Made by a program: the position numbers and the translations under genes. The notes beneath the pieces are model-generated. The model saw only the letters and a program-made list of their open reading frames with translations, had not been told where the DNA came from and did not search any database. From contig CANMOU010000005.1 in the NCBI GenBank assembly GCA_947499555.1, forward strand, positions 1-64,000: a stretch of DNA of 64,000 nucleotides. The letters are read 5' to 3'. The DNA comes from an uncultured Roseovarius sp. Lineage in GTDB: Bacteria > Pseudomonadota > Alphaproteobacteria > Rhodobacterales > Rhodobacteraceae. Below are positions 1-64,000 of the stretch, piece after piece. Numbering within the stretch: the first letter of the stretch is position 1; every line of letters starts with the position of its first letter.

Positions 1-42
1 TGCATCATCCCGATTGAACACGCACATTCCGTCCAGGGCGCT

Positions 43-1986
43 TTAGCAGGAGGGGCGGCGCCCCGCCCAAAACATCGGTCCGCCTTTGACCCGCGGGAAG
101 CCGTAGCCGTGTACTTTCACCAGATCGATATCCGCAGGCGTTGCAGCAATGCCCTCGTCCAGGATGGCCTGTCCTTCAGCGGCCATGACGCGAACCAGCA
201 TGTCGGAAATCTCGGTGTGTGTGCATCTTCGTGTGCCAGTGACAAGCGGGGCGATCACCTGCCTAGCTTCAGGTGAAACAATTGGCGCACGACGACTTGG
301 CGCATAGTCATACCAGCCACCGCCGCTCTTTTGTCCTTTGCGGCCTGCACCGATCAGCAGATCGCCGAAATGTGTGGGCACAGCCTGTCCTTTCGCTCGG
401 GCGGCTTCTCGCTGCAGCCATGAGATTTCCAGGCCAGCCATGTCCTGCATTTCGAATGGTCCCATGGCGAAGCCAAAGCCGCGCATTGCGGCGTCGATTT
501 CGGAATAATCTACGCCCTGAACGATCAAATCTTCAGCGGCAAGCCGGTAACGCTGCAGGATACGGTTTCCAACGAACCCTTCGCAGATCCCAACCTTTAC
601 AGGGATTTTCTGCAAGCGCCGCGCAATATCGAAGGCCGTGGCCAATGTCTCGGGACTGGTAACATCCATTGGAACCACTTCAACCAATTTCATGAGATGA
701 GCAGGGCTGAAAAAATGTAATCCAAGGAACCGCTCAGGGAGCAGCATGTCTTGAGCAATCTTCCTGGGATCAAGATATGACGTGTTCGTGGCAAGGATTG
801 CTTCGGGATGGCAAATCCGACCGAGTTTGGCAAAAACGCCGCGCTTGGCATCCAGATCTTCAAAAACGGCCTCTATCACCAGATCGCATTGCGCCAGCTC
901 CTGGATGGAGGTGGCTCCCTGAAACCGGTTCTTTCGATCGGCTACCTCATCCGCAGTTGCGCGCCCGCGTTTCATCTCCGCTTCGATCAGACCATACACC
1001 CGTTCCTTAGCCGTCTTCAAAGAAACCGCATTCTGTTCCAATAGAGTGACGCGCAAACCGGCCTTGAGGAAAGAAGTGGCGATGCCTGCTCCCATCAATC
1101 CGCCTCCGACAATGCCGACTTGGGAGACTTCGCGCACGGGGAAACCACGCAGATCAGAAGGGCGCAACGCGGCGCGTTCGGCAAAAAAGAGATACCGAAG
1201 GGCCGAAGCTTCCTCTGACATGCGCAAACGCAGGAAGACTTCCCGCTCAAATGCGAGCCCCGCCGCGCCACCCTGTTCTATCCCAAGCCGCATCGCCGCC
1301 AATGCCTCCAGCGGAGCCGGGTTGCCCTTCGAGGATTTGCGCAGGCGCGCTTCGGCTGCCTCCCAAAATGCTGGGGTGGCGGAAACGGGCCGTTTGGGCA
1401 AGGGGCAGGGGAGCCAGACATCCGCCTTTGCAGCAGCAAAGGCAGTGGCGTCTAGCATCATATCCATGCCGATCAACCCATCGACAAGGCCGGTATCAAC
1501 CGCCTCTTCAACGGTGAGATGTTTGTTCTCGGTCACAATAGGTATAGCCGCTTCGACACCAATCAGGCGCGGCAAGCGTTGCGTCCCCCCGGCGCCGGGG
1601 ATCAGACCCAAGGTCACCTCCGGCAAGCCGAATTTTGTTCCCGGCCTGGCCAAACGGTAGTGACACGCCAGTGCCAGTTCGAGCCCACCACCCAGTGCAA
1701 CGCCGTGGATTGCCGCGACCCATGGCTTAGCCGATGTCTCAATAGCGGCAAGAACCTCGGGGAGATGCGGGGCTTGCGGAGGTGTGTCGAACTCCTTGAT
1801 ATCGGCCCCACCGACAAACAGCCTGCCGGCTCCTGCGAGAACCACGGCATCGACCGCCGGATCACTATTGAGCCGTCGCGCGACCTCAATCAATGCCTCG
1901 CGCCCAGCCGCGCCAAGCGCATTGACCGGCGGATTGTCTATCGTGACAATCACCACTGATCCGACGGATTTGATGGAAACGGTCAC
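43..1986 (-). CDS. FadJ-like bifunctional enoyl-CoA hydratase/3-hydroxyacyl-CoA dehydrogenase, C-terminus missing
   Basis: Hydrates trans-2-enoyl-CoA and oxidises the resulting 3-hydroxyacyl-CoA with NAD+ (cytoplasmic beta-oxidation or aryl-CoA side-chain degradation). The N-terminal crotonase domain has both catalytic glutamates (GGGLELALAC and FGLPEVTLG). A Rossmann domain follows from about residue 290 (VGGGLMGAG), with the dehydrogenase His in LHFFSP. The GTG start at 1986 lies 1 bp beyond the thiolase stop, so the two are co-transcribed. Oddity: the reading frame runs through GGPMFWA, normally some 50-60 residues before the end of this family, then stops after GRRPSC. The protein (647 aa) lacks the usual last helices of the second dehydrogenase domain, so insertion, recombination or frameshift at the left window edge is likely. 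Family call is firm; activity of the shortened protein is uncertain. Confidence 0.88.
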   Translation of the reverse strand: MTVSIKSVGSVVIVTIDNPPVNALGAAGREALIEVARRLNSDPAVDAVVLAGAGRLFVGGADIKEFDTPPQAPHLPEVLAAIETSAKPWVAAIHGVALGGGLELALACHYRLARPGTKFGLPEVTLGLIPGAGGTQRLPRLIGVEAAIPIVTENKHLTVEEAVDTGLVDGLIGMDMMLDATAFAAAKADVWLPCPLPKRPVSATPAFWEAAEARLRKSSKGNPAPLEALAAMRLGIEQGGAAGLAFEREVFLRLRMSEEASALRYLFFAERAALRPSDLRGFPVREVSQVGIVGGGLMGAGIATSFLKAGLRVTLLEQNAVSLKTAKERVYGLIEAEMKRGRATADEVADRKNRFQGATSIQELAQCDLVIEAVFEDLDAKRGVFAKLGRICHPEAILATNTSYLDPRKIAQDMLLPERFLGLHFFSPAHLMKLVEVVPMDVTSPETLATAFDIARRLQKIPVKVGICEGFVGNRILQRYRLAAEDLIVQGVDYSEIDAAMRGFGFAMGPFEMQDMAGLEISWLQREAARAKGQAVPTHFGDLLIGAGRKGQKSGGGWYDYAPSRRAPIVSPEARQVIAPLVTGTRRCTHTEISDMLVRVMAAEGQAILDEGIAATPADIDLVKVHGYGFPRVKGGPMFWAGRRPSC

Positions 1987-1987
1987 G

Positions 1988-3193
1988 TCACACCCTTTCC
2001 AGGATCAGCGCGATGCCTTGGCCGACACCGATGCACATCGCGCACAGTGCATATCGACCGTTGCGGCGATGAAGCTCGTTAGTCGCTGTAATGGCGAGCC
2101 TTGCCCCGCTCGCCCCGAGAGGATGGCCGATCGCGATCGCCCCGCCGTTCGGGTTGACATGAGGCGCGTCGTCCGGCACGCCAAGCGCCCGCAGCACTGC
2201 CAACGCCTGTGCTGCGAAGGCTTCGTTCAGTTCAATCACGTCCATCTGCGCGAGTGTCATGCCAGTACGCGCAAGTAACTTTTTGACTGCGGGAACAGGC
2301 CCGTAACCCATGATCCTTGGCTCCACCCCGGCCACGGACATGCCGACAATTCGGGCACGCGGAGTCAGATCGTGATTTGCGACAGCCTGATCTGATGCGA
2401 CGAGCATCGCAGCCGCCCCGTCGTTGATGCCCGAGGCATTACCCGCCGTTACCCATTTCTCAGATCCGTTGATGGGTCTGAGCCGTTCGAGCTGTTCAGC
2501 CGAAGTCTCCGGGCGAGGATGTTCATCCGCATCCACAACCAGCACCTCGCCCTTGGAATGTGCGATGCGGACCGGCGTAATTTCTCCCGCAATCCAACCG
2601 GCGGCATGCGCCTTGGTCCAGCGCTGCTGCGAACGTAGCGCAAATGCGTCCTGATCTGCGCGCGAGATATCATATTGCTCTGCCAGATTGTCAGCAGTCT
2701 GAGGCATCGTGTCGGTTCCGTAACCCGCGCCCAGCTTTGAATTTGGGAAACGCGCGCCGATGCTGGTATCGTAGATCTCAACCTTGCGTGAATATGGGGT
2801 CTCAGACTTGGCTAACACGAAGGGGGCACGGGTCATATGTTCGACGCCTCCAGCGAAGATCAAGTCAACCTCGCCGGTGCGGATCGCGCGTGCGGCAGTG
2901 CCGAGCGCGTCAAGACCTGATCCGCAGAGCCGATTCAGTGTCATGCCAGGAACTGAGGGGGGTAGCCCGGCCAGAAGGGCCCCTATACGCGCAACGTTTC
3001 GACTGTCCTCGCCAGCCTGGTTGACACAGCCCAGTATGATGTCGTCGATTGCCTCACCGGACAACCCAGACGCACGGTCCATCAGCACCGATATCGGTAT
3101 CGCTGCCAGATCATCGGCACGAACCTGCGAAAGCGCCCCGCCGTGGCGACCGAAGGGCGTTCTGATACCGTCGATTATGTATGCGTTGCTCAT
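1988..3193 (-). CDS. Acetyl-CoA acyltransferase (thiolase, PcaF/FadA type)
   Basis: Thiolytic cleavage of a 3-ketoacyl-CoA (such as 3-oxoadipyl-CoA) to acetyl-CoA and a shortened acyl-CoA. The full-length 401-aa thiolase has the nucleophilic Cys in NRLCGSGLDA (near residue 90), the His in GGAIAIGHPLGASGAR and the second Cys in CIGVGQGIA at the C-terminus. The overall sequence resembles 3-oxoadipyl-CoA thiolases more than biosynthetic PhaA, but the true chain specificity cannot be read from sequence. It lies between the M24-like gene (about 100 bp upstream) and the FadJ-like gene (1 bp downstream), forming the last steps of a beta-oxidation-type module. Confidence 0.9.
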   Translation of the reverse strand: MSNAYIIDGIRTPFGRHGGALSQVRADDLAAIPISVLMDRASGLSGEAIDDIILGCVNQAGEDSRNVARIGALLAGLPPSVPGMTLNRLCGSGLDALGTAARAIRTGEVDLIFAGGVEHMTRAPFVLAKSETPYSRKVEIYDTSIGARFPNSKLGAGYGTDTMPQTADNLAEQYDISRADQDAFALRSQQRWTKAHAAGWIAGEITPVRIAHSKGEVLVVDADEHPRPETSAEQLERLRPINGSEKWVTAGNASGINDGAAAMLVASDQAVANHDLTPRARIVGMSVAGVEPRIMGYGPVPAVKKLLARTGMTLAQMDVIELNEAFAAQALAVLRALGVPDDAPHVNPNGGAIAIGHPLGASGARLAITATNELHRRNGRYALCAMCIGVGQGIALILERV

Positions 3194-3294
3194 CCAGTCT
3201 CAGTCTCAAAGCTTAGACTGCTTCAGTCCAACTTTTTGCAACTGTATCGGCTTCAGGGAGCCGCGTGTTGCAGAAAACTTCATCAGTCACCTAG

Positions 3295-4587
3295 TCACAT
3301 CAGCTCTTCTTCGAAGGGGAAGGTTGAGAGCAACTGGTATCCGTTTTCAGTCACCACAACGGTCTCTTCGAGCCGAACGCATTCTACGCCGTCTTCCCGG
3401 CCCGTTGTGCTTTCGACACAGATGACCATGTTTTCTTTCAGCTCACCTTCATATCCCTCTTCGTCCCAGTGATCGGGCAGAGGGATCGACGGCCACTCAT
3501 CGCCCATTCCAAGGCCGTGATAGACCCCGTTATAGCGATTGGCGCGGAATTCTTCGGGCGCCAGCCAGGAGTTTTTTGAAAGCTCTTCAAACGATACGCC
3601 CGCTTTGACCAGCGAAAGATTGTGGCGCAGGTTATCGAGGCCGTGCGCATACAATCGGCGCTGTTCATCGCTGGGACGTCCCGGTCCACAAAAGAACGTC
3701 CGTGAAATATCCGCGCCATATCCGTAGGGTCCGATCATGCCCGTGTCGCACCCGACGAGTTCGCCTGCGCGGATGAGTTTTTCGCTGGCTTCTTGTCCCC
3801 AAGGGTTGGTGCGCCCGCCAGATGAAAGCAGACGGTACTCAAAGGACTCGCCTTCGGCCTCGATGTTCACCCGATTGAGCTCGGACCACAGCTTGATCTC
3901 CGAAATTCCGGGGCGGAGGTTTTCACGAATGCGCGCAAGCCCGGCCTCTCCAAGCGAAGCCGTGTAGGCAAGACAATAAAGTTCGTCCTGATTTTTTATC
4001 ACGGCGGCGTGCTCGATCAGCTTCTCAGCGCCGACCAGTTCAATGCCTTCGTCGATCAAGGCCAGCGTTACAGAGGGTTCCGCAAGATCGAGGGCCATCC
4101 GCATATTGCTGCCTCCCGAAGACTCTCGCAGCAGTCCGGCAACTTCTTTGGCAAATTCCACGGCACGAGACTGGCCATGTTCACCGGAGGGGAAGTAGGT
4201 CGCGATTTTGGCATCGCGGCGTTCTCCGATTGTCACGGGCAAACCATCCAGATCCATGCCCGCCCAATCAAATGAGATTGCAAGCCCTTCTGGCGCCACA
4301 AAGATAGCGCGATACGGGTTATGCAGGTTATAGGCTTGGGTCTTTGTGCCGGTCACATAGCGCGCATTAAATGAGCCAAAGAGAATTGCTCCGGCGCAAT
4401 CGTTTGCCACCAGCTGTTCCTGAAAGCGGTGCAGCCGGTAGGTGCACATCCGGTCCATATCGAGCGTGCGTTCAAAATCACGTATCGCCACGCCGCCGAT
4501 CCGCCGTACGAACGCGACGTTTTCAGTGACATGTTGCCATTCAGGCTGCTGGCGAGGGCGCATGTCTGGTGTGGGTTGTTGGTTCAT
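3295..4587 (-). CDS. M24-family (pita-bread fold) protein, DddP-like
   Basis: A 430-aa member of the creatinase/prolidase M24 fold. The start is set at the ATG at 4587 because GAGGTG lies just upstream; a longer in-frame start at 4686 has no such site. The five usual metal ligands can be placed: Asp in CDTGMIG, Asp in GADISRTF, His in HGLGMGDEWP, Glu in VICVESTTG and Glu in VRLEETVVV. The HGxGxxDEWP block and spacing resemble the roseobacter DMSP lyase DddP, including the Asp six residues after the His. However, the extra Asp of DddP two residues after the first ligand is Gly here, as in ordinary M24 peptidases. It could be a DMSP lyase relative or a peptidase/amidase acting on the substrate of the neighbouring CoA genes. 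A divergent TetR gene lies upstream. Confidence 0.8.
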   Translation of the reverse strand: MNQQPTPDMRPRQQPEWQHVTENVAFVRRIGGVAIRDFERTLDMDRMCTYRLHRFQEQLVANDCAGAILFGSFNARYVTGTKTQAYNLHNPYRAIFVAPEGLAISFDWAGMDLDGLPVTIGERRDAKIATYFPSGEHGQSRAVEFAKEVAGLLRESSGGSNMRMALDLAEPSVTLALIDEGIELVGAEKLIEHAAVIKNQDELYCLAYTASLGEAGLARIRENLRPGISEIKLWSELNRVNIEAEGESFEYRLLSSGGRTNPWGQEASEKLIRAGELVGCDTGMIGPYGYGADISRTFFCGPGRPSDEQRRLYAHGLDNLRHNLSLVKAGVSFEELSKNSWLAPEEFRANRYNGVYHGLGMGDEWPSIPLPDHWDEEGYEGELKENMVICVESTTGREDGVECVRLEETVVVTENGYQLLSTFPFEEELM

Positions 4588-4853
4588 TTCGGGCACCTCG
4601 GTTTTGCTGGGTCTGACTTGAAAACTCGCTTGAACACTAAATCCTTTGATGCATTTCTCATCGCGGTGCCATCTATTTGGCAGCACTGAACAAATCTGTT
4701 AGGGCGTGAGCAGCCATGTGTTCATCTGCGCTCGTGTACCTATCTGCCCTAAAGCTAAGCAAGTGGTGGCCGGACTGTTTGCGAAGTATGCGCCCGTTCA
4801 TGCAAAGGTTTTTAACATTTTCGTGACAATAAAAAAGAGGAGACTTGTTGTCA
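4588..4853. promoter_or_regulatory. Divergent promoter region between the M24-like gene and the TetR gene
   Basis: A 266-bp, locally AT-rich region separating the starts of the minus-strand M24-like gene and the plus-strand TetR gene. It must hold both promoters and, by the usual TetR arrangement, the repressor operator. I could not identify a convincing palindromic operator by eye. The sequence AAGAGGAG at about 4835-4842 is the ribosome binding site of the TetR gene. Confidence 0.5.
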
Positions 4854-5435
4854 ATGCCCCGGATTGTTGATCACGACAAGCGACGCGAAGAACTTGCCGA
4901 AGCAGCCTGCAAAGTCATTGCCAAAATCGGAGTCGGTAACCTGAGGCTGATGGACGTGGCACGTCAGGCGGGGTGTACCACGGGAACTCTTCAGCACTAT
5001 TTTCCGAACAAACAGGCGCTTGTCATCGCATCCGTGACCTATTTGACAGAACGGCTTGAAAAGAACCTGAAGAACCTTCACGTCGCAAGTCTGGATGATC
5101 TTCGTGCATATCTGCTGGAGATGCTTCCGATCGGAAGGAGAAGATCTGCCGACGTGGTCGTTTGGCTGAATTTCTGGACGATGGCATTGACCGACAAAGA
5201 TGCCCGCGCGGTACAGTCAGAATCGCACAAGATATGGGTGCGCCGCCTGTGCGAATACCTGGAAACGCTGCAGGCGCAAGGAGAGATCAGCTCAAAAACC
5301 GATCTTCTGCAGGAGGCTGAGGCGATTATCGCTCTCGTTGATGGCTTGGCTATGCGTGCGGTGCTCGATCCCAAAGAATGGCCTAAGTCGCGGCTTAGCG
5401 AACAGGTCGATCTTCATCTCGAACGGTTGCGCTGA
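4854..5435 (+). CDS. TetR/AcrR-family transcriptional regulator (BetI-like)
   Basis: A 193-aa one-domain DNA-binding repressor. The N-terminal TetR helix-turn-helix is clear (LMDVARQAGCTTGTLQHYF, about residues 33-51). The all-helical C-terminal part looks like the BetI-type ligand domain. The ATG at 4854 is preferred over the TTG at 4845 because AAGAGGAG sits at proper distance from the ATG and too close to the TTG. By position it probably represses the divergent M24-like/thiolase/FadJ-like genes, with an acyl-CoA or the substrate as inducer; that is inference. Confidence 0.9.
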   Translation: MPRIVDHDKRREELAEAACKVIAKIGVGNLRLMDVARQAGCTTGTLQHYFPNKQALVIASVTYLTERLEKNLKNLHVASLDDLRAYLLEMLPIGRRRSADVVVWLNFWTMALTDKDARAVQSESHKIWVRRLCEYLETLQAQGEISSKTDLLQEAEAIIALVDGLAMRAVLDPKEWPKSRLSEQVDLHLERLR

Positions 5436-5517
5436 ATCCGGCCGTCTCTTTTGGAAATCGAGCATGTCGCCCTTTTGGAGAGCTGGGATTGGAAGATAGC
5501 AATCGCAGCCTGCATTC

Positions 5518-5617
5518 CTGGCTTTCTCTTCCACAGAATATTGTTTGCGCGTCGCCCGTCGAACGTCTTTGGGATCGTCTCGCCTGGGCCTTTACGTGTT
5601 CCCGTTGGCTGGCTCAT
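5518..5617 (-). pseudogene. Relic of an IS3-family transposase orfA (frameshifted 5' end)
   Basis: On the minus strand an ATG at 5617 opens MSQPTGTRKGPGETIPKT. After a change of frame the sequence continues as RRATRKQYSVEEKAR. Together these match the characteristic start of IS3-family OrfA proteins (…GPGEKIVKDIRRATRKQYSAEEKIR…). Similarity ends at about 5518, and no OrfB or inverted repeats are present. It marks an old insertion at the junction between the TetR/CoA module and the mobilisation block. Confidence 0.7.
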
Positions 5618-5994
5618 GTCCTACACCTCAGCGTTTACGATGAGCCAGGAACGCGCTTGATTCACTCGCGAAAAACAAAAAAAGGATGCGCCGTTCTTCG
5701 TGCTTTTTCTTTAAAAAACAGTGTCTATTGCTTGTGCTTTGCTTAAAAGTGGCCATTCAGCTTTTCACGGCCAATGGATGTTTGGTCCGCGTCGCGTGAA
5801 TCCATGGTTTCAGAATTGCTGCACTTTGCCTGAATGACCGCAATCTCCGCCACGTTGAAACACAGGTTTTCGCGTCTCCGCAGAAAAATCCACGCTGCGT
5901 GCGCGCGCAGCAGGATTTTGGCGCTCCGTGTGTGGGCTCGGAGCCGCCCTTCGTCACACCTGATTCCAATGTCCGTTCTGTGCGCAACGGTCGT
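5618..5994. other. Intergenic stretch without a recognisable gene
   Basis: This 377-bp stretch lies between the IS3 relic and the stop codon of the VirD4 gene. Short ORFs exist on both strands but none has family features or a convincing ribosome binding site. It probably contains old insertion debris and the 3' end of the VirD4 transcript. Confidence 0.4.
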
Positions 5995-7989
5995 TTAAGA
6001 CCGATGCGCGAGACCCGAAAGCTCACTCTCTAGTTGCTCTAATTCATTCAGCGCCTCCTGAACGACGGCCACATCATCTTCGCTAGAAACCTCGACATCA
6101 AGCTCCGTTCGTGCCCCGAAATCCATCTCGAACTGCCGCTCATCGTCCGATAGCAAAGCGGCGCGCGCACGCCGCCCATCCATAGTTGGATCCGGATAGG
6201 CGGACGGTTCTCGACGGCGCTCGCCAATCCCCATCCTGGCCTCAAAATCTCGTTCCGACAAACCTGATCCCCGCGGAGCCGTGGGCGTCGCCCTGACGCT
6301 CAAGGGCAACTCTCCCATCGGTGCTACGGGTCCTTCCGGAAACGGCAGGTCGCCCTTCTGGGCGGCATGGATGTTCTTAAAGAATGGGTCCTCAAAATAC
6401 ACCACGCGCTTGGCCCGGACCGGCATCTGCGCATCGACCACGACGATGATTTCGTCGAGTGGCAGCCGCCGCGCCTCGTCCTCGGGGAGGAGCGAGACCT
6501 CTTCAGTGCGCTCCGATTGGCTTCGGCCTTCGAAGGGGTTCTTGCCGATCGCACGCGAGCGGGTCACCACGGTCTTTGTGGTCTTGCCAACCGCCTTGCT
6601 CAGCTCTTCGACCGTCTTTTCGTCGGAGGGGGTCAGGTAGAGCTTGATGCCGGCATTACCTTGGAGCGCACGCCGTGTGTTCTCGCCGTAGATCTCGTCG
6701 ATGGCGGGGATGGTCTGCGTGACGATTGCAAGGTGCCCGCGATACTGCCGCAGGATTTCGATACTCTCGGCAACGATGGGCATCTTGCCGAGACGGTTGA
6801 ACTCATCGAGTAGGATCATCACCGGCCAGGGCTCATCCGATCCCGGTTCCTTTTCCATGAGCGCCGAGAGCAGGTCCGAGAAGAAGAGCCGGATCAGAGG
6901 AGCAAGTGGTTTCACCATGAGCGGCTGAACCACGAGATAGACGCTGAACGGCTGCTTGCGGATCGTCCGGAAGTCGAAGTCCGACACCGCAGTGGCCTCA
7001 TCGATCGCCGGGTTCTGCCATTGATCGAGTCCGGATGTCATCAGGAGCGAGACATAAGAGGTCAGCGTGTCGTTGTTGGTCGACGCGAGCCTAGTGAAGA
7101 TCAACCGTGCGGCCGGGTTCCAAACTTCATGAGCGCGCGCAAGATATTCTTTCTGCTTATGCCCGCCCGAGGCGGCGATGCGGTAAATCTCGCCCAGCGT
7201 TGGTCGCTGCCGCTGAATGGCCAGGAGCCCCGCGGCGACGAAGAGATCTATCCCGCCCTTCAGGAGGCCTTGCACCCGGTCGTTATCGTTCTGCAGAAAG
7301 AGCGTCGCGAGGAGCAACAGCTCCATCTGCTGGCGTGCCGGGTCTTTCAACTCGTAGATCCTGAGAAGCGGGTTGTAACGATGGGTGCGCTTGTTCTCCC
7401 AATCTGTCGGGGCAAAGCGATAGACCGTGTCTCCCGCCGCAGCGCGGTGGCGCGCCGAGGCGTCATAACATTCGCCCTTCACGTCGAGGACAACAGCCGA
7501 GCCCTGCCAGGTGAGCAGGTTCGGTATGACGAAGCCGGTTGTCTTGCCGCGCCCGGTTGGTGCTACGATCAGTGCATGCGGGAAGGTCTTCGAGCAGAGG
7601 AATGGCGCTCGGGAGGATGGCTTGCCGAGCTTGCCGATCACGAAACCAGTGCCGGGCGGGCCGAAGAACCCGTTCCGCTTCATCTCCCGGCGGGTCTGCC
7701 AATGGGTGTAGCCGAAGCGGGTAAGGGCAGAACCGGACATCGCGAGGCTCATCAGAAGACCCAGGATCCCTGCCCCACCCATGATCAGGTTGATGAGACG
7801 GAAGTCGTCGGGTCTCACTTCCCGGAACGCGAGGTAGTTCTCAGCGATGTACAAAAAATCGATGTTGGCCTGGAAGCCCAAATCACGGAAGGTCAGCACG
7901 GCGGAAGCGATCACGTAGCCAATCGCGATGGCGACGAGGGTCACCAGAACCACACCGATAGCGAGCCGCCTTCTCCCCAAGCCGCCCAT
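5995..7989 (-). CDS. traG: VirD4/TraG-family type IV coupling protein
   Basis: Inner-membrane hexameric ATPase that presents the relaxase-DNA complex to a type IV secretion channel. The 664-aa protein starts with two transmembrane segments (about residues 8-33 and 66-90). It then has Walker A APTGRGKT (143-150) and a Walker B-like segment MILLDEFNRLG (near residue 395), the usual VirD4 layout. The C-terminal 120 residues are acidic and variable. Its start overlaps the relaxase stop by 1 bp, so the two are translationally coupled. No VirB channel genes occur in this window, so the element is either only mobilisable or carries its channel elsewhere. Confidence 0.95.
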   Translation of the reverse strand: MGGLGRRRLAIGVVLVTLVAIAIGYVIASAVLTFRDLGFQANIDFLYIAENYLAFREVRPDDFRLINLIMGGAGILGLLMSLAMSGSALTRFGYTHWQTRREMKRNGFFGPPGTGFVIGKLGKPSSRAPFLCSKTFPHALIVAPTGRGKTTGFVIPNLLTWQGSAVVLDVKGECYDASARHRAAAGDTVYRFAPTDWENKRTHRYNPLLRIYELKDPARQQMELLLLATLFLQNDNDRVQGLLKGGIDLFVAAGLLAIQRQRPTLGEIYRIAASGGHKQKEYLARAHEVWNPAARLIFTRLASTNNDTLTSYVSLLMTSGLDQWQNPAIDEATAVSDFDFRTIRKQPFSVYLVVQPLMVKPLAPLIRLFFSDLLSALMEKEPGSDEPWPVMILLDEFNRLGKMPIVAESIEILRQYRGHLAIVTQTIPAIDEIYGENTRRALQGNAGIKLYLTPSDEKTVEELSKAVGKTTKTVVTRSRAIGKNPFEGRSQSERTEEVSLLPEDEARRLPLDEIIVVVDAQMPVRAKRVVYFEDPFFKNIHAAQKGDLPFPEGPVAPMGELPLSVRATPTAPRGSGLSERDFEARMGIGERRREPSAYPDPTMDGRRARAALLSDDERQFEMDFGARTELDVEVSSEDDVAVVQEALNELEQLESELSGLAHRS

Positions 7990-9851
7990 CAGTGAGTCTC
8001 CCCGCGCTCTTTTTCGCCATCGGTGAGATCGGCCCGTTGAAGCTCGTATTCCCGTTCAGCTATTTCCTCGACGACGGCCCGCGCCGCCTCGCTGTTCGCG
8101 GTCGCCTCGTCGGACTGAAGGTAGACTTTCGCGGCATAGAGCCGGTCAAGACGATCCGAGATCTGCTCTCGGAGGACGTCCGTGTCGCCGTCTTGCAGCT
8201 GCTCGATCTGCTCCGCATCGAGTTCCCGCTCGACGGCCTCCCGATAGTCCAGTCGCTGTTCCAGGTCCACGAAGGGGGCGGTCATCTCGCCGGCCCGTTC
8301 ATGGTCGAGAACCCGCCGCACCTCCGGGTGCAGCGTGGGCGCGCGGACGGGTTTCGTCTCTGCGCGCATCTCGCTTTCCGATACTGTGCGATCGGTCAAA
8401 GGCGCGTCGCGTTCAACATCGATCACGCCGTCCTGGCGAAGGACTTCGTTTCGCTCAAGCGTGATGCCGAGCTGGACATGAGCCCGGTTCAGTGCCGCGC
8501 GCGCGGTCTCAAGATCGGCACGACGCTCGAGGTCGAGCCCGTCGGTCTTGGCCACCCGCTGGAGATCATCCGCAATCCATTGCCGCTCGAGGGCAGCGTT
8601 CTGCGCCCCGGTCTCCATCCGCGCAATGACGACCGAGGACCGGATCCCCGTGCCTCTGAGCGCAGTGTCGATCTGCGCCCGGACGTCGGGTTCCTGCATC
8701 CGCACCAATTGGTCCCGGTCGATGTTTGCCTCGGAATACACCCCGCCGTCCGACGGCCGCTCGGTCAGCGTCCCCGACCGGAGACCCAGAGGTTGCATAT
8801 GGGCGAGCCGTGCCTGGATCTCGTTGAGGCTGCGCTCGAGCCGCGGACGCTCCGTCTCGGGCCTTTCCGCGATCATCCCCTGGACGCGTGCCACCTGGTC
8901 GGCGTAGCGGGTTCTCAACTCGTCGAATGATTGCTCCTCGGCCATGTAGACGTCTCCTTGTAGGTTCAGCTTGCCGCCCTGTGCCAGAAGCTCCACAGCC
9001 CGGAAGAGGGCGCCGGATATGTCTTCTCGGGCCTCTCGCGAGGCCTCCGAGGCAAGTGCGTGATAGACGGTTCTTGTGTTGGTGATCTCGGCAAGCGCAC
9101 GCTCCAGATCAGCACCGACCCGGGGCCGCGGTTCCGCCGCGCAGTCCTTCTCCTTGGCCGCGTAGACTTCACGGGTGCGCGGAGGGTAGTGCACCACGCC
9201 CCGGTCGAGCCGACGGGTCGCCTCCAGCCGCACGCCGTACTTTTCGGCCTCCTCGACCATTGCGAGGCGAAAGTCGTCGTAGTTGAACCGGTGATCCCGT
9301 CCGAGGAAGAAAAACTCCCCTTCCTGGGACCGGCGGTTCAGGACGATGTGGGCGTGCGGGTGATCCCGATCTTCATGCACCGCGATGATGTAATCGAAGT
9401 GCCCTTCGTCGGTCTGGAAGAACCGCTCGGCAACGTTTGCGGTGATATCGCGCACATCCTCGCCGCGTGTCCCAATCGGATAGGAGAGAAGCATATGGGT
9501 CGTCTGCCCGAGCTTTGGCTTGAACCCGGCACTCCAGCGCTTCGCAAGGCGCTCCGTGAGGTCCTTGATCTCCTTGCTGTCGAGCTTCGCCTTACCGTCC
9601 AGGAATCCGGAACTGTCCACGATATAGGTGGACTTTGTGGTGAGGTAGCCGAGCTGGTTCGAGAGCTCGGATTTGGAATGGGTACCCCCGCCCCGGATCG
9701 CCTTGAAGACCGCCGCGCGATGGCCCGCTGCGGCCCGGATCAGCTGCCGCTGCTTCTTGACATGGAGCCCCTGCATAGACCCGCGGATCCGGCTCCAGCC
9801 ATCCCGGAAGACCTCGCCGGTCACGTCATTGACAGCATCATTCAGCCGCAT
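7989..9851 (-). CDS. VirD2-like relaxase (mobilisation nuclease)
   Basis: Nicks oriT and stays covalently attached to the 5' end through a tyrosine during conjugation. The 620-aa protein has the metal-binding histidine motif HEDRDHPHAHIVLN at about residues 159-172, an upstream THMLLSYP segment, and candidate nucleophile tyrosines near residues 69-76. The C-terminal half is long, charged and helical, as in relaxases that contact the coupling protein. The ATG at 9851 is preferred to a TTG at 9857 because GAGGGAG sits 7 nt from the ATG and only 1 nt from the TTG. Its start overlaps the upstream accessory gene by 14 bp. Confidence 0.92.
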   Translation of the reverse strand: MRLNDAVNDVTGEVFRDGWSRIRGSMQGLHVKKQRQLIRAAAGHRAAVFKAIRGGGTHSKSELSNQLGYLTTKSTYIVDSSGFLDGKAKLDSKEIKDLTERLAKRWSAGFKPKLGQTTHMLLSYPIGTRGEDVRDITANVAERFFQTDEGHFDYIIAVHEDRDHPHAHIVLNRRSQEGEFFFLGRDHRFNYDDFRLAMVEEAEKYGVRLEATRRLDRGVVHYPPRTREVYAAKEKDCAAEPRPRVGADLERALAEITNTRTVYHALASEASREAREDISGALFRAVELLAQGGKLNLQGDVYMAEEQSFDELRTRYADQVARVQGMIAERPETERPRLERSLNEIQARLAHMQPLGLRSGTLTERPSDGGVYSEANIDRDQLVRMQEPDVRAQIDTALRGTGIRSSVVIARMETGAQNAALERQWIADDLQRVAKTDGLDLERRADLETARAALNRAHVQLGITLERNEVLRQDGVIDVERDAPLTDRTVSESEMRAETKPVRAPTLHPEVRRVLDHERAGEMTAPFVDLEQRLDYREAVERELDAEQIEQLQDGDTDVLREQISDRLDRLYAAKVYLQSDEATANSEAARAVVEEIAEREYELQRADLTDGEKERGETH

Positions 9852-10416
9852 GGGCAAACTCCCTCAAGGCGGCTGTCGCTTCGAGTTGCATCGCGTCCCG
9901 GCGGCGACGGACCAGCAGGTCTATCTCATCGGCAGAGTCCAGCACGAAGCGCGCCAGTCCCCGCATCTGCGCCAACCTGAGATCGGAGAACGCGGCCACC
10001 CCCTGCCCTGTCTGGTTGGCCTCGGCCATACGTTTCGTGAGCTGCGCAACTCCGTTCCCGACCTCATTCAACAACGTCCTGTAGCGCACCATCTCGGCTG
10101 CCAGCGCCACGTCCGGAACAAAGGTCCCGCCAGCGGCCTGGATAAGCCGTCTCAGCCCCTCTGTGCGGGTCTCGATCCCCGCCGCGGAGAGCACCGCGTC
10201 CAGCGCCTCGAGCTCATCAGGTGTCAGCTTAACGGTCACGGCTGCCGTCGCCACGGCGGTGTCCTTCTGCCGCTCCGCATCGGCTTTGAGCGTGTATTGG
10301 ATCGCCCTCTGGGATACCCCAAACCGCTCGGAGAGAACCGCCGTCGAGACGCCCTCGGCGGCCTCGCGCACGATCTCCATCTTCTGGGCAGCGGTCAGTC
10401 GTTTCATTTGGGACAC
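9838..10416 (-). CDS. MobC-like relaxosome accessory/DNA-binding protein
   Basis: A 192-aa protein encoded directly upstream of and overlapping the relaxase gene. The N-terminus holds a helix-turn-helix (VSTAVLSERFGVSQRAIQYTL, within residues 23-43). The middle resembles MobC/ribbon-helix-helix proteins (VKLTPDELEALDAVLSAAG), followed by a helical tail. Such proteins bind oriT and help the relaxase open the strands. The start is probably the GTG at 10416, with a G-rich site about 10 nt upstream; the ATG at 10407 is the alternative. It may autoregulate the transfer operon. Confidence 0.75.
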   Translation of the reverse strand: MSQMKRLTAAQKMEIVREAAEGVSTAVLSERFGVSQRAIQYTLKADAERQKDTAVATAAVTVKLTPDELEALDAVLSAAGIETRTEGLRRLIQAAGGTFVPDVALAAEMVRYRTLLNEVGNGVAQLTKRMAEANQTGQGVAAFSDLRLAQMRGLARFVLDSADEIDLLVRRRRDAMQLEATAALREFAHAAE

Positions 10417-10670
10417 GCGAAGAAAGCCCCCCTATTTCCTGCCACCTTCAGCAGCGACCTCTCTATACTCACAAAGCAAATGGTTTGTGTCAATGCAGTA
10501 TTATTGAATCTCAACAGGATTTCTGTTTCTGGGCCGCTTTTTGCCGAGCACCCGTGGGGAGGGGCGACCATCGAAACGCCAAGTTTCATGCCGCCTGATG
10601 TGCGCCTCGCGGCTACCCTCACATCAAGACTTCCGCCCGGTTTCACTTATGCCCGCGCCAGAGCTTTTGA

Positions 10671-10690
10671 CCGAACACGCATGTGTTCGG
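10671..10690. repeat. Perfect inverted repeat in candidate oriT
   Basis: Arms CCGAACAC (10671-10678) and GTGTTCGG (10683-10690) separated by GCAT. It lies about 250 bp upstream of the accessory relaxosome gene, a plausible relaxase or accessory-protein binding site. Confidence 0.6.
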
Positions 10691-10875
10691 ACGGAAGCGA
10701 GGGGGCGGCGCAAACCCTCTCGGATGGGGCGGGCCGGCGGGGTCAAGGGTGGCCAGATTTGGCCCGCCAAATCTTTGCCGGAAAAACCCGACAAGGCGCA
10801 GCCGGAGGGTTATTCCGGATGGCCCCCTTGAGGCCGGTGGACCGCCCTGTCACGGACCATCTCTGTTCTTCCACC

Positions 10876-10985
10876 GGGACCGCTTGCGGTCCCGCCATCC
10901 ATAACTTGAGCCGGGCCACCGGCCCGGCTCTCCTTTCCTCGCGCAGCGGTTCCGGCAACGGAACAGGGCCGCCCGAAGGCGGCCC
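10876..10985. repeat. Four consecutive perfect hairpins
   Basis: Hairpin 1 has arms GGGACCGC/GCGGTCCC (10876-10893). Hairpin 2 has arms GAGCCGGGCC/GGCCCGGCTC with loop ACC (10908-10930). Hairpin 3 has arms GTTCCG/CGGAAC with loop GCAA (10949-10964). Hairpin 4 has arms GGGCCGCC/GGCGGCCC with loop CGAA (10966-10985). The last one lies 15 bp past the stop of the minus-strand gene at 11000 and could act as its terminator. The whole array could be a structured oriT flank. Confidence 0.7.
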
Positions 10986-10999
10986 CTCCGCGAGGCGGA

Positions 11000-11206
11000 T
11001 CAAGCCTCGGGTTCTTTCGCGCTCGGCGGGAACATCACCAGCTCCTGGACCGCGACGGGGAAGTCGAGCTTGAGGCTGAAGAACTCCGAACCGTCCCCGT
11101 TGCGGGTGTTGCGGAACATCGCGCCGACGCGCTGGAAGCGGGTCCGTTCCTGGCCGTCGTTGTCGGTGAACTTGACGGGAATGGTTGCGATATAGTGGTT
11201 GGTCAT
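11000..11206 (-). CDS. Small conserved-looking plasmid protein of unknown function
   Basis: A 68-aa protein beginning MTNHYIATIPVKFTDNDG. The ATG at 11206 is chosen because AAGGAGA lies 5-6 nt upstream; an in-frame extension to 11272 has no ribosome site. The sequence is a short beta-rich fold with a conserved-looking RFQRVGAMFRNTRNG segment, no signal peptide and no catalytic motif. It sits upstream of the candidate oriT in the same direction as the transfer genes. I do not recognise a named family. Confidence 0.65.
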   Translation of the reverse strand: MTNHYIATIPVKFTDNDGQERTRFQRVGAMFRNTRNGDGSEFFSLKLDFPVAVQELVMFPPSAKEPEA

Positions 11207-11734
11207 TTGGTCTCTCCTTGTTGCGATGGGGATCGACTGGCACGGGGGCACCAGGACCGGGTGCAAGCGCAAATGCGGAGGGTCCGCGGGCCCGCCCGTG
11301 GAAGCCGTATTTGTGCTTGCCGAAGCGTCAGCGGAGGATACGACCGGGCCGACCCCGTGCGATCCACATCAATGAGCAAGAAGGAGAGACGCGGATGAGC
11401 GGGCGGCTTTGATGCTTCGACCTGTTTCTGGATCACCGATACGTCGTGCCATAGACGACACTCTGCCGCCTTGCGTCGGTATGAGGATCCGCGACACTGG
11501 GCCGAAAGCGTCGTCTTCAGCCTCATGCTTGGCTGTCCGGCCGACACCGTTCGGGAGAGAGTGATGCTTCACTGTTGGTTCGCAGCAGCGGGTAAGCTGC
11601 CGCTCATCGGATGGCCGCAGCTGTAGCGCGCCGTCAGATCGAAACTGGAGACGCAGCGCTCATAGTGCCCCCGACGGGTGATCCCACTCCCGTGAGAACG
11701 ACAAAAGGGCCGCCCGAATGCGACCCTCTCCACT
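11207..11734. other. Intergenic stretch, no gene recognised
   Basis: This 528-bp stretch lies between the small plasmid gene and the SLOG-family gene. Short ORFs on either strand lack family features. The first bases upstream of 11206 carry the AAGGAGA site of the small gene. Nothing else supportable is seen. Confidence 0.4.
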
Positions 11735-12664
11735 TCAGCTTTCCGCTGTCTTCTTCGCAGGGTCCGCGACCCGCATCACGGTCAGCCCCTTTGCCTCAGC
11801 TTTCTGTCCGAGGTTCAGCGCCACGCCGTTGCCGCCGAAGAGCACGACCCCGGTCGCCGCGAACTTGTCATCCAGCATCTCATCGTTGCACTTGAACGGT
11901 GCCGCCCGTCCGTGGGCTGACCAGCGCGGATCGAACCGCGCTTGCGGGATGCCCCGGGCCCGAGCCCACCGGGCCGCAATCATCTCAGCCCCGTGCTTCC
12001 CGCCTTTGTGGCAGAGGAAGATCTCCTGGTTGCGGTTCTGCTTGATACGGTCCCGAACCTTGTCGAGCGTCGAGAAGATGACGTCGATGTCGGTCCAGTC
12101 GGTGGCACCTGAGACGATAAGGGGCACGCCCTCGACTTTCGACTTTGCGGCGGTCTCCCGATCATGCTGCTCGAGAAGCTGCTTTGCTTCAAAGACAGCG
12201 CCCGTCTCCTGAGCTTTCGCGCTCGTCCGCGATCCCGCCGCTGGGATGAAGGCGTGTCCGGTCTCGACCTCGTAGCACTCGGCGGCTGCTTCGGTCATCT
12301 TCTCGATGGCACCGACAATCTCGCGGAGGTGCAGGAAGCGGCCCTGCGCTTCCTCGAGCGCGGTCTCGGCGATCTCCGAGCCGTCGTGGCTCTTCGCCAG
12401 CGCGCCGATCTTGTCGGCGGTGCGATCCAACTCTTTTCCAATCGCGATCTTGCGGCGCTGCAGGATCGTCGCGAGCCCGTGGGCTAGCGGTTCGATCTCA
12501 GCTTCCAGCCCGGTGTTCCGCAGCTGTCCGAGCAGCGCCTCGAAGGTCTCGCGGATGATGCTGTCGGTCAGAATGTGATCCTCGGGGATCGGAAGGTGGG
12601 CATCCTTCTCGGTCAGCCCAAAGAGTTCGATCGTCTCGTAGGTGTTCGCTTGGTCGTAAGCCAT
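11735..12664 (-). CDS. DUF2493/SLOG-family (YspA/YpsA-related) protein
   Basis: A 309-aa protein beginning MAYDQANTYETIELFG. The start at 12664 excludes a long low-complexity upstream extension. The C-terminal 120 residues form a Rossmann-like SLOG/DUF2493 domain: a strand ending GATDWTD, a helix, then HKGGKHGAEMIAARWA, where the glycine-rich loop and acidic residue would contact a nucleotide or ADP-ribose-type ligand. The N-terminal part is helical. SLOG proteins are proposed to sense or process nucleotide-derived signals and are common on plasmids; no enzymatic activity can be assigned. A stem-loop lies just upstream (12690-12709). Confidence 0.8.
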   Translation of the reverse strand: MAYDQANTYETIELFGLTEKDAHLPIPEDHILTDSIIRETFEALLGQLRNTGLEAEIEPLAHGLATILQRRKIAIGKELDRTADKIGALAKSHDGSEIAETALEEAQGRFLHLREIVGAIEKMTEAAAECYEVETGHAFIPAAGSRTSAKAQETGAVFEAKQLLEQHDRETAAKSKVEGVPLIVSGATDWTDIDVIFSTLDKVRDRIKQNRNQEIFLCHKGGKHGAEMIAARWARARGIPQARFDPRWSAHGRAAPFKCNDEMLDDKFAATGVVLFGGNGVALNLGQKAEAKGLTVMRVADPAKKTAES

Positions 12665-13288
12665 GTCGGTTCTCCAGATGTTTGACTGACCACCACGTGA
12701 GTGTGGTGGCATGGCCGTACGTCTGGTTTCCGAATCTGCCCGGGTCAGGGACGGCGCAGCCGCCGGCTTGCCGGGCGCAAAAGTTTTCCGAGCGCGGGCC
12801 CCGACACATGCGCGCCCTCGCGCACGGGACCGCCCCGCGCCACAGGCCCCGCTCTTGCCGAAAAGTTTTGCGATCCTTGACGTGGGCTGATTTGGGGGCC
12901 ATCCGGAGGATATGCTTCCGCGCTCATGTGTGTGTGGTGTGTCGGTAGGTTTGCCCGACCCGAGCAGGCAAACGGACCGACCGGACGCGGGCGACGGATG
13001 GAGCGGCGGGATCGTTTTGGCCTCGGCCACAACAGACCAGAGCGCAATCCGGCGGAGCGGCCGGGAAGGGACGTGCTCGCGAGGCGGGCAAACCGGGGCC
13101 TGGGTGCAACGCCGCGGTGAGGCCGCATGGCCGAATGCGCGACAGGCCAACGGCCTGTTCTCCCCTGCGACTTGGCGAACGAGCGGGTGAAGCTGTCAGC
13201 CTATCTGTCCTAGCACTGGCCTGAACCTGAACGCCATTGCCAACGGACTTTCGTCGCGGTAGTCTGTTGGAATACCAAAGGAGCCGAC
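12665..13288. other. GC-rich intergenic region with a stem-loop
   Basis: This 624-bp region lies between the divergent SLOG gene and the ParD-like gene, so it should hold both promoters. A perfect hairpin, CCACCAC/GTGGTGG with a 6-nt loop, lies at 12690-12709, in the 5' leader of the SLOG gene. No coding region is supported. AAAGGAG at about 13276 is the ParD-like ribosome binding site. Confidence 0.5.
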
Positions 13289-13564
13289 ATGAGCGTTCAG
13301 AAACAGACCGTCAGCTTTACGGTTACCGCCTACGCCTTCGCAAAAGAACTGGTCGAGGCCGGGGAGTACCCAAACATGAGCGCGGCGGTTTCCGGAGAGT
13401 TGGCGAAGGCCAAAGCAGAGCGTGAGCGGGAAAGGTCCGTTCTCGAGGCAGAACTGGAACGGCGTCTGTCACTGCCACTCGACCAGTGGGAACCTGTTGG
13501 CGAAGCCACGAGGGTGACTGAAAGTGCCCGAGAACATCTGGCCGCTTTGACGCAAAGAAACTGA
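13289..13564 (+). CDS. ParD-like antitoxin
   Basis: A 91-aa protein with an N-terminal ribbon-helix-helix-type region (QTVSFTVTAYAFAKELVEAG) followed by a long charged helix, the usual antitoxin layout: DNA-binding dimer plus toxin-wrapping tail. AAAGGAG lies 6 nt before the ATG. The stop overlaps the start of the ParE-like gene by one base, so the pair is translationally coupled. It is one of the few plus-strand genes in the mobilisation block, consistent with an independently regulated plasmid-stabilising toxin-antitoxin pair. Confidence 0.8.
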   Translation: MSVQKQTVSFTVTAYAFAKELVEAGEYPNMSAAVSGELAKAKAERERERSVLEAELERRLSLPLDQWEPVGEATRVTESAREHLAALTQRN

Positions 13565-13896
13565 TGCACTTCGTCCGGCACCCGTTCTTCGAGCGGGATC
13601 TCATCGGCATGGTGGATCACATTGTCCACGTGACAGATGGGGATGTTGCGGCAGCAGAGCGTCGCCTCGATGAAGTGGATGCATTGTTGGCCTCGATCGC
13701 GTCCAATCCAACCTCTGGTGTGCGACTTTCAGGAAAGCTCAAAGGTTGGCTCGTGCGCCACGGTGGGTCCTGCCAACGACTGACCATCGTGTTCAAACCG
13801 GATATAGCAGGCGGCGTCATCTACCTCGCGCTCGTCGCTTTTGGTGGCCGTGACTGGGTAAAGCTGGCATCGGCGCGAAAACAGTTTCAGGAATAG
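13564..13896 (+). CDS. ParE/RelE-superfamily toxin
   Basis: A 110-aa protein with the ParE/RelE fold signature: an N-terminal helical region rich in acidic residues (VHVTDGDVAAAERRLDEVD), GVRLSGKLKGWLVRHGG in the middle, and a C-terminal strand run ending in ALVAFGGRDW. ParE relatives poison DNA gyrase and RelE relatives cleave mRNA; which applies here cannot be told. It is expressed after the antitoxin via a TGATG overlap and probably enforces inheritance of the element. Confidence 0.8.
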   Translation: MHFVRHPFFERDLIGMVDHIVHVTDGDVAAAERRLDEVDALLASIASNPTSGVRLSGKLKGWLVRHGGSCQRLTIVFKPDIAGGVIYLALVAFGGRDWVKLASARKQFQE

Positions 13897-14013
13897 CGAC
13901 GGGTCGGCCAGTCAGGTCGACAGCCGCAGATAAAGCTGTTCGCGTCCTACTCGTCAGAGCATTGATGGTCGCCATTCGCGACATTACCCGTGAGCCTTGC
14001 CGAAACAGCAAAA

Positions 14014-14037
14014 GGGAGCCACGTTTCCGCGGCTCCC
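14014..14037 (-). terminator. Rho-independent terminator for the DUF736 gene
   Basis: GGGAGCC and GGCTCCC arms separated by 10 nt. On the minus strand the stem is followed by TTTTGCTGTTT. It lies 61 bp past the stop of the DUF736 gene and also faces the end of the convergent ParE-like gene. Confidence 0.65.
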
Positions 14038-14097
14038 TGCTCGGTTGGTCTGAGACCCAACCGTCCTGCTCGATATGTCGTGACCTTCGGCCGGTGA

Positions 14098-14826
14098 TCA
14101 GGCGACCAGCGACAGCCCTGCGCCTTCGCCCAGTTCCCTCTCGCCATTGTCCACAAACGGGATGATCGAGAAGGTCTGGCCGCAGCGCTGTTCTTCGTTC
14201 TGCACGGCGTTGACGCGCAGATCGCCATCGGGCGTGTTGATCAGGAGCGAGACATACTCGTTCCCAGTCCGCACGCTCTTGGCCATCCAGGCCGAGCCGA
14301 CGCGGATGGGCGTGCCCTTGGGCGAGCTGACCTCGATGCGGTAGTCGGGGTGGGTCTGCTCCGACTTGTAGTCGTTCTCGATCAGCATGAACTGGAGATC
14401 GAACATCATGTTGGCGATATAGCCAGTGAACGCGTTGTCGACATCCATTGCCGTCAGCTCACCGGAGATCGATCCGGATTTCATGGTGCCGGTGGAGACG
14501 AGCGGGATGATCTCGAACCGATCGCTCTGCGCCTCGCGGGCTTCTTTCGACTGCACCGCATTGACGCGGAATGGTCCGAGGCCAACGTCGAGCTGAATGG
14601 AGATGTAGGGGTTGCCGGTGGTGTTGCCGGTCTCATTCCATGCGGTGCCGATACGCACCTTACGACCAGACTTGTTAACAGCGGTGACGTCGAAGTCCGG
14701 GCTGCGCTCGGACATCTTCGGGCGGGTCTCCAACTGGATCGCAATGTCGAAGCGGCTGGAGTGGATCAAGCCGTTGTATACGGCGGTGGCGGTGTCGGTT
14801 GTTTTGGTGAGTGTTCCTGCGAACAT
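14098..14826 (-). CDS. Tandem DUF736-domain protein
   Basis: A 242-aa protein made of two DUF736-like units (about residues 1-115 and 116-242). Each has the pattern of paired strands with a VRIGTAW or IRVGSAW core and a GN.Y(I/V)S(I/L).. segment. DUF736 proteins are short beta-rich proteins common on alphaproteobacterial plasmids, function unknown. Usual members have one unit of about 100-115 residues, so this is a duplicated or fused form. A good site (AAGGAAA) precedes the ATG, a terminator follows the gene, and one copy of the shared leader motif lies 87 bp upstream (14914-14937). Confidence 0.85.
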   Translation of the reverse strand: MFAGTLTKTTDTATAVYNGLIHSSRFDIAIQLETRPKMSERSPDFDVTAVNKSGRKVRIGTAWNETGNTTGNPYISIQLDVGLGPFRVNAVQSKEAREAQSDRFEIIPLVSTGTMKSGSISGELTAMDVDNAFTGYIANMMFDLQFMLIENDYKSEQTHPDYRIEVSSPKGTPIRVGSAWMAKSVRTGNEYVSLLINTPDGDLRVNAVQNEEQRCGQTFSIIPFVDNGERELGEGAGLSLVA

Positions 14827-14904
14827 GGGATTTTCCTTTTCCGAGTTGCTCGGGCCAGTCTTGCGATCAGTGCCCGATAGTTTGCTTTTCGACCCCTCGT
14901 GGGA

Positions 14905-15447
14905 TCACAACTTCCCAAAGCCCTCTTTCCTTTCCGCTCTGCTATCGCAGCTTGCACTGGCGTTGGTGGAGATGTGCGACGCTGGCTCTCGCGCACGGTT
15001 CTCGTCCTTCTGCCCACGTGAGGCCATCCAGTCCCGCAATCCCAGAATGGTACGACCGGAGGACACGGCTGCGATCCACGCCTCCCGTGGATCGCCGCAG
15101 GGTTCACTGGATGCCCGATCAATACGTCCATTGGCCATCCACGGTGCAGGCGCGATGCGCGTGAACCAATCGGCCAGGCTTGGGATGCGGCCCTGGCAGT
15201 CTTCCTTCACATGTTGTTCGCCAACCCAACGGACCGGGATCACCCGACCCACGGAATTCGTGAGCGTCAGACCGAAGACCCGTTCGGCTTCGAAAATGCC
15301 TTGGGTGTGATGCCGCAGGGCGCGGTGCGTGAAGAGGGCGAGATGCTCTTTGGAGGCGTCCATCCAATCGTGAATACCTTGATAGTCGGACGGCGTGCCC
15401 CCGAACTTGCGGGCGGAGCTTTCGGCGTGATGGATGGGATGGGCCAT
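14905..15447 (-). CDS. DUF6915-like protein
   Basis: A 180-aa protein. The start at 15447 (MAHPIHHAESSARKFGG) is preferred to an upstream in-frame start because the previous gene ends at 15449, leaving a 1-bp gap. The first 110 residues carry the family pattern: HHAESS, an AFxxRALRHHTQG-like helix, RVIPVRWVGEQHVKED and IPSLADWF. The multiple His residues hint at metal binding, but no function is established. The last 70 residues look unconserved and run through the leader motif of the next gene. It is co-transcribed with the DUF6878-like gene. Confidence 0.7.
   Translation of the reverse strand: MAHPIHHAESSARKFGGTPSDYQGIHDWMDASKEHLALFTHRALRHHTQGIFEAERVFGLTLTNSVGRVIPVRWVGEQHVKEDCQGRIPSLADWFTRIAPAPWMANGRIDRASSEPCGDPREAWIAAVSSGRTILGLRDWMASRGQKDENRAREPASHISTNASASCDSRAERKEGFGKL
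14914..14937 (-). repeat. Shared leader motif, copy 1 (upstream of DUF736 gene)
   Basis: Minus-strand reading GGAAAGGAAAGAGGGCTTTG, 87 bp upstream of the start at 14826. It shares the core AAGNGGGC plus T-rich tail with five other copies. Confidence 0.6.
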
Positions 15448-15448
15448 G

Positions 15449-15835
15449 TCAGAGCCCCTCGTCATAGCTGTGCGAGCACTCGACGTATCGATCCGCATGA
15501 TCGAGCGTGATACTGTCGACAGAGATGTCCCAGGTCAGGGTCCCGTAGCCCCCTTCGTTATTCTCGAAACCGGGATGCTGGTTGTAGGCCACGGACCAGG
15601 CGAAGTCCTCGAGCTTTCGCGTGAGGTCTTCATCCAGTGTCACCTCGTTTGGCTGCAACGTGATGTCTTCGACATTGCCGGAATCGCCGTAACCTTCGTA
15701 TTCGGCAATCATTTTCGTCACGCCGACGGCGCGGAGCGCGGCGATCAGCTCGGCTCGTGCGGTCTTGAGAGCGGCCTCGCGGTCTGCCCGCCACTTCTCC
15801 ATCATTGCTGTATAGTCGGTCTGAGGTTTGGTCAT
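15449..15835 (-). CDS. DUF6878-like small acidic protein
   Basis: A 128-aa protein starting MTKPQTDYTAMMEKW. A helical first half is followed by EYEGYGDSGNVEDI and a C-terminal region ending in TWDISVDSITLDHADR. GAAGGAC precedes the ATG. It is the first gene of a two-gene unit with the DUF6915-like protein and lies 66 bp downstream of a leader-motif copy. No catalytic motif is visible; function unknown. Confidence 0.7.
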   Translation of the reverse strand: MTKPQTDYTAMMEKWRADREAALKTARAELIAALRAVGVTKMIAEYEGYGDSGNVEDITLQPNEVTLDEDLTRKLEDFAWSVAYNQHPGFENNEGGYGTLTWDISVDSITLDHADRYVECSHSYDEGL

Positions 15836-15901
15836 TAGTCGGGTCCTTCTCCATGAGGTTTAGCGCGCGAGACAGCAAGAAGGCTCTCCCGCGCGCCCCG
15901 A

Positions 15902-15927
15902 CCCAAGGCCCGCTTTCCCTTTCAGGC
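15902..15927 (-). repeat. Shared leader motif, copy 2 (upstream of DUF6878-like gene)
   Basis: Minus-strand reading GAAAGGGAAAGCGGGCCTTG, 66 bp upstream of the start at 15835. It overlaps the last codons of the strawberry-notch gene. Confidence 0.6.
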
Positions 15928-18900
15928 GGCGCGATCCGCATCCTCGGTGGTCTCACCGATGATCCGTCTGAGGATCCCGGCGCTGTCGACACCGTCCCCA
16001 TGGGGCAGGAACACCCGCAGCTGGAAGGCGATGATCTCCGTGAAGCAGCCCGCGGCCTTCAGGGCATCGATGGCACCGCGATCCGCCCCTTCGATCTCGA
16101 AGCGCACATCGCCCGCGACCCGACGGCGGACAAGCGACAGCCCACGACCCAGATCGACCGACTGTGTGGACCCCCGCACCGCCGTCAGCATGTCCTCGAC
16201 CGACTTCGGCGCCCCGACCATGAACCGCGCTCTGAGCGCCGCCACACCGTCTTCGCTGACGGTGCGCCCGATCATGCTCGTATAGCCTTCCGGCGTGATC
16301 CGATAGATGCGCTCATTGCCCGACGGAATGTCCTTCCAGATCGGCAGAAGAAGACCCGTGAGAAGGTAGAGGCGCGTGGTGGTTGTCTTTGGCAGGCTGT
16401 CGGCTTCACCGTCCCATAGGCGACGAAACTCACACTTGCCAATTCCTTCCCACGCCGACGCTTCGAACCTCGTTTCTTCGAGGTAAGAGGAGCCTGCTGG
16501 CCGCACGAGTTTCCGCATCAGCGTGACGATATCCTCGTCGTAGAACTGCATGGGCCGGGCTGACAGAAGCGCGGCCCGCCCGGATGCCCGGTTGACCATG
16601 GGCACCTTGCTGGCATGGCGCTCCAGAGCGGCATCCGCGCTCAGAATATGAACGGGATCGGTGACATCCAGTCCGATGATCCGTGTAACCGCACCGGATT
16701 TCGGGCAGGTCCAGAGATCTTCCGCCGAGACCTGTTCGATCCGCTCGCCGCGCAACGTTTCGACGCCCAGATCGAGCGTGCCCGCCGCCCGGGCGCGTTC
16801 GGTCTGGTCGCTGATGCGCGCCGTGAACTCTTCGAAGAGCGCGTTCTGCATGTGGATCGGCAATGCGAGGACGCGGTTCAGGAAGCGCTGGATCGGCGGC
16901 AGGTCTTCGAGCAGCACACCATCCTTGTCGATGAGGCGCAGCGCCGTCCAGTCCGTGAAAGTCTCGTAATCCATCGCTGCGGCGCGGCCTGCGGCGAGAT
17001 CGGCATAGTAGCCGCGGAGCGCCGCCCGCGCGATGGGGCTTTCGAGATTGTCTTCCGGGCGAAACATCCCCTGGGCACCCGTCTCGCGCTGACCCTTGGT
17101 GAGGGCCCCGAGCTGATCGAGCCGCCGCGCGATCGTTGAAGTGAAGCGCTTCTCGCCATGAACATCCGAGGTGCAGACCCGGAAGAACGGGGCCGTCACC
17201 TGCGCAGAGCGATGCGTGCGTCCAAGCCCCTGGATCGCGGCATCGGCGCGCCAGCCCGGCTCAAGGAGGTAGTGGCGGCGGCACTTCTGGTTCTTCGCGG
17301 TCTCGGACGCGTGGTAGGACCTGCCCGTACCGCCCGCATCGGAAAAGATCAGAATGTCTTTTTCGCCATCCATGAAGGCAGACGTCTCTGACGAATTGCT
17401 GCTCGCAGCGCGCTTTTCGATGTAGAGGGCACCGTCGGAGGACTTGAGCGGACGGATCGAGCGCCCTGTGACTTCTGCCACCGCCTCGTCGCCAAAGGCC
17501 CAGATGATCTGATCAAGCGCTGAGGGAATCGGTGCGAGAGACATCAATTCCACCATTGCCTCCTCGCGCAGCTGCAACGCCTCTCGCGAGACCACCAACT
17601 GGCCATCCGCATCGCGTAGTGGTTCGGCCACGACATTGCCGTCAATCTCGACGAGTTTCTGGGCATGGATCGGGAAAGCCTGTTCCAGGTAGCTCAGCAC
17701 ATAATCCCTTGGTGTGAGCGCCCCTTCGACCAGCTCGTCTTCAGGGTTCATCGTCTCTAGCCGGCGCTTCAGAAGGCTTTCGCCGGTGGAGACGACCTGG
17801 ACGACACAGGCATAACCCGATTCACAATCCCCGCGCATCGCATCGATCACGCTAGGCGCTTTCATCCCCATCAGCAGATGATTGAAGAATCGCTGCTTGG
17901 TGCTCTCGAACCGCGACTTGGCCGAGGCCTTGGCAGCCGACGCGTTCGTCTCGCCAGAGGCGTCATTCACACCTGTCGCTGTCAGTGCCGCTTCAAGGTT
18001 TTGATGGATTGTGCGGAACGCGCCAGCATAAGCGTCGTAGATTTCGATCTGTGCCGGTGTCAGCGCATGTTCGAGCACATCGTATTCGACGCCGTCGAAG
18101 CTGAGCGCACGTGCGGTGTAGAGTCCAAGTGTCTTGAGATCCCGGGCGACCACCTCCATGGCCGCGACACCGCCGGCTTCCATAGCCGAGACGAAACTCT
18201 CGCGGCTCGGGAACGGATACTCCGCCCCCTGCCCCCAAAGACCGAGGCGGGAGGCATAGGCCAGGTTGTGCACGCTCGTGGCTCCTGTCGCCGAGATGTA
18301 GAAAACCCGCGCCCGCGGTGCTGCGAGTTGCAGGCGCAACCCGGCAAGGCCCTGCTGCGAAGGTTTGATACCCCGGCCCGCCTCGGACCCCGCGGCGTTC
18401 TGCATGGCATGGGCCTCGTCGAAGGCCAGCACGCCGTCGAACCCGTCCCCCATCCAGTCGAGGATCTGGCTGAGGCGCGTAGTGCCGCATTTGCCTGCCG
18501 AGCGCAATGTTGCGTAGGTCACAAAGAGGATGCCGTCACCCATGCCGATAGGATGGTCGGGCTTCCATTTGGAGAGCGGCTGTATGTCGGCAGGCGAGCC
18601 GCCGAGATCGGTCCAGTCACGGATCGCGTCCTCGATGAGCGTGGCAGATTTCGAGATCCAGACCGCTTTGCGACGACCCGCGAGCCAGTTCACGAGAATG
18701 AGCCCCGCGCATTCCCGGCCCTTCCCGCAGCCGGTGCCATCTCCGAGGAAATAGCCCAGCCGGTAGGCCTGCGCCTCCGGGTCGTCGTCTGCGCGGGTAA
18801 GCTTGGATTGATCGTCATCGGCGGTGAAGCGTCCGGGCAGATCGCGCGCATGGGCGTCGTTTGCCATGATGATCGTCTCGAGCGGCGCCTCGGAGAGATC

Positions 18901-20184
18901 CCCCTCCTCAATCAGACGTGCGGGCAACCGCAATGAGTCGTCACTTGGACTCAACGGCTGCGGCGGTGCGACAGAGGCCATGGCGATGCTCTCGACCAGC
19001 GGCGTGGGATGTTCCTGCGCGCCTGCGATCTCGATCCGCTGCGGGCGGTAGCGCGCGTAGATATCTGACACGGGCACGTTGTCACGCGGGGCCGCAAGTT
19101 GGGTGAAAGTGAGCGGCCGCACTGCGTGAGTGGGTCGGGTGGTCGGGAGCTGTTTCGGGCGGGACTGCCTCTGCTTCAGCGGCTGTGCGCTCGCCTGGGG
19201 ATTTTTTTGAGGAATGACGTGTCGGTGCTGCTGTTGCGCAATCACGACCGGTCGGCTCATGGCGATCTCGTCGACGTATCGCTGGCTCTCCTCGAGCGTC
19301 TCGACCGAAGTTCGGATCATCTCGAAGTCCTCGGTCACCTTGTCGAAAACCATGAGCTGCGTGTCGACGCTAGTCCCGAGCTTTCGATAGATATGACCTG
19401 GGATCGTGAGTGCGAGACGCGGCGTGACGATCCGCGTTGCGCGGGTCCAGTGGGCCCCATCACGCTCGGGTGTGAAGCCGGTCGGCATGATGGCGACCAA
19501 ACGCCCGCCCGACGCCAGCCGTTTGGCCGCCGAGATCAGATGCTTCGCCGCGATATGTTTGTCGCGCGACCGATCGACCGATGACGCGAAAGGCGGGTTC
19601 ATCACGATTACCGATGGAGAAACCGTGGGCGGCAGAAGATCGTCGATGTGTTCTGCGTCGTGGTCAGTGGTCGTCGTCTTGAAAACGACCTCAAGAAGCG
19701 CCTGGCGGAAGGGGTCGATTTCGTTGAGGCTGAGCTTTGCGCCTGCGCGGGCTGTAAAAGCGGCCAGCGTTCCGGTGCCGGCCGATGGCTCGAGGACAAC
19801 CTCGCCTTTGCGGAGTCCTGCGGCATGGACCGCCAAGGCGGCATAGGACAGCGGTGTCGAAAACTGTTGGAGACGGATTTGCTGCTCGGACCGGCGGGTT
19901 TCGGTCAGGAGCCGGGAGGCGAAGGTGCCTGCCAGAGTCGTGGCATCCGCATCTTGGTCGCGCAGAAGCTCTGCAATCGCCGCAGCTTGCATCATGTCAT
20001 AGGCCATGCGCCAATCCCAGGCACCGCTTGCATCACTGCGGCCGAAGCTCTGTCGCATGATCCGCGCAAGTGTCGAGCTCTGCAGCGGTTCTTGCCGGAT
20101 CGTCGCACCGATGTGGGCGAGGGCATCCTTCAGTTCCCGCTTCGTCGGAATAGAATGTGTTTTGCGTGCGGCTGCACCATCCAT
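15922..20184 (-). CDS. Strawberry-notch-family helicase fused to an adenine-methyltransferase-like domain
   Basis: A 1420-aa protein. The N-terminal third is a class I methyltransferase fold with the SAM loop LEPSAGTG (131-138) and the N6-adenine motif NPPF (196-199). The rest is a superfamily 2 helicase-like module of the strawberry-notch type: a variant Walker A in GDGTGCGKGRECAG (about residue 480), DEAH in LAFDEAHAMQ (about residue 590), and a C-terminal helicase lobe with GGTGRSYHA and GLGRTHRSAQ. Such giant proteins are recurrent on alphaproteobacterial plasmids and phages and may remodel or modify incoming DNA; the exact role is unproven. AGAGGA precedes the ATG. A leader-motif copy lies 37 bp upstream. 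Confidence 0.85.
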   Translation of the reverse strand: MDGAAARKTHSIPTKRELKDALAHIGATIRQEPLQSSTLARIMRQSFGRSDASGAWDWRMAYDMMQAAAIAELLRDQDADATTLAGTFASRLLTETRRSEQQIRLQQFSTPLSYAALAVHAAGLRKGEVVLEPSAGTGTLAAFTARAGAKLSLNEIDPFRQALLEVVFKTTTTDHDAEHIDDLLPPTVSPSVIVMNPPFASSVDRSRDKHIAAKHLISAAKRLASGGRLVAIMPTGFTPERDGAHWTRATRIVTPRLALTIPGHIYRKLGTSVDTQLMVFDKVTEDFEMIRTSVETLEESQRYVDEIAMSRPVVIAQQQHRHVIPQKNPQASAQPLKQRQSRPKQLPTTRPTHAVRPLTFTQLAAPRDNVPVSDIYARYRPQRIEIAGAQEHPTPLVESIAMASVAPPQPLSPSDDSLRLPARLIEEGDLSEAPLETIIMANDAHARDLPGRFTADDDQSKLTRADDDPEAQAYRLGYFLGDGTGCGKGRECAGLILVNWLAGRRKAVWISKSATLIEDAIRDWTDLGGSPADIQPLSKWKPDHPIGMGDGILFVTYATLRSAGKCGTTRLSQILDWMGDGFDGVLAFDEAHAMQNAAGSEAGRGIKPSQQGLAGLRLQLAAPRARVFYISATGATSVHNLAYASRLGLWGQGAEYPFPSRESFVSAMEAGGVAAMEVVARDLKTLGLYTARALSFDGVEYDVLEHALTPAQIEIYDAYAGAFRTIHQNLEAALTATGVNDASGETNASAAKASAKSRFESTKQRFFNHLLMGMKAPSVIDAMRGDCESGYACVVQVVSTGESLLKRRLETMNPEDELVEGALTPRDYVLSYLEQAFPIHAQKLVEIDGNVVAEPLRDADGQLVVSREALQLREEAMVELMSLAPIPSALDQIIWAFGDEAVAEVTGRSIRPLKSSDGALYIEKRAASSNSSETSAFMDGEKDILIFSDAGGTGRSYHASETAKNQKCRRHYLLEPGWRADAAIQGLGRTHRSAQVTAPFFRVCTSDVHGEKRFTSTIARRLDQLGALTKGQRETGAQGMFRPEDNLESPIARAALRGYYADLAAGRAAAMDYETFTDWTALRLIDKDGVLLEDLPPIQRFLNRVLALPIHMQNALFEEFTARISDQTERARAAGTLDLGVETLRGERIEQVSAEDLWTCPKSGAVTRIIGLDVTDPVHILSADAALERHASKVPMVNRASGRAALLSARPMQFYDEDIVTLMRKLVRPAGSSYLEETRFEASAWEGIGKCEFRRLWDGEADSLPKTTTTRLYLLTGLLLPIWKDIPSGNERIYRITPEGYTSMIGRTVSEDGVAALRARFMVGAPKSVEDMLTAVRGSTQSVDLGRGLSLVRRRVAGDVRFEIEGADRGAIDALKAAGCFTEIIAFQLRVFLPHGDGVDSAGILRRIIGETTEDADRAA

Positions 20185-20221
20185 CGGCTCGTCCTCTCAT
20201 GTCAGATTGCAGGTCTGACAG

Positions 20222-20250
20222 GACAAAACGCCCACTTTGCACTTTTTGGG
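20222..20250 (-). repeat. Shared leader motif, copy 3 (upstream of strawberry-notch gene)
   Basis: Minus-strand reading contains AAGTGCAAAGTGGGCGTTTT, 37 bp upstream of the start at 20184. It is the most diverged copy but keeps AAGNGGGC. Confidence 0.5.
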
Positions 20251-20290
20251 AGGCACCGTGGGCGTGAGAAGGATCGATTGAGCTAGCCTT

Positions 20291-20956
20291 TCAGGGAATT
20301 TCAGAGCCCGCCCCGGCGAAGAACTCTGCGAGCACCGGGCTCGCCTCCGCCTTACGCGTACTTAGCAGGGTCGACCCTGCGAGCGAGGCTTTCGACAGCC
20401 GGACGAGGCCGCCGGTTTCCTCGATCCGATAACAGCGCCGCTTCTGCCGTCCGCGGCGATAGTACGTCGCGGTCACGATCTGGCAGGTGCTGCCGTCCGT
20501 GAGCGTCACCGGCTTTGCAAGCCTGATCTTGTCGCCTTCATCGTAGTCCGGGATGGCGGCCCAGACGCGGCAGCGCTGGCGCCAGGCATGGGCGTAGCTG
20601 TCGGGATCCTTGATCTCGGAAACCAGGTTTAGAATGCTCAGCGGCGCACGGGATTCTACTGGGCCGGCGCTTTCCTCCATGTCCTTATAGCCCCAACAGC
20701 CGTCATCGTAGCGCGTGAGAAACACCGCCGCGAAGGTTATTGAGCCATCTTTGTCCGGCGTGTAGGTGCGATCTTCGACCGGGGTGCCGTCAAGATTGGT
20801 GACCCTTGCCGCCGCATACCAGGTGGACCCGACCTTGCAGGCTTTGAGAAGTTCAGTCCGGCGGACGCCGCTGTCGAAGGTACAGAGGCGCGAGATTTCC
20901 GCCTTCTCGTCGGCGTAGGATTTGATCCGGCGGTCGGTGTAGAAGAGCCAGCCCAC
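20291..20956 (-). CDS. DUF6927-like protein
   Basis: A 221-aa protein starting with GTG (GWLFYT…). The GTG overlaps the TAG stop of the upstream gene by one base. The MGWLFYT opening, the central SITFAAVFLTRYDDGCWGYKD and a basic GRQKRRCYRIEE segment are recognisable features of a plasmid-borne family without known function. The fold looks mostly beta. It lies in an operon with the upstream gene at 20956-21549. Confidence 0.7.
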   Translation of the reverse strand: MGWLFYTDRRIKSYADEKAEISRLCTFDSGVRRTELLKACKVGSTWYAAARVTNLDGTPVEDRTYTPDKDGSITFAAVFLTRYDDGCWGYKDMEESAGPVESRAPLSILNLVSEIKDPDSYAHAWRQRCRVWAAIPDYDEGDKIRLAKPVTLTDGSTCQIVTATYYRRGRQKRRCYRIEETGGLVRLSKASLAGSTLLSTRKAEASPVLAEFFAGAGSEIP

Positions 20957-21549
20957 TATGCTACCCTCCGGTCTTCGAGTTCGATCAGCTCATCGAGCGG
21001 CACCCAATAAGGCAGCATCTCGTCAAAGTCTTCGCAATTGCCGTAATTCTGCACGATCGCAAAGGTGTCGCATGCATCCTTGAGGATGACCCGGAAGGTG
21101 CCGCCGAGCCCCGAGGGCACGTCGTAGGTCCCGCCGATAAGATAGTCAGATGCTCGGCGAGCGAACACACGGATGCTGTGGCCATCGGTGGAGAGCCGGA
21201 TCGTCCCCTGCCCCCGGTCGATAAGCATTTCGACGTCTTCGAGGATGTCGGTGTAGAACTGGCCGGTCAGTTCGCGGAACGCCATACGGCGCTGCGCCAT
21301 CCAGTCGGTGTCGCGAAACGGGTTCATGCCATCGGCGAACGCGAAGGAGGGATCAGCCCGTTCAGTCGTGACGATGCGGGTGGTCGTCCCGTTGATGCCG
21401 TTCGAGCGCAGATGCACCCCATTGCCGACGATGAGGATCAGGGCGGGCTTGTCCACGGGTCCGTTCCAGTTGGGTAGAAAGGTCTTGCAGGCGCGCGCAT
21501 GGGCGATCTGTGCCGCGACGGCAGACGCGGAGAATTTGAGAATAGCCAT
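20956..21549 (-). CDS. Conserved plasmid protein of unknown function
   Basis: A 197-aa protein with the opening MAILKFSASAVAAQIAHARAC. A long beta-rich body follows, with LILIVGNGVHLRSNG and SIRVFARRASDYLIGGTYDV, and an acidic C-terminus ending in LDELIELEDRRVA. No signal peptide, membrane segment or catalytic signature is seen. It is the first gene of a two-gene unit with the DUF6927-like gene. I do not recognise a characterised homologue. Confidence 0.65.
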   Translation of the reverse strand: MAILKFSASAVAAQIAHARACKTFLPNWNGPVDKPALILIVGNGVHLRSNGINGTTTRIVTTERADPSFAFADGMNPFRDTDWMAQRRMAFRELTGQFYTDILEDVEMLIDRGQGTIRLSTDGHSIRVFARRASDYLIGGTYDVPSGLGGTFRVILKDACDTFAIVQNYGNCEDFDEMLPYWVPLDELIELEDRRVA

Positions 21550-21623
21550 GGAGATGTCTTTCCGTTGGGTGTGAGAGGATCGACCCGCGCTGGCGGAAAG
21601 GCGTGCGCGGGTCGTGGGATGGC

Positions 21624-23600
21624 TCAGGCCGCTTGCGCGACCTCGCTGTCAGGCTCCGGGGTGTCCGCCTCGGGCTCTGCCTCATCACAGGCGACCCCGG
21701 CGGTCTGCATCATGGGCGGGCACCAGGCGGCCACAGCCGCGAGCTGCGCATCCGTCAGAGTGGCAAAGGGCTCGGCGAAGAGCTTGTCGCAGAAGGCGAC
21801 GATCTCCTTCTTGCTCGACGAGGCCAGCGTCACGGCTTCCTGCGCGAGCCCCAACTCCTCGCCGAGGATCTTGAGGAGCCAGGCCTTCTTGAAGCGGTTG
21901 AAGAGCGCGGCATTAGGCGTCCAATGGGCCCGGATGTCCGGCATAACCTCGATCTCGAAATCATGCATCAGGCTGTCGCGTTGCCGATCCCGCGCGAAGC
22001 AGGATTGCGTGGTTGCGGCGGTCGCAAAAGCGACGAGCTTGGCCTTCTCCGTGGGCTTCAGCTCGCGGAACCGGGCGAAGCGCTCAGCAGGCGAGATCGT
22101 CTCGTCGTTCCACGAGAGGTTCAGCGCGTCATGGACCTCGGCTACCTGCTCAAGCGAGGTGCTGTCAATCTCGTCCATCTTCGCGTGCGTGCGATACTCC
22201 TTGCGAGCATCGACCTTGATGGCTTGCGTGACGCTCATGCCGGTGCCGACAACATCGCTCACCAGCTTGAACAGCGTCAGGTCCAGCGTGGCTTTCGGAT
22301 GCACGGTCATGGCCGCGCCGAGCGCCATGGCGCGCTCGGTCTTGAGATCTTCTTGCAGCGAGGCCGGATATACAATCTCGTCGCTGTCTCGGGTTCCATC
22401 GTGGGATGCAGAACTCGACGCCTTGCTGTTTGCTTCGGTCCGATCATCCGGCCGCACAAGACCGACATGGAGCGTAACCTGGCCGCCGGACCAGGACGCG
22501 ATTACGCCGGACCGCACGAGATCCTCGGCGCTGTAGGCTTCCTGCAAATCGCGGGCCTCGGCTTCGAGCGTATCGACCTTCTCGTAGAGCGCGTCGTAGG
22601 CCTCTTCGTCGAGGCTTTCGTCTTCCATCTCTCGTTCCAGGTTCTCAAGTTCGGCCGTGATCGTCTCGAGGCGCTTCTGGCCCTTCGCGTCAGGCTCGAT
22701 CGGTCCGGGGTAGACGCGGCCATAATCGGCCATCGCGGCATAGTCATAGCGCACCACCGCCTCTCCCCAAGCAAAGCCCATGGCAGACCGCGCCTCTTCT
22801 GCGGCGGCTGAGAGCTTTTCCAGTAGGATGGTCTCGACCAGTTCGGCGTCCTCCAGCACAGAATGTTCTTCGAGAAGATCGGCGGCAATGGCGCCACCCC
22901 GGGCCTCATAGTCTTCGCGCACGAACGCTCCGATATCATCGCTGACCTGCACACCGCGGGACTTAAGCGCCTGCCGCACGGTGTAGGCCTGCAGGTAGCT
23001 GTCCTCCTTGGTGAGTGCCTCAAAGACCTCCTTCTGAACCTCCTGGCTCGGGTGATCTGCAAAGGCTTTCATCGTATCGAGAGTGATGGATTTGGCGCGG
23101 GCCGCGTCGCGAATATCGGGATGGATGAGCCCGTAACGCAGGCGGCCTTTCACGGCGGCAATCGTCGTGCCAAAGGTTTTTGCGATGGTCTCGGGCGTCT
23201 GGCCATCGACCTCCATCATCCGCGCGAAGGCCTCGAACTCGTCGATGGCGTTCATCGGCGCCTGGGTGATGTTTTCCGCAAGCGAGAGTGCTGTCGTCAC
23301 GTCGCAATCGTCGGGTACCAGGCGACAGTCGATCTTCGTGTTCTTAGTGAAGCCCTTGGCAGACTTGTCCGCGACGAGCTCCTGCAGCGCTGCGTGGCGT
23401 CGACCACCGGCGAGGACGCCGAACTTGCCGTCGATCTTCTGGACGAGCAGCGGTTGCAGCAAGCCAAGAACGGCGATGCTGGCCTTGAGATGCGCGATGT
23501 TTTCCGAGGCATAGGTTTCGGGTGATTTGGCACGCACATTGGCCGGGTGGGCGACGAGATCGCCGATGGCGACAGAGACGGGTTTGAACGCTTGGGTCAT
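21624..23600 (-). CDS. ParB/RepB/Spo0J-domain protein (accessory type)
   Basis: A 658-aa protein with an N-terminal ParB-like domain: IGDLVAHPANVR, LLQPLLV and the nucleotide-binding GGRRHAAL (about 65-72). Then come the SLAENITQ segment and a helix-turn-helix region (TPETIAKTFGTTIAAVKGRL). ParB domains bind CTP and DNA. There is no ParA neighbour and the protein is about twice the length of partition ParBs, with a long coiled-coil C-terminal half, so it is more likely an accessory plasmid ParB-like protein than the partition protein of this replicon. AAGGACAG precedes the ATG. A leader-motif copy lies 76 bp upstream. Confidence 0.85.
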   Translation of the reverse strand: MTQAFKPVSVAIGDLVAHPANVRAKSPETYASENIAHLKASIAVLGLLQPLLVQKIDGKFGVLAGGRRHAALQELVADKSAKGFTKNTKIDCRLVPDDCDVTTALSLAENITQAPMNAIDEFEAFARMMEVDGQTPETIAKTFGTTIAAVKGRLRYGLIHPDIRDAARAKSITLDTMKAFADHPSQEVQKEVFEALTKEDSYLQAYTVRQALKSRGVQVSDDIGAFVREDYEARGGAIAADLLEEHSVLEDAELVETILLEKLSAAAEEARSAMGFAWGEAVVRYDYAAMADYGRVYPGPIEPDAKGQKRLETITAELENLEREMEDESLDEEAYDALYEKVDTLEAEARDLQEAYSAEDLVRSGVIASWSGGQVTLHVGLVRPDDRTEANSKASSSASHDGTRDSDEIVYPASLQEDLKTERAMALGAAMTVHPKATLDLTLFKLVSDVVGTGMSVTQAIKVDARKEYRTHAKMDEIDSTSLEQVAEVHDALNLSWNDETISPAERFARFRELKPTEKAKLVAFATAATTQSCFARDRQRDSLMHDFEIEVMPDIRAHWTPNAALFNRFKKAWLLKILGEELGLAQEAVTLASSSKKEIVAFCDKLFAEPFATLTDAQLAAVAAWCPPMMQTAGVACDEAEPEADTPEPDSEVAQAA

Positions 23601-23676
23601 GGTCTGTCCTTGTGATTGAGATCCAGATCCCCGTCAGCTCAGACGGGCACCAATCCCCGAGGTCGAGGATCAAACG

Positions 23677-23704
23677 GACAAAGGGCCCACTCTCCCTTTC
23701 GAGG
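23677..23704 (-). repeat. Shared leader motif, copy 4 (upstream of ParB-like gene)
   Basis: Minus-strand reading contains GAAAGGGAGAGTGGGCCCTT, 76 bp upstream of the start at 23600. Confidence 0.6.
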
Positions 23705-23745
23705 GTGAGCGGGCTCGATGCGGACAGGTCTGGAGCGCCCTGCCC

Positions 23746-24135
23746 TTACCAGTCGCGCGCCATCATGATGGTCAGCACGCGCATGGTGGTTGCGGGATTG
23801 TCCGGCGCCTCCGCGCCGAAGCGGAAATCACTGTCGGCTTCATACAAGTCGATTTTCCAGAACACGGTCTCACCGCGGATCGTCACCGATCCGAAATCGT
23901 GCCAGCCTGCTGGATCGTTCTCCGGCTCGAAGGTGTCGAACGCGCCCACGGCTTGTACGGCCTCGGTCACAAAGCCGTCACCAGCCGCGCACAGGGACTG
24001 CGTAACAACCATGCGGCCTTGAATGGGATCAGTCGCTGTCTCACCGAGACAAACAAACCTGCGGAAGGCGTCGTTCTGAGCGGCTATAACGGCCGAGTCG
24101 GGACGCTCCGGCGCGATAGAGTTGGATGGGTTCAT
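23746..24135 (-). CDS. DUF3768-family protein
   Basis: A 129-aa protein. The DUF3768 pattern is visible: IAAQNDAFRRFV near residue 17, GRMVVTQSL, the FDTFEPENDPAGWHDFG block, then VFWKIDLYEAD and a C-terminal RVLTIMMARDW. This is a small family common on rhizobial and roseobacter plasmids; function unknown. AAAGGACTG precedes the ATG. A leader-motif copy lies 36 bp upstream. It is probably monocistronic. Confidence 0.82.
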   Translation of the reverse strand: MNPSNSIAPERPDSAVIAAQNDAFRRFVCLGETATDPIQGRMVVTQSLCAAGDGFVTEAVQAVGAFDTFEPENDPAGWHDFGSVTIRGETVFWKIDLYEADSDFRFGAEAPDNPATTMRVLTIMMARDW

Positions 24136-24171
24136 GGGTCAGTCCTTTCGGGAAATGTTGAAGCCACCAGA

Positions 24172-24196
24172 CCCAAAGCCCGCTTTTTCTTTCCGG
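24172..24196 (-). repeat. Shared leader motif, copy 5 (upstream of DUF3768 gene)
   Basis: Minus-strand reading GAAAGAAAAAGCGGGCTTTG, 36 bp upstream of the start at 24135. Confidence 0.6.
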
Positions 24197-24211
24197 CGCG
24201 CGATCGCAGGA

Positions 24212-24490
24212 TCAAAAATCGAACAGCGACTTCGGACGCCAGTTCGGATTGGGAATGCGCACGATCCAGCCGCCGCAATCTTCGATAGCTTCGATCGCAG
24301 CGGACAGTGGAGTTCGCGCCGGTCCACGCAGTGGCAAACTGCCAGGGGGACAGTTTGAGGCAAGAACGGGCGGAGCCCCTGACCATTCCGACCGATTCCA
24401 CAAGTAAGCGCCTTGCCGATATACGATGATCCATCGGCTACTATCGGACCAACACGCGACTCGCAGCGTCTTCGGTTCTTTCCTGCTCAT
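24212..24490 (-). CDS. Small protein of unknown function
   Basis: A 92-aa protein, MSRKEPKTLRVACWSDSS at the N-terminus, with several aromatic residues (SRWIIVY, GGWIVRIPNPNW). The ATG at 24490 is supported by a clear GGAGGTG site about 6 nt upstream, and the gene starts 22 bp beyond the ArdC stop in the same direction. No known family is recognised. The ribosome site and operon position are the main reasons to call it real. Confidence 0.55.
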   Translation of the reverse strand: MSRKEPKTLRVACWSDSSRWIIVYRQGAYLWNRSEWSGAPPVLASNCPPGSLPLRGPARTPLSAAIEAIEDCGGWIVRIPNPNWRPKSLFDF

Positions 24491-24512
24491 GGGTCACACC
24501 TCCACTCGCGGA

Positions 24513-25445
24513 TCACGCAGCCTCATCGGCCGAAGCGCCACGACCCGCTTTCGAAGCGGCGATGAGCCAGTCACAGGCCCGCTGCGCATCCGCGGCGTGT
24601 TTGAAGATGGCGGTTTTGTCCGAGCGCAGGACGCGGAGCCAGTTGTCGAGATAAGCGGCATTCATTTCGAGTGTGTGAGCCGAAAACCCAAGCGCCTGCC
24701 CCAGAAAACACGAGGTGAGTTCGGCGACGATCTCTTCGCGCGCATAGGCCGTGTTGCCCAACCGGGCATCGCCATAAGACCGGTTGAGCCGGTGCCGGGC
24801 CTTCGTGGCATGGGCGAGCTCATGCGCCCAGACCCCGTAGAAGGATCGCGGATCCTCGAAGAGCGAGATGTCGGGCATATAGACCTTGTCGACCGCGGCC
24901 ATGTAGTAGGCCTCCCGACCGGTGAAGCTGGTCACGATATCGATCGCGTCGAAGAAGCTTTGCATATGCGGGATCAGTTGATGCGGCGGGTGATCCGGAG
25001 CCGGTGCAGGCGCGGGATGAAAGCTATCCGGCAGACCTACGATTTGGTCCGCATTGAACACGCGATAGGCCTTCTGAAACCGGAAGCAGCTCGACCCGGT
25101 CTCTTCGGTTTGATCGTCGGCGTCTGTGTTGCCTTGGTGGGATCGCGCCTGGCCATAGTAGACGACGACGGAGGATTTCTCGCCCTTGCGCACCTTCGCC
25201 TCCAGCGCATTGGCCTGGCGGATCGTCATCCAGAACGGGGATGCGTAGCCCTCAAGCTGGGTACGCATGGTCAGAAGGAAGTTGTTGATGCCTTGATAGG
25301 GCTCGCCGGTGTGCCGCAGCGGGCGGGTGCTGGCTCCGGCGGTCCAAGGCTTGCGCCAAGGCAGAACACCGCGCTCGATGACGCGGATGAGCTCGTTGGT
25401 GATGGCTTCCGAGGCGTCGAATTTGGACATGCGGGATCGGGCCAT
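24513..25445 (-). CDS. ardC: ArdC-family antirestriction/ssDNA-binding protein with zincin domain
   Basis: A 310-aa protein. The N-terminal ssDNA-binding part (ArdC-N) has GVLPWRKPW and GINNFLL. The C-terminal zinc-metallopeptidase-like domain carries HELAH (in VWAHELAHATKA) with the downstream glutamate region EEIVAELTSCFLG. ArdC proteins protect incoming plasmid DNA from host restriction and bind single strands during conjugative entry. AAGGAGG lies 6 nt before the ATG at 25445. It fits with the relaxase and coupling genes as an establishment factor for a transferable element. Confidence 0.9.
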   Translation of the reverse strand: MARSRMSKFDASEAITNELIRVIERGVLPWRKPWTAGASTRPLRHTGEPYQGINNFLLTMRTQLEGYASPFWMTIRQANALEAKVRKGEKSSVVVYYGQARSHQGNTDADDQTEETGSSCFRFQKAYRVFNADQIVGLPDSFHPAPAPAPDHPPHQLIPHMQSFFDAIDIVTSFTGREAYYMAAVDKVYMPDISLFEDPRSFYGVWAHELAHATKARHRLNRSYGDARLGNTAYAREEIVAELTSCFLGQALGFSAHTLEMNAAYLDNWLRVLRSDKTAIFKHAADAQRACDWLIAASKAGRGASADEAA

Positions 25446-25482
25446 GACAGGCCTCCTTTCGAAAGGGTTGGGTGAAGTGGGC

Positions 25483-25953
25483 TCAGAGATCGCGACGTTG
25501 GCGCGGGTCGTTCACGATGCACGCGCCTAGCGGTTCGATAAGGTCGATGTATGTGGTGAGTGGGACGTCTGTACCACTGCCAGCCGCGGCGTCCTCATCG
25601 AACGGTCCTCGCACGACGCGTGGGAGGCTCGCGAAGGCCACTACGTCCGCGACCGGCCGGATGTCGATGAAGGGCGTGCCCAAGGCGACGGTCAACGAAG
25701 CAAGTGGAAACCGCTCGATCGGCGCGTAGTTCGATACCGTCGTCCATCCGAGGTGAATGAAGGTACCGCCTCCGCCGCAAACCACATGCGCATTTGGCAA
25801 AGTCGTTGCGAGGCGGAGATATCCAAGGTCTCGGCGGATGGTCTCGCGTTCGAACTCGCGCGCGCGGTCGATCTGTCCGGTCCGACGCAGCTCTTCATGA
25901 CGCCACCATGAGGCAGCGGTTGCGCGCAACACGCACAGAATTCTTGTTTGCAT
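25483..25953 (-). CDS. Hypothetical protein, unknown function
   Basis: A 156-aa protein starting MQTRILCVLRATAASWWRHEE. The sequence has an N-terminal helix, a glycine-rich VVCGGGGTFIHLGW segment and a proline/valine-rich second half. No ribosome site is strong and no family is recognised. It lies upstream of ardC in the same direction with a 37-bp gap, and a leader-motif copy is 59 bp upstream of its start. These are the reasons to accept it. Confidence 0.5.
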   Translation of the reverse strand: MQTRILCVLRATAASWWRHEELRRTGQIDRAREFERETIRRDLGYLRLATTLPNAHVVCGGGGTFIHLGWTTVSNYAPIERFPLASLTVALGTPFIDIRPVADVVAFASLPRVVRGPFDEDAAAGSGTDVPLTTYIDLIEPLGACIVNDPRQRRDL

Positions 25954-26275
25954 GGGAAAGTTCTCAGCCAGAAATGTCAGACCGGAACCCGGCCCGGACC
26001 CGTCAGAGAAACCCCTAAAGGCCCTCTTCCGTCAGTCCCACAACAGGAAGACAACTTTCACTTTCAACAGTTGAATTCGCACCGCTGAATTGGCGCTGCC
26101 GTCCTAAGGTCCTGTGTGTCGTCAGATTTGGTGCCGAAGCCACAAGAGTGTTCTAAGTTTCCGGTGCGATGCCAATAGGCCATCGGCAATTTGGCCGGTG
26201 ACGATAATCCCGAGATTTGTCGTCGCCTCGCACAATTGCGGCCGTTGACGCACTGCGCGGCGAAGGTCTCAAGAG
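25954..26275. other. Intergenic region left of the IS element
   Basis: This 322-bp stretch holds leader-motif copy 6 near its left end. No gene is supported. A minus-strand frame stays open across part of it and reads protein-like but matches nothing I recognise; the IS may have landed in a decayed gene. Confidence 0.35.
26013..26036 (-). repeat. Shared leader motif, copy 6 (upstream of gene 25483-25953)
   Basis: Minus-strand reading GACGGAAGAGGGCCTTTAGG, 59 bp upstream of the start at 25953. It retains the AAGNGGGC core. Confidence 0.5.
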
Positions 26276-26279
26276 AGCC

Positions 26280-27827
26280 GATGTCGTTGAAAAAGTCGAC
26301 CTTGATTGAGAGGCGAGCTGCTGATTCAATTCTCCCAATGAGCGGGAGGATTTGCGATGATGGGACCGAGACAGGAAGCGCAGGCGGCACTGTTTTACGA
26401 GTTCTCGTTGGAAGATCATGTTCCGCATGATCATCTGCTGCGGTCGATTGATTGGCATCTTGATCTGAGCAGTATCCGGAGACATTTGGCCGATTTCTAT
26501 AGCCACACAGGCCGACCTTCGGTTGATCCCGAACTGATGATCCGCATGCTGTTGGTGGGCTATTGCTTTGGCATCCGATCCGAGCGGCGACTTTGCGAAG
26601 AGGTGCATCTGAACCTCGCATACAGATGGTTCTGCAAGCTCGATCTGAATGATCGCATCCCGGATCACTCAACCTTTTCAAAAAACCGCCATGGTCGTTT
26701 CCGTGAAAGCGATCTGTTGCGCCATGTATTTGAGATGACCGTGGCGCGATGTATCGAGGAGGGGCTGGTCGGCGGTCAGGGCTTCGCTGCTGACGCCAGT
26801 CTGATCGTCGCAGATGTCCAGAAACAGAACTCGAGCAACCCGGCGGACTGGGAAGAGCGCGCGGTCACACCGGAAGATGCGCCACGGGCCGTTCGCGAAT
26901 ATCTCGACGCTCTCGATGATACAGCGTTTGGGGCGGCCAGTGAGACAACACCCAAGTTCACCGCCCATGCCGACCCCGCCAGTCAATGGACGGCAGCGCG
27001 CAAAGGGCCAGCATTCTTTGCCTATTCGGACAATTACCTGATCGATACAGATCACGGGATCATCGTCGACGTGGATGCCAGCCGCTCGATCCGGCAGGCA
27101 GAAGTGGGCGCCATGCGCAAGATGATCGACCGGACCGAAGAGCGTTTTGGATTGAAACCAGATTGGGTGGCTGCGGACACCGCGTACGGCTCATCCGAAA
27201 ATCTGGTTTGGCTGACGCTCAAGCGGAAAATACTGCCGTTCATCCCGGTCTTTGACCACTCAAAGCGCAAGGATGGCACCTGGTCACGTTCCGACTTCAC
27301 ATGGGACGAAGATAATGACCGGTACATTTGCCCGGAAGGTAAAGAGCTCCGTCATACCCGGCGAAACTACTCTGACCCCAAGAGGCACAAGCCCAAGGCC
27401 GGTCGTCGTCAATATCGAAGCCTGAAGCTCGATTGCCAGGACTGCCCGTCGAAACCAAAATGCTGCCCGAACACAGCGACCCGCAGCATCAATCGTGAAG
27501 AACATGAGATCGTCAGAGACTTTGCGCGGCAATGTACGGCCTCCGAGTTCAACCCGACCGCCCAGAGGCGACGAAAGAAGGTCGAAATGCTGTTCGCACA
27601 TCTCAAACGCATTCTCGGGCTAGGTAGACTCCGATTACGAGGGCCATGTGGCGTCCAAGACGAATTTACACTCGCAGCTACCGCCCAGAACCTCCGGAAA
27701 CTGGCAAAGCGGAAGCCGATGGCATCCGCCCTGGGGTAACAGGGCGGCAACGCTTCACATCGCCCAACAAAATATGGACGATGCAGAACGCAAAGACGCA
27801 ATAACAGACGACTTTTTCAACGACATC
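26280..27827 (+). mobile_element. Complete IS1182-type insertion sequence
   Basis: The element is bounded by perfect 19-bp terminal inverted repeats: GATGTCGTTGAAAAAGTCG at 26280-26298 and its reverse complement at 27809-27827. Its total length is 1548 bp. The four bases AGCC occur directly outside both ends (26276-26279 and 27828-27831), consistent with a target-site duplication. One transposase gene fills the element. The intact ends and reading frame suggest a recent, possibly active copy. Confidence 0.9.
26357..27739 (+). CDS. IS1182-family DDE transposase
   Basis: A 460-aa DDE transposase. The N-terminal domain has the family's RPSVDPELMIRMLLVGYCFG block. Catalytic acidic residues can be placed in FAADASLIVADV, in DWVAADTAYGSSEN, and in the C-terminal RRKKVEMLFAHLKR helix. 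A Cys-rich insert (CQDCPSKPKCC) precedes the last catalytic segment, typical of this family. The ATG lies 59 bp inside the left inverted repeat with GGGAGGA upstream. The frame is uninterrupted, so it is probably functional. Confidence 0.93.
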   Translation: MMGPRQEAQAALFYEFSLEDHVPHDHLLRSIDWHLDLSSIRRHLADFYSHTGRPSVDPELMIRMLLVGYCFGIRSERRLCEEVHLNLAYRWFCKLDLNDRIPDHSTFSKNRHGRFRESDLLRHVFEMTVARCIEEGLVGGQGFAADASLIVADVQKQNSSNPADWEERAVTPEDAPRAVREYLDALDDTAFGAASETTPKFTAHADPASQWTAARKGPAFFAYSDNYLIDTDHGIIVDVDASRSIRQAEVGAMRKMIDRTEERFGLKPDWVAADTAYGSSENLVWLTLKRKILPFIPVFDHSKRKDGTWSRSDFTWDEDNDRYICPEGKELRHTRRNYSDPKRHKPKAGRRQYRSLKLDCQDCPSKPKCCPNTATRSINREEHEIVRDFARQCTASEFNPTAQRRRKKVEMLFAHLKRILGLGRLRLRGPCGVQDEFTLAATAQNLRKLAKRKPMASALG

Positions 27828-27831
27828 AGCC

Positions 27832-28205
27832 CAACCTGTGAATTCGATTTTCTCGCTGCGCGCGCTCGCAGCATAGTTATCGCTGCGATTGCACGATAGG
27901 CAGCGTCTTTGCGCAGATGGGGAACTGGCCATTGATGGCGGGTGCAGCGAAGATGCCAAGGGTAGTTTATGGGTTGCGGGACTTGGCAACTGTCAAACGA
28001 ATGTACCAACAGCTACGGGGCAAGTTCACTGGCACGGTTTATCACCTCGTGGTGATTTCAATTGAGCTCAAGTCGATGCCGCACCCATTCGAAGATGCAG
28101 TACATCTAGCTGGCTTCTGACAGCGGTCCCTCACTCTGTTTGTACAATCCAGCTATCAGCGCGGTGCTGATGCCAGGGTATGGAGGGCGGATCGGAGGGC
28201 ATACT
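27832..28205. other. Intergenic region right of the IS element
   Basis: A 374-bp stretch between the IS target duplication and the integrase pseudogene. Short ORFs occur on both strands, none with a recognisable family. GGAGGG at about 28193 is the ribosome site of the integrase gene. It may contain remnants of the sequence interrupted by the IS. Confidence 0.35.
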
Positions 28206-28952
28206 ATGCCAAGAGTCCAACTTCCCGCAGTCACCAAAAAATGCAGAGCTTGGAACAAGGGGCGGGTCATCGGTCAGAAACGTCCGTTGCTGCCAAAGCA
28301 GGTCTGGGCGATACGCGCAAGGCTCGAACTTGCAGGCTATCTACGTGATCTCGCGCTGTTTAACGTTGCCATCGACAGCAAGTTGCGAGGATGCGATCTG
28401 GTCAAATTAGCCGTAGTCGATCTGGTCAAAGATGACCACGTTCGGGAGCGTGTTACCGTGGTCCAGAGCAAAACCAAGCGGCCTGTGCAATTTGAACTTA
28501 CGGAGAACACGCGGGAAACTGTTTCGGCTTGGGTGAAATCGCGCGAGATGTTTGCCTGCAGGTTCATGTTCCCAAGTCGTTTCCATGATCGATCACACAT
28601 CTCAACCCGCCAGTATGGACGGCTTGTTCGCGACTGGGTCACGGCAATTGGGCTTGAGCCGAGTGGGTACGGAACTCATTCACTTCGGCGGACAAAAGCA
28701 GCGGAGATTTAGCGAAAGACCGGAAACATCCGGGCTGTCCAACTCCTGCTAGGGCACACGAAGATCGATAGCACCGTTCGCTACCTTGGCGTTGAACTGG
28801 AGGAGGCGCTAAGCATCGAGGAGCGCGTCGACATCTCGTCCAACTTGGCGAGCGGCCCTGCCGTTCGCCATTCCGAAGCTAACATCCATCATTCATGTGG
28901 CGTTGGGCCGTACCCGGTTCATGTGCCGTTCTCAAAAGAAGTGACACGGTAA
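28206..28952 (+). pseudogene. Tyrosine recombinase/integrase split by one amber codon
   Basis: From ATG 28206 the frame is open to an in-frame TAG at 28710-28712 and then continues without frameshift to TAA at 28950-28952 (248 codons in total). Before the stop are the first catalytic Arg (SKLRGCDLVKL), the beta-hairpin Lys (QSKTKRP) and HSLRRTK (H-x-x-R). After the stop come LLGHTKIDSTVRYLG, with the second His and the tyrosine nucleophile. The TAG replaces a codon in KAAEI-*-RKTGN, where relatives usually have Tyr, so a single base change explains it. Without readthrough the product lacks the nucleophile and is inactive. An ATG-proximal GGAGGG supports the start. Confidence 0.88.
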
Positions 28953-29046
28953 GTCTAACTCTTGTTCGTCAAGCGATACGTCCTGGTTGCTTGTGTAGGC
29001 CAATGATATCTTGTGACCTCATATTTCTTTGGGGTAAGTTGCATTG

Positions 29047-29715
29047 ATGACCGAGGCTTCCAAAGAAATAGACCCTGACTCGCTGGCTGAGCGTGAAGTC
29101 CTTACATCTATGGAGCCATCCGGCCTGCGCGCAGATCATGACAAGGCGCTCATAGGCAACGAAGTGCGCTTCTGGCGTAAGGAACGCAGCCTGACCGGAG
29201 CGAAGCTGGCAAAGCTCTCTGAAATTACGCCCGGAATGCTCACCAAGATCGAACAAGGCAAGGTGGCGCCTTCGATTCAGACGCTGTTGTCGATTTCAAA
29301 TGCTCTCAATGTGCCGATTTCGATGTTCTTTCATCGGATCGAGAAAAGTCGCTATGTCTCGTTCGTGCCTGCTGACAAACGCATGAAAGTTGATAAACGT
29401 GGGGCGCGCGCGGGCCATATCTATGAGATGCTGGGCCACAACACCGGTCAATCCATCGCGATTGAGCCTTTTTTTGTCACATATGACCAAGACTCCGAGC
29501 CCCATTCGACCTTTCAGGAAGAGGGCTACAAGTTCATCTTCATGATGTCCGGGCACGTCATTTATCGCCACGGGGATCGCTATTTTCCTCTGCATAGCGG
29601 CGATACGCTGATTTTCGATGCCATGGCCCCGCATGGTCCGGCCGAACTTGTCGAATTGCCCTCAACGCTTTTGTCGGTTGCGGTCTCGTCCCGCTACGAC
29701 CCGGGTATGCGGTAG
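29047..29715 (+). CDS. XRE-family regulator with C-terminal cupin domain
   Basis: A 222-aa regulator with an N-terminal lambda-repressor-like helix-turn-helix (LTGAKLAKLSEITPGMLTKIEQGK, within residues 50-75) and a C-terminal cupin domain (SGHVIYRHGDRYFPLHSGD) that would bind a small-molecule effector. Such XRE-cupin proteins often control amino-acid, betaine or polyamine catabolism. The gene sits at the left end of the catabolic island, convergent with the left operon (10-bp gap to the Rieske gene stop). It is the only regulator in the island and the best candidate to control both operons. The start is the ATG at 29047, with TTG at 29044 as alternative. Confidence 0.88.
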   Translation: MTEASKEIDPDSLAEREVLTSMEPSGLRADHDKALIGNEVRFWRKERSLTGAKLAKLSEITPGMLTKIEQGKVAPSIQTLLSISNALNVPISMFFHRIEKSRYVSFVPADKRMKVDKRGARAGHIYEMLGHNTGQSIAIEPFFVTYDQDSEPHSTFQEEGYKFIFMMSGHVIYRHGDRYFPLHSGDTLIFDAMAPHGPAELVELPSTLLSVAVSSRYDPGMR

Positions 29716-29725
29716 GGCAATTCCT

Positions 29726-30865
29726 TCACGACACCGCGTCCGCGACCAGTTGCGCAAGATGCAGCGTGCCTTTGTCCCAGTAGGGCGCGAAACGTCCGCC
29801 ATCATAGCCTTCCGCACGGCGGCCGATTTGCATGAGACGACAGACTTCATCATCCTCGGCATTGAGCTCTGTGTAATATTGCGCGCGCGCGTCAAGATGC
29901 TCTTGATACTCGGGCAATCCTGGCGCGCCACCTGCTGCATAGATATGCAGTTTCACCTGTGTCCTGTCATGCGCGAGCGGTTTGTAGTCCCAGAACAGAA
30001 ACACGCCTGGATGAAAACTGATGCAAAGCGCGGGAAACAGGTGCCCCATGAAAGAAGTATTGCGTGCCTGCCCTTGCAGGTTCTCGGCAATTGGCAGCGG
30101 CTCACGTGCTAAGGTTTCCGCATCATAGCCCCAACGGCAATAGATCAGATTACGATCGGTCAACATGCCGGTCCGCTCGTTTTCGTCCATGATGTTGTTG
30201 AGCGTCGGATGCACGGCAAAGACATGGTAAACGTCGGACCAATTTTCGACCGTAAGCTTCCAATTGGAATCGAACACGCCTTCGACGGTCCGGGCATATT
30301 CGAATTGAGAGATATCAAACCCTTCTGCCTGCTTCACAACCGGATCAAGGTGATCAGCCAAGGGGCCAGCCTGACCGTCGAGATTGACGAACACGCCATC
30401 GTGCCAGGTCTCGGATCTGACCGGAAACAAGCTGGGGCAATTGGCGTCCTCGGGATCGCCCTTGGCGTGCTTGCCCGGCCCGTCAAAATGGGCGCGGGCA
30501 CGCAGGGGACCGTCCAGTTCAAAGGTCCAGGCATGGTACTTGCAGGCGATAACGCGCGATCCGGTGCGATCCTCGGTAACAATCTGCGCACCGCGATGCG
30601 GGCAGACATTGTAGAAGACGCGCACCGTCATATCGCGGCCACGCACCATGATCAGGGGCTGTCCCGCCACATCGACCATCTTGATGTCACCGGGGTTTGG
30701 TATTTCACTTTCACGACCGGCAAAGACCCAGTTGCGGCGAAACAGCGTGCGGTTCTCAAGCTCCAGAAACGCGGGTGAGGTGAAAGCGGCGTTGGGCAAG
30801 CCGCGGGCGGCCTCAATGGGTTTCGCGATGTTTTCCACCACATCCTGCGAGATTGGGTTTGTCAT
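29726..30865 (-). CDS. Rieske non-haem iron oxygenase, alpha subunit (first copy)
   Basis: A 379-aa oxygenase. The [2Fe-2S] Rieske motif is CPHRG…CKYHAWTF (about residues 88-110) and the mononuclear iron site is ENWSDVYHVFAVH. The family includes ring-hydroxylating dioxygenases and also N-demethylases such as glycine-betaine and stachydrine demethylases, which have this single-subunit layout. AGGAGG lies 5 nt upstream of the ATG. It is the last gene of the left operon, 22 bp after RidA. No ferredoxin, reductase or beta subunit is encoded nearby, so electrons must come from elsewhere. Substrate unknown; an N-methyl group is my preferred guess. Confidence 0.9.
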   Translation of the reverse strand: MTNPISQDVVENIAKPIEAARGLPNAAFTSPAFLELENRTLFRRNWVFAGRESEIPNPGDIKMVDVAGQPLIMVRGRDMTVRVFYNVCPHRGAQIVTEDRTGSRVIACKYHAWTFELDGPLRARAHFDGPGKHAKGDPEDANCPSLFPVRSETWHDGVFVNLDGQAGPLADHLDPVVKQAEGFDISQFEYARTVEGVFDSNWKLTVENWSDVYHVFAVHPTLNNIMDENERTGMLTDRNLIYCRWGYDAETLAREPLPIAENLQGQARNTSFMGHLFPALCISFHPGVFLFWDYKPLAHDRTQVKLHIYAAGGAPGLPEYQEHLDARAQYYTELNAEDDEVCRLMQIGRRAEGYDGGRFAPYWDKGTLHLAQLVADAVS

Positions 30866-30887
30866 CTGGGCCTCCTATCTTGAGTGG

Positions 30888-31277
30888 CTACATGGGGGTG
30901 TTGTGTTGGTATTCACGCGGATGCGCTGCGCAGAACGTCATTTCGACCAGTAGCGTGCCTTGAAGCTTTGCACCGATGCAGCACCGTGCCGGTGCGAGGC
31001 CACGAAATGCGTCGCGCCAGACAGCGTTGAAGCCACCCACGTCGCGCTCGATATCGTTTAGATACACGTTGACGAAACACACGTGCGTCCGATCAAGCTC
31101 GGCGGCTCCAAGGACTTCATCCATGCGCCTAAAGGCCGCTTGGGCATGGTGTGAGATATCATCCGGAAGGGGTGGAGATTCAAATCCTTGGGATGCAGCC
31201 ACACCAAGAACCAGTCCGCCCGAGGTCATAAATCCCCGGCTCTGTGTTCGATCCGCGATGCGGAGCAGCGGGCCCAT
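30888..31277 (-). CDS. RidA/YjgF-family enamine/imine deaminase
   Basis: A 129-aa protein of the RidA fold. The C-terminal segment PARCCIGAKLQ…LLVEMTF keeps the Arg that binds the carboxylate and catalyses imine hydrolysis in active RidA proteins, with a Glu thirteen positions on. RidA proteins hydrolyse reactive 2-iminoacids/enamines to ketoacids and ammonia. The ATG at 31277 overlaps the stop of the upstream Rieske gene (TGATG). It lies between two oxygenases and upstream of a flavin-based amine pathway, so a role in clearing imine intermediates is plausible. Confidence 0.85.
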   Translation of the reverse strand: MGPLLRIADRTQSRGFMTSGGLVLGVAASQGFESPPLPDDISHHAQAAFRRMDEVLGAAELDRTHVCFVNVYLNDIERDVGGFNAVWRDAFRGLAPARCCIGAKLQGTLLVEMTFCAAHPREYQHNTPM

Positions 31278-32389
31278 CACGCCACGCTTTCTGCCTTCAA
31301 ACGCGCCAACGCATCGAGTGTCCAGCGGTTGATGTTCTGCGGGACGGGTTCGCGCGCAGACATATAGCGATTGGCGGTGAACACCCCGGTCGTGACATTG
31401 GCATGAACTGCCTCAACGGCGATTTTGTCCTCGATCAGTGTGTCCTCCCAGATCTTGCACCAGCCTTCGACACGCGAGAGGTCTGCGCCTTTTTCAGCTA
31501 GGATGTCCCAAAATACATAAGTCGTTTCAGGGTCGATCACCCGCATCTGATGCACCAGCATGATATCGTCCTGCTGGGTGACAAAAAACCCTGGGAAGAG
31601 GTGCATATGCTTGTTCCACGTCACTTGAAGCTGGTTTGCCTGCTTTTGTGGTTTGGGCGGGAAGTAGTAGCTGACAACGCGGTCCTCAATCAGGCATTCG
31701 TAATCGCCTTGTTCCACCGCATAGGCATCATTGAAAGACGCTCCGTGCACATGCGGGCAATGGAAGCACTCCAGCGTATTGTCGTACCAGATTTTCCAAT
31801 TGACCCGTGCCGTGCTCTCGTACCGGCGATGGTATTGGTAAGCCTCCGGGTCAAGGTTGAAGTTGCGCTCGCTGGAGATCTCGCCAAAGGCCGGAAAATG
31901 CTTGGCCAGCGGTTTGGCCTTCGGATCTGGTGAGACAAAGATCATCGGCCCCCAGGTTTCCAGCCGCAGTTTGGTCAGGCCAAAGTCACGCTTGTCGAAC
32001 TCGGCTTCCTCTTCACTGCCCGGTGCCCCGCGCAGACTGCCATCCAGCCCGTAGGTCCAACCGTGATAGGGGCAGCTCAGCACCCGGTGGTTGCCTGCCT
32101 TCTGGCACACAGGATGGCCCCGGTGCTTACAGACATTGGCCATCGCATGCAGCGCGCCCTGGCTGTCGCGCGTGACCACGACCGGCACAAGGCCCGCGTG
32201 CCCCAGCATCACATCACCAGGGTCGGCCACGGTCTGCGCCATGCCGATGTAATACCAGGAGCGATCAAAGATCGCAGCCCGTTCGCGGGCGTACCAGTCG
32301 CGGTCGGTGTAGCTGGCCGAGGGCAATCCCCACCCAGCCTCGACGTCGCGGCGCAGGCGGTCTAGGTCATCCAGTGTGTGATCAAGCAT
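31277..32389 (-). CDS. Rieske non-haem iron oxygenase, alpha subunit (second copy)
   Basis: A 370-aa protein starting MLDHTLDDLDRL. The start at 32389 is fixed by AAGGAGG 8 nt upstream; a longer frame to 32476 runs into the intergenic gap. The Rieske motif is CKHRGHPVC…CPYHGWTYG and the iron site lies in DNTLECFHCPHVH. It is clearly diverged from the other copy (29726-30865), so the two are not a recent duplication and may act on successive substrates. It lies 13 bp downstream of the OYE gene. No partner reductase is seen in the window. Confidence 0.9.
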   Translation of the reverse strand: MLDHTLDDLDRLRRDVEAGWGLPSASYTDRDWYARERAAIFDRSWYYIGMAQTVADPGDVMLGHAGLVPVVVTRDSQGALHAMANVCKHRGHPVCQKAGNHRVLSCPYHGWTYGLDGSLRGAPGSEEEAEFDKRDFGLTKLRLETWGPMIFVSPDPKAKPLAKHFPAFGEISSERNFNLDPEAYQYHRRYESTARVNWKIWYDNTLECFHCPHVHGASFNDAYAVEQGDYECLIEDRVVSYYFPPKPQKQANQLQVTWNKHMHLFPGFFVTQQDDIMLVHQMRVIDPETTYVFWDILAEKGADLSRVEGWCKIWEDTLIEDKIAVEAVHANVTTGVFTANRYMSAREPVPQNINRWTLDALARLKAESVA

Positions 32390-32402
32390 GTTCAGTCCTC
32401 CT

Positions 32403-34370
32403 TCAGAGCGCGGCCCCAGCCTCCAACCCCTCCAAAACCGCTTCCTCAGCGGTGCGTGCGGCCAGGGCATCGCCAATCACCTGTACCGATCCGCCCCAAT
32501 CGGCCAAACTATCTTCCAGCGCGGTCAGCGGGCGGTGTCCCTGCGCCAGCACCACGGTGTCTACGTCCTCGCAGATGACTGGCTCAAAACTGGCGATGTG
32601 TTGAAAATACACGCTGTCATCATCCACACCAAAGAGCCGCGCCATGGGGATCATCTCGACCCCCAGCCTGTGCATCTCGCCCAGCCACAAATCGCGCATG
32701 TATTTCGGGATCATCTCGCCCGCGACGTGCCCGGTCGAGACCAGCCGAACCGAACAGCCATCTTTGGCCAGCTTTTCGGCCAGCCCCAGCCCGATCCAGT
32801 CGCAGCGCCAATCGGCAATGACGACGCGACCGCCAATATTTGCGCGCCCTTCGAGGACCTCCCAGGCGTCAAGAACATGCGCTTCATCGATGCCCTCGAT
32901 ATCGGGCCGAAACACTGTGGCACCGGTGGCGATTATTAAACTGTCAGGTGCCTCTTGTTCGACCAGGGTGCGATCAACTGTTGTGTTCATCTCGATCCTG
33001 GCCCCTGCGTCCCGCGCCTCGCGCTCCAGGTTGCCTATGATGCCCCCAAACTCGGACCGGCGGGGCAAAAGCTGCGCGATCTGCGCCTGCCCACCGAGGC
33101 GGTTCGAGGCCTCGAACAAGGTCACGTCATGCCCGCGTTCAGCTGCAGCAGCCGCCGCTTTCAATCCACCAGGGCCGCCCCCTGCAATCAGCACCTTACG
33201 TGGCTTTTCTGCGAGTTTGACCTCGCCAAAAATCAGCTCGCGCCCGGTTTCGGGATGCTGGATACACGAGACTCCATATCCACGGTGCATCCGGTCGATG
33301 CAGGCCTGATTGCACCCTATACAAACGCGCACGTCCTCGGCGCGGCCCACCATCAGCTTGTTGGGAAACTCAGGGTCGGTGATCAGCGCCCGGGTCATGC
33401 CACAGAAATCGGCCTGCCCGGAGGAGAGCACCTGCTCGGCCGTACCTGCGTGGTTGATCCGACCGACGGCCATCACTGGCACCGACACCCGCGCTTTGAT
33501 CGCAGCAGTATATCCTGCGGTCAGCGCCATGTCAGTGCTCATCGGCGGGACAATGTGGATTGCCGAGCCTGCCTGACGCGATGATCCAGAGGTGACATTA
33601 AGATAGGCAATGCCGCCATGGCCCTCGAGCCGGTCAACAATCGCCAGAATCTCGTCCGGTGTCAGACCGTCACTGGCCAACTCATCGCCCGAAATACGCA
33701 CACCGATGGGCATGTCAGGGCCAACCTGCGCGCGAATCTCGGCCAGCACATCCAGCAGGAAGCGCATACGGTTTTCATCAGACCCGCCATATTCGTCTTC
33801 GCGGGTGTTCAGCTGCGGCGACAGGAACTGCGCGATCAGATAGCCATGGCTGGCGGCCACTTCGATACCGTCAAACCCGGCTGTCTTCATGCGCGCAGCG
33901 GCGGTGCCAAACTTGCCGATCAATTGTTTGACCTTGGCGAGCGGCATCATCCGGCCTGACACGTGATAGCGTTCTGAAACACCGCCCGACGGGCCAAGAG
34001 CAGCGGCGCGACGACCATCCAGTTCGGTCATCTGCTCGAGACCAAGATGAAAAACCTGCCCGAAGATCTTGGTCCCATGGGCATGCACGGCTTCCGCAAG
34101 GCGGGTCAGTGAGGGGATCACGCGGTCATTGTCCACCACAAGATGACTTTCGGAATAGACGCCCTCTTCGTCGATCATCGCGGCCTCGGTGATGATCAGC
34201 CCGGCCCCACCTCTGGCCCGAGCCTCGTGATAGGCAATGAGGGCATCGCTGGCGATCCGCCCTGCCGCCAGACGAGTCCCGTGGCCAGTTGACACAATCC
34301 GGTTGCGAAGTGTGACAGACCCGATCTCAATCGGGGACAGCAGGAGCGGGAATTGCGTGGCAGCTGTCAT
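32403..34370 (-). CDS. OYE-family NADH:flavin oxidoreductase with 4Fe-4S cluster (2,4-dienoyl-CoA reductase-like)
   Basis: A 655-aa protein. The N-terminal FMN-binding TIM barrel (residues 1-340) includes LNTREDEYGGSDENR. A Cys-x2-Cys-x3-Cys-x11-Cys cluster motif (CIGCNQACIDR…SC) follows, then an FAD/NAD-binding domain (VLIAGGGPGGLKAA). This is the architecture of 2,4-dienoyl-CoA reductase and trimethylamine dehydrogenase. It lacks the flavin-linking Cys (the region reads RNRIVSTGHG), so FMN is not covalently held, unlike in the homologue at 35338. It may reduce an unsaturated acyl-CoA or dealkylate an amine. Its start overlaps the upstream FAH stop by 4 bp. Confidence 0.88.
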   Translation of the reverse strand: MTAATQFPLLLSPIEIGSVTLRNRIVSTGHGTRLAAGRIASDALIAYHEARARGGAGLIITEAAMIDEEGVYSESHLVVDNDRVIPSLTRLAEAVHAHGTKIFGQVFHLGLEQMTELDGRRAAALGPSGGVSERYHVSGRMMPLAKVKQLIGKFGTAAARMKTAGFDGIEVAASHGYLIAQFLSPQLNTREDEYGGSDENRMRFLLDVLAEIRAQVGPDMPIGVRISGDELASDGLTPDEILAIVDRLEGHGGIAYLNVTSGSSRQAGSAIHIVPPMSTDMALTAGYTAAIKARVSVPVMAVGRINHAGTAEQVLSSGQADFCGMTRALITDPEFPNKLMVGRAEDVRVCIGCNQACIDRMHRGYGVSCIQHPETGRELIFGEVKLAEKPRKVLIAGGGPGGLKAAAAAAERGHDVTLFEASNRLGGQAQIAQLLPRRSEFGGIIGNLEREARDAGARIEMNTTVDRTLVEQEAPDSLIIATGATVFRPDIEGIDEAHVLDAWEVLEGRANIGGRVVIADWRCDWIGLGLAEKLAKDGCSVRLVSTGHVAGEMIPKYMRDLWLGEMHRLGVEMIPMARLFGVDDDSVYFQHIASFEPVICEDVDTVVLAQGHRPLTALEDSLADWGGSVQVIGDALAARTAEEAVLEGLEAGAAL

Positions 34371-35218
34371 GTCGGCCTCGCAATCATTCGGTGATCCTGA
34401 ACTCCAAGCCCCTCCACACCGCAGCGCAGCCGATCGCCAGCGGACAGGTAAACGGGACCAGGAGTTTGCCCCTTTCCCACACCTGCAGGTGTTCCTGTGA
34501 GGATCAAATCTCCCGGCTCCAAGGTCATGAACTCGCTGATATAAGCCACCGCAGTTGTCACATCGAAAACCATGTCAGCAGTCGTGCCGTTTTGCATCGT
34601 GGTACCGTTTACTTCAGCCCAAAGCGGCAGGTTCATCACATCTGCGATTTCATCGGGCGTCACCAACCAGGGACCAATCGGGCAGAAGGTGTCGTGACTT
34701 TTGCCTTTGGTGAACTGACCAGCGCGTTCGCCCTGCCAAGCGCGTTCGGAAATGTCGTTCGCTGTCAGAAAACCGGCGATATGTTCAGGGGCTTCCTGCT
34801 CGGCAATGGCTTTGGCCCGTTGTCCGATGATTATACCCAGCTCGACCTCCCAATCCAGCTTGGCCGCGTCCGGCGCAACTTCGATCCCATCGAATGGGCC
34901 GCAGATCGACGTCGTCGCCTTGAGAAACAGCATGGGTTCGGCGGGGGCCTCCTTGCCGACCTCGCGCGCATGATCATGATAGTTCAGGCCGATGCAGACG
35001 ATTTTACCAATGCCCGATACCGGTGGGCCGAGACGCGTACCCGCTGGCACCTTAGGCAGGGCCATCACGTCCACTTCCGCGAGAATGGCAAGCGCATCGG
35101 GGTGCAACGAAGACCCGCCATGATCTGCGACAACATCCGTCAGATCACGCAGCCCGCCCGCAGCATCAATCAGGCCGGGGCGTTCGGCGCCGTGTTCTCC
35201 AAAGCGGATCAATTTCAT
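34367..35218 (-). CDS. Fumarylacetoacetate hydrolase-family protein
   Basis: A 283-aa protein. The start MKLIRFGEHG at 35218 is chosen over an upstream start that lies in the regulatory region. The FAH fold is marked by ICIGLNYHDH-like IVCIGLNYHDHA, DWEVELGIIIG with two metal-binding glutamates, and GFLTANDISERAWQ with the third acidic ligand. Members hydrolyse, decarboxylate or hydrate 2-oxo acids and beta-diketones. It is the first gene of the left operon, transcribed away from the right operon. Its likely role is C-C cleavage or hydration late in the pathway. Confidence 0.88.
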   Translation of the reverse strand: MKLIRFGEHGAERPGLIDAAGGLRDLTDVVADHGGSSLHPDALAILAEVDVMALPKVPAGTRLGPPVSGIGKIVCIGLNYHDHAREVGKEAPAEPMLFLKATTSICGPFDGIEVAPDAAKLDWEVELGIIIGQRAKAIAEQEAPEHIAGFLTANDISERAWQGERAGQFTKGKSHDTFCPIGPWLVTPDEIADVMNLPLWAEVNGTTMQNGTTADMVFDVTTAVAYISEFMTLEPGDLILTGTPAGVGKGQTPGPVYLSAGDRLRCGVEGLGVQDHRMIARPT

Positions 35219-35337
35219 CCCGACAGTATCTCCCGCAAATTCATTTACTATAGAGAAACAATATTTATCATTAGTCAATAAATGATTGCATTAATCCGTT
35301 GTGTTTTCTAGTGTCAATTTAGTCAACGGGGAGAAGC
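35219..35337. promoter_or_regulatory. Divergent promoter/operator of the catabolic operons
   Basis: A short AT-rich gap separating the two large divergent operons. It holds an inverted repeat ATCATT (35267-35272)/AATGAT (35281-35286) with GTCAATAA in its centre, and further GTCAA boxes at 35313 and 35322. The same GTCAATAA word occurs in the promoter region of the binding-protein gene (47860-47867), suggesting a shared regulator, perhaps the XRE-cupin protein. GGGGAGAA at 35328-35335 is the ribosome site of the right operon. Confidence 0.55.
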
Positions 35338-37422
35338 ATGGTGAGAGACGCCCGCTATGATGTATTGTTTGATCCGGTCCGGATAGGACCGGTCACGTCT
35401 CGCAATCGGTTTTACCAGACGCCGCAGTGCAACGGCATGGGGCGGACCTACCCCACGTCCATGGCTGCAATGCGCGGCGTGAAGGCCGAAGGGGGCTGGG
35501 GTGTCGTCTTTGCCGAGCAATGCGATTTTCACTACACCTCGGACAACACCCGCAATGTCCGCTTGTGGGACGAGCAGGACATACCGATCCTGGCCCGGAT
35601 GACCGATATGGTGCACGAACATGGCAGCCTCGCCGGATTGATGTTGGCGCACAATGGCTTTGTGACACCCAATATCATCAGCCGCGAATTGCCTTATTCT
35701 CCGTCTGGTGGTCCGGCATTCGGCATTTTCCCGACGCACACGCGTGCAATCGACCGCGACGATATCAAAGCCCTGCATCGCTGGACGCGGGCGGCGGCTC
35801 TGAACGCGGTCAGGGCCGGGTTTGATATCGTGAATATCTACGCCGCCCACGATCTCGCATTACCGTTCCACTTTATCTCGCGCCGCCACAACCAGCGCAG
35901 CGATGAATATGGCGGTTCGCTGGAAAATCGCGTCCGGCTTCTGCGCGAACTGATCGAGATCACCAAGGATGCCATTGGCGACAAATGCGGAGTCGGAGTG
36001 CGCTTTTCTGTGGATGAACTGATCGGGCCCAAAGGTATTTGCTGCGATGACGAGGGCCGTGATGTGGTGGAGATGCTGGCCGAGCTGCCCGATATCTGGG
36101 ACATCAACATCGGCTCTTGGCCTCAGGATTCCATAACCTCGCGCTTTGGCGAAGAAGGGCGGCAGGAGAGCTATGTCAAGTTCGTCAAACAAGTGACAAC
36201 GAAGCCGGTTGTAGGCGTGGGGCGGTTCACCTCGCCGGATACAATGGTGGGACAGATCAAACGCGGCGTGCTGGATTTCATCGGGGCCGCGCGCCCTTCG
36301 ATTGCCGACCCGTTCCTGCCCGAAAAAATCCGCGCAGGACGACCCGACGATATTCGCGAATGCATTGGCTGCAATATCTGCGTGACCAACAACTATCTGG
36401 GCGCACCCATCCGCTGCACGCAGAACCCTACCATGAGCGAAGAGTGGCGGCGCGGTTGGCATCCCGAACGGATCGAGCGTGCGACCACTGATGATACGGT
36501 GCTGATCGTTGGCGCTGGTCCTGCTGGCCTTGAGGCCGCGCGCGCCATGGGCCAACGCGGTTATCACGTGATGCTGGCCGAGGCCCGCACGGAACTGGGC
36601 GGACGCGTCACGCTCGAGAGCCGCTTGCCAGGACTGAACGCCTGGGCCCGGGTGCGCGACCACCGCGTCCAGCAGATTCAGGCGATGGCCAATGTCGAAG
36701 TGTTCCTTGATAGCCGGATGGACGCCCATGAAGTGGCGGAGACGGGCTGCAGCCTAGTTGCCATCGCCACCGGGTCGCAGTGGCGAACGGACGGGGTCGG
36801 CCGTCATATTCGGCAGCCTGTACCGGTCGCCGATGGTGCAACGATTCTAAGCCCGGATGACATCATGGCTGGCACACAGGTCTCGGGCCATGTGGTGATC
36901 TATGATGACGATCATTTCTACATGGGGTCTGTGCTGGCCGAGGCGCTGGTGAAGCAGGGTTGCACCGTGACCGTTGTGACGCCCGCCGCGCAATTCGCCG
37001 GGTTTTCGCAAATGTCGCTGGAAATCGGACATATCCAGCGCCGCATGGCCGAACTGAGTGTGGAAATCGTACCGCTCACGACGGTTGAGGCCGTTGGCGA
37101 GGGCTACGTAACGACCGCTGGCGTCTTTGGCACCGATCACCAGGACCGCGCCTGCGATACGGTTGTCATGGTGGCCGGTCAGATCTCGAATGATGCCCTC
37201 TATAAGGAGCTGTCCCAGCGGGGCGGCCCACAACGGATCGTGGCGATTGGTGACTGTCAGGCGCCTGCAACCATCGCGTCAGCGGTCTTTGCGGGCCATA
37301 AGTTTGCCCGCGATCTTGGGCTAGCTGATCCCGATATCGTGCCCTTCCTGCGTGAAGATGTAGAGCTTTCGTCCAATCTGGTGGGCTGGAGTGCGCTGCC
37401 CCTCAAAGGGGCTGCAGAATGA
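35338..37422 (+). CDS. Trimethylamine/dimethylamine dehydrogenase-like flavoprotein (N-dealkylase)
   Basis: A 694-aa iron-sulfur flavoprotein. From memory of the TMADH structure, the key residues align well: the 6-S-cysteinyl-FMN Cys (C31 in FYQTPQCNGMG), the catalytic triad Tyr168/His171 (IYAAHD) and Asp264, and the Trp of the substrate bowl (W261 in SWPQD). The 4Fe-4S ligands are C342, C345, C348 and C360. Two other bowl residues differ: Tyr60 of TMADH is Gln61, as in dimethylamine dehydrogenase, and Trp355 is Asn352. So it should oxidatively demethylate a secondary amine, perhaps an N-methyl amino acid, giving formaldehyde. It is the first gene of the right operon, with a 4-bp overlap to the next. 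Confidence 0.9.
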   Translation: MVRDARYDVLFDPVRIGPVTSRNRFYQTPQCNGMGRTYPTSMAAMRGVKAEGGWGVVFAEQCDFHYTSDNTRNVRLWDEQDIPILARMTDMVHEHGSLAGLMLAHNGFVTPNIISRELPYSPSGGPAFGIFPTHTRAIDRDDIKALHRWTRAAALNAVRAGFDIVNIYAAHDLALPFHFISRRHNQRSDEYGGSLENRVRLLRELIEITKDAIGDKCGVGVRFSVDELIGPKGICCDDEGRDVVEMLAELPDIWDINIGSWPQDSITSRFGEEGRQESYVKFVKQVTTKPVVGVGRFTSPDTMVGQIKRGVLDFIGAARPSIADPFLPEKIRAGRPDDIRECIGCNICVTNNYLGAPIRCTQNPTMSEEWRRGWHPERIERATTDDTVLIVGAGPAGLEAARAMGQRGYHVMLAEARTELGGRVTLESRLPGLNAWARVRDHRVQQIQAMANVEVFLDSRMDAHEVAETGCSLVAIATGSQWRTDGVGRHIRQPVPVADGATILSPDDIMAGTQVSGHVVIYDDDHFYMGSVLAEALVKQGCTVTVVTPAAQFAGFSQMSLEIGHIQRRMAELSVEIVPLTTVEAVGEGYVTTAGVFGTDHQDRACDTVVMVAGQISNDALYKELSQRGGPQRIVAIGDCQAPATIASAVFAGHKFARDLGLADPDIVPFLREDVELSSNLVGWSALPLKGAAE

Positions 37423-38555
37423 GTGATGCCACCCAACCATTGGTCGGGATTACGGTCGTGGAAATCGGCACGAGTGTGGCCGCGCCTTATGGAAGCTGGA
37501 TTCTCGGGTGTCTGGGTGCGCGTGTCATTAAGATCGAAGCCGCGCGTGGCGATGATGCCCGCAAATGGGGCCGGATTTTTCCGGATGGCCGTTCCTCGTT
37601 CTTTGAGGCTCTGAATGCCAACAAAGAGAGCGTCGTCGTTGATCTGCGCGATGCCTCCGAACGCCAATGGCTTGAACAGTTCTGTGTCGAAAAGGCCGAT
37701 GTCGTGCTGCAGAACATGCGCCCCGGCAAAATCGCAGAGCTTGGTCTTGATGGGCCCAAACTATGTCTGCAGAACAAGCGGCTTGTGTATTTCAATCTTG
37801 GGGCCTTCGGAGCGGTTGGGCCTAAGGCCGAGGAGCCAGGTTATGATCCGCTGATGCAAGCTGCTGGCGGGATCATGTCTGTGACCGGAGAGCCTGATCG
37901 CCCTCCTGTGCGCGTCGGTGTCAGCCTGGTTGATATGGGGTCGGGCATGTGGGCGGCGATCGGTATTTTGGCAGCCCTCTACCGCCGGGCGGGGACGGGC
38001 CGTGGCTGTATCATGGACGGATCGCTCTACGAGACCTCAATTGCCTGGGTGAAAAACCAGGTTGGTATGGTCCAGGTCGACGGTGTCGACCCTGAAAAGG
38101 TCGGATCAGGCGCGCGCGGCATGGCCCCCTATCAGGCCTATGAATGCAGCGATGGGTTTCTGGTCATTTCGGCCCCGAACGACAACCTCTTTGAGCGGCT
38201 TTGCCACGCGCTTGAGCAGCCACACCTGTTGGCCGACGACCGATTTGCCACCAACCAGCTGCGCTATGCCAACCTGACGGCTCTGAACGCGCAGCTGATG
38301 CCACTGATCGCGCAGAAGCCGCGGGCGCATTGGTCTGCCCTGTTAGGGTCCGCGGGCGTCCCCTATGCGCCGGTTTGCACGATCACTGATATGTTGGCTG
38401 ACGAGCAAACACAGGCTTTGGGTATCATTCAATCGGTGCCGGGGGCCGCCTCCGATCTGGTCGGCCTGCCGATCAGCTTTGATGGCGAGCGGCCAGTGTT
38501 GCGCACTGCGCCACCCAAGCTAGGCCAGCACACGGCAGAGATAAAGGGAGCCTGA
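37419..38555 (+). CDS. CaiB/BaiF-family (class III) CoA-transferase
   Basis: A 378-aa CoA-transferase of the formyl-CoA/carnitine-CoA transferase fold. The N-terminal VVEIGTSVAAPYGSWILGCLGA block and the catalytic Asp in VSLVDMGSGMWA (about residue 171) are present. The YDPLMQAAGGIMSVTG segment is characteristic. It transfers CoA between carboxylic acids, here probably activating the pathway acid to its thioester for the following hydratase, dehydrogenase and lyase. It overlaps the upstream flavoprotein by 4 bp and is followed after 3 bp by the enoyl-CoA hydratase. Confidence 0.93.
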   Translation: MSDATQPLVGITVVEIGTSVAAPYGSWILGCLGARVIKIEAARGDDARKWGRIFPDGRSSFFEALNANKESVVVDLRDASERQWLEQFCVEKADVVLQNMRPGKIAELGLDGPKLCLQNKRLVYFNLGAFGAVGPKAEEPGYDPLMQAAGGIMSVTGEPDRPPVRVGVSLVDMGSGMWAAIGILAALYRRAGTGRGCIMDGSLYETSIAWVKNQVGMVQVDGVDPEKVGSGARGMAPYQAYECSDGFLVISAPNDNLFERLCHALEQPHLLADDRFATNQLRYANLTALNAQLMPLIAQKPRAHWSALLGSAGVPYAPVCTITDMLADEQTQALGIIQSVPGAASDLVGLPISFDGERPVLRTAPPKLGQHTAEIKGA

Positions 38556-38558
38556 CAG

Positions 38559-39353
38559 ATGCGCATGGACTATGAAACACTGCATGTGGAACGGGTTGAC
38601 GAACATATCCTTGTCGTCATGTTTGACCGTCCCGAGGTGCGCAACGCGCGCAACACCCAGATGGCGCTGGACCAGATGGAGGTTATGCGCGCGCTTTACG
38701 TGGACACAGACGGCATCCGCGTGGTGATCCTGACCGCGCGGGGTGACAAGGCGTTCAGCGCAGGCGGCGACCTGAAAGAACGCAAGACCATGTCCGAGGA
38801 AGACTGGAAGCGTCAGCATGCCATCTTTGAACAAAACGTCATGGCCTTGCGCGATTGCCCGGTGCCCGTCATCGCCGCCGTGAATGGTGTGGCTTACGCC
38901 GGGGGGCTGGAAACCGCGCTCAATTGCGATTTCATCTATGCGGCGGATCACGCCAAGTTTGCCCTGACCGAAGTCAAATTGGGCATCATGCCCGGCTGTA
39001 CAGGCACCCAGAACCTGCCACTGGCCGTAGGCGAACGCCGCGCCAAGGAGATCATATTGACCGGCGAACCCTTTACCTCCCAGCAGGCGCTGGACTGGGG
39101 CCTCGTGAACAAGGTCGTGCCTTATGCCGAGTTAATGGAGGAAACCCTGGTCACCGCACGCAAGATCGCCGCTAATGCTCCGCTTTCGATCCTGCGGGCC
39201 AAGCGCGCCATCTCGGCGGCCAAGAACCTTGATCCCCATACCGGCTTTCAGTTCGAACTGGAGGCCTACAACCGACTGATTGGCACTGATGACCGCGTCG
39301 AGGCCATCAACGCGTTTAACGAAAAGCGCAAACCGAATTTCAAGGGTGAATGA
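38559..39353 (+). CDS. Enoyl-CoA hydratase/isomerase (crotonase family)
   Basis: A 264-aa crotonase-fold enzyme. The oxyanion-hole segment is FSAGGDLKER. Both glutamates used by true hydratases are present (in AGGLETALNCD and ALTEVKLGIMPG), so it should hydrate an enoyl-CoA rather than act only as isomerase or hydrolase. The C-terminal region has the usual FNEKRKPNFKG. It overlaps the downstream enolase-superfamily gene by 4 bp. Confidence 0.92.
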   Translation: MRMDYETLHVERVDEHILVVMFDRPEVRNARNTQMALDQMEVMRALYVDTDGIRVVILTARGDKAFSAGGDLKERKTMSEEDWKRQHAIFEQNVMALRDCPVPVIAAVNGVAYAGGLETALNCDFIYAADHAKFALTEVKLGIMPGCTGTQNLPLAVGERRAKEIILTGEPFTSQQALDWGLVNKVVPYAELMEETLVTARKIAANAPLSILRAKRAISAAKNLDPHTGFQFELEAYNRLIGTDDRVEAINAFNEKRKPNFKGE

Positions 39354-40465
39354 GCGTGAAGATAACCCACATCACCTGTTGGTCGCTTCCGATTCCATTG
39401 CTGAAGCCCTATTTCCTGCGCGGAGGCCGGACACGGATTGATGCGCTGGACAGTACGCTTATCCGAGTTGACACCGATGCGGGCATTGTCGGATGGGGCG
39501 AGGCCTGTCCTTGGGGAGAAAGATACCTGCCCGCCCATGCCCGAGGTGTACGTGCAGGTCTGGCAACGATCGCGCCTGATCTTATTGGTGAATCGCCGCT
39601 CGGCCTGGACCATATCAATCGGGTCATGGACGCCGCCTTGCCGGGTCATCTCTATGTAAAATCCGGGTTGGATATTGCCTGCTGGGACATCCTCGGAAAG
39701 GTCGCAGGCCTGCCGCTCTGGCAGCTCTTCGGCGGAGATGCAGCCCATCCTGTGGAGGTCAACGGATCGGTCTCCTCCATGGACCCGGACGAGATGGCTG
39801 AGGCGTTATTGGCCTGTAGTGCGCGTGGTGTGCGGACACATTCGGTCAAGCTGGGGGATCAAAATCCTGCGCTGGATATAGACCGCATCCGAGCGGTTGA
39901 TGCCGTTTTGCCCAAAGGCGAACGGATCACCTGGGATGCCAATCGTGGATGGACGCCGGGCGTTGCCTTGCAGGTTCTCAACGCGACAAACACAACCCAT
40001 TGGGCCGAACAGCCCTGCGAGACGGTAGAGGAATGTGCCCTGGTCGCGTCGCGTGTTCGGAACCCCATCATGCTGGATGAATGCTTGCACAGCTTTGATG
40101 ACCATCAGCGGGCCTGGTCCTTGCGTGCGGCGCAGGGGGTGAAGATCAAACCCGGACGCATTGGCGGGCTGACCCGCGCACGGCAGTTGCGCGATTTTGG
40201 CCTCAACGTGGGCTGGCAAATGCATATCGAAGGGCTTGGCGGCTGCGGGCTGGAACATATGGCCATTCTCCACCTCGCCAGTGCAACGCCCGACAGCCAC
40301 CGGCTTGCCTCCTGGCCCGGGGATGACCTGGTGGATATCGAGATCTGCAACGGCACGGGTGCACGAACAATCAACGGCGTTCTTACACCCAATACGACAC
40401 CAGGCCACGGGACGACCCCCGATGAGGCCGCATTGGGCGATCCGGTCGCCATCTACGAGGACTAG
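39350..40465 (+). CDS. Enolase-superfamily (MLE subgroup) epimerase/racemase-like protein
   Basis: A 371-aa enolase-superfamily protein. The capping domain is N-terminal (GWGEACPWGERY). In the barrel, one Lys lies at the KxK position (HSVKLG; the first Lys is His). Metal ligands fall in WDANRGW, EQPCET and LDECLH, and the opposing Lys is in VKIKPGRIGGL. The Lys/Lys pair fits 1,1-proton transfer, as in 4-hydroxyproline-betaine/proline-betaine 2-epimerase (HpbD), whose genes also neighbour Rieske and OYE-type demethylases. A muconate-cycloisomerase-like or dipeptide epimerase role cannot be excluded. It lies in the operon with overlap before and a 4-bp gap after. Confidence 0.82.
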   Translation: MSVKITHITCWSLPIPLLKPYFLRGGRTRIDALDSTLIRVDTDAGIVGWGEACPWGERYLPAHARGVRAGLATIAPDLIGESPLGLDHINRVMDAALPGHLYVKSGLDIACWDILGKVAGLPLWQLFGGDAAHPVEVNGSVSSMDPDEMAEALLACSARGVRTHSVKLGDQNPALDIDRIRAVDAVLPKGERITWDANRGWTPGVALQVLNATNTTHWAEQPCETVEECALVASRVRNPIMLDECLHSFDDHQRAWSLRAAQGVKIKPGRIGGLTRARQLRDFGLNVGWQMHIEGLGGCGLEHMAILHLASATPDSHRLASWPGDDLVDIEICNGTGARTINGVLTPNTTPGHGTTPDEAALGDPVAIYED

Positions 40466-40469
40466 GACC

Positions 40470-41408
40470 ATGACCCAGACCATAGATGTTGTTGTGCAGG
40501 AAGTTGGACCACGCGACGGGCTTCAGGCGACAAGCCTTGTCATGCCCTCTACCAACAAAATCGAGTGGATCATGGCCCTGGCAGCGGCGGGTCTGCCCCA
40601 AATTCAGGTGGGCAGCTTTGTCCCACCCAAACTGATGCCCCAACTGGCCGATACGCCCGAGCTGGTGGCACAGGCGCGTGAGATTGGCGGGTTTTCCATC
40701 AGCGTGCTGGTGCCCAACCTGCGCGGGGCGCAAAACGCGATTGCCGCTGGCGTTGACCAGATCAATTTCGTGATGTCTGTCTCAGAGCCACACAACCTCA
40801 ACAATGTACGCAAAACGCGGGAGCAGTCGCTGGAGGATTTCGCGGCCATCGTCGCCGCCCGCGACGAGACACCCGGTGCCGAAAATATCCGTGTGTCGGG
40901 CGGACTTGCGACCTGCTTTGGCTGCACGATCCAGGGCGCGGTGCCCGAGCGGGATGTTTTCCACTATGCCGCGCGCCTCAAGGACCTCGGTGCAGACAAG
41001 ATTGGGATTGCTGACACCGTCGGATATGGCAATCCCACAGCTGTCAAACGCGTGTTCACCGAGATTTGCGATATCGCAGGCGGCACGCCCGTGGGCGCGC
41101 ATTTTCACGACACGCGGGGCATGGGGCTGGCCAATTGCTTTGCCGCGTTCGAGGCCGGCGCAGGCACCTTGGACGGCGCACTGGGTGGGCTGGGCGGATG
41201 TCCCTACGCGCCCGGAGCGACAGGCAATGTCGTCACTGAGGACCTGGTGTTCATGCTCGAATCCATGGGCCTTCGCACCGGTATAGATCTCGACCGCCTG
41301 CTGGAGGCGCGCGCCATCATGGTCTCGCATCTAGGCGATGAACCCACCCACGGAACCTTTGTCAACGCAGGTCCTCCCAAGGGCTTCTCGCCCGCAACCA
41401 CTATTTGA
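40470..41408 (+). CDS. Hydroxymethylglutaryl-CoA lyase-family acyl-CoA lyase
   Basis: A 312-aa HMG-CoA-lyase-like TIM barrel. The start is the ATG at 40470; an open frame extends far upstream inside the previous gene and is ignored. Signatures are VGPRDGLQ (Arg/Asp near residue 15), the metal-binding HFHDTRG and the mobile-loop Cys in GLGGCPYAPGATGN. It should cleave a 3-hydroxy-3-substituted acyl-CoA to acetyl-CoA plus a keto product. The real substrate would be the CoA ester formed by the upstream CoA-transferase and hydratase. Confidence 0.9.
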   Translation: MTQTIDVVVQEVGPRDGLQATSLVMPSTNKIEWIMALAAAGLPQIQVGSFVPPKLMPQLADTPELVAQAREIGGFSISVLVPNLRGAQNAIAAGVDQINFVMSVSEPHNLNNVRKTREQSLEDFAAIVAARDETPGAENIRVSGGLATCFGCTIQGAVPERDVFHYAARLKDLGADKIGIADTVGYGNPTAVKRVFTEICDIAGGTPVGAHFHDTRGMGLANCFAAFEAGAGTLDGALGGLGGCPYAPGATGNVVTEDLVFMLESMGLRTGIDLDRLLEARAIMVSHLGDEPTHGTFVNAGPPKGFSPATTI

Positions 41409-41419
41409 AAGACCTTAGG

Positions 41420-42616
41420 ATGAGCACGAATTCCACCTCTGAAATCAACGTCGACTTGGGCAATGACTACGCCGACATCCGCGATCAGGTCGCCAAACTC
41501 TGCGAAGGGTTTCCCGGTGAATACTGGCAAGGTCTTGAAGACGAACCGGTCGAAAGCAGCTATCCACGCGCTTTCATAGCCGCCCTGACCGAGGCGGGTT
41601 ATTTGGCGGCGCTGATCCCCGAGGAATATGGCGGCGCGGGTCTGCCCCTGCGCGGTGGGGCCGTGATCCTTGAGACGATCAATGCCTGCGGTGGCGTCGC
41701 CTCGGCGGGCCATGCGCAGATGTACACGATGGGCACGATCCTGCGTCACGGCACGCCCGAGCAGAAACAGAAATACCTCCCCAAGATCGCCAGCGGAGAA
41801 CTGCGCCTTCAGGCCTTTGGTGTCACCGAGCCCACCTCGGGCTCGGATACCACGCAGATCAAGACCCGCGCCGAGCGCACCAATGATGGCTATGTCATCA
41901 ATGGTCAGAAGGTCTGGACCAGCCGCGCGCTGCATTCCGATTTGATGCTGCTGATCGCCCGCACCACACCGCTCGCCGAGGTCGAGAAACGCCACCATGG
42001 CATTTCGACCTTCCTGATTGACCTGCAGGAGGCCAAGAAGAACGGCTGCACGATCAAACCCATCGACGCGATGATCAACCACAACACCTGCGAGGTGTTT
42101 TTTGACAACGTACCGATCCCGGCTGACGCGCTGATCGGTGAGGAGGGCAAAGGGTTCCGCTATATCCTCGACGGGATGAACGCGGAGCGCTGTCTGACGG
42201 CCTCCGAAGGCATTGGCAATGGGCGTTACTTCCTTCGCCGCGCCAGCGAATATGCCAAAGAACGCGTCGTCTTCAGCCGACCTATCGGGCAAAACCAGGG
42301 GATCCAGTTTCCGCTGGCCCAGGCCCATGCCGAACTGGAAGCCGCAGATCTTATGGTGCGCAAGGCCACAGCGATGTTTCAGGCAGGCCTGCCCTGCGGG
42401 GCCGAGGCAAACATGGCGCGGCTTTTGTCAGCCGAAGCCGCGTGGAAGGCCGCCGAGGCCTGTTTCACCACATTCGGAGGCTTCGCCTTTGCGCGCGAAT
42501 ACGATATCGAGCGCAAGTGGCGGGATGCTCGGCTGGGCCGGATCGCCCCGATTTCGCCAAATCTGATCCTAAGCTTCATTGCCCAGCACGTGCTGGACCT
42601 GCCCAAGAGCTACTGA
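41420..42616 (+). CDS. Acyl-CoA dehydrogenase
   Basis: A 398-aa FAD-dependent dehydrogenase forming an enoyl-CoA. FAD/substrate motifs QAFGVTEPTSGSD and WTSRALHSDL are present. The usual C-terminal catalytic Glu (YEG in medium-chain enzymes) is absent; the region reads RIAPISPNLI. A Glu is instead found at residue 256 in GMNAERCLTASEG, matching the helix-G position used by isovaleryl-CoA and long-chain dehydrogenases, so a branched substrate is plausible. The ATG at 41420 is chosen; a TTG at 41405 overlaps the lyase stop and is possible. Its stop overlaps the MmgE/PrpD start by one base. Confidence 0.9.
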   Translation: MSTNSTSEINVDLGNDYADIRDQVAKLCEGFPGEYWQGLEDEPVESSYPRAFIAALTEAGYLAALIPEEYGGAGLPLRGGAVILETINACGGVASAGHAQMYTMGTILRHGTPEQKQKYLPKIASGELRLQAFGVTEPTSGSDTTQIKTRAERTNDGYVINGQKVWTSRALHSDLMLLIARTTPLAEVEKRHHGISTFLIDLQEAKKNGCTIKPIDAMINHNTCEVFFDNVPIPADALIGEEGKGFRYILDGMNAERCLTASEGIGNGRYFLRRASEYAKERVVFSRPIGQNQGIQFPLAQAHAELEAADLMVRKATAMFQAGLPCGAEANMARLLSAEAAWKAAEACFTTFGGFAFAREYDIERKWRDARLGRIAPISPNLILSFIAQHVLDLPKSY

Positions 42617-43950
42617 TGCATCAGGGGGCGGTCACTTCAAACCTTGCGAAATGGATCGCGCGTACGGATGACCGGCCCACAGCGCGTGCGCGTCAGGCCG
42701 CGCGCCATGCGATTCTGGATTGGGTGGGCGTGACGCTGGCGGGGGCGCGCGATCCCCTGGTTACATTGCTGACCGAAGACGCGCCAGCAGCAGGCTACGC
42801 TCTGGTCCTTGGCACAACTGCACGGCTGACACCTGGCGATGCAGCGCGGATCAATGGTGCGGCCTCGCACGTGCTGGATTTCGACGACATCAACAAACGC
42901 ATGCGCGGGCATCCGACCGTCGCCATTCTGCCTGCCATACTGGCCGCCGCGGAGGATCACACCGGCTCTGCTGTTGTCGATGCACTGATCACCGGCACCG
43001 AGGTCGCCTGTGCCTTGGGCGAAATGCTTGATGAGGCGCATTACCTGCACGGCTTTCACACGACGGCCACTGTGGGCACCGTTGCCGCTGCGGCCGGGGT
43101 CTGCCGGTTGCTGATGCTTGATCAGGAGACGACGACCCGGGCGCTCTCAATCGCCGCCACCCAGGCCGCCGGGCTACGCATGGCGTTTGGCACGATGGTC
43201 AAACCCCTGCATGCGGGCCTAGCCGCCGAACGTGGCCTGATGGCCGCCCGCTGGGCGCGTTGCGGCATGACCGCTCCGATGGATGGAATAGAGCACCCAC
43301 AGGGCCTCGGCCCCGTTCTGTCCAACACGTTTCAGCCTCTGGCCATTCGCCCGGACACATCAGCCCCTTTTGGCATCGAAGAGAATGTCTTCAAGCGCCA
43401 TGCCGCCTGTTACTACACCCATTCCGCAATTGAGGCGGCAAAGGCGCTCTGCGCGGGCAAGGACACCGCCAAAATCAAGGCGCTCTCGATCGGTCTGCAG
43501 CCAGGTCTGCACAGTGTATGTGATATTACGGCTCCAACCAGCGGGCTTGAGGTCAAGTTTTCGGTTCGTCATCTTGTCGCTATGGTCCTGGCCGGGCGCG
43601 ATACAACCGACCCGGATGTGTTTGGCGACGCCTTGGCGACCGACCCGGAGCTGACGCAGCTTCGGCAATTGGTCGATGTGACCCAGCTGGACACCGACAA
43701 CCGGATGCTGGCCACCGCAACACTGACCCTCAAAGACGGCACGCAGGTGGTTGAACAGCGCGACGTCAGTACGCCCGCCAGCGATTTGGGCGCACAGGAA
43801 AGCGACCTGACCCAGAAATTCACCCGACTGGCGCAGTCCAGTTTGGGATCACGAGTTGAATCCATTGCCTCACGCATCCTGAACATGGATGCGAGCCACC
43901 CCATCGCCAACCTCTTGCGCGACCTCACCGTCGGAGACCAGACAGAATGA
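42616..43950 (+). CDS. MmgE/PrpD-family protein (2-methylcitrate dehydratase-like)
   Basis: A 444-aa protein. The ATG at 42616 overlaps the dehydrogenase stop (TGATG); a longer frame upstream overlaps that gene and is ignored. Family marks are the N-terminal AILDWVGVTLAG, HVLDFDDINKRMRGHPTVAILPA (the conserved DxxDD-type helix) and FHTTATVGTVAAAA. Members dehydrate methylcitrate or cis-aconitate-like acids, and many catabolic paralogues have unproved substrates. Here it would act on a tricarboxylate-like or branched hydroxy acid intermediate. It overlaps the ALDH gene by 4 bp. Confidence 0.9.
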   Translation: MHQGAVTSNLAKWIARTDDRPTARARQAARHAILDWVGVTLAGARDPLVTLLTEDAPAAGYALVLGTTARLTPGDAARINGAASHVLDFDDINKRMRGHPTVAILPAILAAAEDHTGSAVVDALITGTEVACALGEMLDEAHYLHGFHTTATVGTVAAAAGVCRLLMLDQETTTRALSIAATQAAGLRMAFGTMVKPLHAGLAAERGLMAARWARCGMTAPMDGIEHPQGLGPVLSNTFQPLAIRPDTSAPFGIEENVFKRHAACYYTHSAIEAAKALCAGKDTAKIKALSIGLQPGLHSVCDITAPTSGLEVKFSVRHLVAMVLAGRDTTDPDVFGDALATDPELTQLRQLVDVTQLDTDNRMLATATLTLKDGTQVVEQRDVSTPASDLGAQESDLTQKFTRLAQSSLGSRVESIASRILNMDASHPIANLLRDLTVGDQTE

Positions 43951-45428
43951 ACGACATTCAAGACTTCCAGATGCTCATCGGTGGCGAGGCCCGTTCAGCC
44001 CATGATGGCGAATGGATCGAAAGCACCTTTCCCTTCACACGTCAGACTTGGTGCCGCATTCCCCGCGGCAAGGCGCGTGATGCCACCGATGCCGTCACCG
44101 CTGCCGAGGCCGCCCTTGAGAGCGCCGAATGGGGAGGAATGACGCCGACTGCGCGGGGCAAGCTGCTCTACAGGCTGGCAGATCTCTTTGAGGCCAAGGC
44201 GGAAGAGTTCGCGCGGCTTGAGGTGATGGACAATGGCAAGCGCATCACCGAGATGGCAGGCCAGATGCGCCGCATCCCGGATTGGTACCGTTACTTTGCC
44301 GGGCTTGCCGACAAGGTCGAGGGGGCGGTGCTGCCCAATGAAAATCAGGCGGTCCTCAACATCACGCGCCCCATGCCGGTGGGCGTCGTGGTCTGTATCA
44401 CACCCTGGAATTCGCCACTGTTGTTGGCGGCCTACAAGCTGGCCCCGGCGCTGGCCGCGGGCTGTACCGTGATCCTGAAACCGTCGGAGTTCACATCCGC
44501 CTCCTCACTGGCGTACGGTGCGCTGTTCGAAGAGGCGGGCTTCCCGCCAGGTGTGGTCAATGTTGTCACAGGGTTTGGCCACGAGATCGGCGAGGCGCTG
44601 GTCACCGATTCCCGCATCGCCAAGGTCTCCTTCACTGGAGGGGAGCAAGGCGGACGCGCCGTCTACAAACTGGCCGCCGAGCATTTCCACGAAGTCGCGC
44701 TGGAGCTCGGCGGTAAATCCCCCAACATCGTCTTTCCCGATGCCAATCTCGATAATGCGGCCAACGGGGCCATGGCGGGCATCTTTGCGGCCTCTGGCCA
44801 AACCTGCATCGCAGGATCACGGTTGTTGGTACACCGCGCTGTCCACGACGACGTCGTCGATCGCATCATCAATAAGGCGAGCAACATCCGTATGGGCGAC
44901 CCGCTTGACCCGGCGACCCAGATGGCGCCAGTCGCCACTGAGGCGCAGCATGCCAAAATCCTGGAATACATTGAGATTGCCAAATCCGAAGGTGCCACCT
45001 GCGTTCTGGGCGGCAAGGCCGGGCAAGGGCCGGACTGCGGCGTTGGCCTGTTCGTCGAGCCGACCATATTCACCGACGTCACCAATGACATGCGCATTGC
45101 CCGCGAAGAGGTGTTTGGACCTGTCCTGTCGGTGATCCCGTTTGAGGATGAAGAGGACGCCATTCAGATTGCCAACGACAGCAACTATGGCCTCGCTGCG
45201 GGGCTGTGGACGCAGGATATGTCCCGCGCGATCCGTCTTTCTGACCGCTTGCGAGCTGGCACTGTCTGGGTCAACACCTATCGCGCGGTCAGCTATACCT
45301 CCCCCTTCGGTGGTATCAAGCAAAGCGGGATTGGCCGTGAAAACGGCCTGAAAGCCATCGAGGAATTCCTCGCCACCAAGAGCATCTGGTTCAACACCGC
45401 CGAAAAGGTGCCCAATCCCTTTGCCTAG
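43947..45428 (+). CDS. Aldehyde dehydrogenase family protein
   Basis: A 493-aa NAD(P)-dependent dehydrogenase. The catalytic Cys is in SGQTCIAGSR and the general-base Glu in ALELGGKSPN. Cofactor-site segments ITPWNSPLLL and SFTGGEQGGR are intact, as is the C-terminal FGGIKQSGIGRE. The closest-looking members are betaine-aldehyde or semialdehyde dehydrogenases. In this pathway it may oxidise a semialdehyde released by ring or chain cleavage, or aldehyde from N-dealkylation. It starts 4 bp inside the MmgE/PrpD gene. Confidence 0.93.
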   Translation: MNDIQDFQMLIGGEARSAHDGEWIESTFPFTRQTWCRIPRGKARDATDAVTAAEAALESAEWGGMTPTARGKLLYRLADLFEAKAEEFARLEVMDNGKRITEMAGQMRRIPDWYRYFAGLADKVEGAVLPNENQAVLNITRPMPVGVVVCITPWNSPLLLAAYKLAPALAAGCTVILKPSEFTSASSLAYGALFEEAGFPPGVVNVVTGFGHEIGEALVTDSRIAKVSFTGGEQGGRAVYKLAAEHFHEVALELGGKSPNIVFPDANLDNAANGAMAGIFAASGQTCIAGSRLLVHRAVHDDVVDRIINKASNIRMGDPLDPATQMAPVATEAQHAKILEYIEIAKSEGATCVLGGKAGQGPDCGVGLFVEPTIFTDVTNDMRIAREEVFGPVLSVIPFEDEEDAIQIANDSNYGLAAGLWTQDMSRAIRLSDRLRAGTVWVNTYRAVSYTSPFGGIKQSGIGRENGLKAIEEFLATKSIWFNTAEKVPNPFA

Positions 45429-45437
45429 GAGACCGCC

Positions 45438-45806
45438 ATGAACGCCATTCTTCTCGATCTGACGCCCGATGAGGGCATGACCCGCACCCCCGATCCTGCG
45501 ATTGTGAAATCTGGAGATGGGTCTTCGACATTGTGGAACGGGGTCGATCTGGGGGATGGCACCCTGATGTGCGGTCAGTGGGTCGGCCAGCCCGGTGAAT
45601 TGATCGTGCGCCCGCGTGCGCATCACGAGATGTTCACGGTCGTCTCGGGCATGATCGAACTTGAGACCGAAGACGGCACCTTGACGAAAATCGGCCCCGG
45701 GCAGGCGGGCTTCATCCCCAAAGGATGGAGCGGTATTTGGCGCACCGTCGAGGAGACACGGAAAACCTACATGCTGCTCAAGGCCCTGCCAGGTGACAGC
45801 GCATGA
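45438..45806 (+). CDS. Cupin-domain protein (DUF861/EutQ-like)
   Basis: A 122-aa single-domain cupin with a clear motif pair: RPRAHHEMFTVVSGMIELE (metal-binding His residues near 62-63) and GPGQAGFIPKGWSGIWRT. DUF861-type cupins accompany amine and polyamine catabolic operons and are thought to be small-molecule isomerases, hydrolases or sensors. Function here is unassigned. It sits 9 bp after ALDH and overlaps the OCD-like gene by 4 bp. Confidence 0.85.
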   Translation: MNAILLDLTPDEGMTRTPDPAIVKSGDGSSTLWNGVDLGDGTLMCGQWVGQPGELIVRPRAHHEMFTVVSGMIELETEDGTLTKIGPGQAGFIPKGWSGIWRTVEETRKTYMLLKALPGDSA

Positions 45807-46780
45807 CGATCGTGCTCGGCGAGGCCGATCTGGCGGCGATTGCGCTGCCCGATGACGTGATCCGCGATGTGGTCGAAGCGGGGTTGGTGGCACAAGCAAC
45901 CGGGCGCGCGATTGCCGAGCCGACAAGTGTGTTCAACCCCACGCCCGGGCGGGATGATCTGATTGCGGTGATCCGTGGGGCATTGCCCGATCAACATCTT
46001 GCTCTGGTCAAAACGGTGGGCGGTTTTCCAGACAACGCCGACAAGGGCCTGCCTAGCAATCCCGGACAATTGACCCTGATCGAAACCGAAACGGGGCAGG
46101 TCAGTGGGCTTGTCTCCGCTGCGCGTATCACCACGGAACGCACTGCCATGGTGTCGGCCATCGGCGCGCAGCGTCTGGCGCGGCCGGGGGCCAAGGTGCT
46201 GGCCTGTATCGGAACGCGTGGCGTAGCCTTGCAATCGATCCACTATATCGCCCGGGCCATGCAACTGTCGGAAATTCGTCTACACGGTCGCAACAGTGCA
46301 GTGGCCGACGGCACCGCGATTGATCTCGCGCGGCTCTACGACATCCCGGTCAAGGCCTGTTCGAATTGGGAAAGCTGCCTGGACGGGGCGGACATCATGA
46401 TCGACGGCACCGCCCTTGCCGGAAATACACCGTTGTTTCCACTGGACGTCATCAAGCAAGGTGCCTTGGTCATCGCCTACGGCGCTTATAGCGCAATGCC
46501 CTCAAATCTGATGTCGCGTATCGACAGGCTGGTGGTGGACCGTTGGGTCGAGGATGGGCGCGGCGCGCTTGGCCCGCATATGCAAAGCGGCGAGGTCGTC
46601 GCCGCACAGGTTGATGCGCTGATTGGTGATGTCGTCCAAAGCAGCGCCTCAGCCCGCGATACCGACACCGACACCGTGTTTTTCAATCACCGCGGCGTCG
46701 CCGCCTGCGATATCTGTCTCGCCAACGCTTATCTCTCCGCTGCGCAACACCGCAGGTTAGGTACAACAGTTTCATTCTGA
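45803..46780 (+). CDS. Ornithine cyclodeaminase/mu-crystallin-family protein
   Basis: A 325-aa NAD(P)-binding protein of the OCD/mu-crystallin family, which includes ornithine cyclodeaminase, alanine dehydrogenase and delta-1-pyrroline-2-carboxylate (ketimine) reductases. A substrate Lys is in LVKTVGGF, a Thr/Arg segment in ARITTERTAMVSAIGAQ, and the Rossmann domain begins with GAKVLACIGTRGVA. Unlike many members, the first glycine motif reads GTRGVA rather than GxGxxA. With RidA and amine-oxidising enzymes in the same island, an imine reductase role is the likeliest. Confidence 0.88.
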   Translation: MTIVLGEADLAAIALPDDVIRDVVEAGLVAQATGRAIAEPTSVFNPTPGRDDLIAVIRGALPDQHLALVKTVGGFPDNADKGLPSNPGQLTLIETETGQVSGLVSAARITTERTAMVSAIGAQRLARPGAKVLACIGTRGVALQSIHYIARAMQLSEIRLHGRNSAVADGTAIDLARLYDIPVKACSNWESCLDGADIMIDGTALAGNTPLFPLDVIKQGALVIAYGAYSAMPSNLMSRIDRLVVDRWVEDGRGALGPHMQSGEVVAAQVDALIGDVVQSSASARDTDTDTVFFNHRGVAACDICLANAYLSAAQHRRLGTTVSF

Positions 46781-46792
46781 CGGAGGACAAAC

Positions 46793-47017
46793 ATGCCACT
46801 TGTGAAAATCGAATTGTTCGAAGGACGAACCCAAGCCCAAAAGAAAGCCGTGGCAGAGGGTATCTGCGAGGTGTTCCGCGAGGTGCTGGGCGGGTCGCCC
46901 GATCACAGTTGGATCATTTTCGAAGACCGCAGCCGGGATCAATGGTTTGTCGGCTCAAACAGCCAGACCGAGATCGACGCGATGCGCAAGGCGGAGGCGA
47001 AAAACAATGACGGGTGA
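46793..47017 (+). CDS. 4-oxalocrotonate tautomerase-family protein
   Basis: A 74-aa tautomerase. It keeps the catalytic N-terminal proline (MPLVKIELFEGRT) and the Arg that follows the first strand. The chain is slightly longer than classic 62-residue 4-OT. It probably ketonises an enol intermediate. GGAGG precedes the start by about 6 nt. The last 11 bp overlap the racemase-like gene. Confidence 0.9.
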   Translation: MPLVKIELFEGRTQAQKKAVAEGICEVFREVLGGSPDHSWIIFEDRSRDQWFVGSNSQTEIDAMRKAEAKNNDG

Positions 47018-47774
47018 TCCGCCCATCATCGGTATTCTGTCACCCCCCGACTGGTGCGAACCTGCGGTCCAAGAGTTCCCCATGCTCAGCGCAGCCCCCG
47101 TGCGCATGCAGCAGGCCATGGTGCCGCTACCAGGGCTGAACTATGACGACCTGCAGAACATTTCGGAGGCGCAAACGCAAGTTGAGGTGGCGGCGCAACT
47201 GCTGGGCAATGCCGGGGCGCGGGCGATTGGCATGACAGGCACGCCGTTCGTCTGGGCCGGATTGTCGACCAAAGCCGACATCGAGGCCCGGCACGCGAGC
47301 ATCGCGCAAGCGGCGGGCTGTGACGTGGTGATGGCCGGAACCGCGATTTGCGAGGCGCTGCAAGATCTTGGCGCGCGCCGCATCGCTGTTGCCACACCCT
47401 ATTACACCGAGAGCTGGCGGGAGCAGACGCGTGTTGCCCTTCATGCGTTCGGCTTTGATGTGGCCTCGATTGCGTCAGCAGACAGCATGGACAGTATCAC
47501 GCGCATCAAGAGCATCGCGGATCATGATGCAACAACGGATATGGACACGGTATTGCGACTGCTAACGGATTTGCGTCGTCAAGACCTCGACACAGATGCC
47601 CTGGTGGTGGCCGGAGCAGGTGTCCGGATGCTGGACGCCACACCACGGTTCGAAGCCGAGCTGGGGTGCCCCATCGTGTCGTCGGACACCGCCCTTTACT
47701 ACGCGCTACTTAAGACCGTTGGCTTGCCATGTCAGCCTGGTTTGCTGGGCCGCATGGAAGCGGCATTGCCGTAG
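47007..47774 (+). CDS. Asp/Glu racemase-superfamily protein (AMDase/maleate isomerase-like) lacking the usual cysteines
   Basis: A 255-aa protein resembling arylmalonate decarboxylase and maleate cis-trans isomerase (MTGDPPIIGILSPPDW start, later RIAVATPYYTE and VVAGAGVRMLD). The superfamily uses Cys at the end of the first and/or second half. Here the first loop reads GMTGTPFVWAG and the second VVAGAGVRML, with no Cys at either place, and the remaining Cys residues (for example in TAICEAL) are elsewhere. The fold call is firm but ordinary racemase chemistry is doubtful. The ATG at 47007 is chosen; it overlaps the tautomerase gene by 11 bp. It is the last gene of the right operon. Confidence 0.8.
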   Translation: MTGDPPIIGILSPPDWCEPAVQEFPMLSAAPVRMQQAMVPLPGLNYDDLQNISEAQTQVEVAAQLLGNAGARAIGMTGTPFVWAGLSTKADIEARHASIAQAAGCDVVMAGTAICEALQDLGARRIAVATPYYTESWREQTRVALHAFGFDVASIASADSMDSITRIKSIADHDATTDMDTVLRLLTDLRRQDLDTDALVVAGAGVRMLDATPRFEAELGCPIVSSDTALYYALLKTVGLPCQPGLLGRMEAALP

Positions 47775-47933
47775 CTCAAGACAGTGCCAGAGGACGGAAT
47801 AATGCGCAGGCGTCAGGGCTGCCGCATGACAAAATTCTACTGCGAATAATTGACTCCGGGTCAATAATCTTTATCAATAAGAAATAATTTATCAGAGAGG
47901 CAATAGTGCCTTTCGTCAGGGAGGACTTAGAGT
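47775..47933. promoter_or_regulatory. Promoter/operator region of the binding-protein gene
   Basis: A 159-bp AT-rich gap. It contains the perfect palindrome TTGACTCCGGGTCAA at 47850-47864 (arms TTGAC/GTCAA), running into GTCAATAA, the word also found in the divergent promoter at 35273. GGGAGGA at about 47919 is the ribosome site for the following gene. This suggests a separately regulated transcript under the same regulator. Confidence 0.6.
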
Positions 47934-49496
47934 ATGACCAAACTTATCAGACCCCGCAGCGGTATGGATCGTCGTGCATTCCTGGGCACAGCGGCCGCCG
48001 GTGCTGCACTTGCCACCGGAATGGTGCCTAGCTTTGCTCGGGCTGAGCCCGAACGCGGCGGGACAATCCGCGTTGCAAAAGCGCATGGTGCCACCACCGA
48101 TACGCTTGACCCGCGCACAACCGACAATGGTTTCACCATTGCACTGGCCTACGGGATCCATGGCTTTCTAACAGGCGTTGCGGCAGACAGTTCCACCGAG
48201 CCGCAGATCGCAGAAAGCTGGGAGGCCAACGACGATGCGACCGTCTGGACTTTCAAGATACGTTCCGGCGTGACCTTCCACAACGGCAAGACCGTCACCC
48301 CCGAAGACGTAGTCGCATCCCTGCAGTTCCATATGGGCGAGGACTCGACCTCGGCGGCAAAACCATTGCTGGCTGCCATCTCGGACATGCAGGTTGAAGG
48401 CGACAGCGTGGTCTTCACGCTCTCCTCGGGCAGTGCGGATTTCCCGTTTACCTTCACCGACTACCATCTTGCGATTCTGCCCACATCCGATGACGGTGTC
48501 GCATGGCGCGACGGCATCGGGTGCGGGCCATACAAACTGGTCGAGTTCAACCCCGGCGTCGCGGCCATCGTCGAGCGCAATGAAAACGATTGGGACAGCA
48601 ATCGTGGTTTCTTTGACCGGATCGAGATGCTGTCGATCGTTGATCTTAATGCGCGGACTACGGCCCTCGTATCGGGTGATGTCCACGCTATTGACCGGCT
48701 TGACCCAAAAACAGTTGGCCTGATGGAGCGCAACACCAATGTCACGATCAATTCGGTCGCGGGAACACAGCACTATACCTTTGCGATGAACACCACGGTG
48801 GATCCCTATACGGATCGCAACATCCGTCTTGCGATGAAACACGCGATCAACCGCGAAGAGTTGGTCGAAAAAATCCTGTTCGGGTATGGATCGGTGGGCA
48901 ACGACCACCCCATCGGACGCGGTCAGCGATTCTTCAACAACGAGCTGGCGCAGACCACATACGATCCAGACAAGGCAAAATTTTATCTCAAGGAAGCAGG
49001 CCTCGACAGCCTCAGCGTTGAATTATCTGCCGCCGATGCCGCATTCGCCGGCGCGGTAGATGCCGCCGTTCTCTATCAGAACTCGGCCAAGGCTGCTGGG
49101 ATTGATATCACCGTCAACCGTGTGCCCAATGACGGATATTGGTCCGATGTCTGGATGAAAGACCCGTTGACGGCTGTCTACTGGGGCGGGCGCCCGGTCG
49201 AAGACGCTATGTTCTCGCTTACCTATCAAAGCGGTGCGGCCTGGAACGACACGTTCTGGAGCAATGCCCGATTTGACGAGCTTCTTGTGGCGGCCCGCGC
49301 CGAACTGGATGAAGACAAACGCCGTGAGATGTACTGGGAAATGCAAGAAATCCTCAACCAGGATGGCGGGCAGATCGTCCCGATGTTTGCAAGTTTCATC
49401 TTTGCCACAAGCAACGACATCTTGGTCAGTGACACCTTTTCCTCTCACTGGGACATGGATGGCGAACGCTGGATGGAAAGGTGGTCCTTCGCCTAG
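47934..49496 (+). CDS. ABC transporter substrate-binding protein (peptide/opine/nickel family, SBP_bac_5)
   Basis: A 520-aa periplasmic protein with a twin-arginine signal (DRRAFLGTAAAGAALATG, cleaved after about ARA). The body has the family's YDPDKAKFYLKEAGL-type and FHNGKTVTPEDVVASL segments. It should capture the pathway substrate for import. No permease or ATPase genes follow; the sequence passes into the defence island 866 bp later, so the rest of the transporter is lost, displaced or encoded elsewhere. Confidence 0.93.
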   Translation: MTKLIRPRSGMDRRAFLGTAAAGAALATGMVPSFARAEPERGGTIRVAKAHGATTDTLDPRTTDNGFTIALAYGIHGFLTGVAADSSTEPQIAESWEANDDATVWTFKIRSGVTFHNGKTVTPEDVVASLQFHMGEDSTSAAKPLLAAISDMQVEGDSVVFTLSSGSADFPFTFTDYHLAILPTSDDGVAWRDGIGCGPYKLVEFNPGVAAIVERNENDWDSNRGFFDRIEMLSIVDLNARTTALVSGDVHAIDRLDPKTVGLMERNTNVTINSVAGTQHYTFAMNTTVDPYTDRNIRLAMKHAINREELVEKILFGYGSVGNDHPIGRGQRFFNNELAQTTYDPDKAKFYLKEAGLDSLSVELSAADAAFAGAVDAAVLYQNSAKAAGIDITVNRVPNDGYWSDVWMKDPLTAVYWGGRPVEDAMFSLTYQSGAAWNDTFWSNARFDELLVAARAELDEDKRREMYWEMQEILNQDGGQIVPMFASFIFATSNDILVSDTFSSHWDMDGERWMERWSFA

Positions 49497-50361
49497 AATG
49501 ATCGCCGAAAGTATTTGAAGAAACTTCGGAGTTGGCTGCTTCGCGACTGGCTCCGAAGAGTACATTGGCCCCGTATTGGTAGGTGAGGTGGGCATCTCTA
49601 CAGCCACCCGGTGTCACTGGTTGTTATTGATTGAAGAAACAGCAGAGCAACGCTTTTGGTAGGCTTGATTGCAGCCAGATGTTACATTGGGACAGCTTTG
49701 ATTGACCGGTTTTCAATATGGATAAGAGATCTTAGAAGTATCCTCGTCATCATCAAAACGGTATCACTGCAGGTGCACAAATTTTCTGCATCAAAAATAG
49801 CTGTAGGCGCGTATCTTCACTTCGTCCGCGCCTTTCTTGTCTGACGTGGTTGCGGCGACAGTCGAGTTTCGCGAATGACCGGTCCAGGGAGATCCGCCGC
49901 ATAACTGCTGCGCGAACGCTGCAACCGCAGGAAAATGCTGCGTCAGCAATAGCCGCGACTGCACAAGTCCGGTTTGTCCGCACAGCAGACTCCAAACGAC
50001 CGGGTTTGAATGACAACTTTCGTGATAAGGGGGTCCCATTATCGTTACCGGCCTGAAGCCATTGTCGAAGCTTGGATGGGGCGCGTTCATCGAAGCTACC
50101 AATCTCAAAACAGTCGCGAGCAAATTGGACAGCCCGTGCGGTGGCATCCATGGTTATGTGACTGGGCGAGGGTTTTTTTCTTGAAGCCGTCCGTGCCAGA
50201 AGGACAACAGTTATCTGGATGCTATTTTTGGGTCGACTACGCCTCTCACGGCGGTTGGCAAGCAAGAACGCGCATTCTACAGTTGCTTGGGGGTTGTGAT
50301 TTTGGGGGACAAATTTTCAGTGGAAGTACGGGGTTGATTGTGCAGATGATGGGATGACTCT
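49497..50361. other. Non-coding boundary between catabolic and defence islands
   Basis: This 865-bp, more AT-rich stretch has no supportable gene. A perfect 8-bp inverted repeat (CTTCGGAG 49524-49531/CTCCGAAG 49551-49558) lies 28 bp after the binding-protein stop and may end its transcript, although no T-run follows. The position where permease genes would be expected and the change in base composition suggest an integration boundary. Confidence 0.45.
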
Positions 50362-51564
50362 TTGAGCTCTGGTACAGGCGATAAGTTCTCTGCGGGCCCA
50401 CAAGGTTTGGGTTATATCTACCAACCCCGGATGGCTCTCCTAAAGCTATTGGAAGAACCGGAACGAACCGGTGTCCTTATTGAGGGTCAAGATGACTTAG
50501 AATTCATTCTAGAAGATGGAAGTCGATCACTCGCGTCGCTAAAACACCGCGCGCATGGAAATCGCCTAACAGACCTCAGTACAGATTTCTGGAAATCAGC
50601 ACGGATATGGTTGGAAAGATACGCAGCATCAGGAAAATCAGTCAGCAATTTACGTTTCTTCCTATTTACAACGGGAGCAGTTGCCGAAAACTCTTTCCTC
50701 AAGCAATTCTTGCAAGATGCCGAATCTATGAAAGAGGGCAACGCACAGAGCTTTGAAATCGCACTCTCAGAAAGTAGCGCAAAGATCGTCGCGGAGGTGG
50801 AGACCAGTTACTTCGGTTTGAACGAAGAAGAGAGAACAGACTTTCTAGATAGAATAACGATCTTTGACGCGAGCCCACGCATAACGGAGATCCCAGACCT
50901 TCTTTCGGATAGGCTCTTGCGTACGGTTAGGCGTGAATATCGCCAATCTGTTATGGAACGCCTAGAAGGCTGGTGGAATGATCTAGCCATTCGGCAAATT
51001 GCGGGAGAAAGAACGGATCCGATCTATGGAGCGGAAGTATCTGACAAGTTATCCGCAATCGCCGAAGAGTATCGATCTGACAACCTGCCTATAACATTTG
51101 TGGGAAAGCAACCCGCTGGAATTGACCCGGACACTGACCAACGCCTTTTTGTAAAGCAATTGAGGCTCTTGGGTACTTCGGCAGACAGGATTCAATCAGC
51201 CATCATAGACTACTATCGGGCGTTCGAACAGCGATCGAGCTGGGCGCGCGAAGATCTTCTGATCCCAGGAGAGATGGACGAGTACGAAAACCGCCTAGTA
51301 GAAGAATGGAAACGGTATAAGGCCTTCGTGGTCGAGTCGTTAGGAACCGAAGATTCGGAGGAAAAGCTCTTGGCTGCTGGGAGAGAGATTTTTAGATGGG
51401 CAGAGTTCGAAACAAGCAATCTGAGGATTCGAGAACGCGTTACCGAGCCATACGTTGTCCGAGGTGCCTTTCATATACTCGCAAATAATCGCCCACGCCC
51501 ACGCGTGCATTGGCATCCAAAGTTTCTAGAGCGAGTTGAAGAGGTACTGGAGGGCGGTTCTTGA
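50362..51564 (+). CDS. ABC-three component system nuclease/effector protein (DUF4297/Mrr-like N-terminus)
   Basis: A 400-aa protein. The start is TTG at 50362 because an in-frame stop lies just upstream at 50347 and the first ATG would cut off the conserved GLGYIYQPRMALL motif. That GYxYQ opening followed by IEGQDDLEF…SLASLKHR (Asp44/45, Lys61) is the PD-(D/E)xK pattern of DUF4297/Cap4-type nucleases. The remaining part is the helical ABC-3C C-terminal domain. In these systems the ATPase is thought to license this effector on sensing invaders. It overlaps the middle-component gene by 4 bp. Base composition is more AT-rich than the catabolic island. Confidence 0.82.
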   Translation: MSSGTGDKFSAGPQGLGYIYQPRMALLKLLEEPERTGVLIEGQDDLEFILEDGSRSLASLKHRAHGNRLTDLSTDFWKSARIWLERYAASGKSVSNLRFFLFTTGAVAENSFLKQFLQDAESMKEGNAQSFEIALSESSAKIVAEVETSYFGLNEEERTDFLDRITIFDASPRITEIPDLLSDRLLRTVRREYRQSVMERLEGWWNDLAIRQIAGERTDPIYGAEVSDKLSAIAEEYRSDNLPITFVGKQPAGIDPDTDQRLFVKQLRLLGTSADRIQSAIIDYYRAFEQRSSWAREDLLIPGEMDEYENRLVEEWKRYKAFVVESLGTEDSEEKLLAAGREIFRWAEFETSNLRIRERVTEPYVVRGAFHILANNRPRPRVHWHPKFLERVEEVLEGGS

Positions 51565-52049
51565 AGCCTTGGACTGATCGACCGTTCGAGGTTCGGAACC
51601 TCTTCAATCCAGCGTTTTGTGGGATTTTGATTGCCCGAGCTTTGGATGAGCATCTAGAAACATCTGATCGGCCAATGCCTTATTCGCTGTCACTACTTGT
51701 ACTTCCATTGTGTCTACACAAAAATACCCGATACGTTCTGGCATCTTCGAACAGGAGCCACTTTCTAAAAGTCATTGAAGAACAGCCTCAATTGCTTGTT
51801 GGTTTCCCAGAGCGAGCAAGAAGCATGTTTCCATTCTGTCAAGAGGGCCTATCAGCCCTCGCAATTAAGGGTTGCCTTAAAGTCAACAAGGAAGGGGGCC
51901 TATCTCTTGTGCCCAAGACGATCAAAAAATCCATTAGCGGCACAGATGAAACCAAACAGTGTCAGCAAGTTGCAAAGTACCTCGGTAGACAATTTGCTCG
52001 AATTTCAGATCGCACAACCATTTATGCATCGCTAGGGGTTCGACCGTGA
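51561..52049 (+). CDS. ABC-three component system middle component
   Basis: A 162-aa protein beginning with TTG or nearby (KPWTDRPFEVRNLFNPAF). This NLFNPAF…LLARAL-like opening, here with ILIARALDEHLE, is characteristic of the small middle component placed between effector and ATPase in ABC-3C systems. The middle (SLLVLPLCLHKNTRYVL) and winged-helix-like C-terminus are consistent. Overlaps of 4 bp on both sides show tight coupling. The molecular role is unknown, possibly an adaptor between ATPase and effector. Confidence 0.82.
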   Translation: MKPWTDRPFEVRNLFNPAFCGILIARALDEHLETSDRPMPYSLSLLVLPLCLHKNTRYVLASSNRSHFLKVIEEQPQLLVGFPERARSMFPFCQEGLSALAIKGCLKVNKEGGLSLVPKTIKKSISGTDETKQCQQVAKYLGRQFARISDRTTIYASLGVRP

Positions 52050-53980
52050 AAATTGCCTCCATTCATATTTTTAGCCTCGCCGGTGATCGGAGAGACCTTA
52101 CTTTCAACGTTGAAGGCTTAAACATTATCACCGGCCGTTCATCCACTGGCAAATCTGCCCTTTCAGAAATCATTGAGTATTGCATGGGCCGCTCAACATT
52201 CAACATTCCAGATGGCGTTATAGAGGAAAACGTCTCATGGTATGCTGTCATTTTTCAGTTTCAGGGAGAACAGGTTCTTGTAGCAAAACCTGCTCCCAAA
52301 CCAGGAGCATCCGAGTGTAGCACGACCATGGTTCGGCGCGGCCAGCGGGTTGAACCGCCCACCTATAGTGAACTCAAAATCAATGATAACGACGCTGGGG
52401 TAGAAGCTCTTTTGTCGCGCTTGCTAGGTATTCCTGAAAACATGACTGATGTCGCGCCGGAGCATTCGCGAGCAAGTTTTGATGCAAATATTAGTCACAC
52501 GTTCTACTACTTGTTTCAAAAACAAACGTTTGTAGCAAGTAAGGACCAGTTGTTCTATCGCCAAAACGAAGATTTTCAGCCCCAAGCAATACGGGATACA
52601 TTCCCCATTCTGTTTGGAGCGCGCTCAGCAGAAAAGTTCAAGTTGACAGCCGAGCTGAGATCGCTTCAACGACAGTCTCGGATCAACCAGAAGAGTCTGG
52701 ATCAGGCTAAATTGGATGTGGAGCAATCAACCGATCGCAGCTTGAGCCTTATCTCCGAGGGAAGATCTGTTGGAGTCTTTCGCGATGAACCAGACAGCGA
52801 AACACCTCTGATCGACTTCCTTCGGGCTGCATCTGACTGGCGTCCGACGCCCGTTCCCGAAGAGGATGGGAGTCGCATTTCACTGTTAGAAGACGACTTA
52901 GTTCGCCTTCGTGAGGACAGACGCGGCATCCGTAAACAGATCGACAGCGCGAAAAAGTTCTCGGTACGCGCTTCAGATTTCGAATTTGAAGCCCATGAGC
53001 AGAGAGATCGACTTGCCTCAATTAATTCGCTTCCGCGCGACGATGATGGTGGTTGGCAATGGCCCTTTTTGAATGAAGAACACCAATTCGACACGGAAAT
53101 TGCCAAAGCTCTGCTGGCAGAGCTGTCGTCTCTAGACGAAGAGATGGCGATCATTGAAACGGAGAAGCCGCAGCTTGAAGCTTACATCATTGAGAAGGAG
53201 GCGGAGATTGATCAAATCAGTCAGACGATCGCCGCCAAGGAGGAAGAGCTCGTAGCGGCAATATCGGCAAGCGAACAGATTTCGGAGCTTGGCAACCGAA
53301 ACACGGCTGCAGCCCGAGTGGTCGGTCGCATCAGCTTGTTCTTGGAGAACTTCATTTCAGATGAAGAGCTCCTACGTCTAGAAAGCACGCAATCGCGACT
53401 TGAAAACCGAATTGCTGCTTTAGAAGCTCAAATCGGGCGCGACGATGGCCAAGATAGGCTGCTCTCCGTTATCAATGGAATTTCATCAATGATATCCGGC
53501 TATGTTACCGACTTGGGCGGCGAGTTCGGTCATTTTCCGGCGAGGCTCGATCTTCGGCATCTAACGGTTGTTTTTGACCGACCAGACCGCCTCACCTACA
53601 TGGAGCGGACTGGCGGTGGCGAAAATCATCTGGCTTATCACCTTGGAGCATTGCTGTCTTTGCATCGTTATGCTGCGAAGGGGAACCATCCCATTCCAAG
53701 GTTTCTACTGATTGATCAGCCTTCGCAGGTCTATTTTCCAAGTGAGGATATATATAAGTCAGTAGGTGGCTCGATAGAAAGAACCGAGACCGACGCTGAC
53801 ATGGAAACCGTGCGAAGACTGTTCAAACTATTGTTTGAGTACACACGGGACCACGTTCCAGGCTTCCAGATTATTGTTACAGAGCATGCAAATCTGAGAG
53901 ACGATTGGTTCCAATCAGCTCTGGTGGAAAACCCATGGACGAAGCCTCCCGCGCTAGTTCCGGAGGAATGGATACGCTAA
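52046..53980 (+). CDS. ABC-three component system ATPase (DUF3732, SMC/Rad50-like)
   Basis: A 644-aa coiled-coil ATPase. Walker A is GRSSTGKSA (30-38). A long coiled coil spans roughly 190-480 (EEMAIIETEKPQLEAYIIEKEAEIDQ region). The C-terminal lobe has a signature-like TGGGENHLAYHLG and Walker B in RFLLIDQPSQVYFP. This is the DUF3732 family, the ATP-dependent sensor of ABC-3C anti-invader systems described by comparative genomics (Krishnan, Burroughs, Iyer and Aravind). It starts 4 bp inside the middle-component gene and completes the three-gene operon. Confidence 0.88.
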   Translation: MKIASIHIFSLAGDRRDLTFNVEGLNIITGRSSTGKSALSEIIEYCMGRSTFNIPDGVIEENVSWYAVIFQFQGEQVLVAKPAPKPGASECSTTMVRRGQRVEPPTYSELKINDNDAGVEALLSRLLGIPENMTDVAPEHSRASFDANISHTFYYLFQKQTFVASKDQLFYRQNEDFQPQAIRDTFPILFGARSAEKFKLTAELRSLQRQSRINQKSLDQAKLDVEQSTDRSLSLISEGRSVGVFRDEPDSETPLIDFLRAASDWRPTPVPEEDGSRISLLEDDLVRLREDRRGIRKQIDSAKKFSVRASDFEFEAHEQRDRLASINSLPRDDDGGWQWPFLNEEHQFDTEIAKALLAELSSLDEEMAIIETEKPQLEAYIIEKEAEIDQISQTIAAKEEELVAAISASEQISELGNRNTAAARVVGRISLFLENFISDEELLRLESTQSRLENRIAALEAQIGRDDGQDRLLSVINGISSMISGYVTDLGGEFGHFPARLDLRHLTVVFDRPDRLTYMERTGGGENHLAYHLGALLSLHRYAAKGNHPIPRFLLIDQPSQVYFPSEDIYKSVGGSIERTETDADMETVRRLFKLLFEYTRDHVPGFQIIVTEHANLRDDWFQSALVENPWTKPPALVPEEWIR

Positions 53981-54188
53981 CATCGTCTGGCTTTGGCTAG
54001 ACTGGGCAATTTGCCCCCTAAGTCATCAGTTGGAGAATGCCGCAGCTTTAGTTCAATGTAATCATCGTGCGAGTATAGTTTGGTGTTGAAATGGTACCTA
54101 AACGGTTGCTCCGCCCAGCCTCTTATATAGACGGTCTCAATTTCAAAGGTTTTTGAAACCTGTTTGGGGCTTCGACCTTTGCAGTTAC

Positions 54189-54767
54189 CTAAAGAAAATC
54201 GCGCCTTTCTCTTACTCGTGCGGCAAGCTTGGGCATCCCTTTTGCTGTGAGGTCGAGAACAAACTCTGACGGACTGAACGTTGGGTTACTGTAGTGAGAT
54301 CGGAGGTCACGCAGTACGCTCATGGATTCTGCAGCATATAGATCGAACGTTCTTGCTAGGAACTCGTCAGCTTCAATAGCTTCGATGTCAAACTGCTCCA
54401 ACTCAGCCGGCGGGAAATCCCGTGTGTTGTCTGTAATGATGTGTTGCGCGCCACACTGGATAGCCGCGGCAAGGACGTGTTTGTCGTTTTCATCAGGCAA
54501 AGCGAGTCCAGCTTCTAGATGTTCAAAATCAGCAACCAAAGCTTCAGGGAAGACTTCCTTCATTTTCGCTTGCTGCGCTTGGATACTTTGCTTCAGGTCT
54601 GGACGTGCGCCGAGCAAGTTGCCGGTCCATTCGTAGAGGATGCGATCCGTCCAACGCGCACGAAAAAGCCCTGCGTCGTAGAAACGCAAGAGCACATCTC
54701 TTTTGCGAAATGGGTAAAGGACGTTTGCATCTAGCAGTACGACGAAACGGTCGGCAACGTGACTCAA
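54189..54767 (-). CDS. PIN-domain ribonuclease toxin
   Basis: A 192-aa PIN-domain protein. Acidic residues for metal-dependent RNA cleavage are Asp13 (LLDANVLYPF), Glu46 (YEW), Asp95 (DENDKHVLAAAI) and Asp113 (IITDNTRDFP). The last 70 residues form an extra helical tail. The upstream gene ends inside its start (4-bp overlap), giving an antitoxin-first toxin-antitoxin operon. It is convergent with the ABC-3C operon, separated by 208 bp without a gene. Confidence 0.88.
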   Translation of the reverse strand: MSHVADRFVVLLDANVLYPFRKRDVLLRFYDAGLFRARWTDRILYEWTGNLLGARPDLKQSIQAQQAKMKEVFPEALVADFEHLEAGLALPDENDKHVLAAAIQCGAQHIITDNTRDFPPAELEQFDIEAIEADEFLARTFDLYAAESMSVLRDLRSHYSNPTFSPSEFVLDLTAKGMPKLAARVRERRDFL

Positions 54768-55219
54768 TTGGCGTCAAACTCCTGGCCGAGGTCTGCCAAC
54801 TCATCGAGCGCCTTTTTGCGCCTGCTATCTCTCTTTGCTTTGTAGGTCATCAAATCCTCAAACATAACCCGTCTATGAGACCCGACGGGAACGTGTGGTA
54901 TCTCGTTCTCCTTCAGCAGCTTGCTGAGGAATGGGCGAGAGACGTTTAAAATATCGGCGGCTTGCTGCGTTGTCAGCATCGCACCAGTAGGCACCAAAGT
55001 AACCATATTGCCCTGAGCAATATGGCCAAGAAGGTCGACGATGAGATCGGCAATCGCCGGCGCAAGATGTACTTGATCACCATTCATACCATTGAACTGC
55101 AAGCTCCCATGTTCAGCAACGGCCTGAGCCAACGCGCGCGACGCTTCAGCCGCACTCGCAACTTCGTCACGTGTCGGCAGTCTCTGGGTCAGATCTGTCA
55201 CGTTGGCCGGTTGTGGCAT
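54764..55219 (-). CDS. Helix-turn-helix (excisionase-type) antitoxin of the PIN toxin
   Basis: A 151-aa protein starting MPQPANVTDLTQ. The start at 55219 is supported by GGAGGG 4-5 nt upstream; an alternative ATG at 55234 lacks a site. The C-terminal half is a MerR/excisionase-like DNA-binding domain (LTTQQAADILNVSRPFLSKLL, then IPHVPVGSHRRVMFEDL). The charged tail probably inhibits the PIN protein. Tandem repeats upstream (55282-55299) could be its operator. Confidence 0.85.
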   Translation of the reverse strand: MPQPANVTDLTQRLPTRDEVASAAEASRALAQAVAEHGSLQFNGMNGDQVHLAPAIADLIVDLLGHIAQGNMVTLVPTGAMLTTQQAADILNVSRPFLSKLLKENEIPHVPVGSHRRVMFEDLMTYKAKRDSRRKKALDELADLGQEFDAN

Positions 55220-55424
55220 GGTTCCCTCCGTCATGCTTTGCTGAAGGTTTTATAGCGAAAACCGTTGTTGCGCACAACCGAAATAAGTGTAATAAGTGTA
55301 ACAAAGGTAAATACAGGCCGATTCCCAAAGACCTTCTGAGCGCAGTACGCCTTGATACACACTATGCTGGTATCCATGCTGCGCACAGCACTAAATGTTG
55401 AGGCCGCGATACGGAGCACGCATC
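55220..55424. promoter_or_regulatory. Divergent promoter region between toxin-antitoxin and CBASS operons
   Basis: A 205-bp region between divergent starts. It contains a perfect 9-bp tandem direct repeat AATAAGTGT (55282-55290, 55291-55299) and a short inverted repeat GTTGT/ACAAC (55264-55278). Both lie closer to the antitoxin gene and may be operator sites for it. The CBASS start has GGAG at about 55412. Confidence 0.55.
55282..55299. repeat. Tandem direct repeat AATAAGTGT x2
   Basis: Two adjacent perfect copies, 63 bp upstream of the antitoxin start; candidate binding site for the antitoxin. Confidence 0.6.
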
Positions 55425-56663
55425 ATGCCACTTGACGCAACATCCCCTGGCCTCGACGCCCTTCTGCTGGCGACGGCCCTACAATTGGAACTTAGCGACC
55501 GTGATCTGCGCGTCGCCGACAAGCGCTATCTGCACATTCCCGAGCACCTGCAGCGACCCACCAGTCGGCTACGCAAGCTGATGGACAGTGCCCGCGTATA
55601 CCCACAGGGGTCGCGCGCAATCGGTGCGACAATCGTCAACGGCACCGACGAAGACCGCTTCGACCTCGACGCCATCCTTGAATTTTATCGACCCCAAGGT
55701 TGGACCCCGCGCGATGTCCTTGATGAGCTGTTCATCGCCTTCCAAGGGTTCCCAGATGTTAAAAAAATAGAGCGCTGCACCCGATGCATTCAGCTCCAGT
55801 TCGCATTCATGCATTTGGACGTCACACCAATGGATCCGCACCGTGAGCCAAGACATGAGCGCGTGGGTCAGATCTTTCACAGCCCGGATCGTGGGCCCGA
55901 TGAAACGCACGATGTGAACCCCTTCGGCTTCATCCAATGGTTCAAGGCGAACGTGGGCCCGGCAAATAAAGTGTTCCTTGACCAAGTGGCCGAGACGCGC
56001 TCCGGCCTCGAGCTGACGGGACGCCTTGAGCCGGGAACGCTCTACGCCGATGCGGACATCGATGATCTGCCTGACCCCATTGATCCGATCCGTGACACGC
56101 CCCAAGTCATCGCGCTCAAGCTGATGAAGCGGTATCTCAACCGGAGCTACGCCAACCGAGACCTGAAGCGGCCCGTGTCGATTTATTTGTCGAAGATCGC
56201 CGCCCTTTTACCGGCGCATCCCTATGGCCTCTGCGCACAGCTCGAAGGCTATGCCGGGGAACTCAACCGCCGTATGACCCACGCGATCGAAACGGGTCAG
56301 TGGCCCGAAGAGCGCAATCCGGAGTTTCGTCCGGAGAACTTCAATGACCGCTGGCCACCCACCGTTCATGACATGCGAGTTTTCAGCAGCGACCTGAAAC
56401 ACCTGATCCGTGAGCTTTCAAGAGCACGGCACTCTGAGCTGATCGACATTCAGAAAATCTTCGATGACCTCTTTGGTGAGCGTATCACCGAGAAGGCAGT
56501 TCGCTCTTATGCCGATGGCCTAGCAGGTGCCAGTTCTGCGAGCAGCTACGAGCGCGGGAAAGGATTTGTGGCCTCGCCAGGCCTTCTGCGGCCAGCGGAT
56601 ACCTCGCAACCAACCACTTCACAGGCAAGACCGCACCATTTTCACCCCGGGAAATTGAAGTGA
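55425..56663 (+). CDS. CBASS cyclic-oligonucleotide synthase (CD-NTase, cGAS/DncV-like)
   Basis: A 412-aa nucleotidyltransferase. The ATG at 55425 is chosen over 55395 because GGAG lies about 9 nt upstream. Catalytic features are the QGS motif (61-63 in YPQGSRAIG), the metal-binding pair Asp80/Asp82 (RFDLDAIL) and the third Asp132 (MHLDVTP). It would make a cyclic di- or trinucleotide upon phage infection. It is followed by E2-like and HNH-SAVED genes with 4- and 8-bp overlaps, a complete short type II CBASS operon. The disordered C-terminus would be the natural target for the E2-like protein. Confidence 0.92.
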   Translation: MPLDATSPGLDALLLATALQLELSDRDLRVADKRYLHIPEHLQRPTSRLRKLMDSARVYPQGSRAIGATIVNGTDEDRFDLDAILEFYRPQGWTPRDVLDELFIAFQGFPDVKKIERCTRCIQLQFAFMHLDVTPMDPHREPRHERVGQIFHSPDRGPDETHDVNPFGFIQWFKANVGPANKVFLDQVAETRSGLELTGRLEPGTLYADADIDDLPDPIDPIRDTPQVIALKLMKRYLNRSYANRDLKRPVSIYLSKIAALLPAHPYGLCAQLEGYAGELNRRMTHAIETGQWPEERNPEFRPENFNDRWPPTVHDMRVFSSDLKHLIRELSRARHSELIDIQKIFDDLFGERITEKAVRSYADGLAGASSASSYERGKGFVASPGLLRPADTSQPTTSQARPHHFHPGKLK

Positions 56664-57148
56664 GCCTCAAGCGCCGGAAACCAAGGTCTCCCCATGGCCA
56701 GCTTAACCGCATGACCATGCGCTGGCCTGACTTGGCGGCACGCGTTCTCTCCGATGGACCGAGCATTGTCTGGCGCGGACCATTGCGTGGATTCCAGATG
56801 GAGTATCAGGTTCTTGTGCATTGGCCCTGGCTGGCAAACCCAAACACCCCACACGTCTTCGTACTGGACCCTCAGATCAGACCGCGACCCAGCGGGCGCT
56901 TCGAAGACATCCCGCATCTGAACTTCGACAGCGCAAACCCAGTCGAATCTGCCCTGTGCTTGTTCGACCCAGATGATGGGGAGTGGAACTCAACCATGCT
57001 CATTGCTGATACAACAGTTCCCTGGGCATCAGAATGGCTTCACCACTATGAGCTCTGGCATCTTGATGGCGTTTGGCGTGGTCCCAATGCGCCCGGACCA
57101 ATTTCCGTTGGGGAGATGCGTCAGGCTGACGAGCTGACTGATGCCTGA
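56660..57148 (+). CDS. CBASS E2-like ubiquitin-conjugating-type protein
   Basis: A 162-aa protein beginning with GTG inside the synthase stop (GTGA). The E2-like active Cys is Cys100 in ESALCLFDPDDGEW, followed by the family's TTVPWASEWLHHYELWHLDG block. There is no E1 or JAB domain, as expected for short type II CBASS, in which an E2-like protein alone primes the synthase by covalent linkage. It overlaps the effector gene by 8 bp. Confidence 0.88.
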   Translation: MSLKRRKPRSPHGQLNRMTMRWPDLAARVLSDGPSIVWRGPLRGFQMEYQVLVHWPWLANPNTPHVFVLDPQIRPRPSGRFEDIPHLNFDSANPVESALCLFDPDDGEWNSTMLIADTTVPWASEWLHHYELWHLDGVWRGPNAPGPISVGEMRQADELTDA

Positions 57149-58286
57149 GAAACGTGGCCCTACTACTCCGACGACGAAGATGATCGTCTGGGGCCGCGCA
57201 GCCGGTCGGTGCCAGTTCCGTAATTGCGGGAAACGACTGGATCAGGACTTGATCGCGGGCAAGACAAGCCGAAACAACGCCTACGTTGCGCACGTCATAG
57301 CCGCAGCGCCGGGAGGTGAACGCGGTGATCCCGAATTGTCCTACGCGCTGTCTGACGACCCGGAAAATCTGATGCTGCTCTGCGATGAGCACCACAGGCT
57401 AATCGATGACCCATCAAATCTGGCGACCTATACTGTCGATGTGTTGATGGAGATGAAACGGGAGAATGAAGAGCGGACGGATCGTTTACTGTCGGTAAGA
57501 TCAGCGAAGCGAACCACAATTCTCCAAGTCAGCGCACCCATCGGCGACAACGAGACAGCTGTGCCGTTTGATGACTGCGCCACTGCAGCCGCAGCAAACA
57601 CCACCTTGGCAGATCGTCATCCTATCGAGATCAAGCTGCGAGGCATGCGCCACAAGGACAGTGATCCAGCTTACTACCCAACTGAGATTTCGAGCCTCCG
57701 GAAACGGTTTGATGTGGACGTCCGATGGAGGTTTGAGGAGCGTGAAATCGAGCACCTGTCGGTCTTCGGACTGGCCCCGATCCCCATCCTAATCGAACTC
57801 GGGCGGTTGATCTCGGACATCTCCGACGCGACGGTATTCATGCGGCACCGCGAGCCGTCTCCCGCGTGGACTTGGCCAAACGATGGATCGCCAGTTTCAT
57901 TCGAAGCAGTCGAAGGCACCAAGAGTGGCAATGCGGTAGCTCTGAAACTCTCGGTTTCGGCAGAAGTGAGCGATGATCGCATACGTGCGGCGGTCGGGGA
58001 CGATGTGTCGATTTGGGAGATCCGATCCTCGGTGCTCGGCACCACCGTTCTGCGCAATCAAGCCGATCTGACGGGGTTTAGAGAAACCGTCGGACGCACG
58101 TTCGACAGGATCAAGGCGACCCACGGCGAAGAGACTAACCTGATGGTCTTCCCTGCGGTCCCGACAGCTTGCGCCATCGAGTTCGGTCGTGTCTGGCAAC
58201 CGAAGGCGCATCCGCCATTCACGATCTACGACCAGATTGCGGGTACAGGATTCGTTGCCAAACACACGATCGCGACAGAGCATTGA
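57141..58286 (+). CDS. cap5: CBASS effector Cap5 (HNH endonuclease-SAVED)
   Basis: A 381-aa effector. The N-terminal HNH nuclease has CxxxxC (Cys24, Cys29), catalytic His51 (VAHVIAAAPGG), Asn76 and CDEHH (Cys81, His84). The SAVED ligand-binding domain spans about residues 155-375 (EIKLRGMRHKD, then IPILIELGRLISD). On binding the cyclic nucleotide, Cap5 proteins oligomerise and degrade dsDNA, killing the infected cell. Its position as third gene of the operon is canonical. Confidence 0.93.
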   Translation: MPEKRGPTTPTTKMIVWGRAAGRCQFRNCGKRLDQDLIAGKTSRNNAYVAHVIAAAPGGERGDPELSYALSDDPENLMLLCDEHHRLIDDPSNLATYTVDVLMEMKRENEERTDRLLSVRSAKRTTILQVSAPIGDNETAVPFDDCATAAAANTTLADRHPIEIKLRGMRHKDSDPAYYPTEISSLRKRFDVDVRWRFEEREIEHLSVFGLAPIPILIELGRLISDISDATVFMRHREPSPAWTWPNDGSPVSFEAVEGTKSGNAVALKLSVSAEVSDDRIRAAVGDDVSIWEIRSSVLGTTVLRNQADLTGFRETVGRTFDRIKATHGEETNLMVFPAVPTACAIEFGRVWQPKAHPPFTIYDQIAGTGFVAKHTIATEH

Positions 58287-58320
58287 AGACCTAGTGGCTA
58301 TCTTCGGACAACTTGACTGA

Positions 58321-58440
58321 CGTCGATTCAATGCCCTCGCAGGCTACGCGAGGCATCCGAAAATCACGCTCATCACCACGGAACTGGATTGGTTCGCCGA
58401 ACCGCCGCATACTATTCCTCTACATGGCAAGATCAATTGA
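58321..58440 (+). pseudogene. Possible gene relic between CBASS and the cyclase gene
   Basis: The frame RRFNALAGYARHP…KITLITTELDWFAEP reads very much like protein, is open for 39 codons and ends at TGA 58438-58440, but has no start codon and a stop right before it. It may be the 3' remnant of a lost gene, or chance. Confidence 0.25.
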
Positions 58441-58467
58441 TGAGGGAAATTCAGCAGGGTAAAGAGA

Positions 58468-60366
58468 ATGCCAATGACGGAATTGAATTGGACAGACCTG
58501 GTTAGATCCGATGCTGTTAGTTGGAACGAAGCACGTGCGGCGCGACCAAAGGATCGGCCGGACCTCAGTCACCAAGAATTATTCGATATTGATTTTCGCG
58601 GGTTCGACTTCGGAAACGCAATACTGGACGATGTACGATTTGAGGGATGCGACCTGACGGGCTGTAGCTTTGTCTCTGCGACATGCCAGCGGATGAGTGC
58701 TGTTGACACAAAACTGGGGAAAGCGGACTTCTCTCGCGCAAATCTCAACCACGCAGATTTCAGCAACGGTCTCTTCAAGGGTGGCAAGTATCGAGGAGGT
58801 GTAGCCGTAATCGACGACGACGTCGGCATAGACCTTAGAGAGGCAAAGTTTCAGAACACTAAAATGAGCCACGGAAAATTCTGGAAGGCTGACTTCCGGG
58901 GTGCTGCCTTGAGCAAGGCCGTGTTGAAAGGTGCTGATGCAAGGTCAGCTGACTTCCGGGGCGCTGAGATTTCTGCCTGCAACTTTTCCCAATCGAACCT
59001 GACCGGTGCGTTGTTGCAATCGGTCAATCTAACCAAGTCGAAGTTCAACGGGACAAATTTCCGCCGGGCCTTTCTCGAAAAATCGATCTTCATTGGGACT
59101 GAGCTGCAAGGCGCTGTGCTGCGCAACGCGATAGCAAATGGCGCTTCATTTTCAGGCTGCGACTTGCGCTCCGTTGACTTGAAGGGTGGTCAGTTCAGTG
59201 GCGCTGATTTCAGTGAGGTGATGGCTGAGGGCGTAGACTTCTCGAGAACAAACCTCTGCGGAAGTCGGATGGCGAGCGCTGACCTGACCCGAGCCAACCT
59301 CATTGAGGCTATTCTAGATGCGGCTGAGATATCGGGAGTGCGATTGTGGGAGGCACAGATCTCGGGATGGTCAATCAAGGGTGTTGTTTGCACAGAAGCC
59401 TACTGGGATCGAGAAGGTACTGAACCGACATTCTACGAGATTGGGGAATTCGAGAGGCAGCACGGTGATGCTGAACGTATTGAGCTCATCTACCGCGATG
59501 GCATAAGTCGAGTTGAGGTCAACACGCTACCGCTCTTGGTCCAGCATTTAGAGGGTCTGCATGAGGGCTGCCTTCTCAGATTGAAATCAATCGAAGACGC
59601 TCCAGGTGGATCGAAGGTAACTATCGTGATCGATGAAGCAGGTGATCTAGACGCGTCAGCCCTGAAAGTCACGATCCAGGAGGAGGCCGGCCAGCTGCAG
59701 GTAGCTCTGAAACGGCTAGAACAGGAAAAACGTCTACGCGAGATGGTTGAGCGTGATCAGCAGGCGCTGCAAAACAAGGTCTTTCCGATATTGCTCGAGA
59801 TGGCGAGCAAGGATGTCGTGCGAAACCAGGGGCCAAGTCACAGCACCGCAGCGGCCCTTTTCATGGATTTGACCGGGTTTTCAAAGCTTGTCGAGGCTGA
59901 AAGAGCGGAGGCTCTTGCAATGTTGCAGGGGCTTTTGAAGCCGTTGCTTGCGAGGTGGAACGCTGCGCATCCCAATATGTGGGGCGATGCGCTTCGGGCA
60001 ACTTTTGAAGACGTGAACGACGCGCTTGGATGTGCGTGCGCAATGCAAGCCGTTTTGGGCGCTGCTGACCTAAAGCTTCGCATCGGTATGGATTTCGGTG
60101 AGATCGTCGAAACCTTCAATCCGGTCTTGGATGAGCCAGATATCCAAGGCGACATTGTGAACATGGCTGCACGACTAGAACCTTTGGCTCCGGTCGGCGG
60201 TGTGCTGGTCACGGACAATTTGCGCTTCAACGAGGCGGTTGATCCCGCCCGCTTTAAATTTGAACCCACTGAGGTTTCAATGAAGAAGGCAGTTGGCGAC
60301 ATTCCAGCGGGAGCTTCGATAACGTGTTATGTGGTATCTACAAACCAGGAATTACTAGTAGCCTGA
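58468..60366 (+). CDS. Pentapeptide-repeat protein fused to a class III nucleotide cyclase domain
   Basis: A 632-aa protein. Residues about 35-300 form pentapeptide repeats (A(D/N)xSx pattern: KADFSRANLNHADFSNG, SADFRGAEISACNF, TRANLIEA) that build a right-handed beta helix. A middle region (315-430) of unknown fold and a short helix (QLQVALKRLEQEKRLREM) follow. The C-terminal class III cyclase (about 455-632) has metal Asp467 (FMDLTGFS) and Asp507 (MWGDAL), transition-state Asn565 and Arg569 (IVNMAARLE). The Lys that reads adenine in adenylate cyclases is Asn, so base choice is unclear. Next to CBASS, it may be a Pycsar-like signalling protein with its own sensor or effector part; no separate effector follows. 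Confidence 0.85.
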   Translation: MPMTELNWTDLVRSDAVSWNEARAARPKDRPDLSHQELFDIDFRGFDFGNAILDDVRFEGCDLTGCSFVSATCQRMSAVDTKLGKADFSRANLNHADFSNGLFKGGKYRGGVAVIDDDVGIDLREAKFQNTKMSHGKFWKADFRGAALSKAVLKGADARSADFRGAEISACNFSQSNLTGALLQSVNLTKSKFNGTNFRRAFLEKSIFIGTELQGAVLRNAIANGASFSGCDLRSVDLKGGQFSGADFSEVMAEGVDFSRTNLCGSRMASADLTRANLIEAILDAAEISGVRLWEAQISGWSIKGVVCTEAYWDREGTEPTFYEIGEFERQHGDAERIELIYRDGISRVEVNTLPLLVQHLEGLHEGCLLRLKSIEDAPGGSKVTIVIDEAGDLDASALKVTIQEEAGQLQVALKRLEQEKRLREMVERDQQALQNKVFPILLEMASKDVVRNQGPSHSTAAALFMDLTGFSKLVEAERAEALAMLQGLLKPLLARWNAAHPNMWGDALRATFEDVNDALGCACAMQAVLGAADLKLRIGMDFGEIVETFNPVLDEPDIQGDIVNMAARLEPLAPVGGVLVTDNLRFNEAVDPARFKFEPTEVSMKKAVGDIPAGASITCYVVSTNQELLVA

Positions 60367-61494
60367 GATGTCCGTCCAGTCGCTCTTCTGAGGATCGAAC
60401 AAGCGTTCAGGAACAGGTTTGGATTTGCCGTTAGCGTCGCGATCAAAGCGGTTGAGTACCACAACAGAACCCTTCTCGGAAAACAGGCCGGCCCAATGGG
60501 CCAAGACATTGTCGCGAACTGATTGATCGGAGTACCGGCCAAGTTTCGCATCCTTTGGGAGCACGTCAGCTTGCATCAGATCATAGAATCCATCGAGCAG
60601 AATTGAGCCAAGCTCATAGCCCCTCGAAGTAAGGACGTATCGATCGATCGGTGTCTGTTTTCTCAAGCCATCGACATCGTAATCGCCTGCAGTGATACGT
60701 TTGATACGCGGGATCATCTCGCGGAGGTATTCACCAGTATTCCAGGCGATCTTCTCTGGCTGGTCCTTAAATACTTGAGCATAGGGTTGCCAGAAGCTGA
60801 AAGTGTATCCGGCCAAGCCCAAACCGGCTTCTTTCTCTTGCATGCGCTTGAGAAAGCCAATGTCCTCAAGGGCCAGAGACTCAAGCGCATTTACGTTGAA
60901 GCTGATTTCCTCATCACCGTGTGGATCGACATCCATGATCTGGCCCATGGCGACGTGGAGTTGCAGGGCGCGTTGGAAAGTGGCTGCCTGGTGCGGTTCA
61001 AGCAGGCGGAGCGCATCAAGAGTTGCCTTTGAGATACTCGGGCACCCTTCGGTTGCCTGAGTAGATAATATCCGGGACCAAAGCTGCCTCACACCGTCGG
61101 ACGAGATGTTTTGTGCGTATTGGATGAACGCTTCCATCCAATCATCTTCGATTGCGCGAGGATCACCGTCTCCGGCTTCCGCCAGCGCATCATGCACGAT
61201 GACCTCCAAGTTTTCCTGGCGCTTGATCTCCTGAGTTATCAATCGCTGGCCCGCACGTTCCCGCAACTGCTTTGGATCATGCTCTATAGTCTTGAGCTCT
61301 GCCTTGTGACGTCGGCGCATGTCCTCCGCTTCTAGCTCGGCGGCTGCGGTCTTGAGGATCAGCTCTACTTTGACGTCTGCTTCTGCGCGCCCGAGTCTTC
61401 GAACCTTGGTCGGTTCGTAAAGAGTTCCTGTCGCGGCCGCGACTTTGTCGAGGATCACTTCTGCAATTTTTCCCAACCCTGCCAGGTCTTCCAT
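60355..61494 (-). CDS. DUF2806-family protein
   Basis: A 379-aa protein starting MEDLAGLGKIAEVI at 61494 (AAAGGA upstream); a longer frame to 61668 has no ribosome site. The N-terminal helical segment LGKIAEVILDKVAAATGTLYEP and the following charged helices, then a WMEAFIQYAQNISSDGVRQLWSRIL segment, fit DUF2806, seen sporadically in accessory regions. No catalytic motif is clear. It converges on the cyclase gene, with the two 3' ends overlapping by 12 bp. A defence role is suggested only by location. Confidence 0.75.
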   Translation of the reverse strand: MEDLAGLGKIAEVILDKVAAATGTLYEPTKVRRLGRAEADVKVELILKTAAAELEAEDMRRRHKAELKTIEHDPKQLRERAGQRLITQEIKRQENLEVIVHDALAEAGDGDPRAIEDDWMEAFIQYAQNISSDGVRQLWSRILSTQATEGCPSISKATLDALRLLEPHQAATFQRALQLHVAMGQIMDVDPHGDEEISFNVNALESLALEDIGFLKRMQEKEAGLGLAGYTFSFWQPYAQVFKDQPEKIAWNTGEYLREMIPRIKRITAGDYDVDGLRKQTPIDRYVLTSRGYELGSILLDGFYDLMQADVLPKDAKLGRYSDQSVRDNVLAHWAGLFSEKGSVVVLNRFDRDANGKSKPVPERLFDPQKSDWTDISGY

Positions 61495-61685
61495 ATCTTG
61501 TCCTTTCCGGCTGAGGTTTTGCCCGTGCCTTGCAGCCGGACACGCAACAGGTCCTGGGCTTCTCAATAATTTTCGAATTGGTTCAAAAATTGACCCTGAA
61601 CCCAGTTGTAGCAGCAAAGGCTCGGACTTGAGGACAAGAGACAGGGGCTCGCGAACACGATAAGCCAATAAGACATATTCCTATC

Positions 61686-62279
61686 TTAGCTTTCCGTGAG
61701 ACCAGCATCCATTAATTGTTCACGGTCTGGCAAGTCTTGCAGCGACTGTAAATCGAAGGCGACAAGGAATTGCTCCGTTGTCACGTACGTGTAGGGTGCT
61801 CCACGCTGCGGCGAGCGCGGGCCGGTTCCGATGAGACCGCGTGCGTGCAATCGCCCGATCAGATCGCGGCTAATCTCTTTGCCGAAGATATCCTTAAGCC
61901 CGTCCCGGGTGATAGGCTGGTGATAGGCAATGGCGGCCAACACAGCGACATCGTATTCGCGCAAATCGAGCGTCTGATCGCCCACATCCGCCGCTGCCCA
62001 GATTGCCATGGAGTAGGCCGGCCGTGTCCGCAGCATCCATCCGCCTGGCACCTTCGCAATCTCAAAGGACCGGCCTTCAAGATCGGCCGCAAGATCGTCG
62101 ATGAGCAGATCGACCGAGGCCCCCTGCCCTACCACGCGCGCGAGATCTTCCCGCGGCACGGGCGAGGCAGAGGCGAAGAGCACGGCTTCGATCCGGCGCA
62201 TCCATTCGCGCCAGCGCAGATCGGGCGGCAGGTCCTCCAGCTCCCTATCGAAGTCGGTTTCGGCGTGGTCCTTCGCCAT
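61686..62279 (-). CDS. scpB: ScpB-like segregation/condensation protein (accessory copy)
   Basis: A 197-aa ScpB homologue with the paired winged-helix pattern (RIEAVLFASASPVPREDLARVVG, and LAAIAYHQPITRDGLKDIFG). ScpB normally partners ScpA and SMC in chromosome condensation. Here it stands alone with DUF1403, an arrangement I associate with roseobacter/rhizobial plasmids beside integrases. It probably serves the element rather than the chromosome. The DUF1403 gene lies 3 bp upstream in the same direction. Confidence 0.9.
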   Translation of the reverse strand: MAKDHAETDFDRELEDLPPDLRWREWMRRIEAVLFASASPVPREDLARVVGQGASVDLLIDDLAADLEGRSFEIAKVPGGWMLRTRPAYSMAIWAAADVGDQTLDLREYDVAVLAAIAYHQPITRDGLKDIFGKEISRDLIGRLHARGLIGTGPRSPQRGAPYTYVTTEQFLVAFDLQSLQDLPDREQLMDAGLTES

Positions 62280-62282
62280 CGC

Positions 62283-63173
62283 TCAGATCCCGTAGAGCCG
62301 GAAGGTGTCGCGCCCGGTCAGTTCGCGTACGGCGCCGAGCTCCACCAGGCGGTCGCAGAACCTGCGTGCTGCGCGATCGGAGCGCAGCGATGCCATCGCA
62401 GCCGGGGCAACCGCGTCCCGGCTCAGGAACAGCGCAACCGCCTCATCAGCGCCCTTCGCCCGGAGCTTCGGCGCAACCTCTTTCAAGCGGGTCGTACGCC
62501 GAGCAAGATCGGTGACCTCCCGCGTTGCCTCGGTTGCAGCCGCCAAAATCGCCCGATAGCACGCCAGGCGCAGGTCATCGCCGGACTTTCGCAAATCGTC
62601 GCGCTTCAAACCAAGGGCCAGGAGCGGGTGGACATGGCTCCACCCGAGCGTCTGCGCCAAAGCCGCGTCCGCCAGGATCAACGCCGACGCGGGATCGCGT
62701 GGTCGATCAGCGAGAACCGCCTTCAGCACGGACGCAGTGCGCGCGACCGGCGCCCCCTGCCCCGCATCCAGCCACGATGCGATCTGGTCCATGTCGATCT
62801 CGGGCAATGCCCGGTGCAGCGCCGTTATCGAGGCCGGCCGCTCCACCGCGCGTTGCCAGGAGAGATAAACCTCACCCGCCGGACCTGGACTGTCGCCAGG
62901 CTGCAGGAACGCCGCCGCATCGCGCAGCTCCGAAGCGCGTTCCGGGCGTCCCTGATGCGTCACACAGGTCTCCGCGGCGCGCATGGCTAAACGCGCCCGC
63001 AGCAAGGTCTGGGGGACGCCCTCGTGGCTTAACACAAGATGCAGATGGCTCAGAGCCGCCCCCGACAAAAACGCAACATCTTCAGGGACATCAGACCGCG
63101 CCGAGGTGACCCAGGACGGCATCCGGGGTAGGCTCTTATGGTTGTCGCTGAAGTCCTGGCGGGCATAGGTCAT
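62283..63173 (-). CDS. DUF1403-family protein
   Basis: A 296-aa, almost entirely helical protein. DUF1403 features are ALSHLHLVLSHEGVPQTLLRARLAMRAAE in the first third and LILADAALAQTLGW with DLRLACYRAILAAATEA later. Function unknown. It is consistently a neighbour of ScpB in alphaproteobacterial mobile elements. It is the first gene of the DUF1403-ScpB pair and divergent from the integrase at 63548. Confidence 0.88.
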   Translation of the reverse strand: MTYARQDFSDNHKSLPRMPSWVTSARSDVPEDVAFLSGAALSHLHLVLSHEGVPQTLLRARLAMRAAETCVTHQGRPERASELRDAAAFLQPGDSPGPAGEVYLSWQRAVERPASITALHRALPEIDMDQIASWLDAGQGAPVARTASVLKAVLADRPRDPASALILADAALAQTLGWSHVHPLLALGLKRDDLRKSGDDLRLACYRAILAAATEATREVTDLARRTTRLKEVAPKLRAKGADEAVALFLSRDAVAPAAMASLRSDRAARRFCDRLVELGAVRELTGRDTFRLYGI

Positions 63174-63547
63174 GCCACAACACTAGTCTCTCGCGGCGCT
63201 TTCGTCCACAATATGATGTGTAAACCGCCCCACTCTGCGGTTCTTTTCTATGTCCAATAAGTTTGCCTTATCGGACGTAAAAATATAGGCTCAGGAAAAC
63301 ACGATTTGCTTCACGTTTCATCGGTGGATTCACATTTCATGGCTGGATTTCTTGAGTTTCAGAGACTTGCCTGGCGAGAATGGCCGGAGATCGTGAGATT
63401 CTGGAGCGGTATTTGTGAGACTGGACGAACCGGAATTCATGAGACTGGCAGTCCGGCGCACTTTCTGGTCCTACCCTGTGCTCTCTCGCCGAGCTCAGTG
63501 TACTCGTCACGGCCAACTGCCACCACCTCAACGAGAGCGATAGAGCC
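63174..63547. promoter_or_regulatory. Divergent region with degenerate TGAGA-CTGG repeats
   Basis: A 374-bp region between DUF1403 and the integrase. Three spaced repeats lie at 63393-63409, 63415-63433 and 63439-63456, each of the form TGAGA(TT)CTGG followed by a CGG within about 10 nt, at 22-24-bp spacing. A weaker related segment lies at 63362-63375. They may be integrase arm-type sites or an operator. AT-rich sequence near 63250-63300 probably holds promoters. Confidence 0.5.
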
Positions 63548-64000
63548 ATGAATGCCGATGATGGTCCTATAGCCCTGCCATCCCATGTTGCGGGATCCGG
63601 CACCCTTGACCGGCTGGTCGACACCGCCCGTGACTACGCCAAAGCCTCGACCGCGGACAACACCAACAAGGCCTATGCCGCCGACTGGAAGCATTTTGCG
63701 CGCTGGTGCAGGATGAAAGGCGCGGAGCCATTGCCTCCCTCGCCGGAGATGATTGGCCTTTACCTGACGGACCTGGCGACACCGACAGGCCTCTCCGTCA
63801 GCACCATAGACCGGCGTTTGTCGGGTCTTGCCTGGAATTATGCGCAGCGCGGCTTCACATTGGATCGCAAAAACCGTCACATCGCCACCGTGCTGGCCGG
63901 CATCAAACGAAAACACGCCCGTCCACCGGTGCAGAAGGAGGCGATCCTGCCAGAAAACATCCTCGCCATGGTCGCCACCCTGCCCTTCGATATACGCGGG
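63548..64000 (+). CDS. Tyrosine-type recombinase/integrase, N-terminal part (runs off the window)
   Basis: From ATG 63548 the frame is open for 151 codons to the window end. The sequence is a core-binding (SAM-like) domain: STADNTNKAYAADWKHFARWC, then IGLYLTDLA and TIDRRLSGLAWNYAQRG, linked to the start of the catalytic domain (IKRKHARPPVQKEAILPE). Catalytic residues lie beyond the window. It is unrelated at the N-terminus to the amber-broken integrase at 28206. Together with DUF1403 and ScpB it forms a mobile-element boundary module. Confidence 0.9.
   Translation, partial: MNADDGPIALPSHVAGSGTLDRLVDTARDYAKASTADNTNKAYAADWKHFARWCRMKGAEPLPPSPEMIGLYLTDLATPTGLSVSTIDRRLSGLAWNYAQRGFTLDRKNRHIATVLAGIKRKHARPPVQKEAILPENILAMVATLPFDIRG

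Follow-up and report, generated by a model that had tools for sequence, protein, structure and literature searches.

Introduction

Pycsar is a mononucleotide-cyclase defence system in which the pyrimidine cyclase PycC and a cNMP-binding receptor (PycTM or PycTIR) are separate proteins (PMC11224242). In two reports on conflict systems, cNMP cyclases appear among the outputs and pentapeptides among the partners, and bacterial TRADD-N domains are joined to pentapeptides or to cyclases (Kaur 2020, PMC7159879; 2021, PMC8195603). These systems, built from modules such as cNMP cyclases, pentapeptides, NACHT and TRADD-N, pair a constant module with swapped outputs, like the arrangement proposed below, but the accessible text of PMC7159879 and PMC8195603 does not describe a protein with the order pentapeptide, middle segment and cyclase.

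Here, we analysed such a gene in a window of 64,000 nucleotides (the whole stretch of DNA under study) from an uncultured Roseovarius sp. The pentapeptide/class III cyclase fusion that it encodes is genuine and rare. As in Pycsar, a class III-type mononucleotide cyclase is found in a defence context; the window cyclase differs in being fused to pentapeptides and in having no cNMP-binding receptor on its contig. Membership of Pycsar was rejected on the missing receptor and on the lack of any PADLOC match; PADLOC, whose library may lack PycC models, assigned the fusion protein to no family at E 0.01. No description of a pentapeptide-repeat/class III cyclase protein was recognised in full-text literature searches, which were judged from their listings and cover few subscription papers and preprints.

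Results

Domain architecture of the fusion protein

The product runs from pentapeptide repeats through a middle segment and a predicted long helix to a class III cyclase, and its parts are located as follows.

58468–60366, + strand: whole fusion gene, an ORF with an ATG start encoding 632 residues (pentapeptide repeats, middle segment, class III cyclase)
58468–58563, + strand: N-terminal cap, residues 1–32, with a WNxxR motif, defined by motif comparison
58564–59367, + strand: pentapeptide repeats, residues about 33–300, defined by Pfam and a register score, with a weak-register gap at about residues 95–120
59362–59466, + strand: end of the beta-helix, residues 299–333, with GWxIxGxxC and YxxGEF motifs
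59470–59643, + strand: middle domain, residues 335–392, from low-confidence models and remote homology to cyanobacterial plasmid proteins
59653–59823, + strand: long predicted helix, residues 396 to about 452, from AlphaFold models; a candidate coiled-coil transmitter
59839–60363, + strand: class III nucleotide cyclase domain, residues 458–632, with D467, N503, D507, D558, N565 and R569

Tandem five-residue repeats with a hydrophobic centre, the defining feature of a pentapeptide repeat protein, were found in the fusion protein, and Pfam matched them to Pentapeptide (6e-44) and Pentapeptide_4 (3e-32). The five-residue register over residues 31–310 gave a mean windowed score of 0.84, versus a mean of 0.52 and a maximum of 0.62 in 1000 shuffles. 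The Pfam matches, register score and residue positions bear out the sequence-only reading that about 265 repeat residues precede a middle domain and a cyclase. Pentapeptide repeats form, as a family, a right-handed beta-helix. The WNxxR cap at its start is common to the window protein, a same-order relative described below (P0006) and 3 of 13 cyanobacterial proteins, and was missing from all 20 further pentapeptide ORFs examined at 16 loci in relatives.

Two AlphaFold models, which share one protein and are not independent, had mean pLDDT values of 47 and 49. Both showed, at low confidence, two short strands, a helix, two strands and then one long helix before the cyclase; good confidence was reached by the long helix alone (residues 396 to about 452), and in the second model only. 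By analogy with class III cyclases in general, this helix may act as a coiled-coil transmitter and the cyclase may dimerise.

Some pentapeptide proteins mimic DNA, and Qnr and MfpA models matched the repeats, in line with a reading in which the beta-helix is itself the effector. It would then target gyrase or some other DNA-binding protein by mimicking DNA, under the control of the cyclase or its nucleotide. However, the scores were far under the family cut-offs (QnrC 59 versus 500 bits; MfpA 48 versus 360), and other pentapeptide models scored higher (HetL, 108 bits). We therefore consider an effector helix improbable, and gyrase inhibition by the fusion protein would be a guess. Separately, a match to Hailong HalA at residues 10–104 scored 37 bits, where the cut-off is 250, and was read as cross-matching of the repeats; nothing relevant on Hailong HalA was seen among the papers listed.

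A single same-order relative and rarity among sampled genomes

At locus L005, genome G153, which belongs to the same class as the window genome and to another family, encodes P0006, a 576-residue protein with the order repeats, middle and cyclase seen in the window protein. From residue 167 onwards (late repeats, middle and cyclase), the two proteins align over 488 columns and are 23% identical, and P0006 has no equivalents of N565 and D558. Its gene is flanked by GDH and aldo/keto reductase genes on one side and by CysS and LeuA-like genes on the other, and PADLOC (E 0.001) found no family for P0006 or for five neighbours tested. The gene has a G+C content of 56% versus 62–71% for six nearby metabolic, RNA-modification and repair genes, suggesting that it was also acquired. 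Elsewhere near this relative, a 44% G+C gene with no Pfam match (L057:14412-16273) adjoins an M78 peptidase gene; the six other genes measured around it have 62–71% G+C, and it could be a second mobile insertion.

The proposal that the fusion is a single-protein defence system was not supported, as PADLOC gave no match and metabolic genes surround P0006, the one relative with this domain order. Searches of the sampled genomes for the same order led to this relative alone.

The architecture was rare in every sample. In a whole-protein search of 195 relatives, middle-segment matches were confined, among the matches listed, to the window genome and G153. Residues 305–464 matched 2 of 385 genomes of the class, and a middle-segment alignment query matched 1 of 398 genomes of the phylum. 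A query of middle segment plus cyclase matched 1 of 394 genomes of the family (E 1e-12) and 5 of 391 of the order (1e-10), four of these in the cyclase part only. Relatives may have been missed, because few candidates were scored per genome, the samples of 195, 385, 398, 394 and 391 genomes overlap and the thresholds differ. A single-protein scan of the genome contigs yielded one locus, a cyclase-only match. Viral contigs gave no match to the whole protein, the middle segment or the cyclase, and three cyclase loci with the cyclase alignment. Among the plasmid and phage records matched by tblastn, none of 525 and none of 181 covered 80% of the whole protein, none of 311 covered 80% of residues 300–632, and none of 22 covered 80% of the G153 protein. 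Relatives of the window genome and rhizobial plasmids held many class III cyclase matches that did not extend into the repeats.

The cyclase domain and its putative product

The Pfam Guanylate_cyc model scored the whole fusion protein at 2e-4 and 21.4 bits, slightly under its 21.9-bit cut-off, and the excised cyclase domain at 26.5 bits, above it. The two metal aspartates (D467 and D507) and the Asn/Arg pair of the transition state (N565 and R569) that mark a class III cyclase are all kept at aligned positions, as had been read from the sequence, and the base residue D558 is also present. A cyclase profile search returned 3mr7 (8.5e-43), 1ybt (4.6e-20), 7r65 (3e-6), the uridylate cyclase 8jsz (2e-4) and 6yii (0.019), a ranking that favours 3mr7 because the profile includes two other cyclases. 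With the window sequence alone as query, 8jsz, 7r65 and 6yii were absent from the 16 matches up to E 1. The 7r65 and 6yii chains are PycC proteins, and the fusion cyclase appears by sequence closer to 3mr7 and Rv1900c than to these structures. The nearest catalytic domains by sequence belong to other class III cyclases, namely 3mr7, 1ybt and rhizobial and rhodobacterial adenylate/guanylate cyclase proteins; the six such frames examined differ from the fusion in having other partners, TPR-like by eye, and no pentapeptides.

At the base-recognition Lys position, the fusion protein has N503, with its partner D558 kept. In a BLAST alignment of 13 related cyclase loci, this position is Lys in 11 and Asn in L065, which deviates at two further sites; L001 deviates as well, with Glu in the BLAST and His in the MAFFT alignment. 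Asn is likewise aligned with N503 in the solved structure of an adenylyl cyclase, 1ybt (LipJ/Rv1900c). The suggestion that Asn in place of Lys points away from cAMP was thus not supported; N503 does not exclude cAMP and would leave the cyclic nucleotide product undecided.

The exchange of a Lys present in 11 of the 13 loci, together with the missing N565 and D558 equivalents in the G153 protein, could also mean that the cyclase is catalytically weak or inactive and is kept as a nucleotide-binding or dimerisation module, the beta-helix being the working part. PMC7159879 describes several cNMP cyclase domains that are fused to vWA in conflict systems as inactive. Nevertheless, the window protein keeps the expected residue at every other catalytic position, and 1ybt/Rv1900c has Asn at the place of the Lys. 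Moreover, Ma1120 is an adenylyl cyclase with Ala replacing the transition-state Asn (PMC4215837), so non-canonical residues are not decisive for activity. A weak or inactive cyclase therefore seems unlikely to us.

The middle segment and its cyanobacterial relatives

No match to Pfam, PADLOC or NCBIfam models was obtained for the middle segment, and a search of solved structures gave weak matches (best 0.016, PslE). Its description as an uncharacterised domain was thus borne out. It is not unique, though: L005 has a relative, and plasmid proteins of cyanobacteria have remote ones. In tblastn with the G153 protein, matches to plasmid proteins of Nostoc and Calothrix (H104, H105 and H107) continued beyond the repeats, and the cyanobacterial version returned 38 plasmid records, every one cyanobacterial, with products annotated as pentapeptide proteins and a few hypothetical proteins. 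These proteins resemble the window protein in having pentapeptides followed by a related middle segment. Three of them (WP_104902434.1, WP_045874987.1 and WP_179069629.1) share its WNxxR cap, but their C-terminus carries no cyclase by Pfam. In the 13 cyanobacterial proteins examined, the middle segment is followed by helical, often Asn/Gly-rich stretches, and no cyclase was found, by Pfam in three and by eye in the other ten. In L051, L052 and L054, the C-terminus beyond the middle segment has GDNN-type repeats (for example QGDNNRAVQGDNNQAVLGD), reminiscent of amyloid-like repeats.

Alignment by hhalign of the two alphaproteobacterial sequences with the 13 cyanobacterial middle segments gave a probability of 83.5 and a score of 39.8; in 60 column shuffles these values never exceeded 4.9 and 22.6. 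An HMM of the 13 segments missed the window protein with default filters and gave E 0.34 for it and E 0.14 for P0006 with filters off. The kinship is accordingly remote, because this HMM barely matches either protein.

A TRADD-N identity for the middle segment was tried and dropped. The hallmark of that domain is a turn, joining strands 2 and 3, in which Ser comes directly after a tiny residue (PMC8195603). Read by eye, only the window protein has GGS at this turn, which is GNT in L005 and GGA, GGV, DGA, DGI, DGV or charged in the 13 cyanobacterial sequences; we do not claim TRADD-N membership because the hallmark is not conserved among relatives. As to the RRM-like fold of TRADD-N, the segment shows strands and one helix in low-confidence models only.

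A NACHT gene lies within about 2 kb at 4 of the 13 cyanobacterial loci (L028, L029, L048 and L052), and a MoxR ATPase gene about 2.8 kb from the pentapeptide gene in L053. PADLOC, applied to three of the NACHT neighbours, found no family for two and a weak mad8 match for the third. As the cyanobacterial relatives have other C-termini and NACHT genes nearby in 4 of 13 cases, the pentapeptides and middle segment may be a mobile chassis on which the cyclase is one exchanged output.

Genomic neighbourhood

The genes and the gap directly around the fusion gene are as follows.

55395–58286, + strand: CBASS operon, with CD-NTase (55395–56663), E2 (56660–57148) and HNH-SAVED effector (57141–58286)
58287–58467, + strand: gap of 181 bp that separates the fusion gene from the CBASS effector gene
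60355–61668, − strand: convergent DUF2806 gene, overlapping the 3' end of the fusion gene by 12 bp

PADLOC recognised the CBASS cyclase (2.5e-201), E2 (3.8e-44) and endonuclease-SAVED effector (1.9e-136), which confirmed that CBASS lies directly upstream of the fusion gene; the measured gap agrees with the 180 bp first read from the sequence. No sigma-70-like or terminator-like pattern was reported in the gap, and Rfam had no match in 50000–64000. Two short inverted repeats, CCTCGC...GCGAGG and GGTTCGCCGAACC, were seen by eye at 58335–58403, with no T run after them; they are possible terminator or operator elements.

The shared strand and the distance of 181 bp would suit an extra component of the CBASS operon. 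Against this, a Cereibacter sphaeroides plasmid carries CBASS genes in the same order with no fusion gene after the SAVED gene, and base composition differs: the fusion and DUF2806 genes have a G+C content of 53–54%, the CBASS genes 57–58%, so the composition of the fusion gene is closer to that of its convergent neighbour. Because of this difference, the fusion gene need not have arrived with CBASS, and a role as CBASS component is very improbable. G+C content is 46–50% in the LmuA–LmuB block, 51–54% in the PIN/HTH genes, 57% in a solute-binding gene at 47934, and 60–67% in scpB, DUF1403 and two metabolic genes. Against these last four, the 53% of the fusion gene is a foreign composition.

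Upstream of the fusion gene, 50362–53980 holds a run of three genes (LmuA-like, ABC-3C middle component 3, LmuB-like), which by sequence is a defence operon of the Lamassu/ABC-three-component type near CBASS. A toxin-antitoxin-like PIN-domain/HTH gene pair lies at 54189–55234. Pairs that look alike by eye stand beside scpB in two congeners (L070:814-1940 and L074:933-1969), and in L074 the pair is followed by a CBASS operon, the same as in the window.

Downstream of the DUF2806 gene, scpB and DUF1403 form a pair (61686–63173) of a type found on rhodobacterial plasmids, and the contig is called plasmid-like because of it. Many congeners have close copies of this pair plus a distant scpB homologue. 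The stretch on the scpB side carried defence-type proteins by PADLOC in 5 of the 8 congeners fetched (of 11 with returned loci), a count from 10 proteins hand-picked at those five loci and without a background control: AbiEii in L069, SoFic in L071, Argonaute and a partner in L072, a UvrD-type helicase and AbiEii in L073, and a CBASS cyclase in L074. L068, L070 and L075 were left out of the PADLOC scan, and one L068 protein was given to Pfam; the L068 site has a Mu-type transposase gene. Judged by gene content, the scpB flank is a plasmid cargo site that often carries defence genes. The expectation that the fusion gene has no partner effector agreed with the six PF00027 cNMP-binding matches in the genome, all on contigs other than that of the fusion gene (C5).

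The same cargo site, with its Mu-type transposase gene, would also suit a common accessory enzyme of signalling. In this reading, the beta-helix binds proteins, the cyclase responds to stress or to a metabolic cue, and the defence surroundings reflect plasmid hitch-hiking. The position of the G153 relative beside GDH, aldo/keto reductase and CysS genes, and the many repeat-free class III cyclase matches in relatives and on rhizobial plasmids, favour such a role. On the other hand, both genes of this architecture are lower in G+C than the surrounding core genes, and the architecture is missing from nearly all sampled relatives, unlike a housekeeping regulator. We regard this signalling role as a serious contender, nearly as likely as defence.

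Discussion

Our preferred reading, held tentatively, is that the fusion is a horizontally acquired, probably plasmid-borne sensor-cyclase, most likely used in conflict with mobile elements, either in defence or in self-protection of the plasmid. The capped pentapeptide beta-helix and the middle domain would serve as an input or scaffold chassis, and the long helix would set the geometry of the cyclase homodimer and relay the signal. Upon activation, the C-terminal class III domain would make a cyclic mononucleotide, most likely cAMP. This product would be read by cNMP receptors that serve the cell in general, not by a dedicated neighbouring protein, and the proteins behind the six cNMP-binding matches on other contigs could respond to it. 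The analysis shows the domain order, the catalytic residues, the rarity in the samples, the relatives, the foreign base composition and the defence neighbourhood, whereas dimerisation, activity, product, trigger and the defence role are inferred. Defence is the best single guess because of the gene location and the NACHT neighbours of the cyanobacterial proteins, and the neighbouring genes make it plausible.

A bolder extension of the sensor-cyclase reading, which we regard as rather doubtful, is that the capped beta-helix and middle domain form a mobile sensor chassis of cyanobacterial plasmids, where it sometimes has NACHT partners, and of alphaproteobacteria, with a swappable output. The window protein would then be the variant with a cyclase: a defence enzyme that, in a single chain, would detect an invader itself and release large amounts of a cyclic mononucleotide into the cell as second messenger. 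A shared chassis with different outputs would, if true, provide a testable logic for the unassigned cyanobacterial pentapeptide proteins. Known mononucleotide-cyclase defence uses separate cyclase and receptor proteins (PMC11224242), whereas here a candidate sensor part is fused to the cyclase; such a fusion, if it is indeed a sensor, would reveal directly what these enzymes sense.
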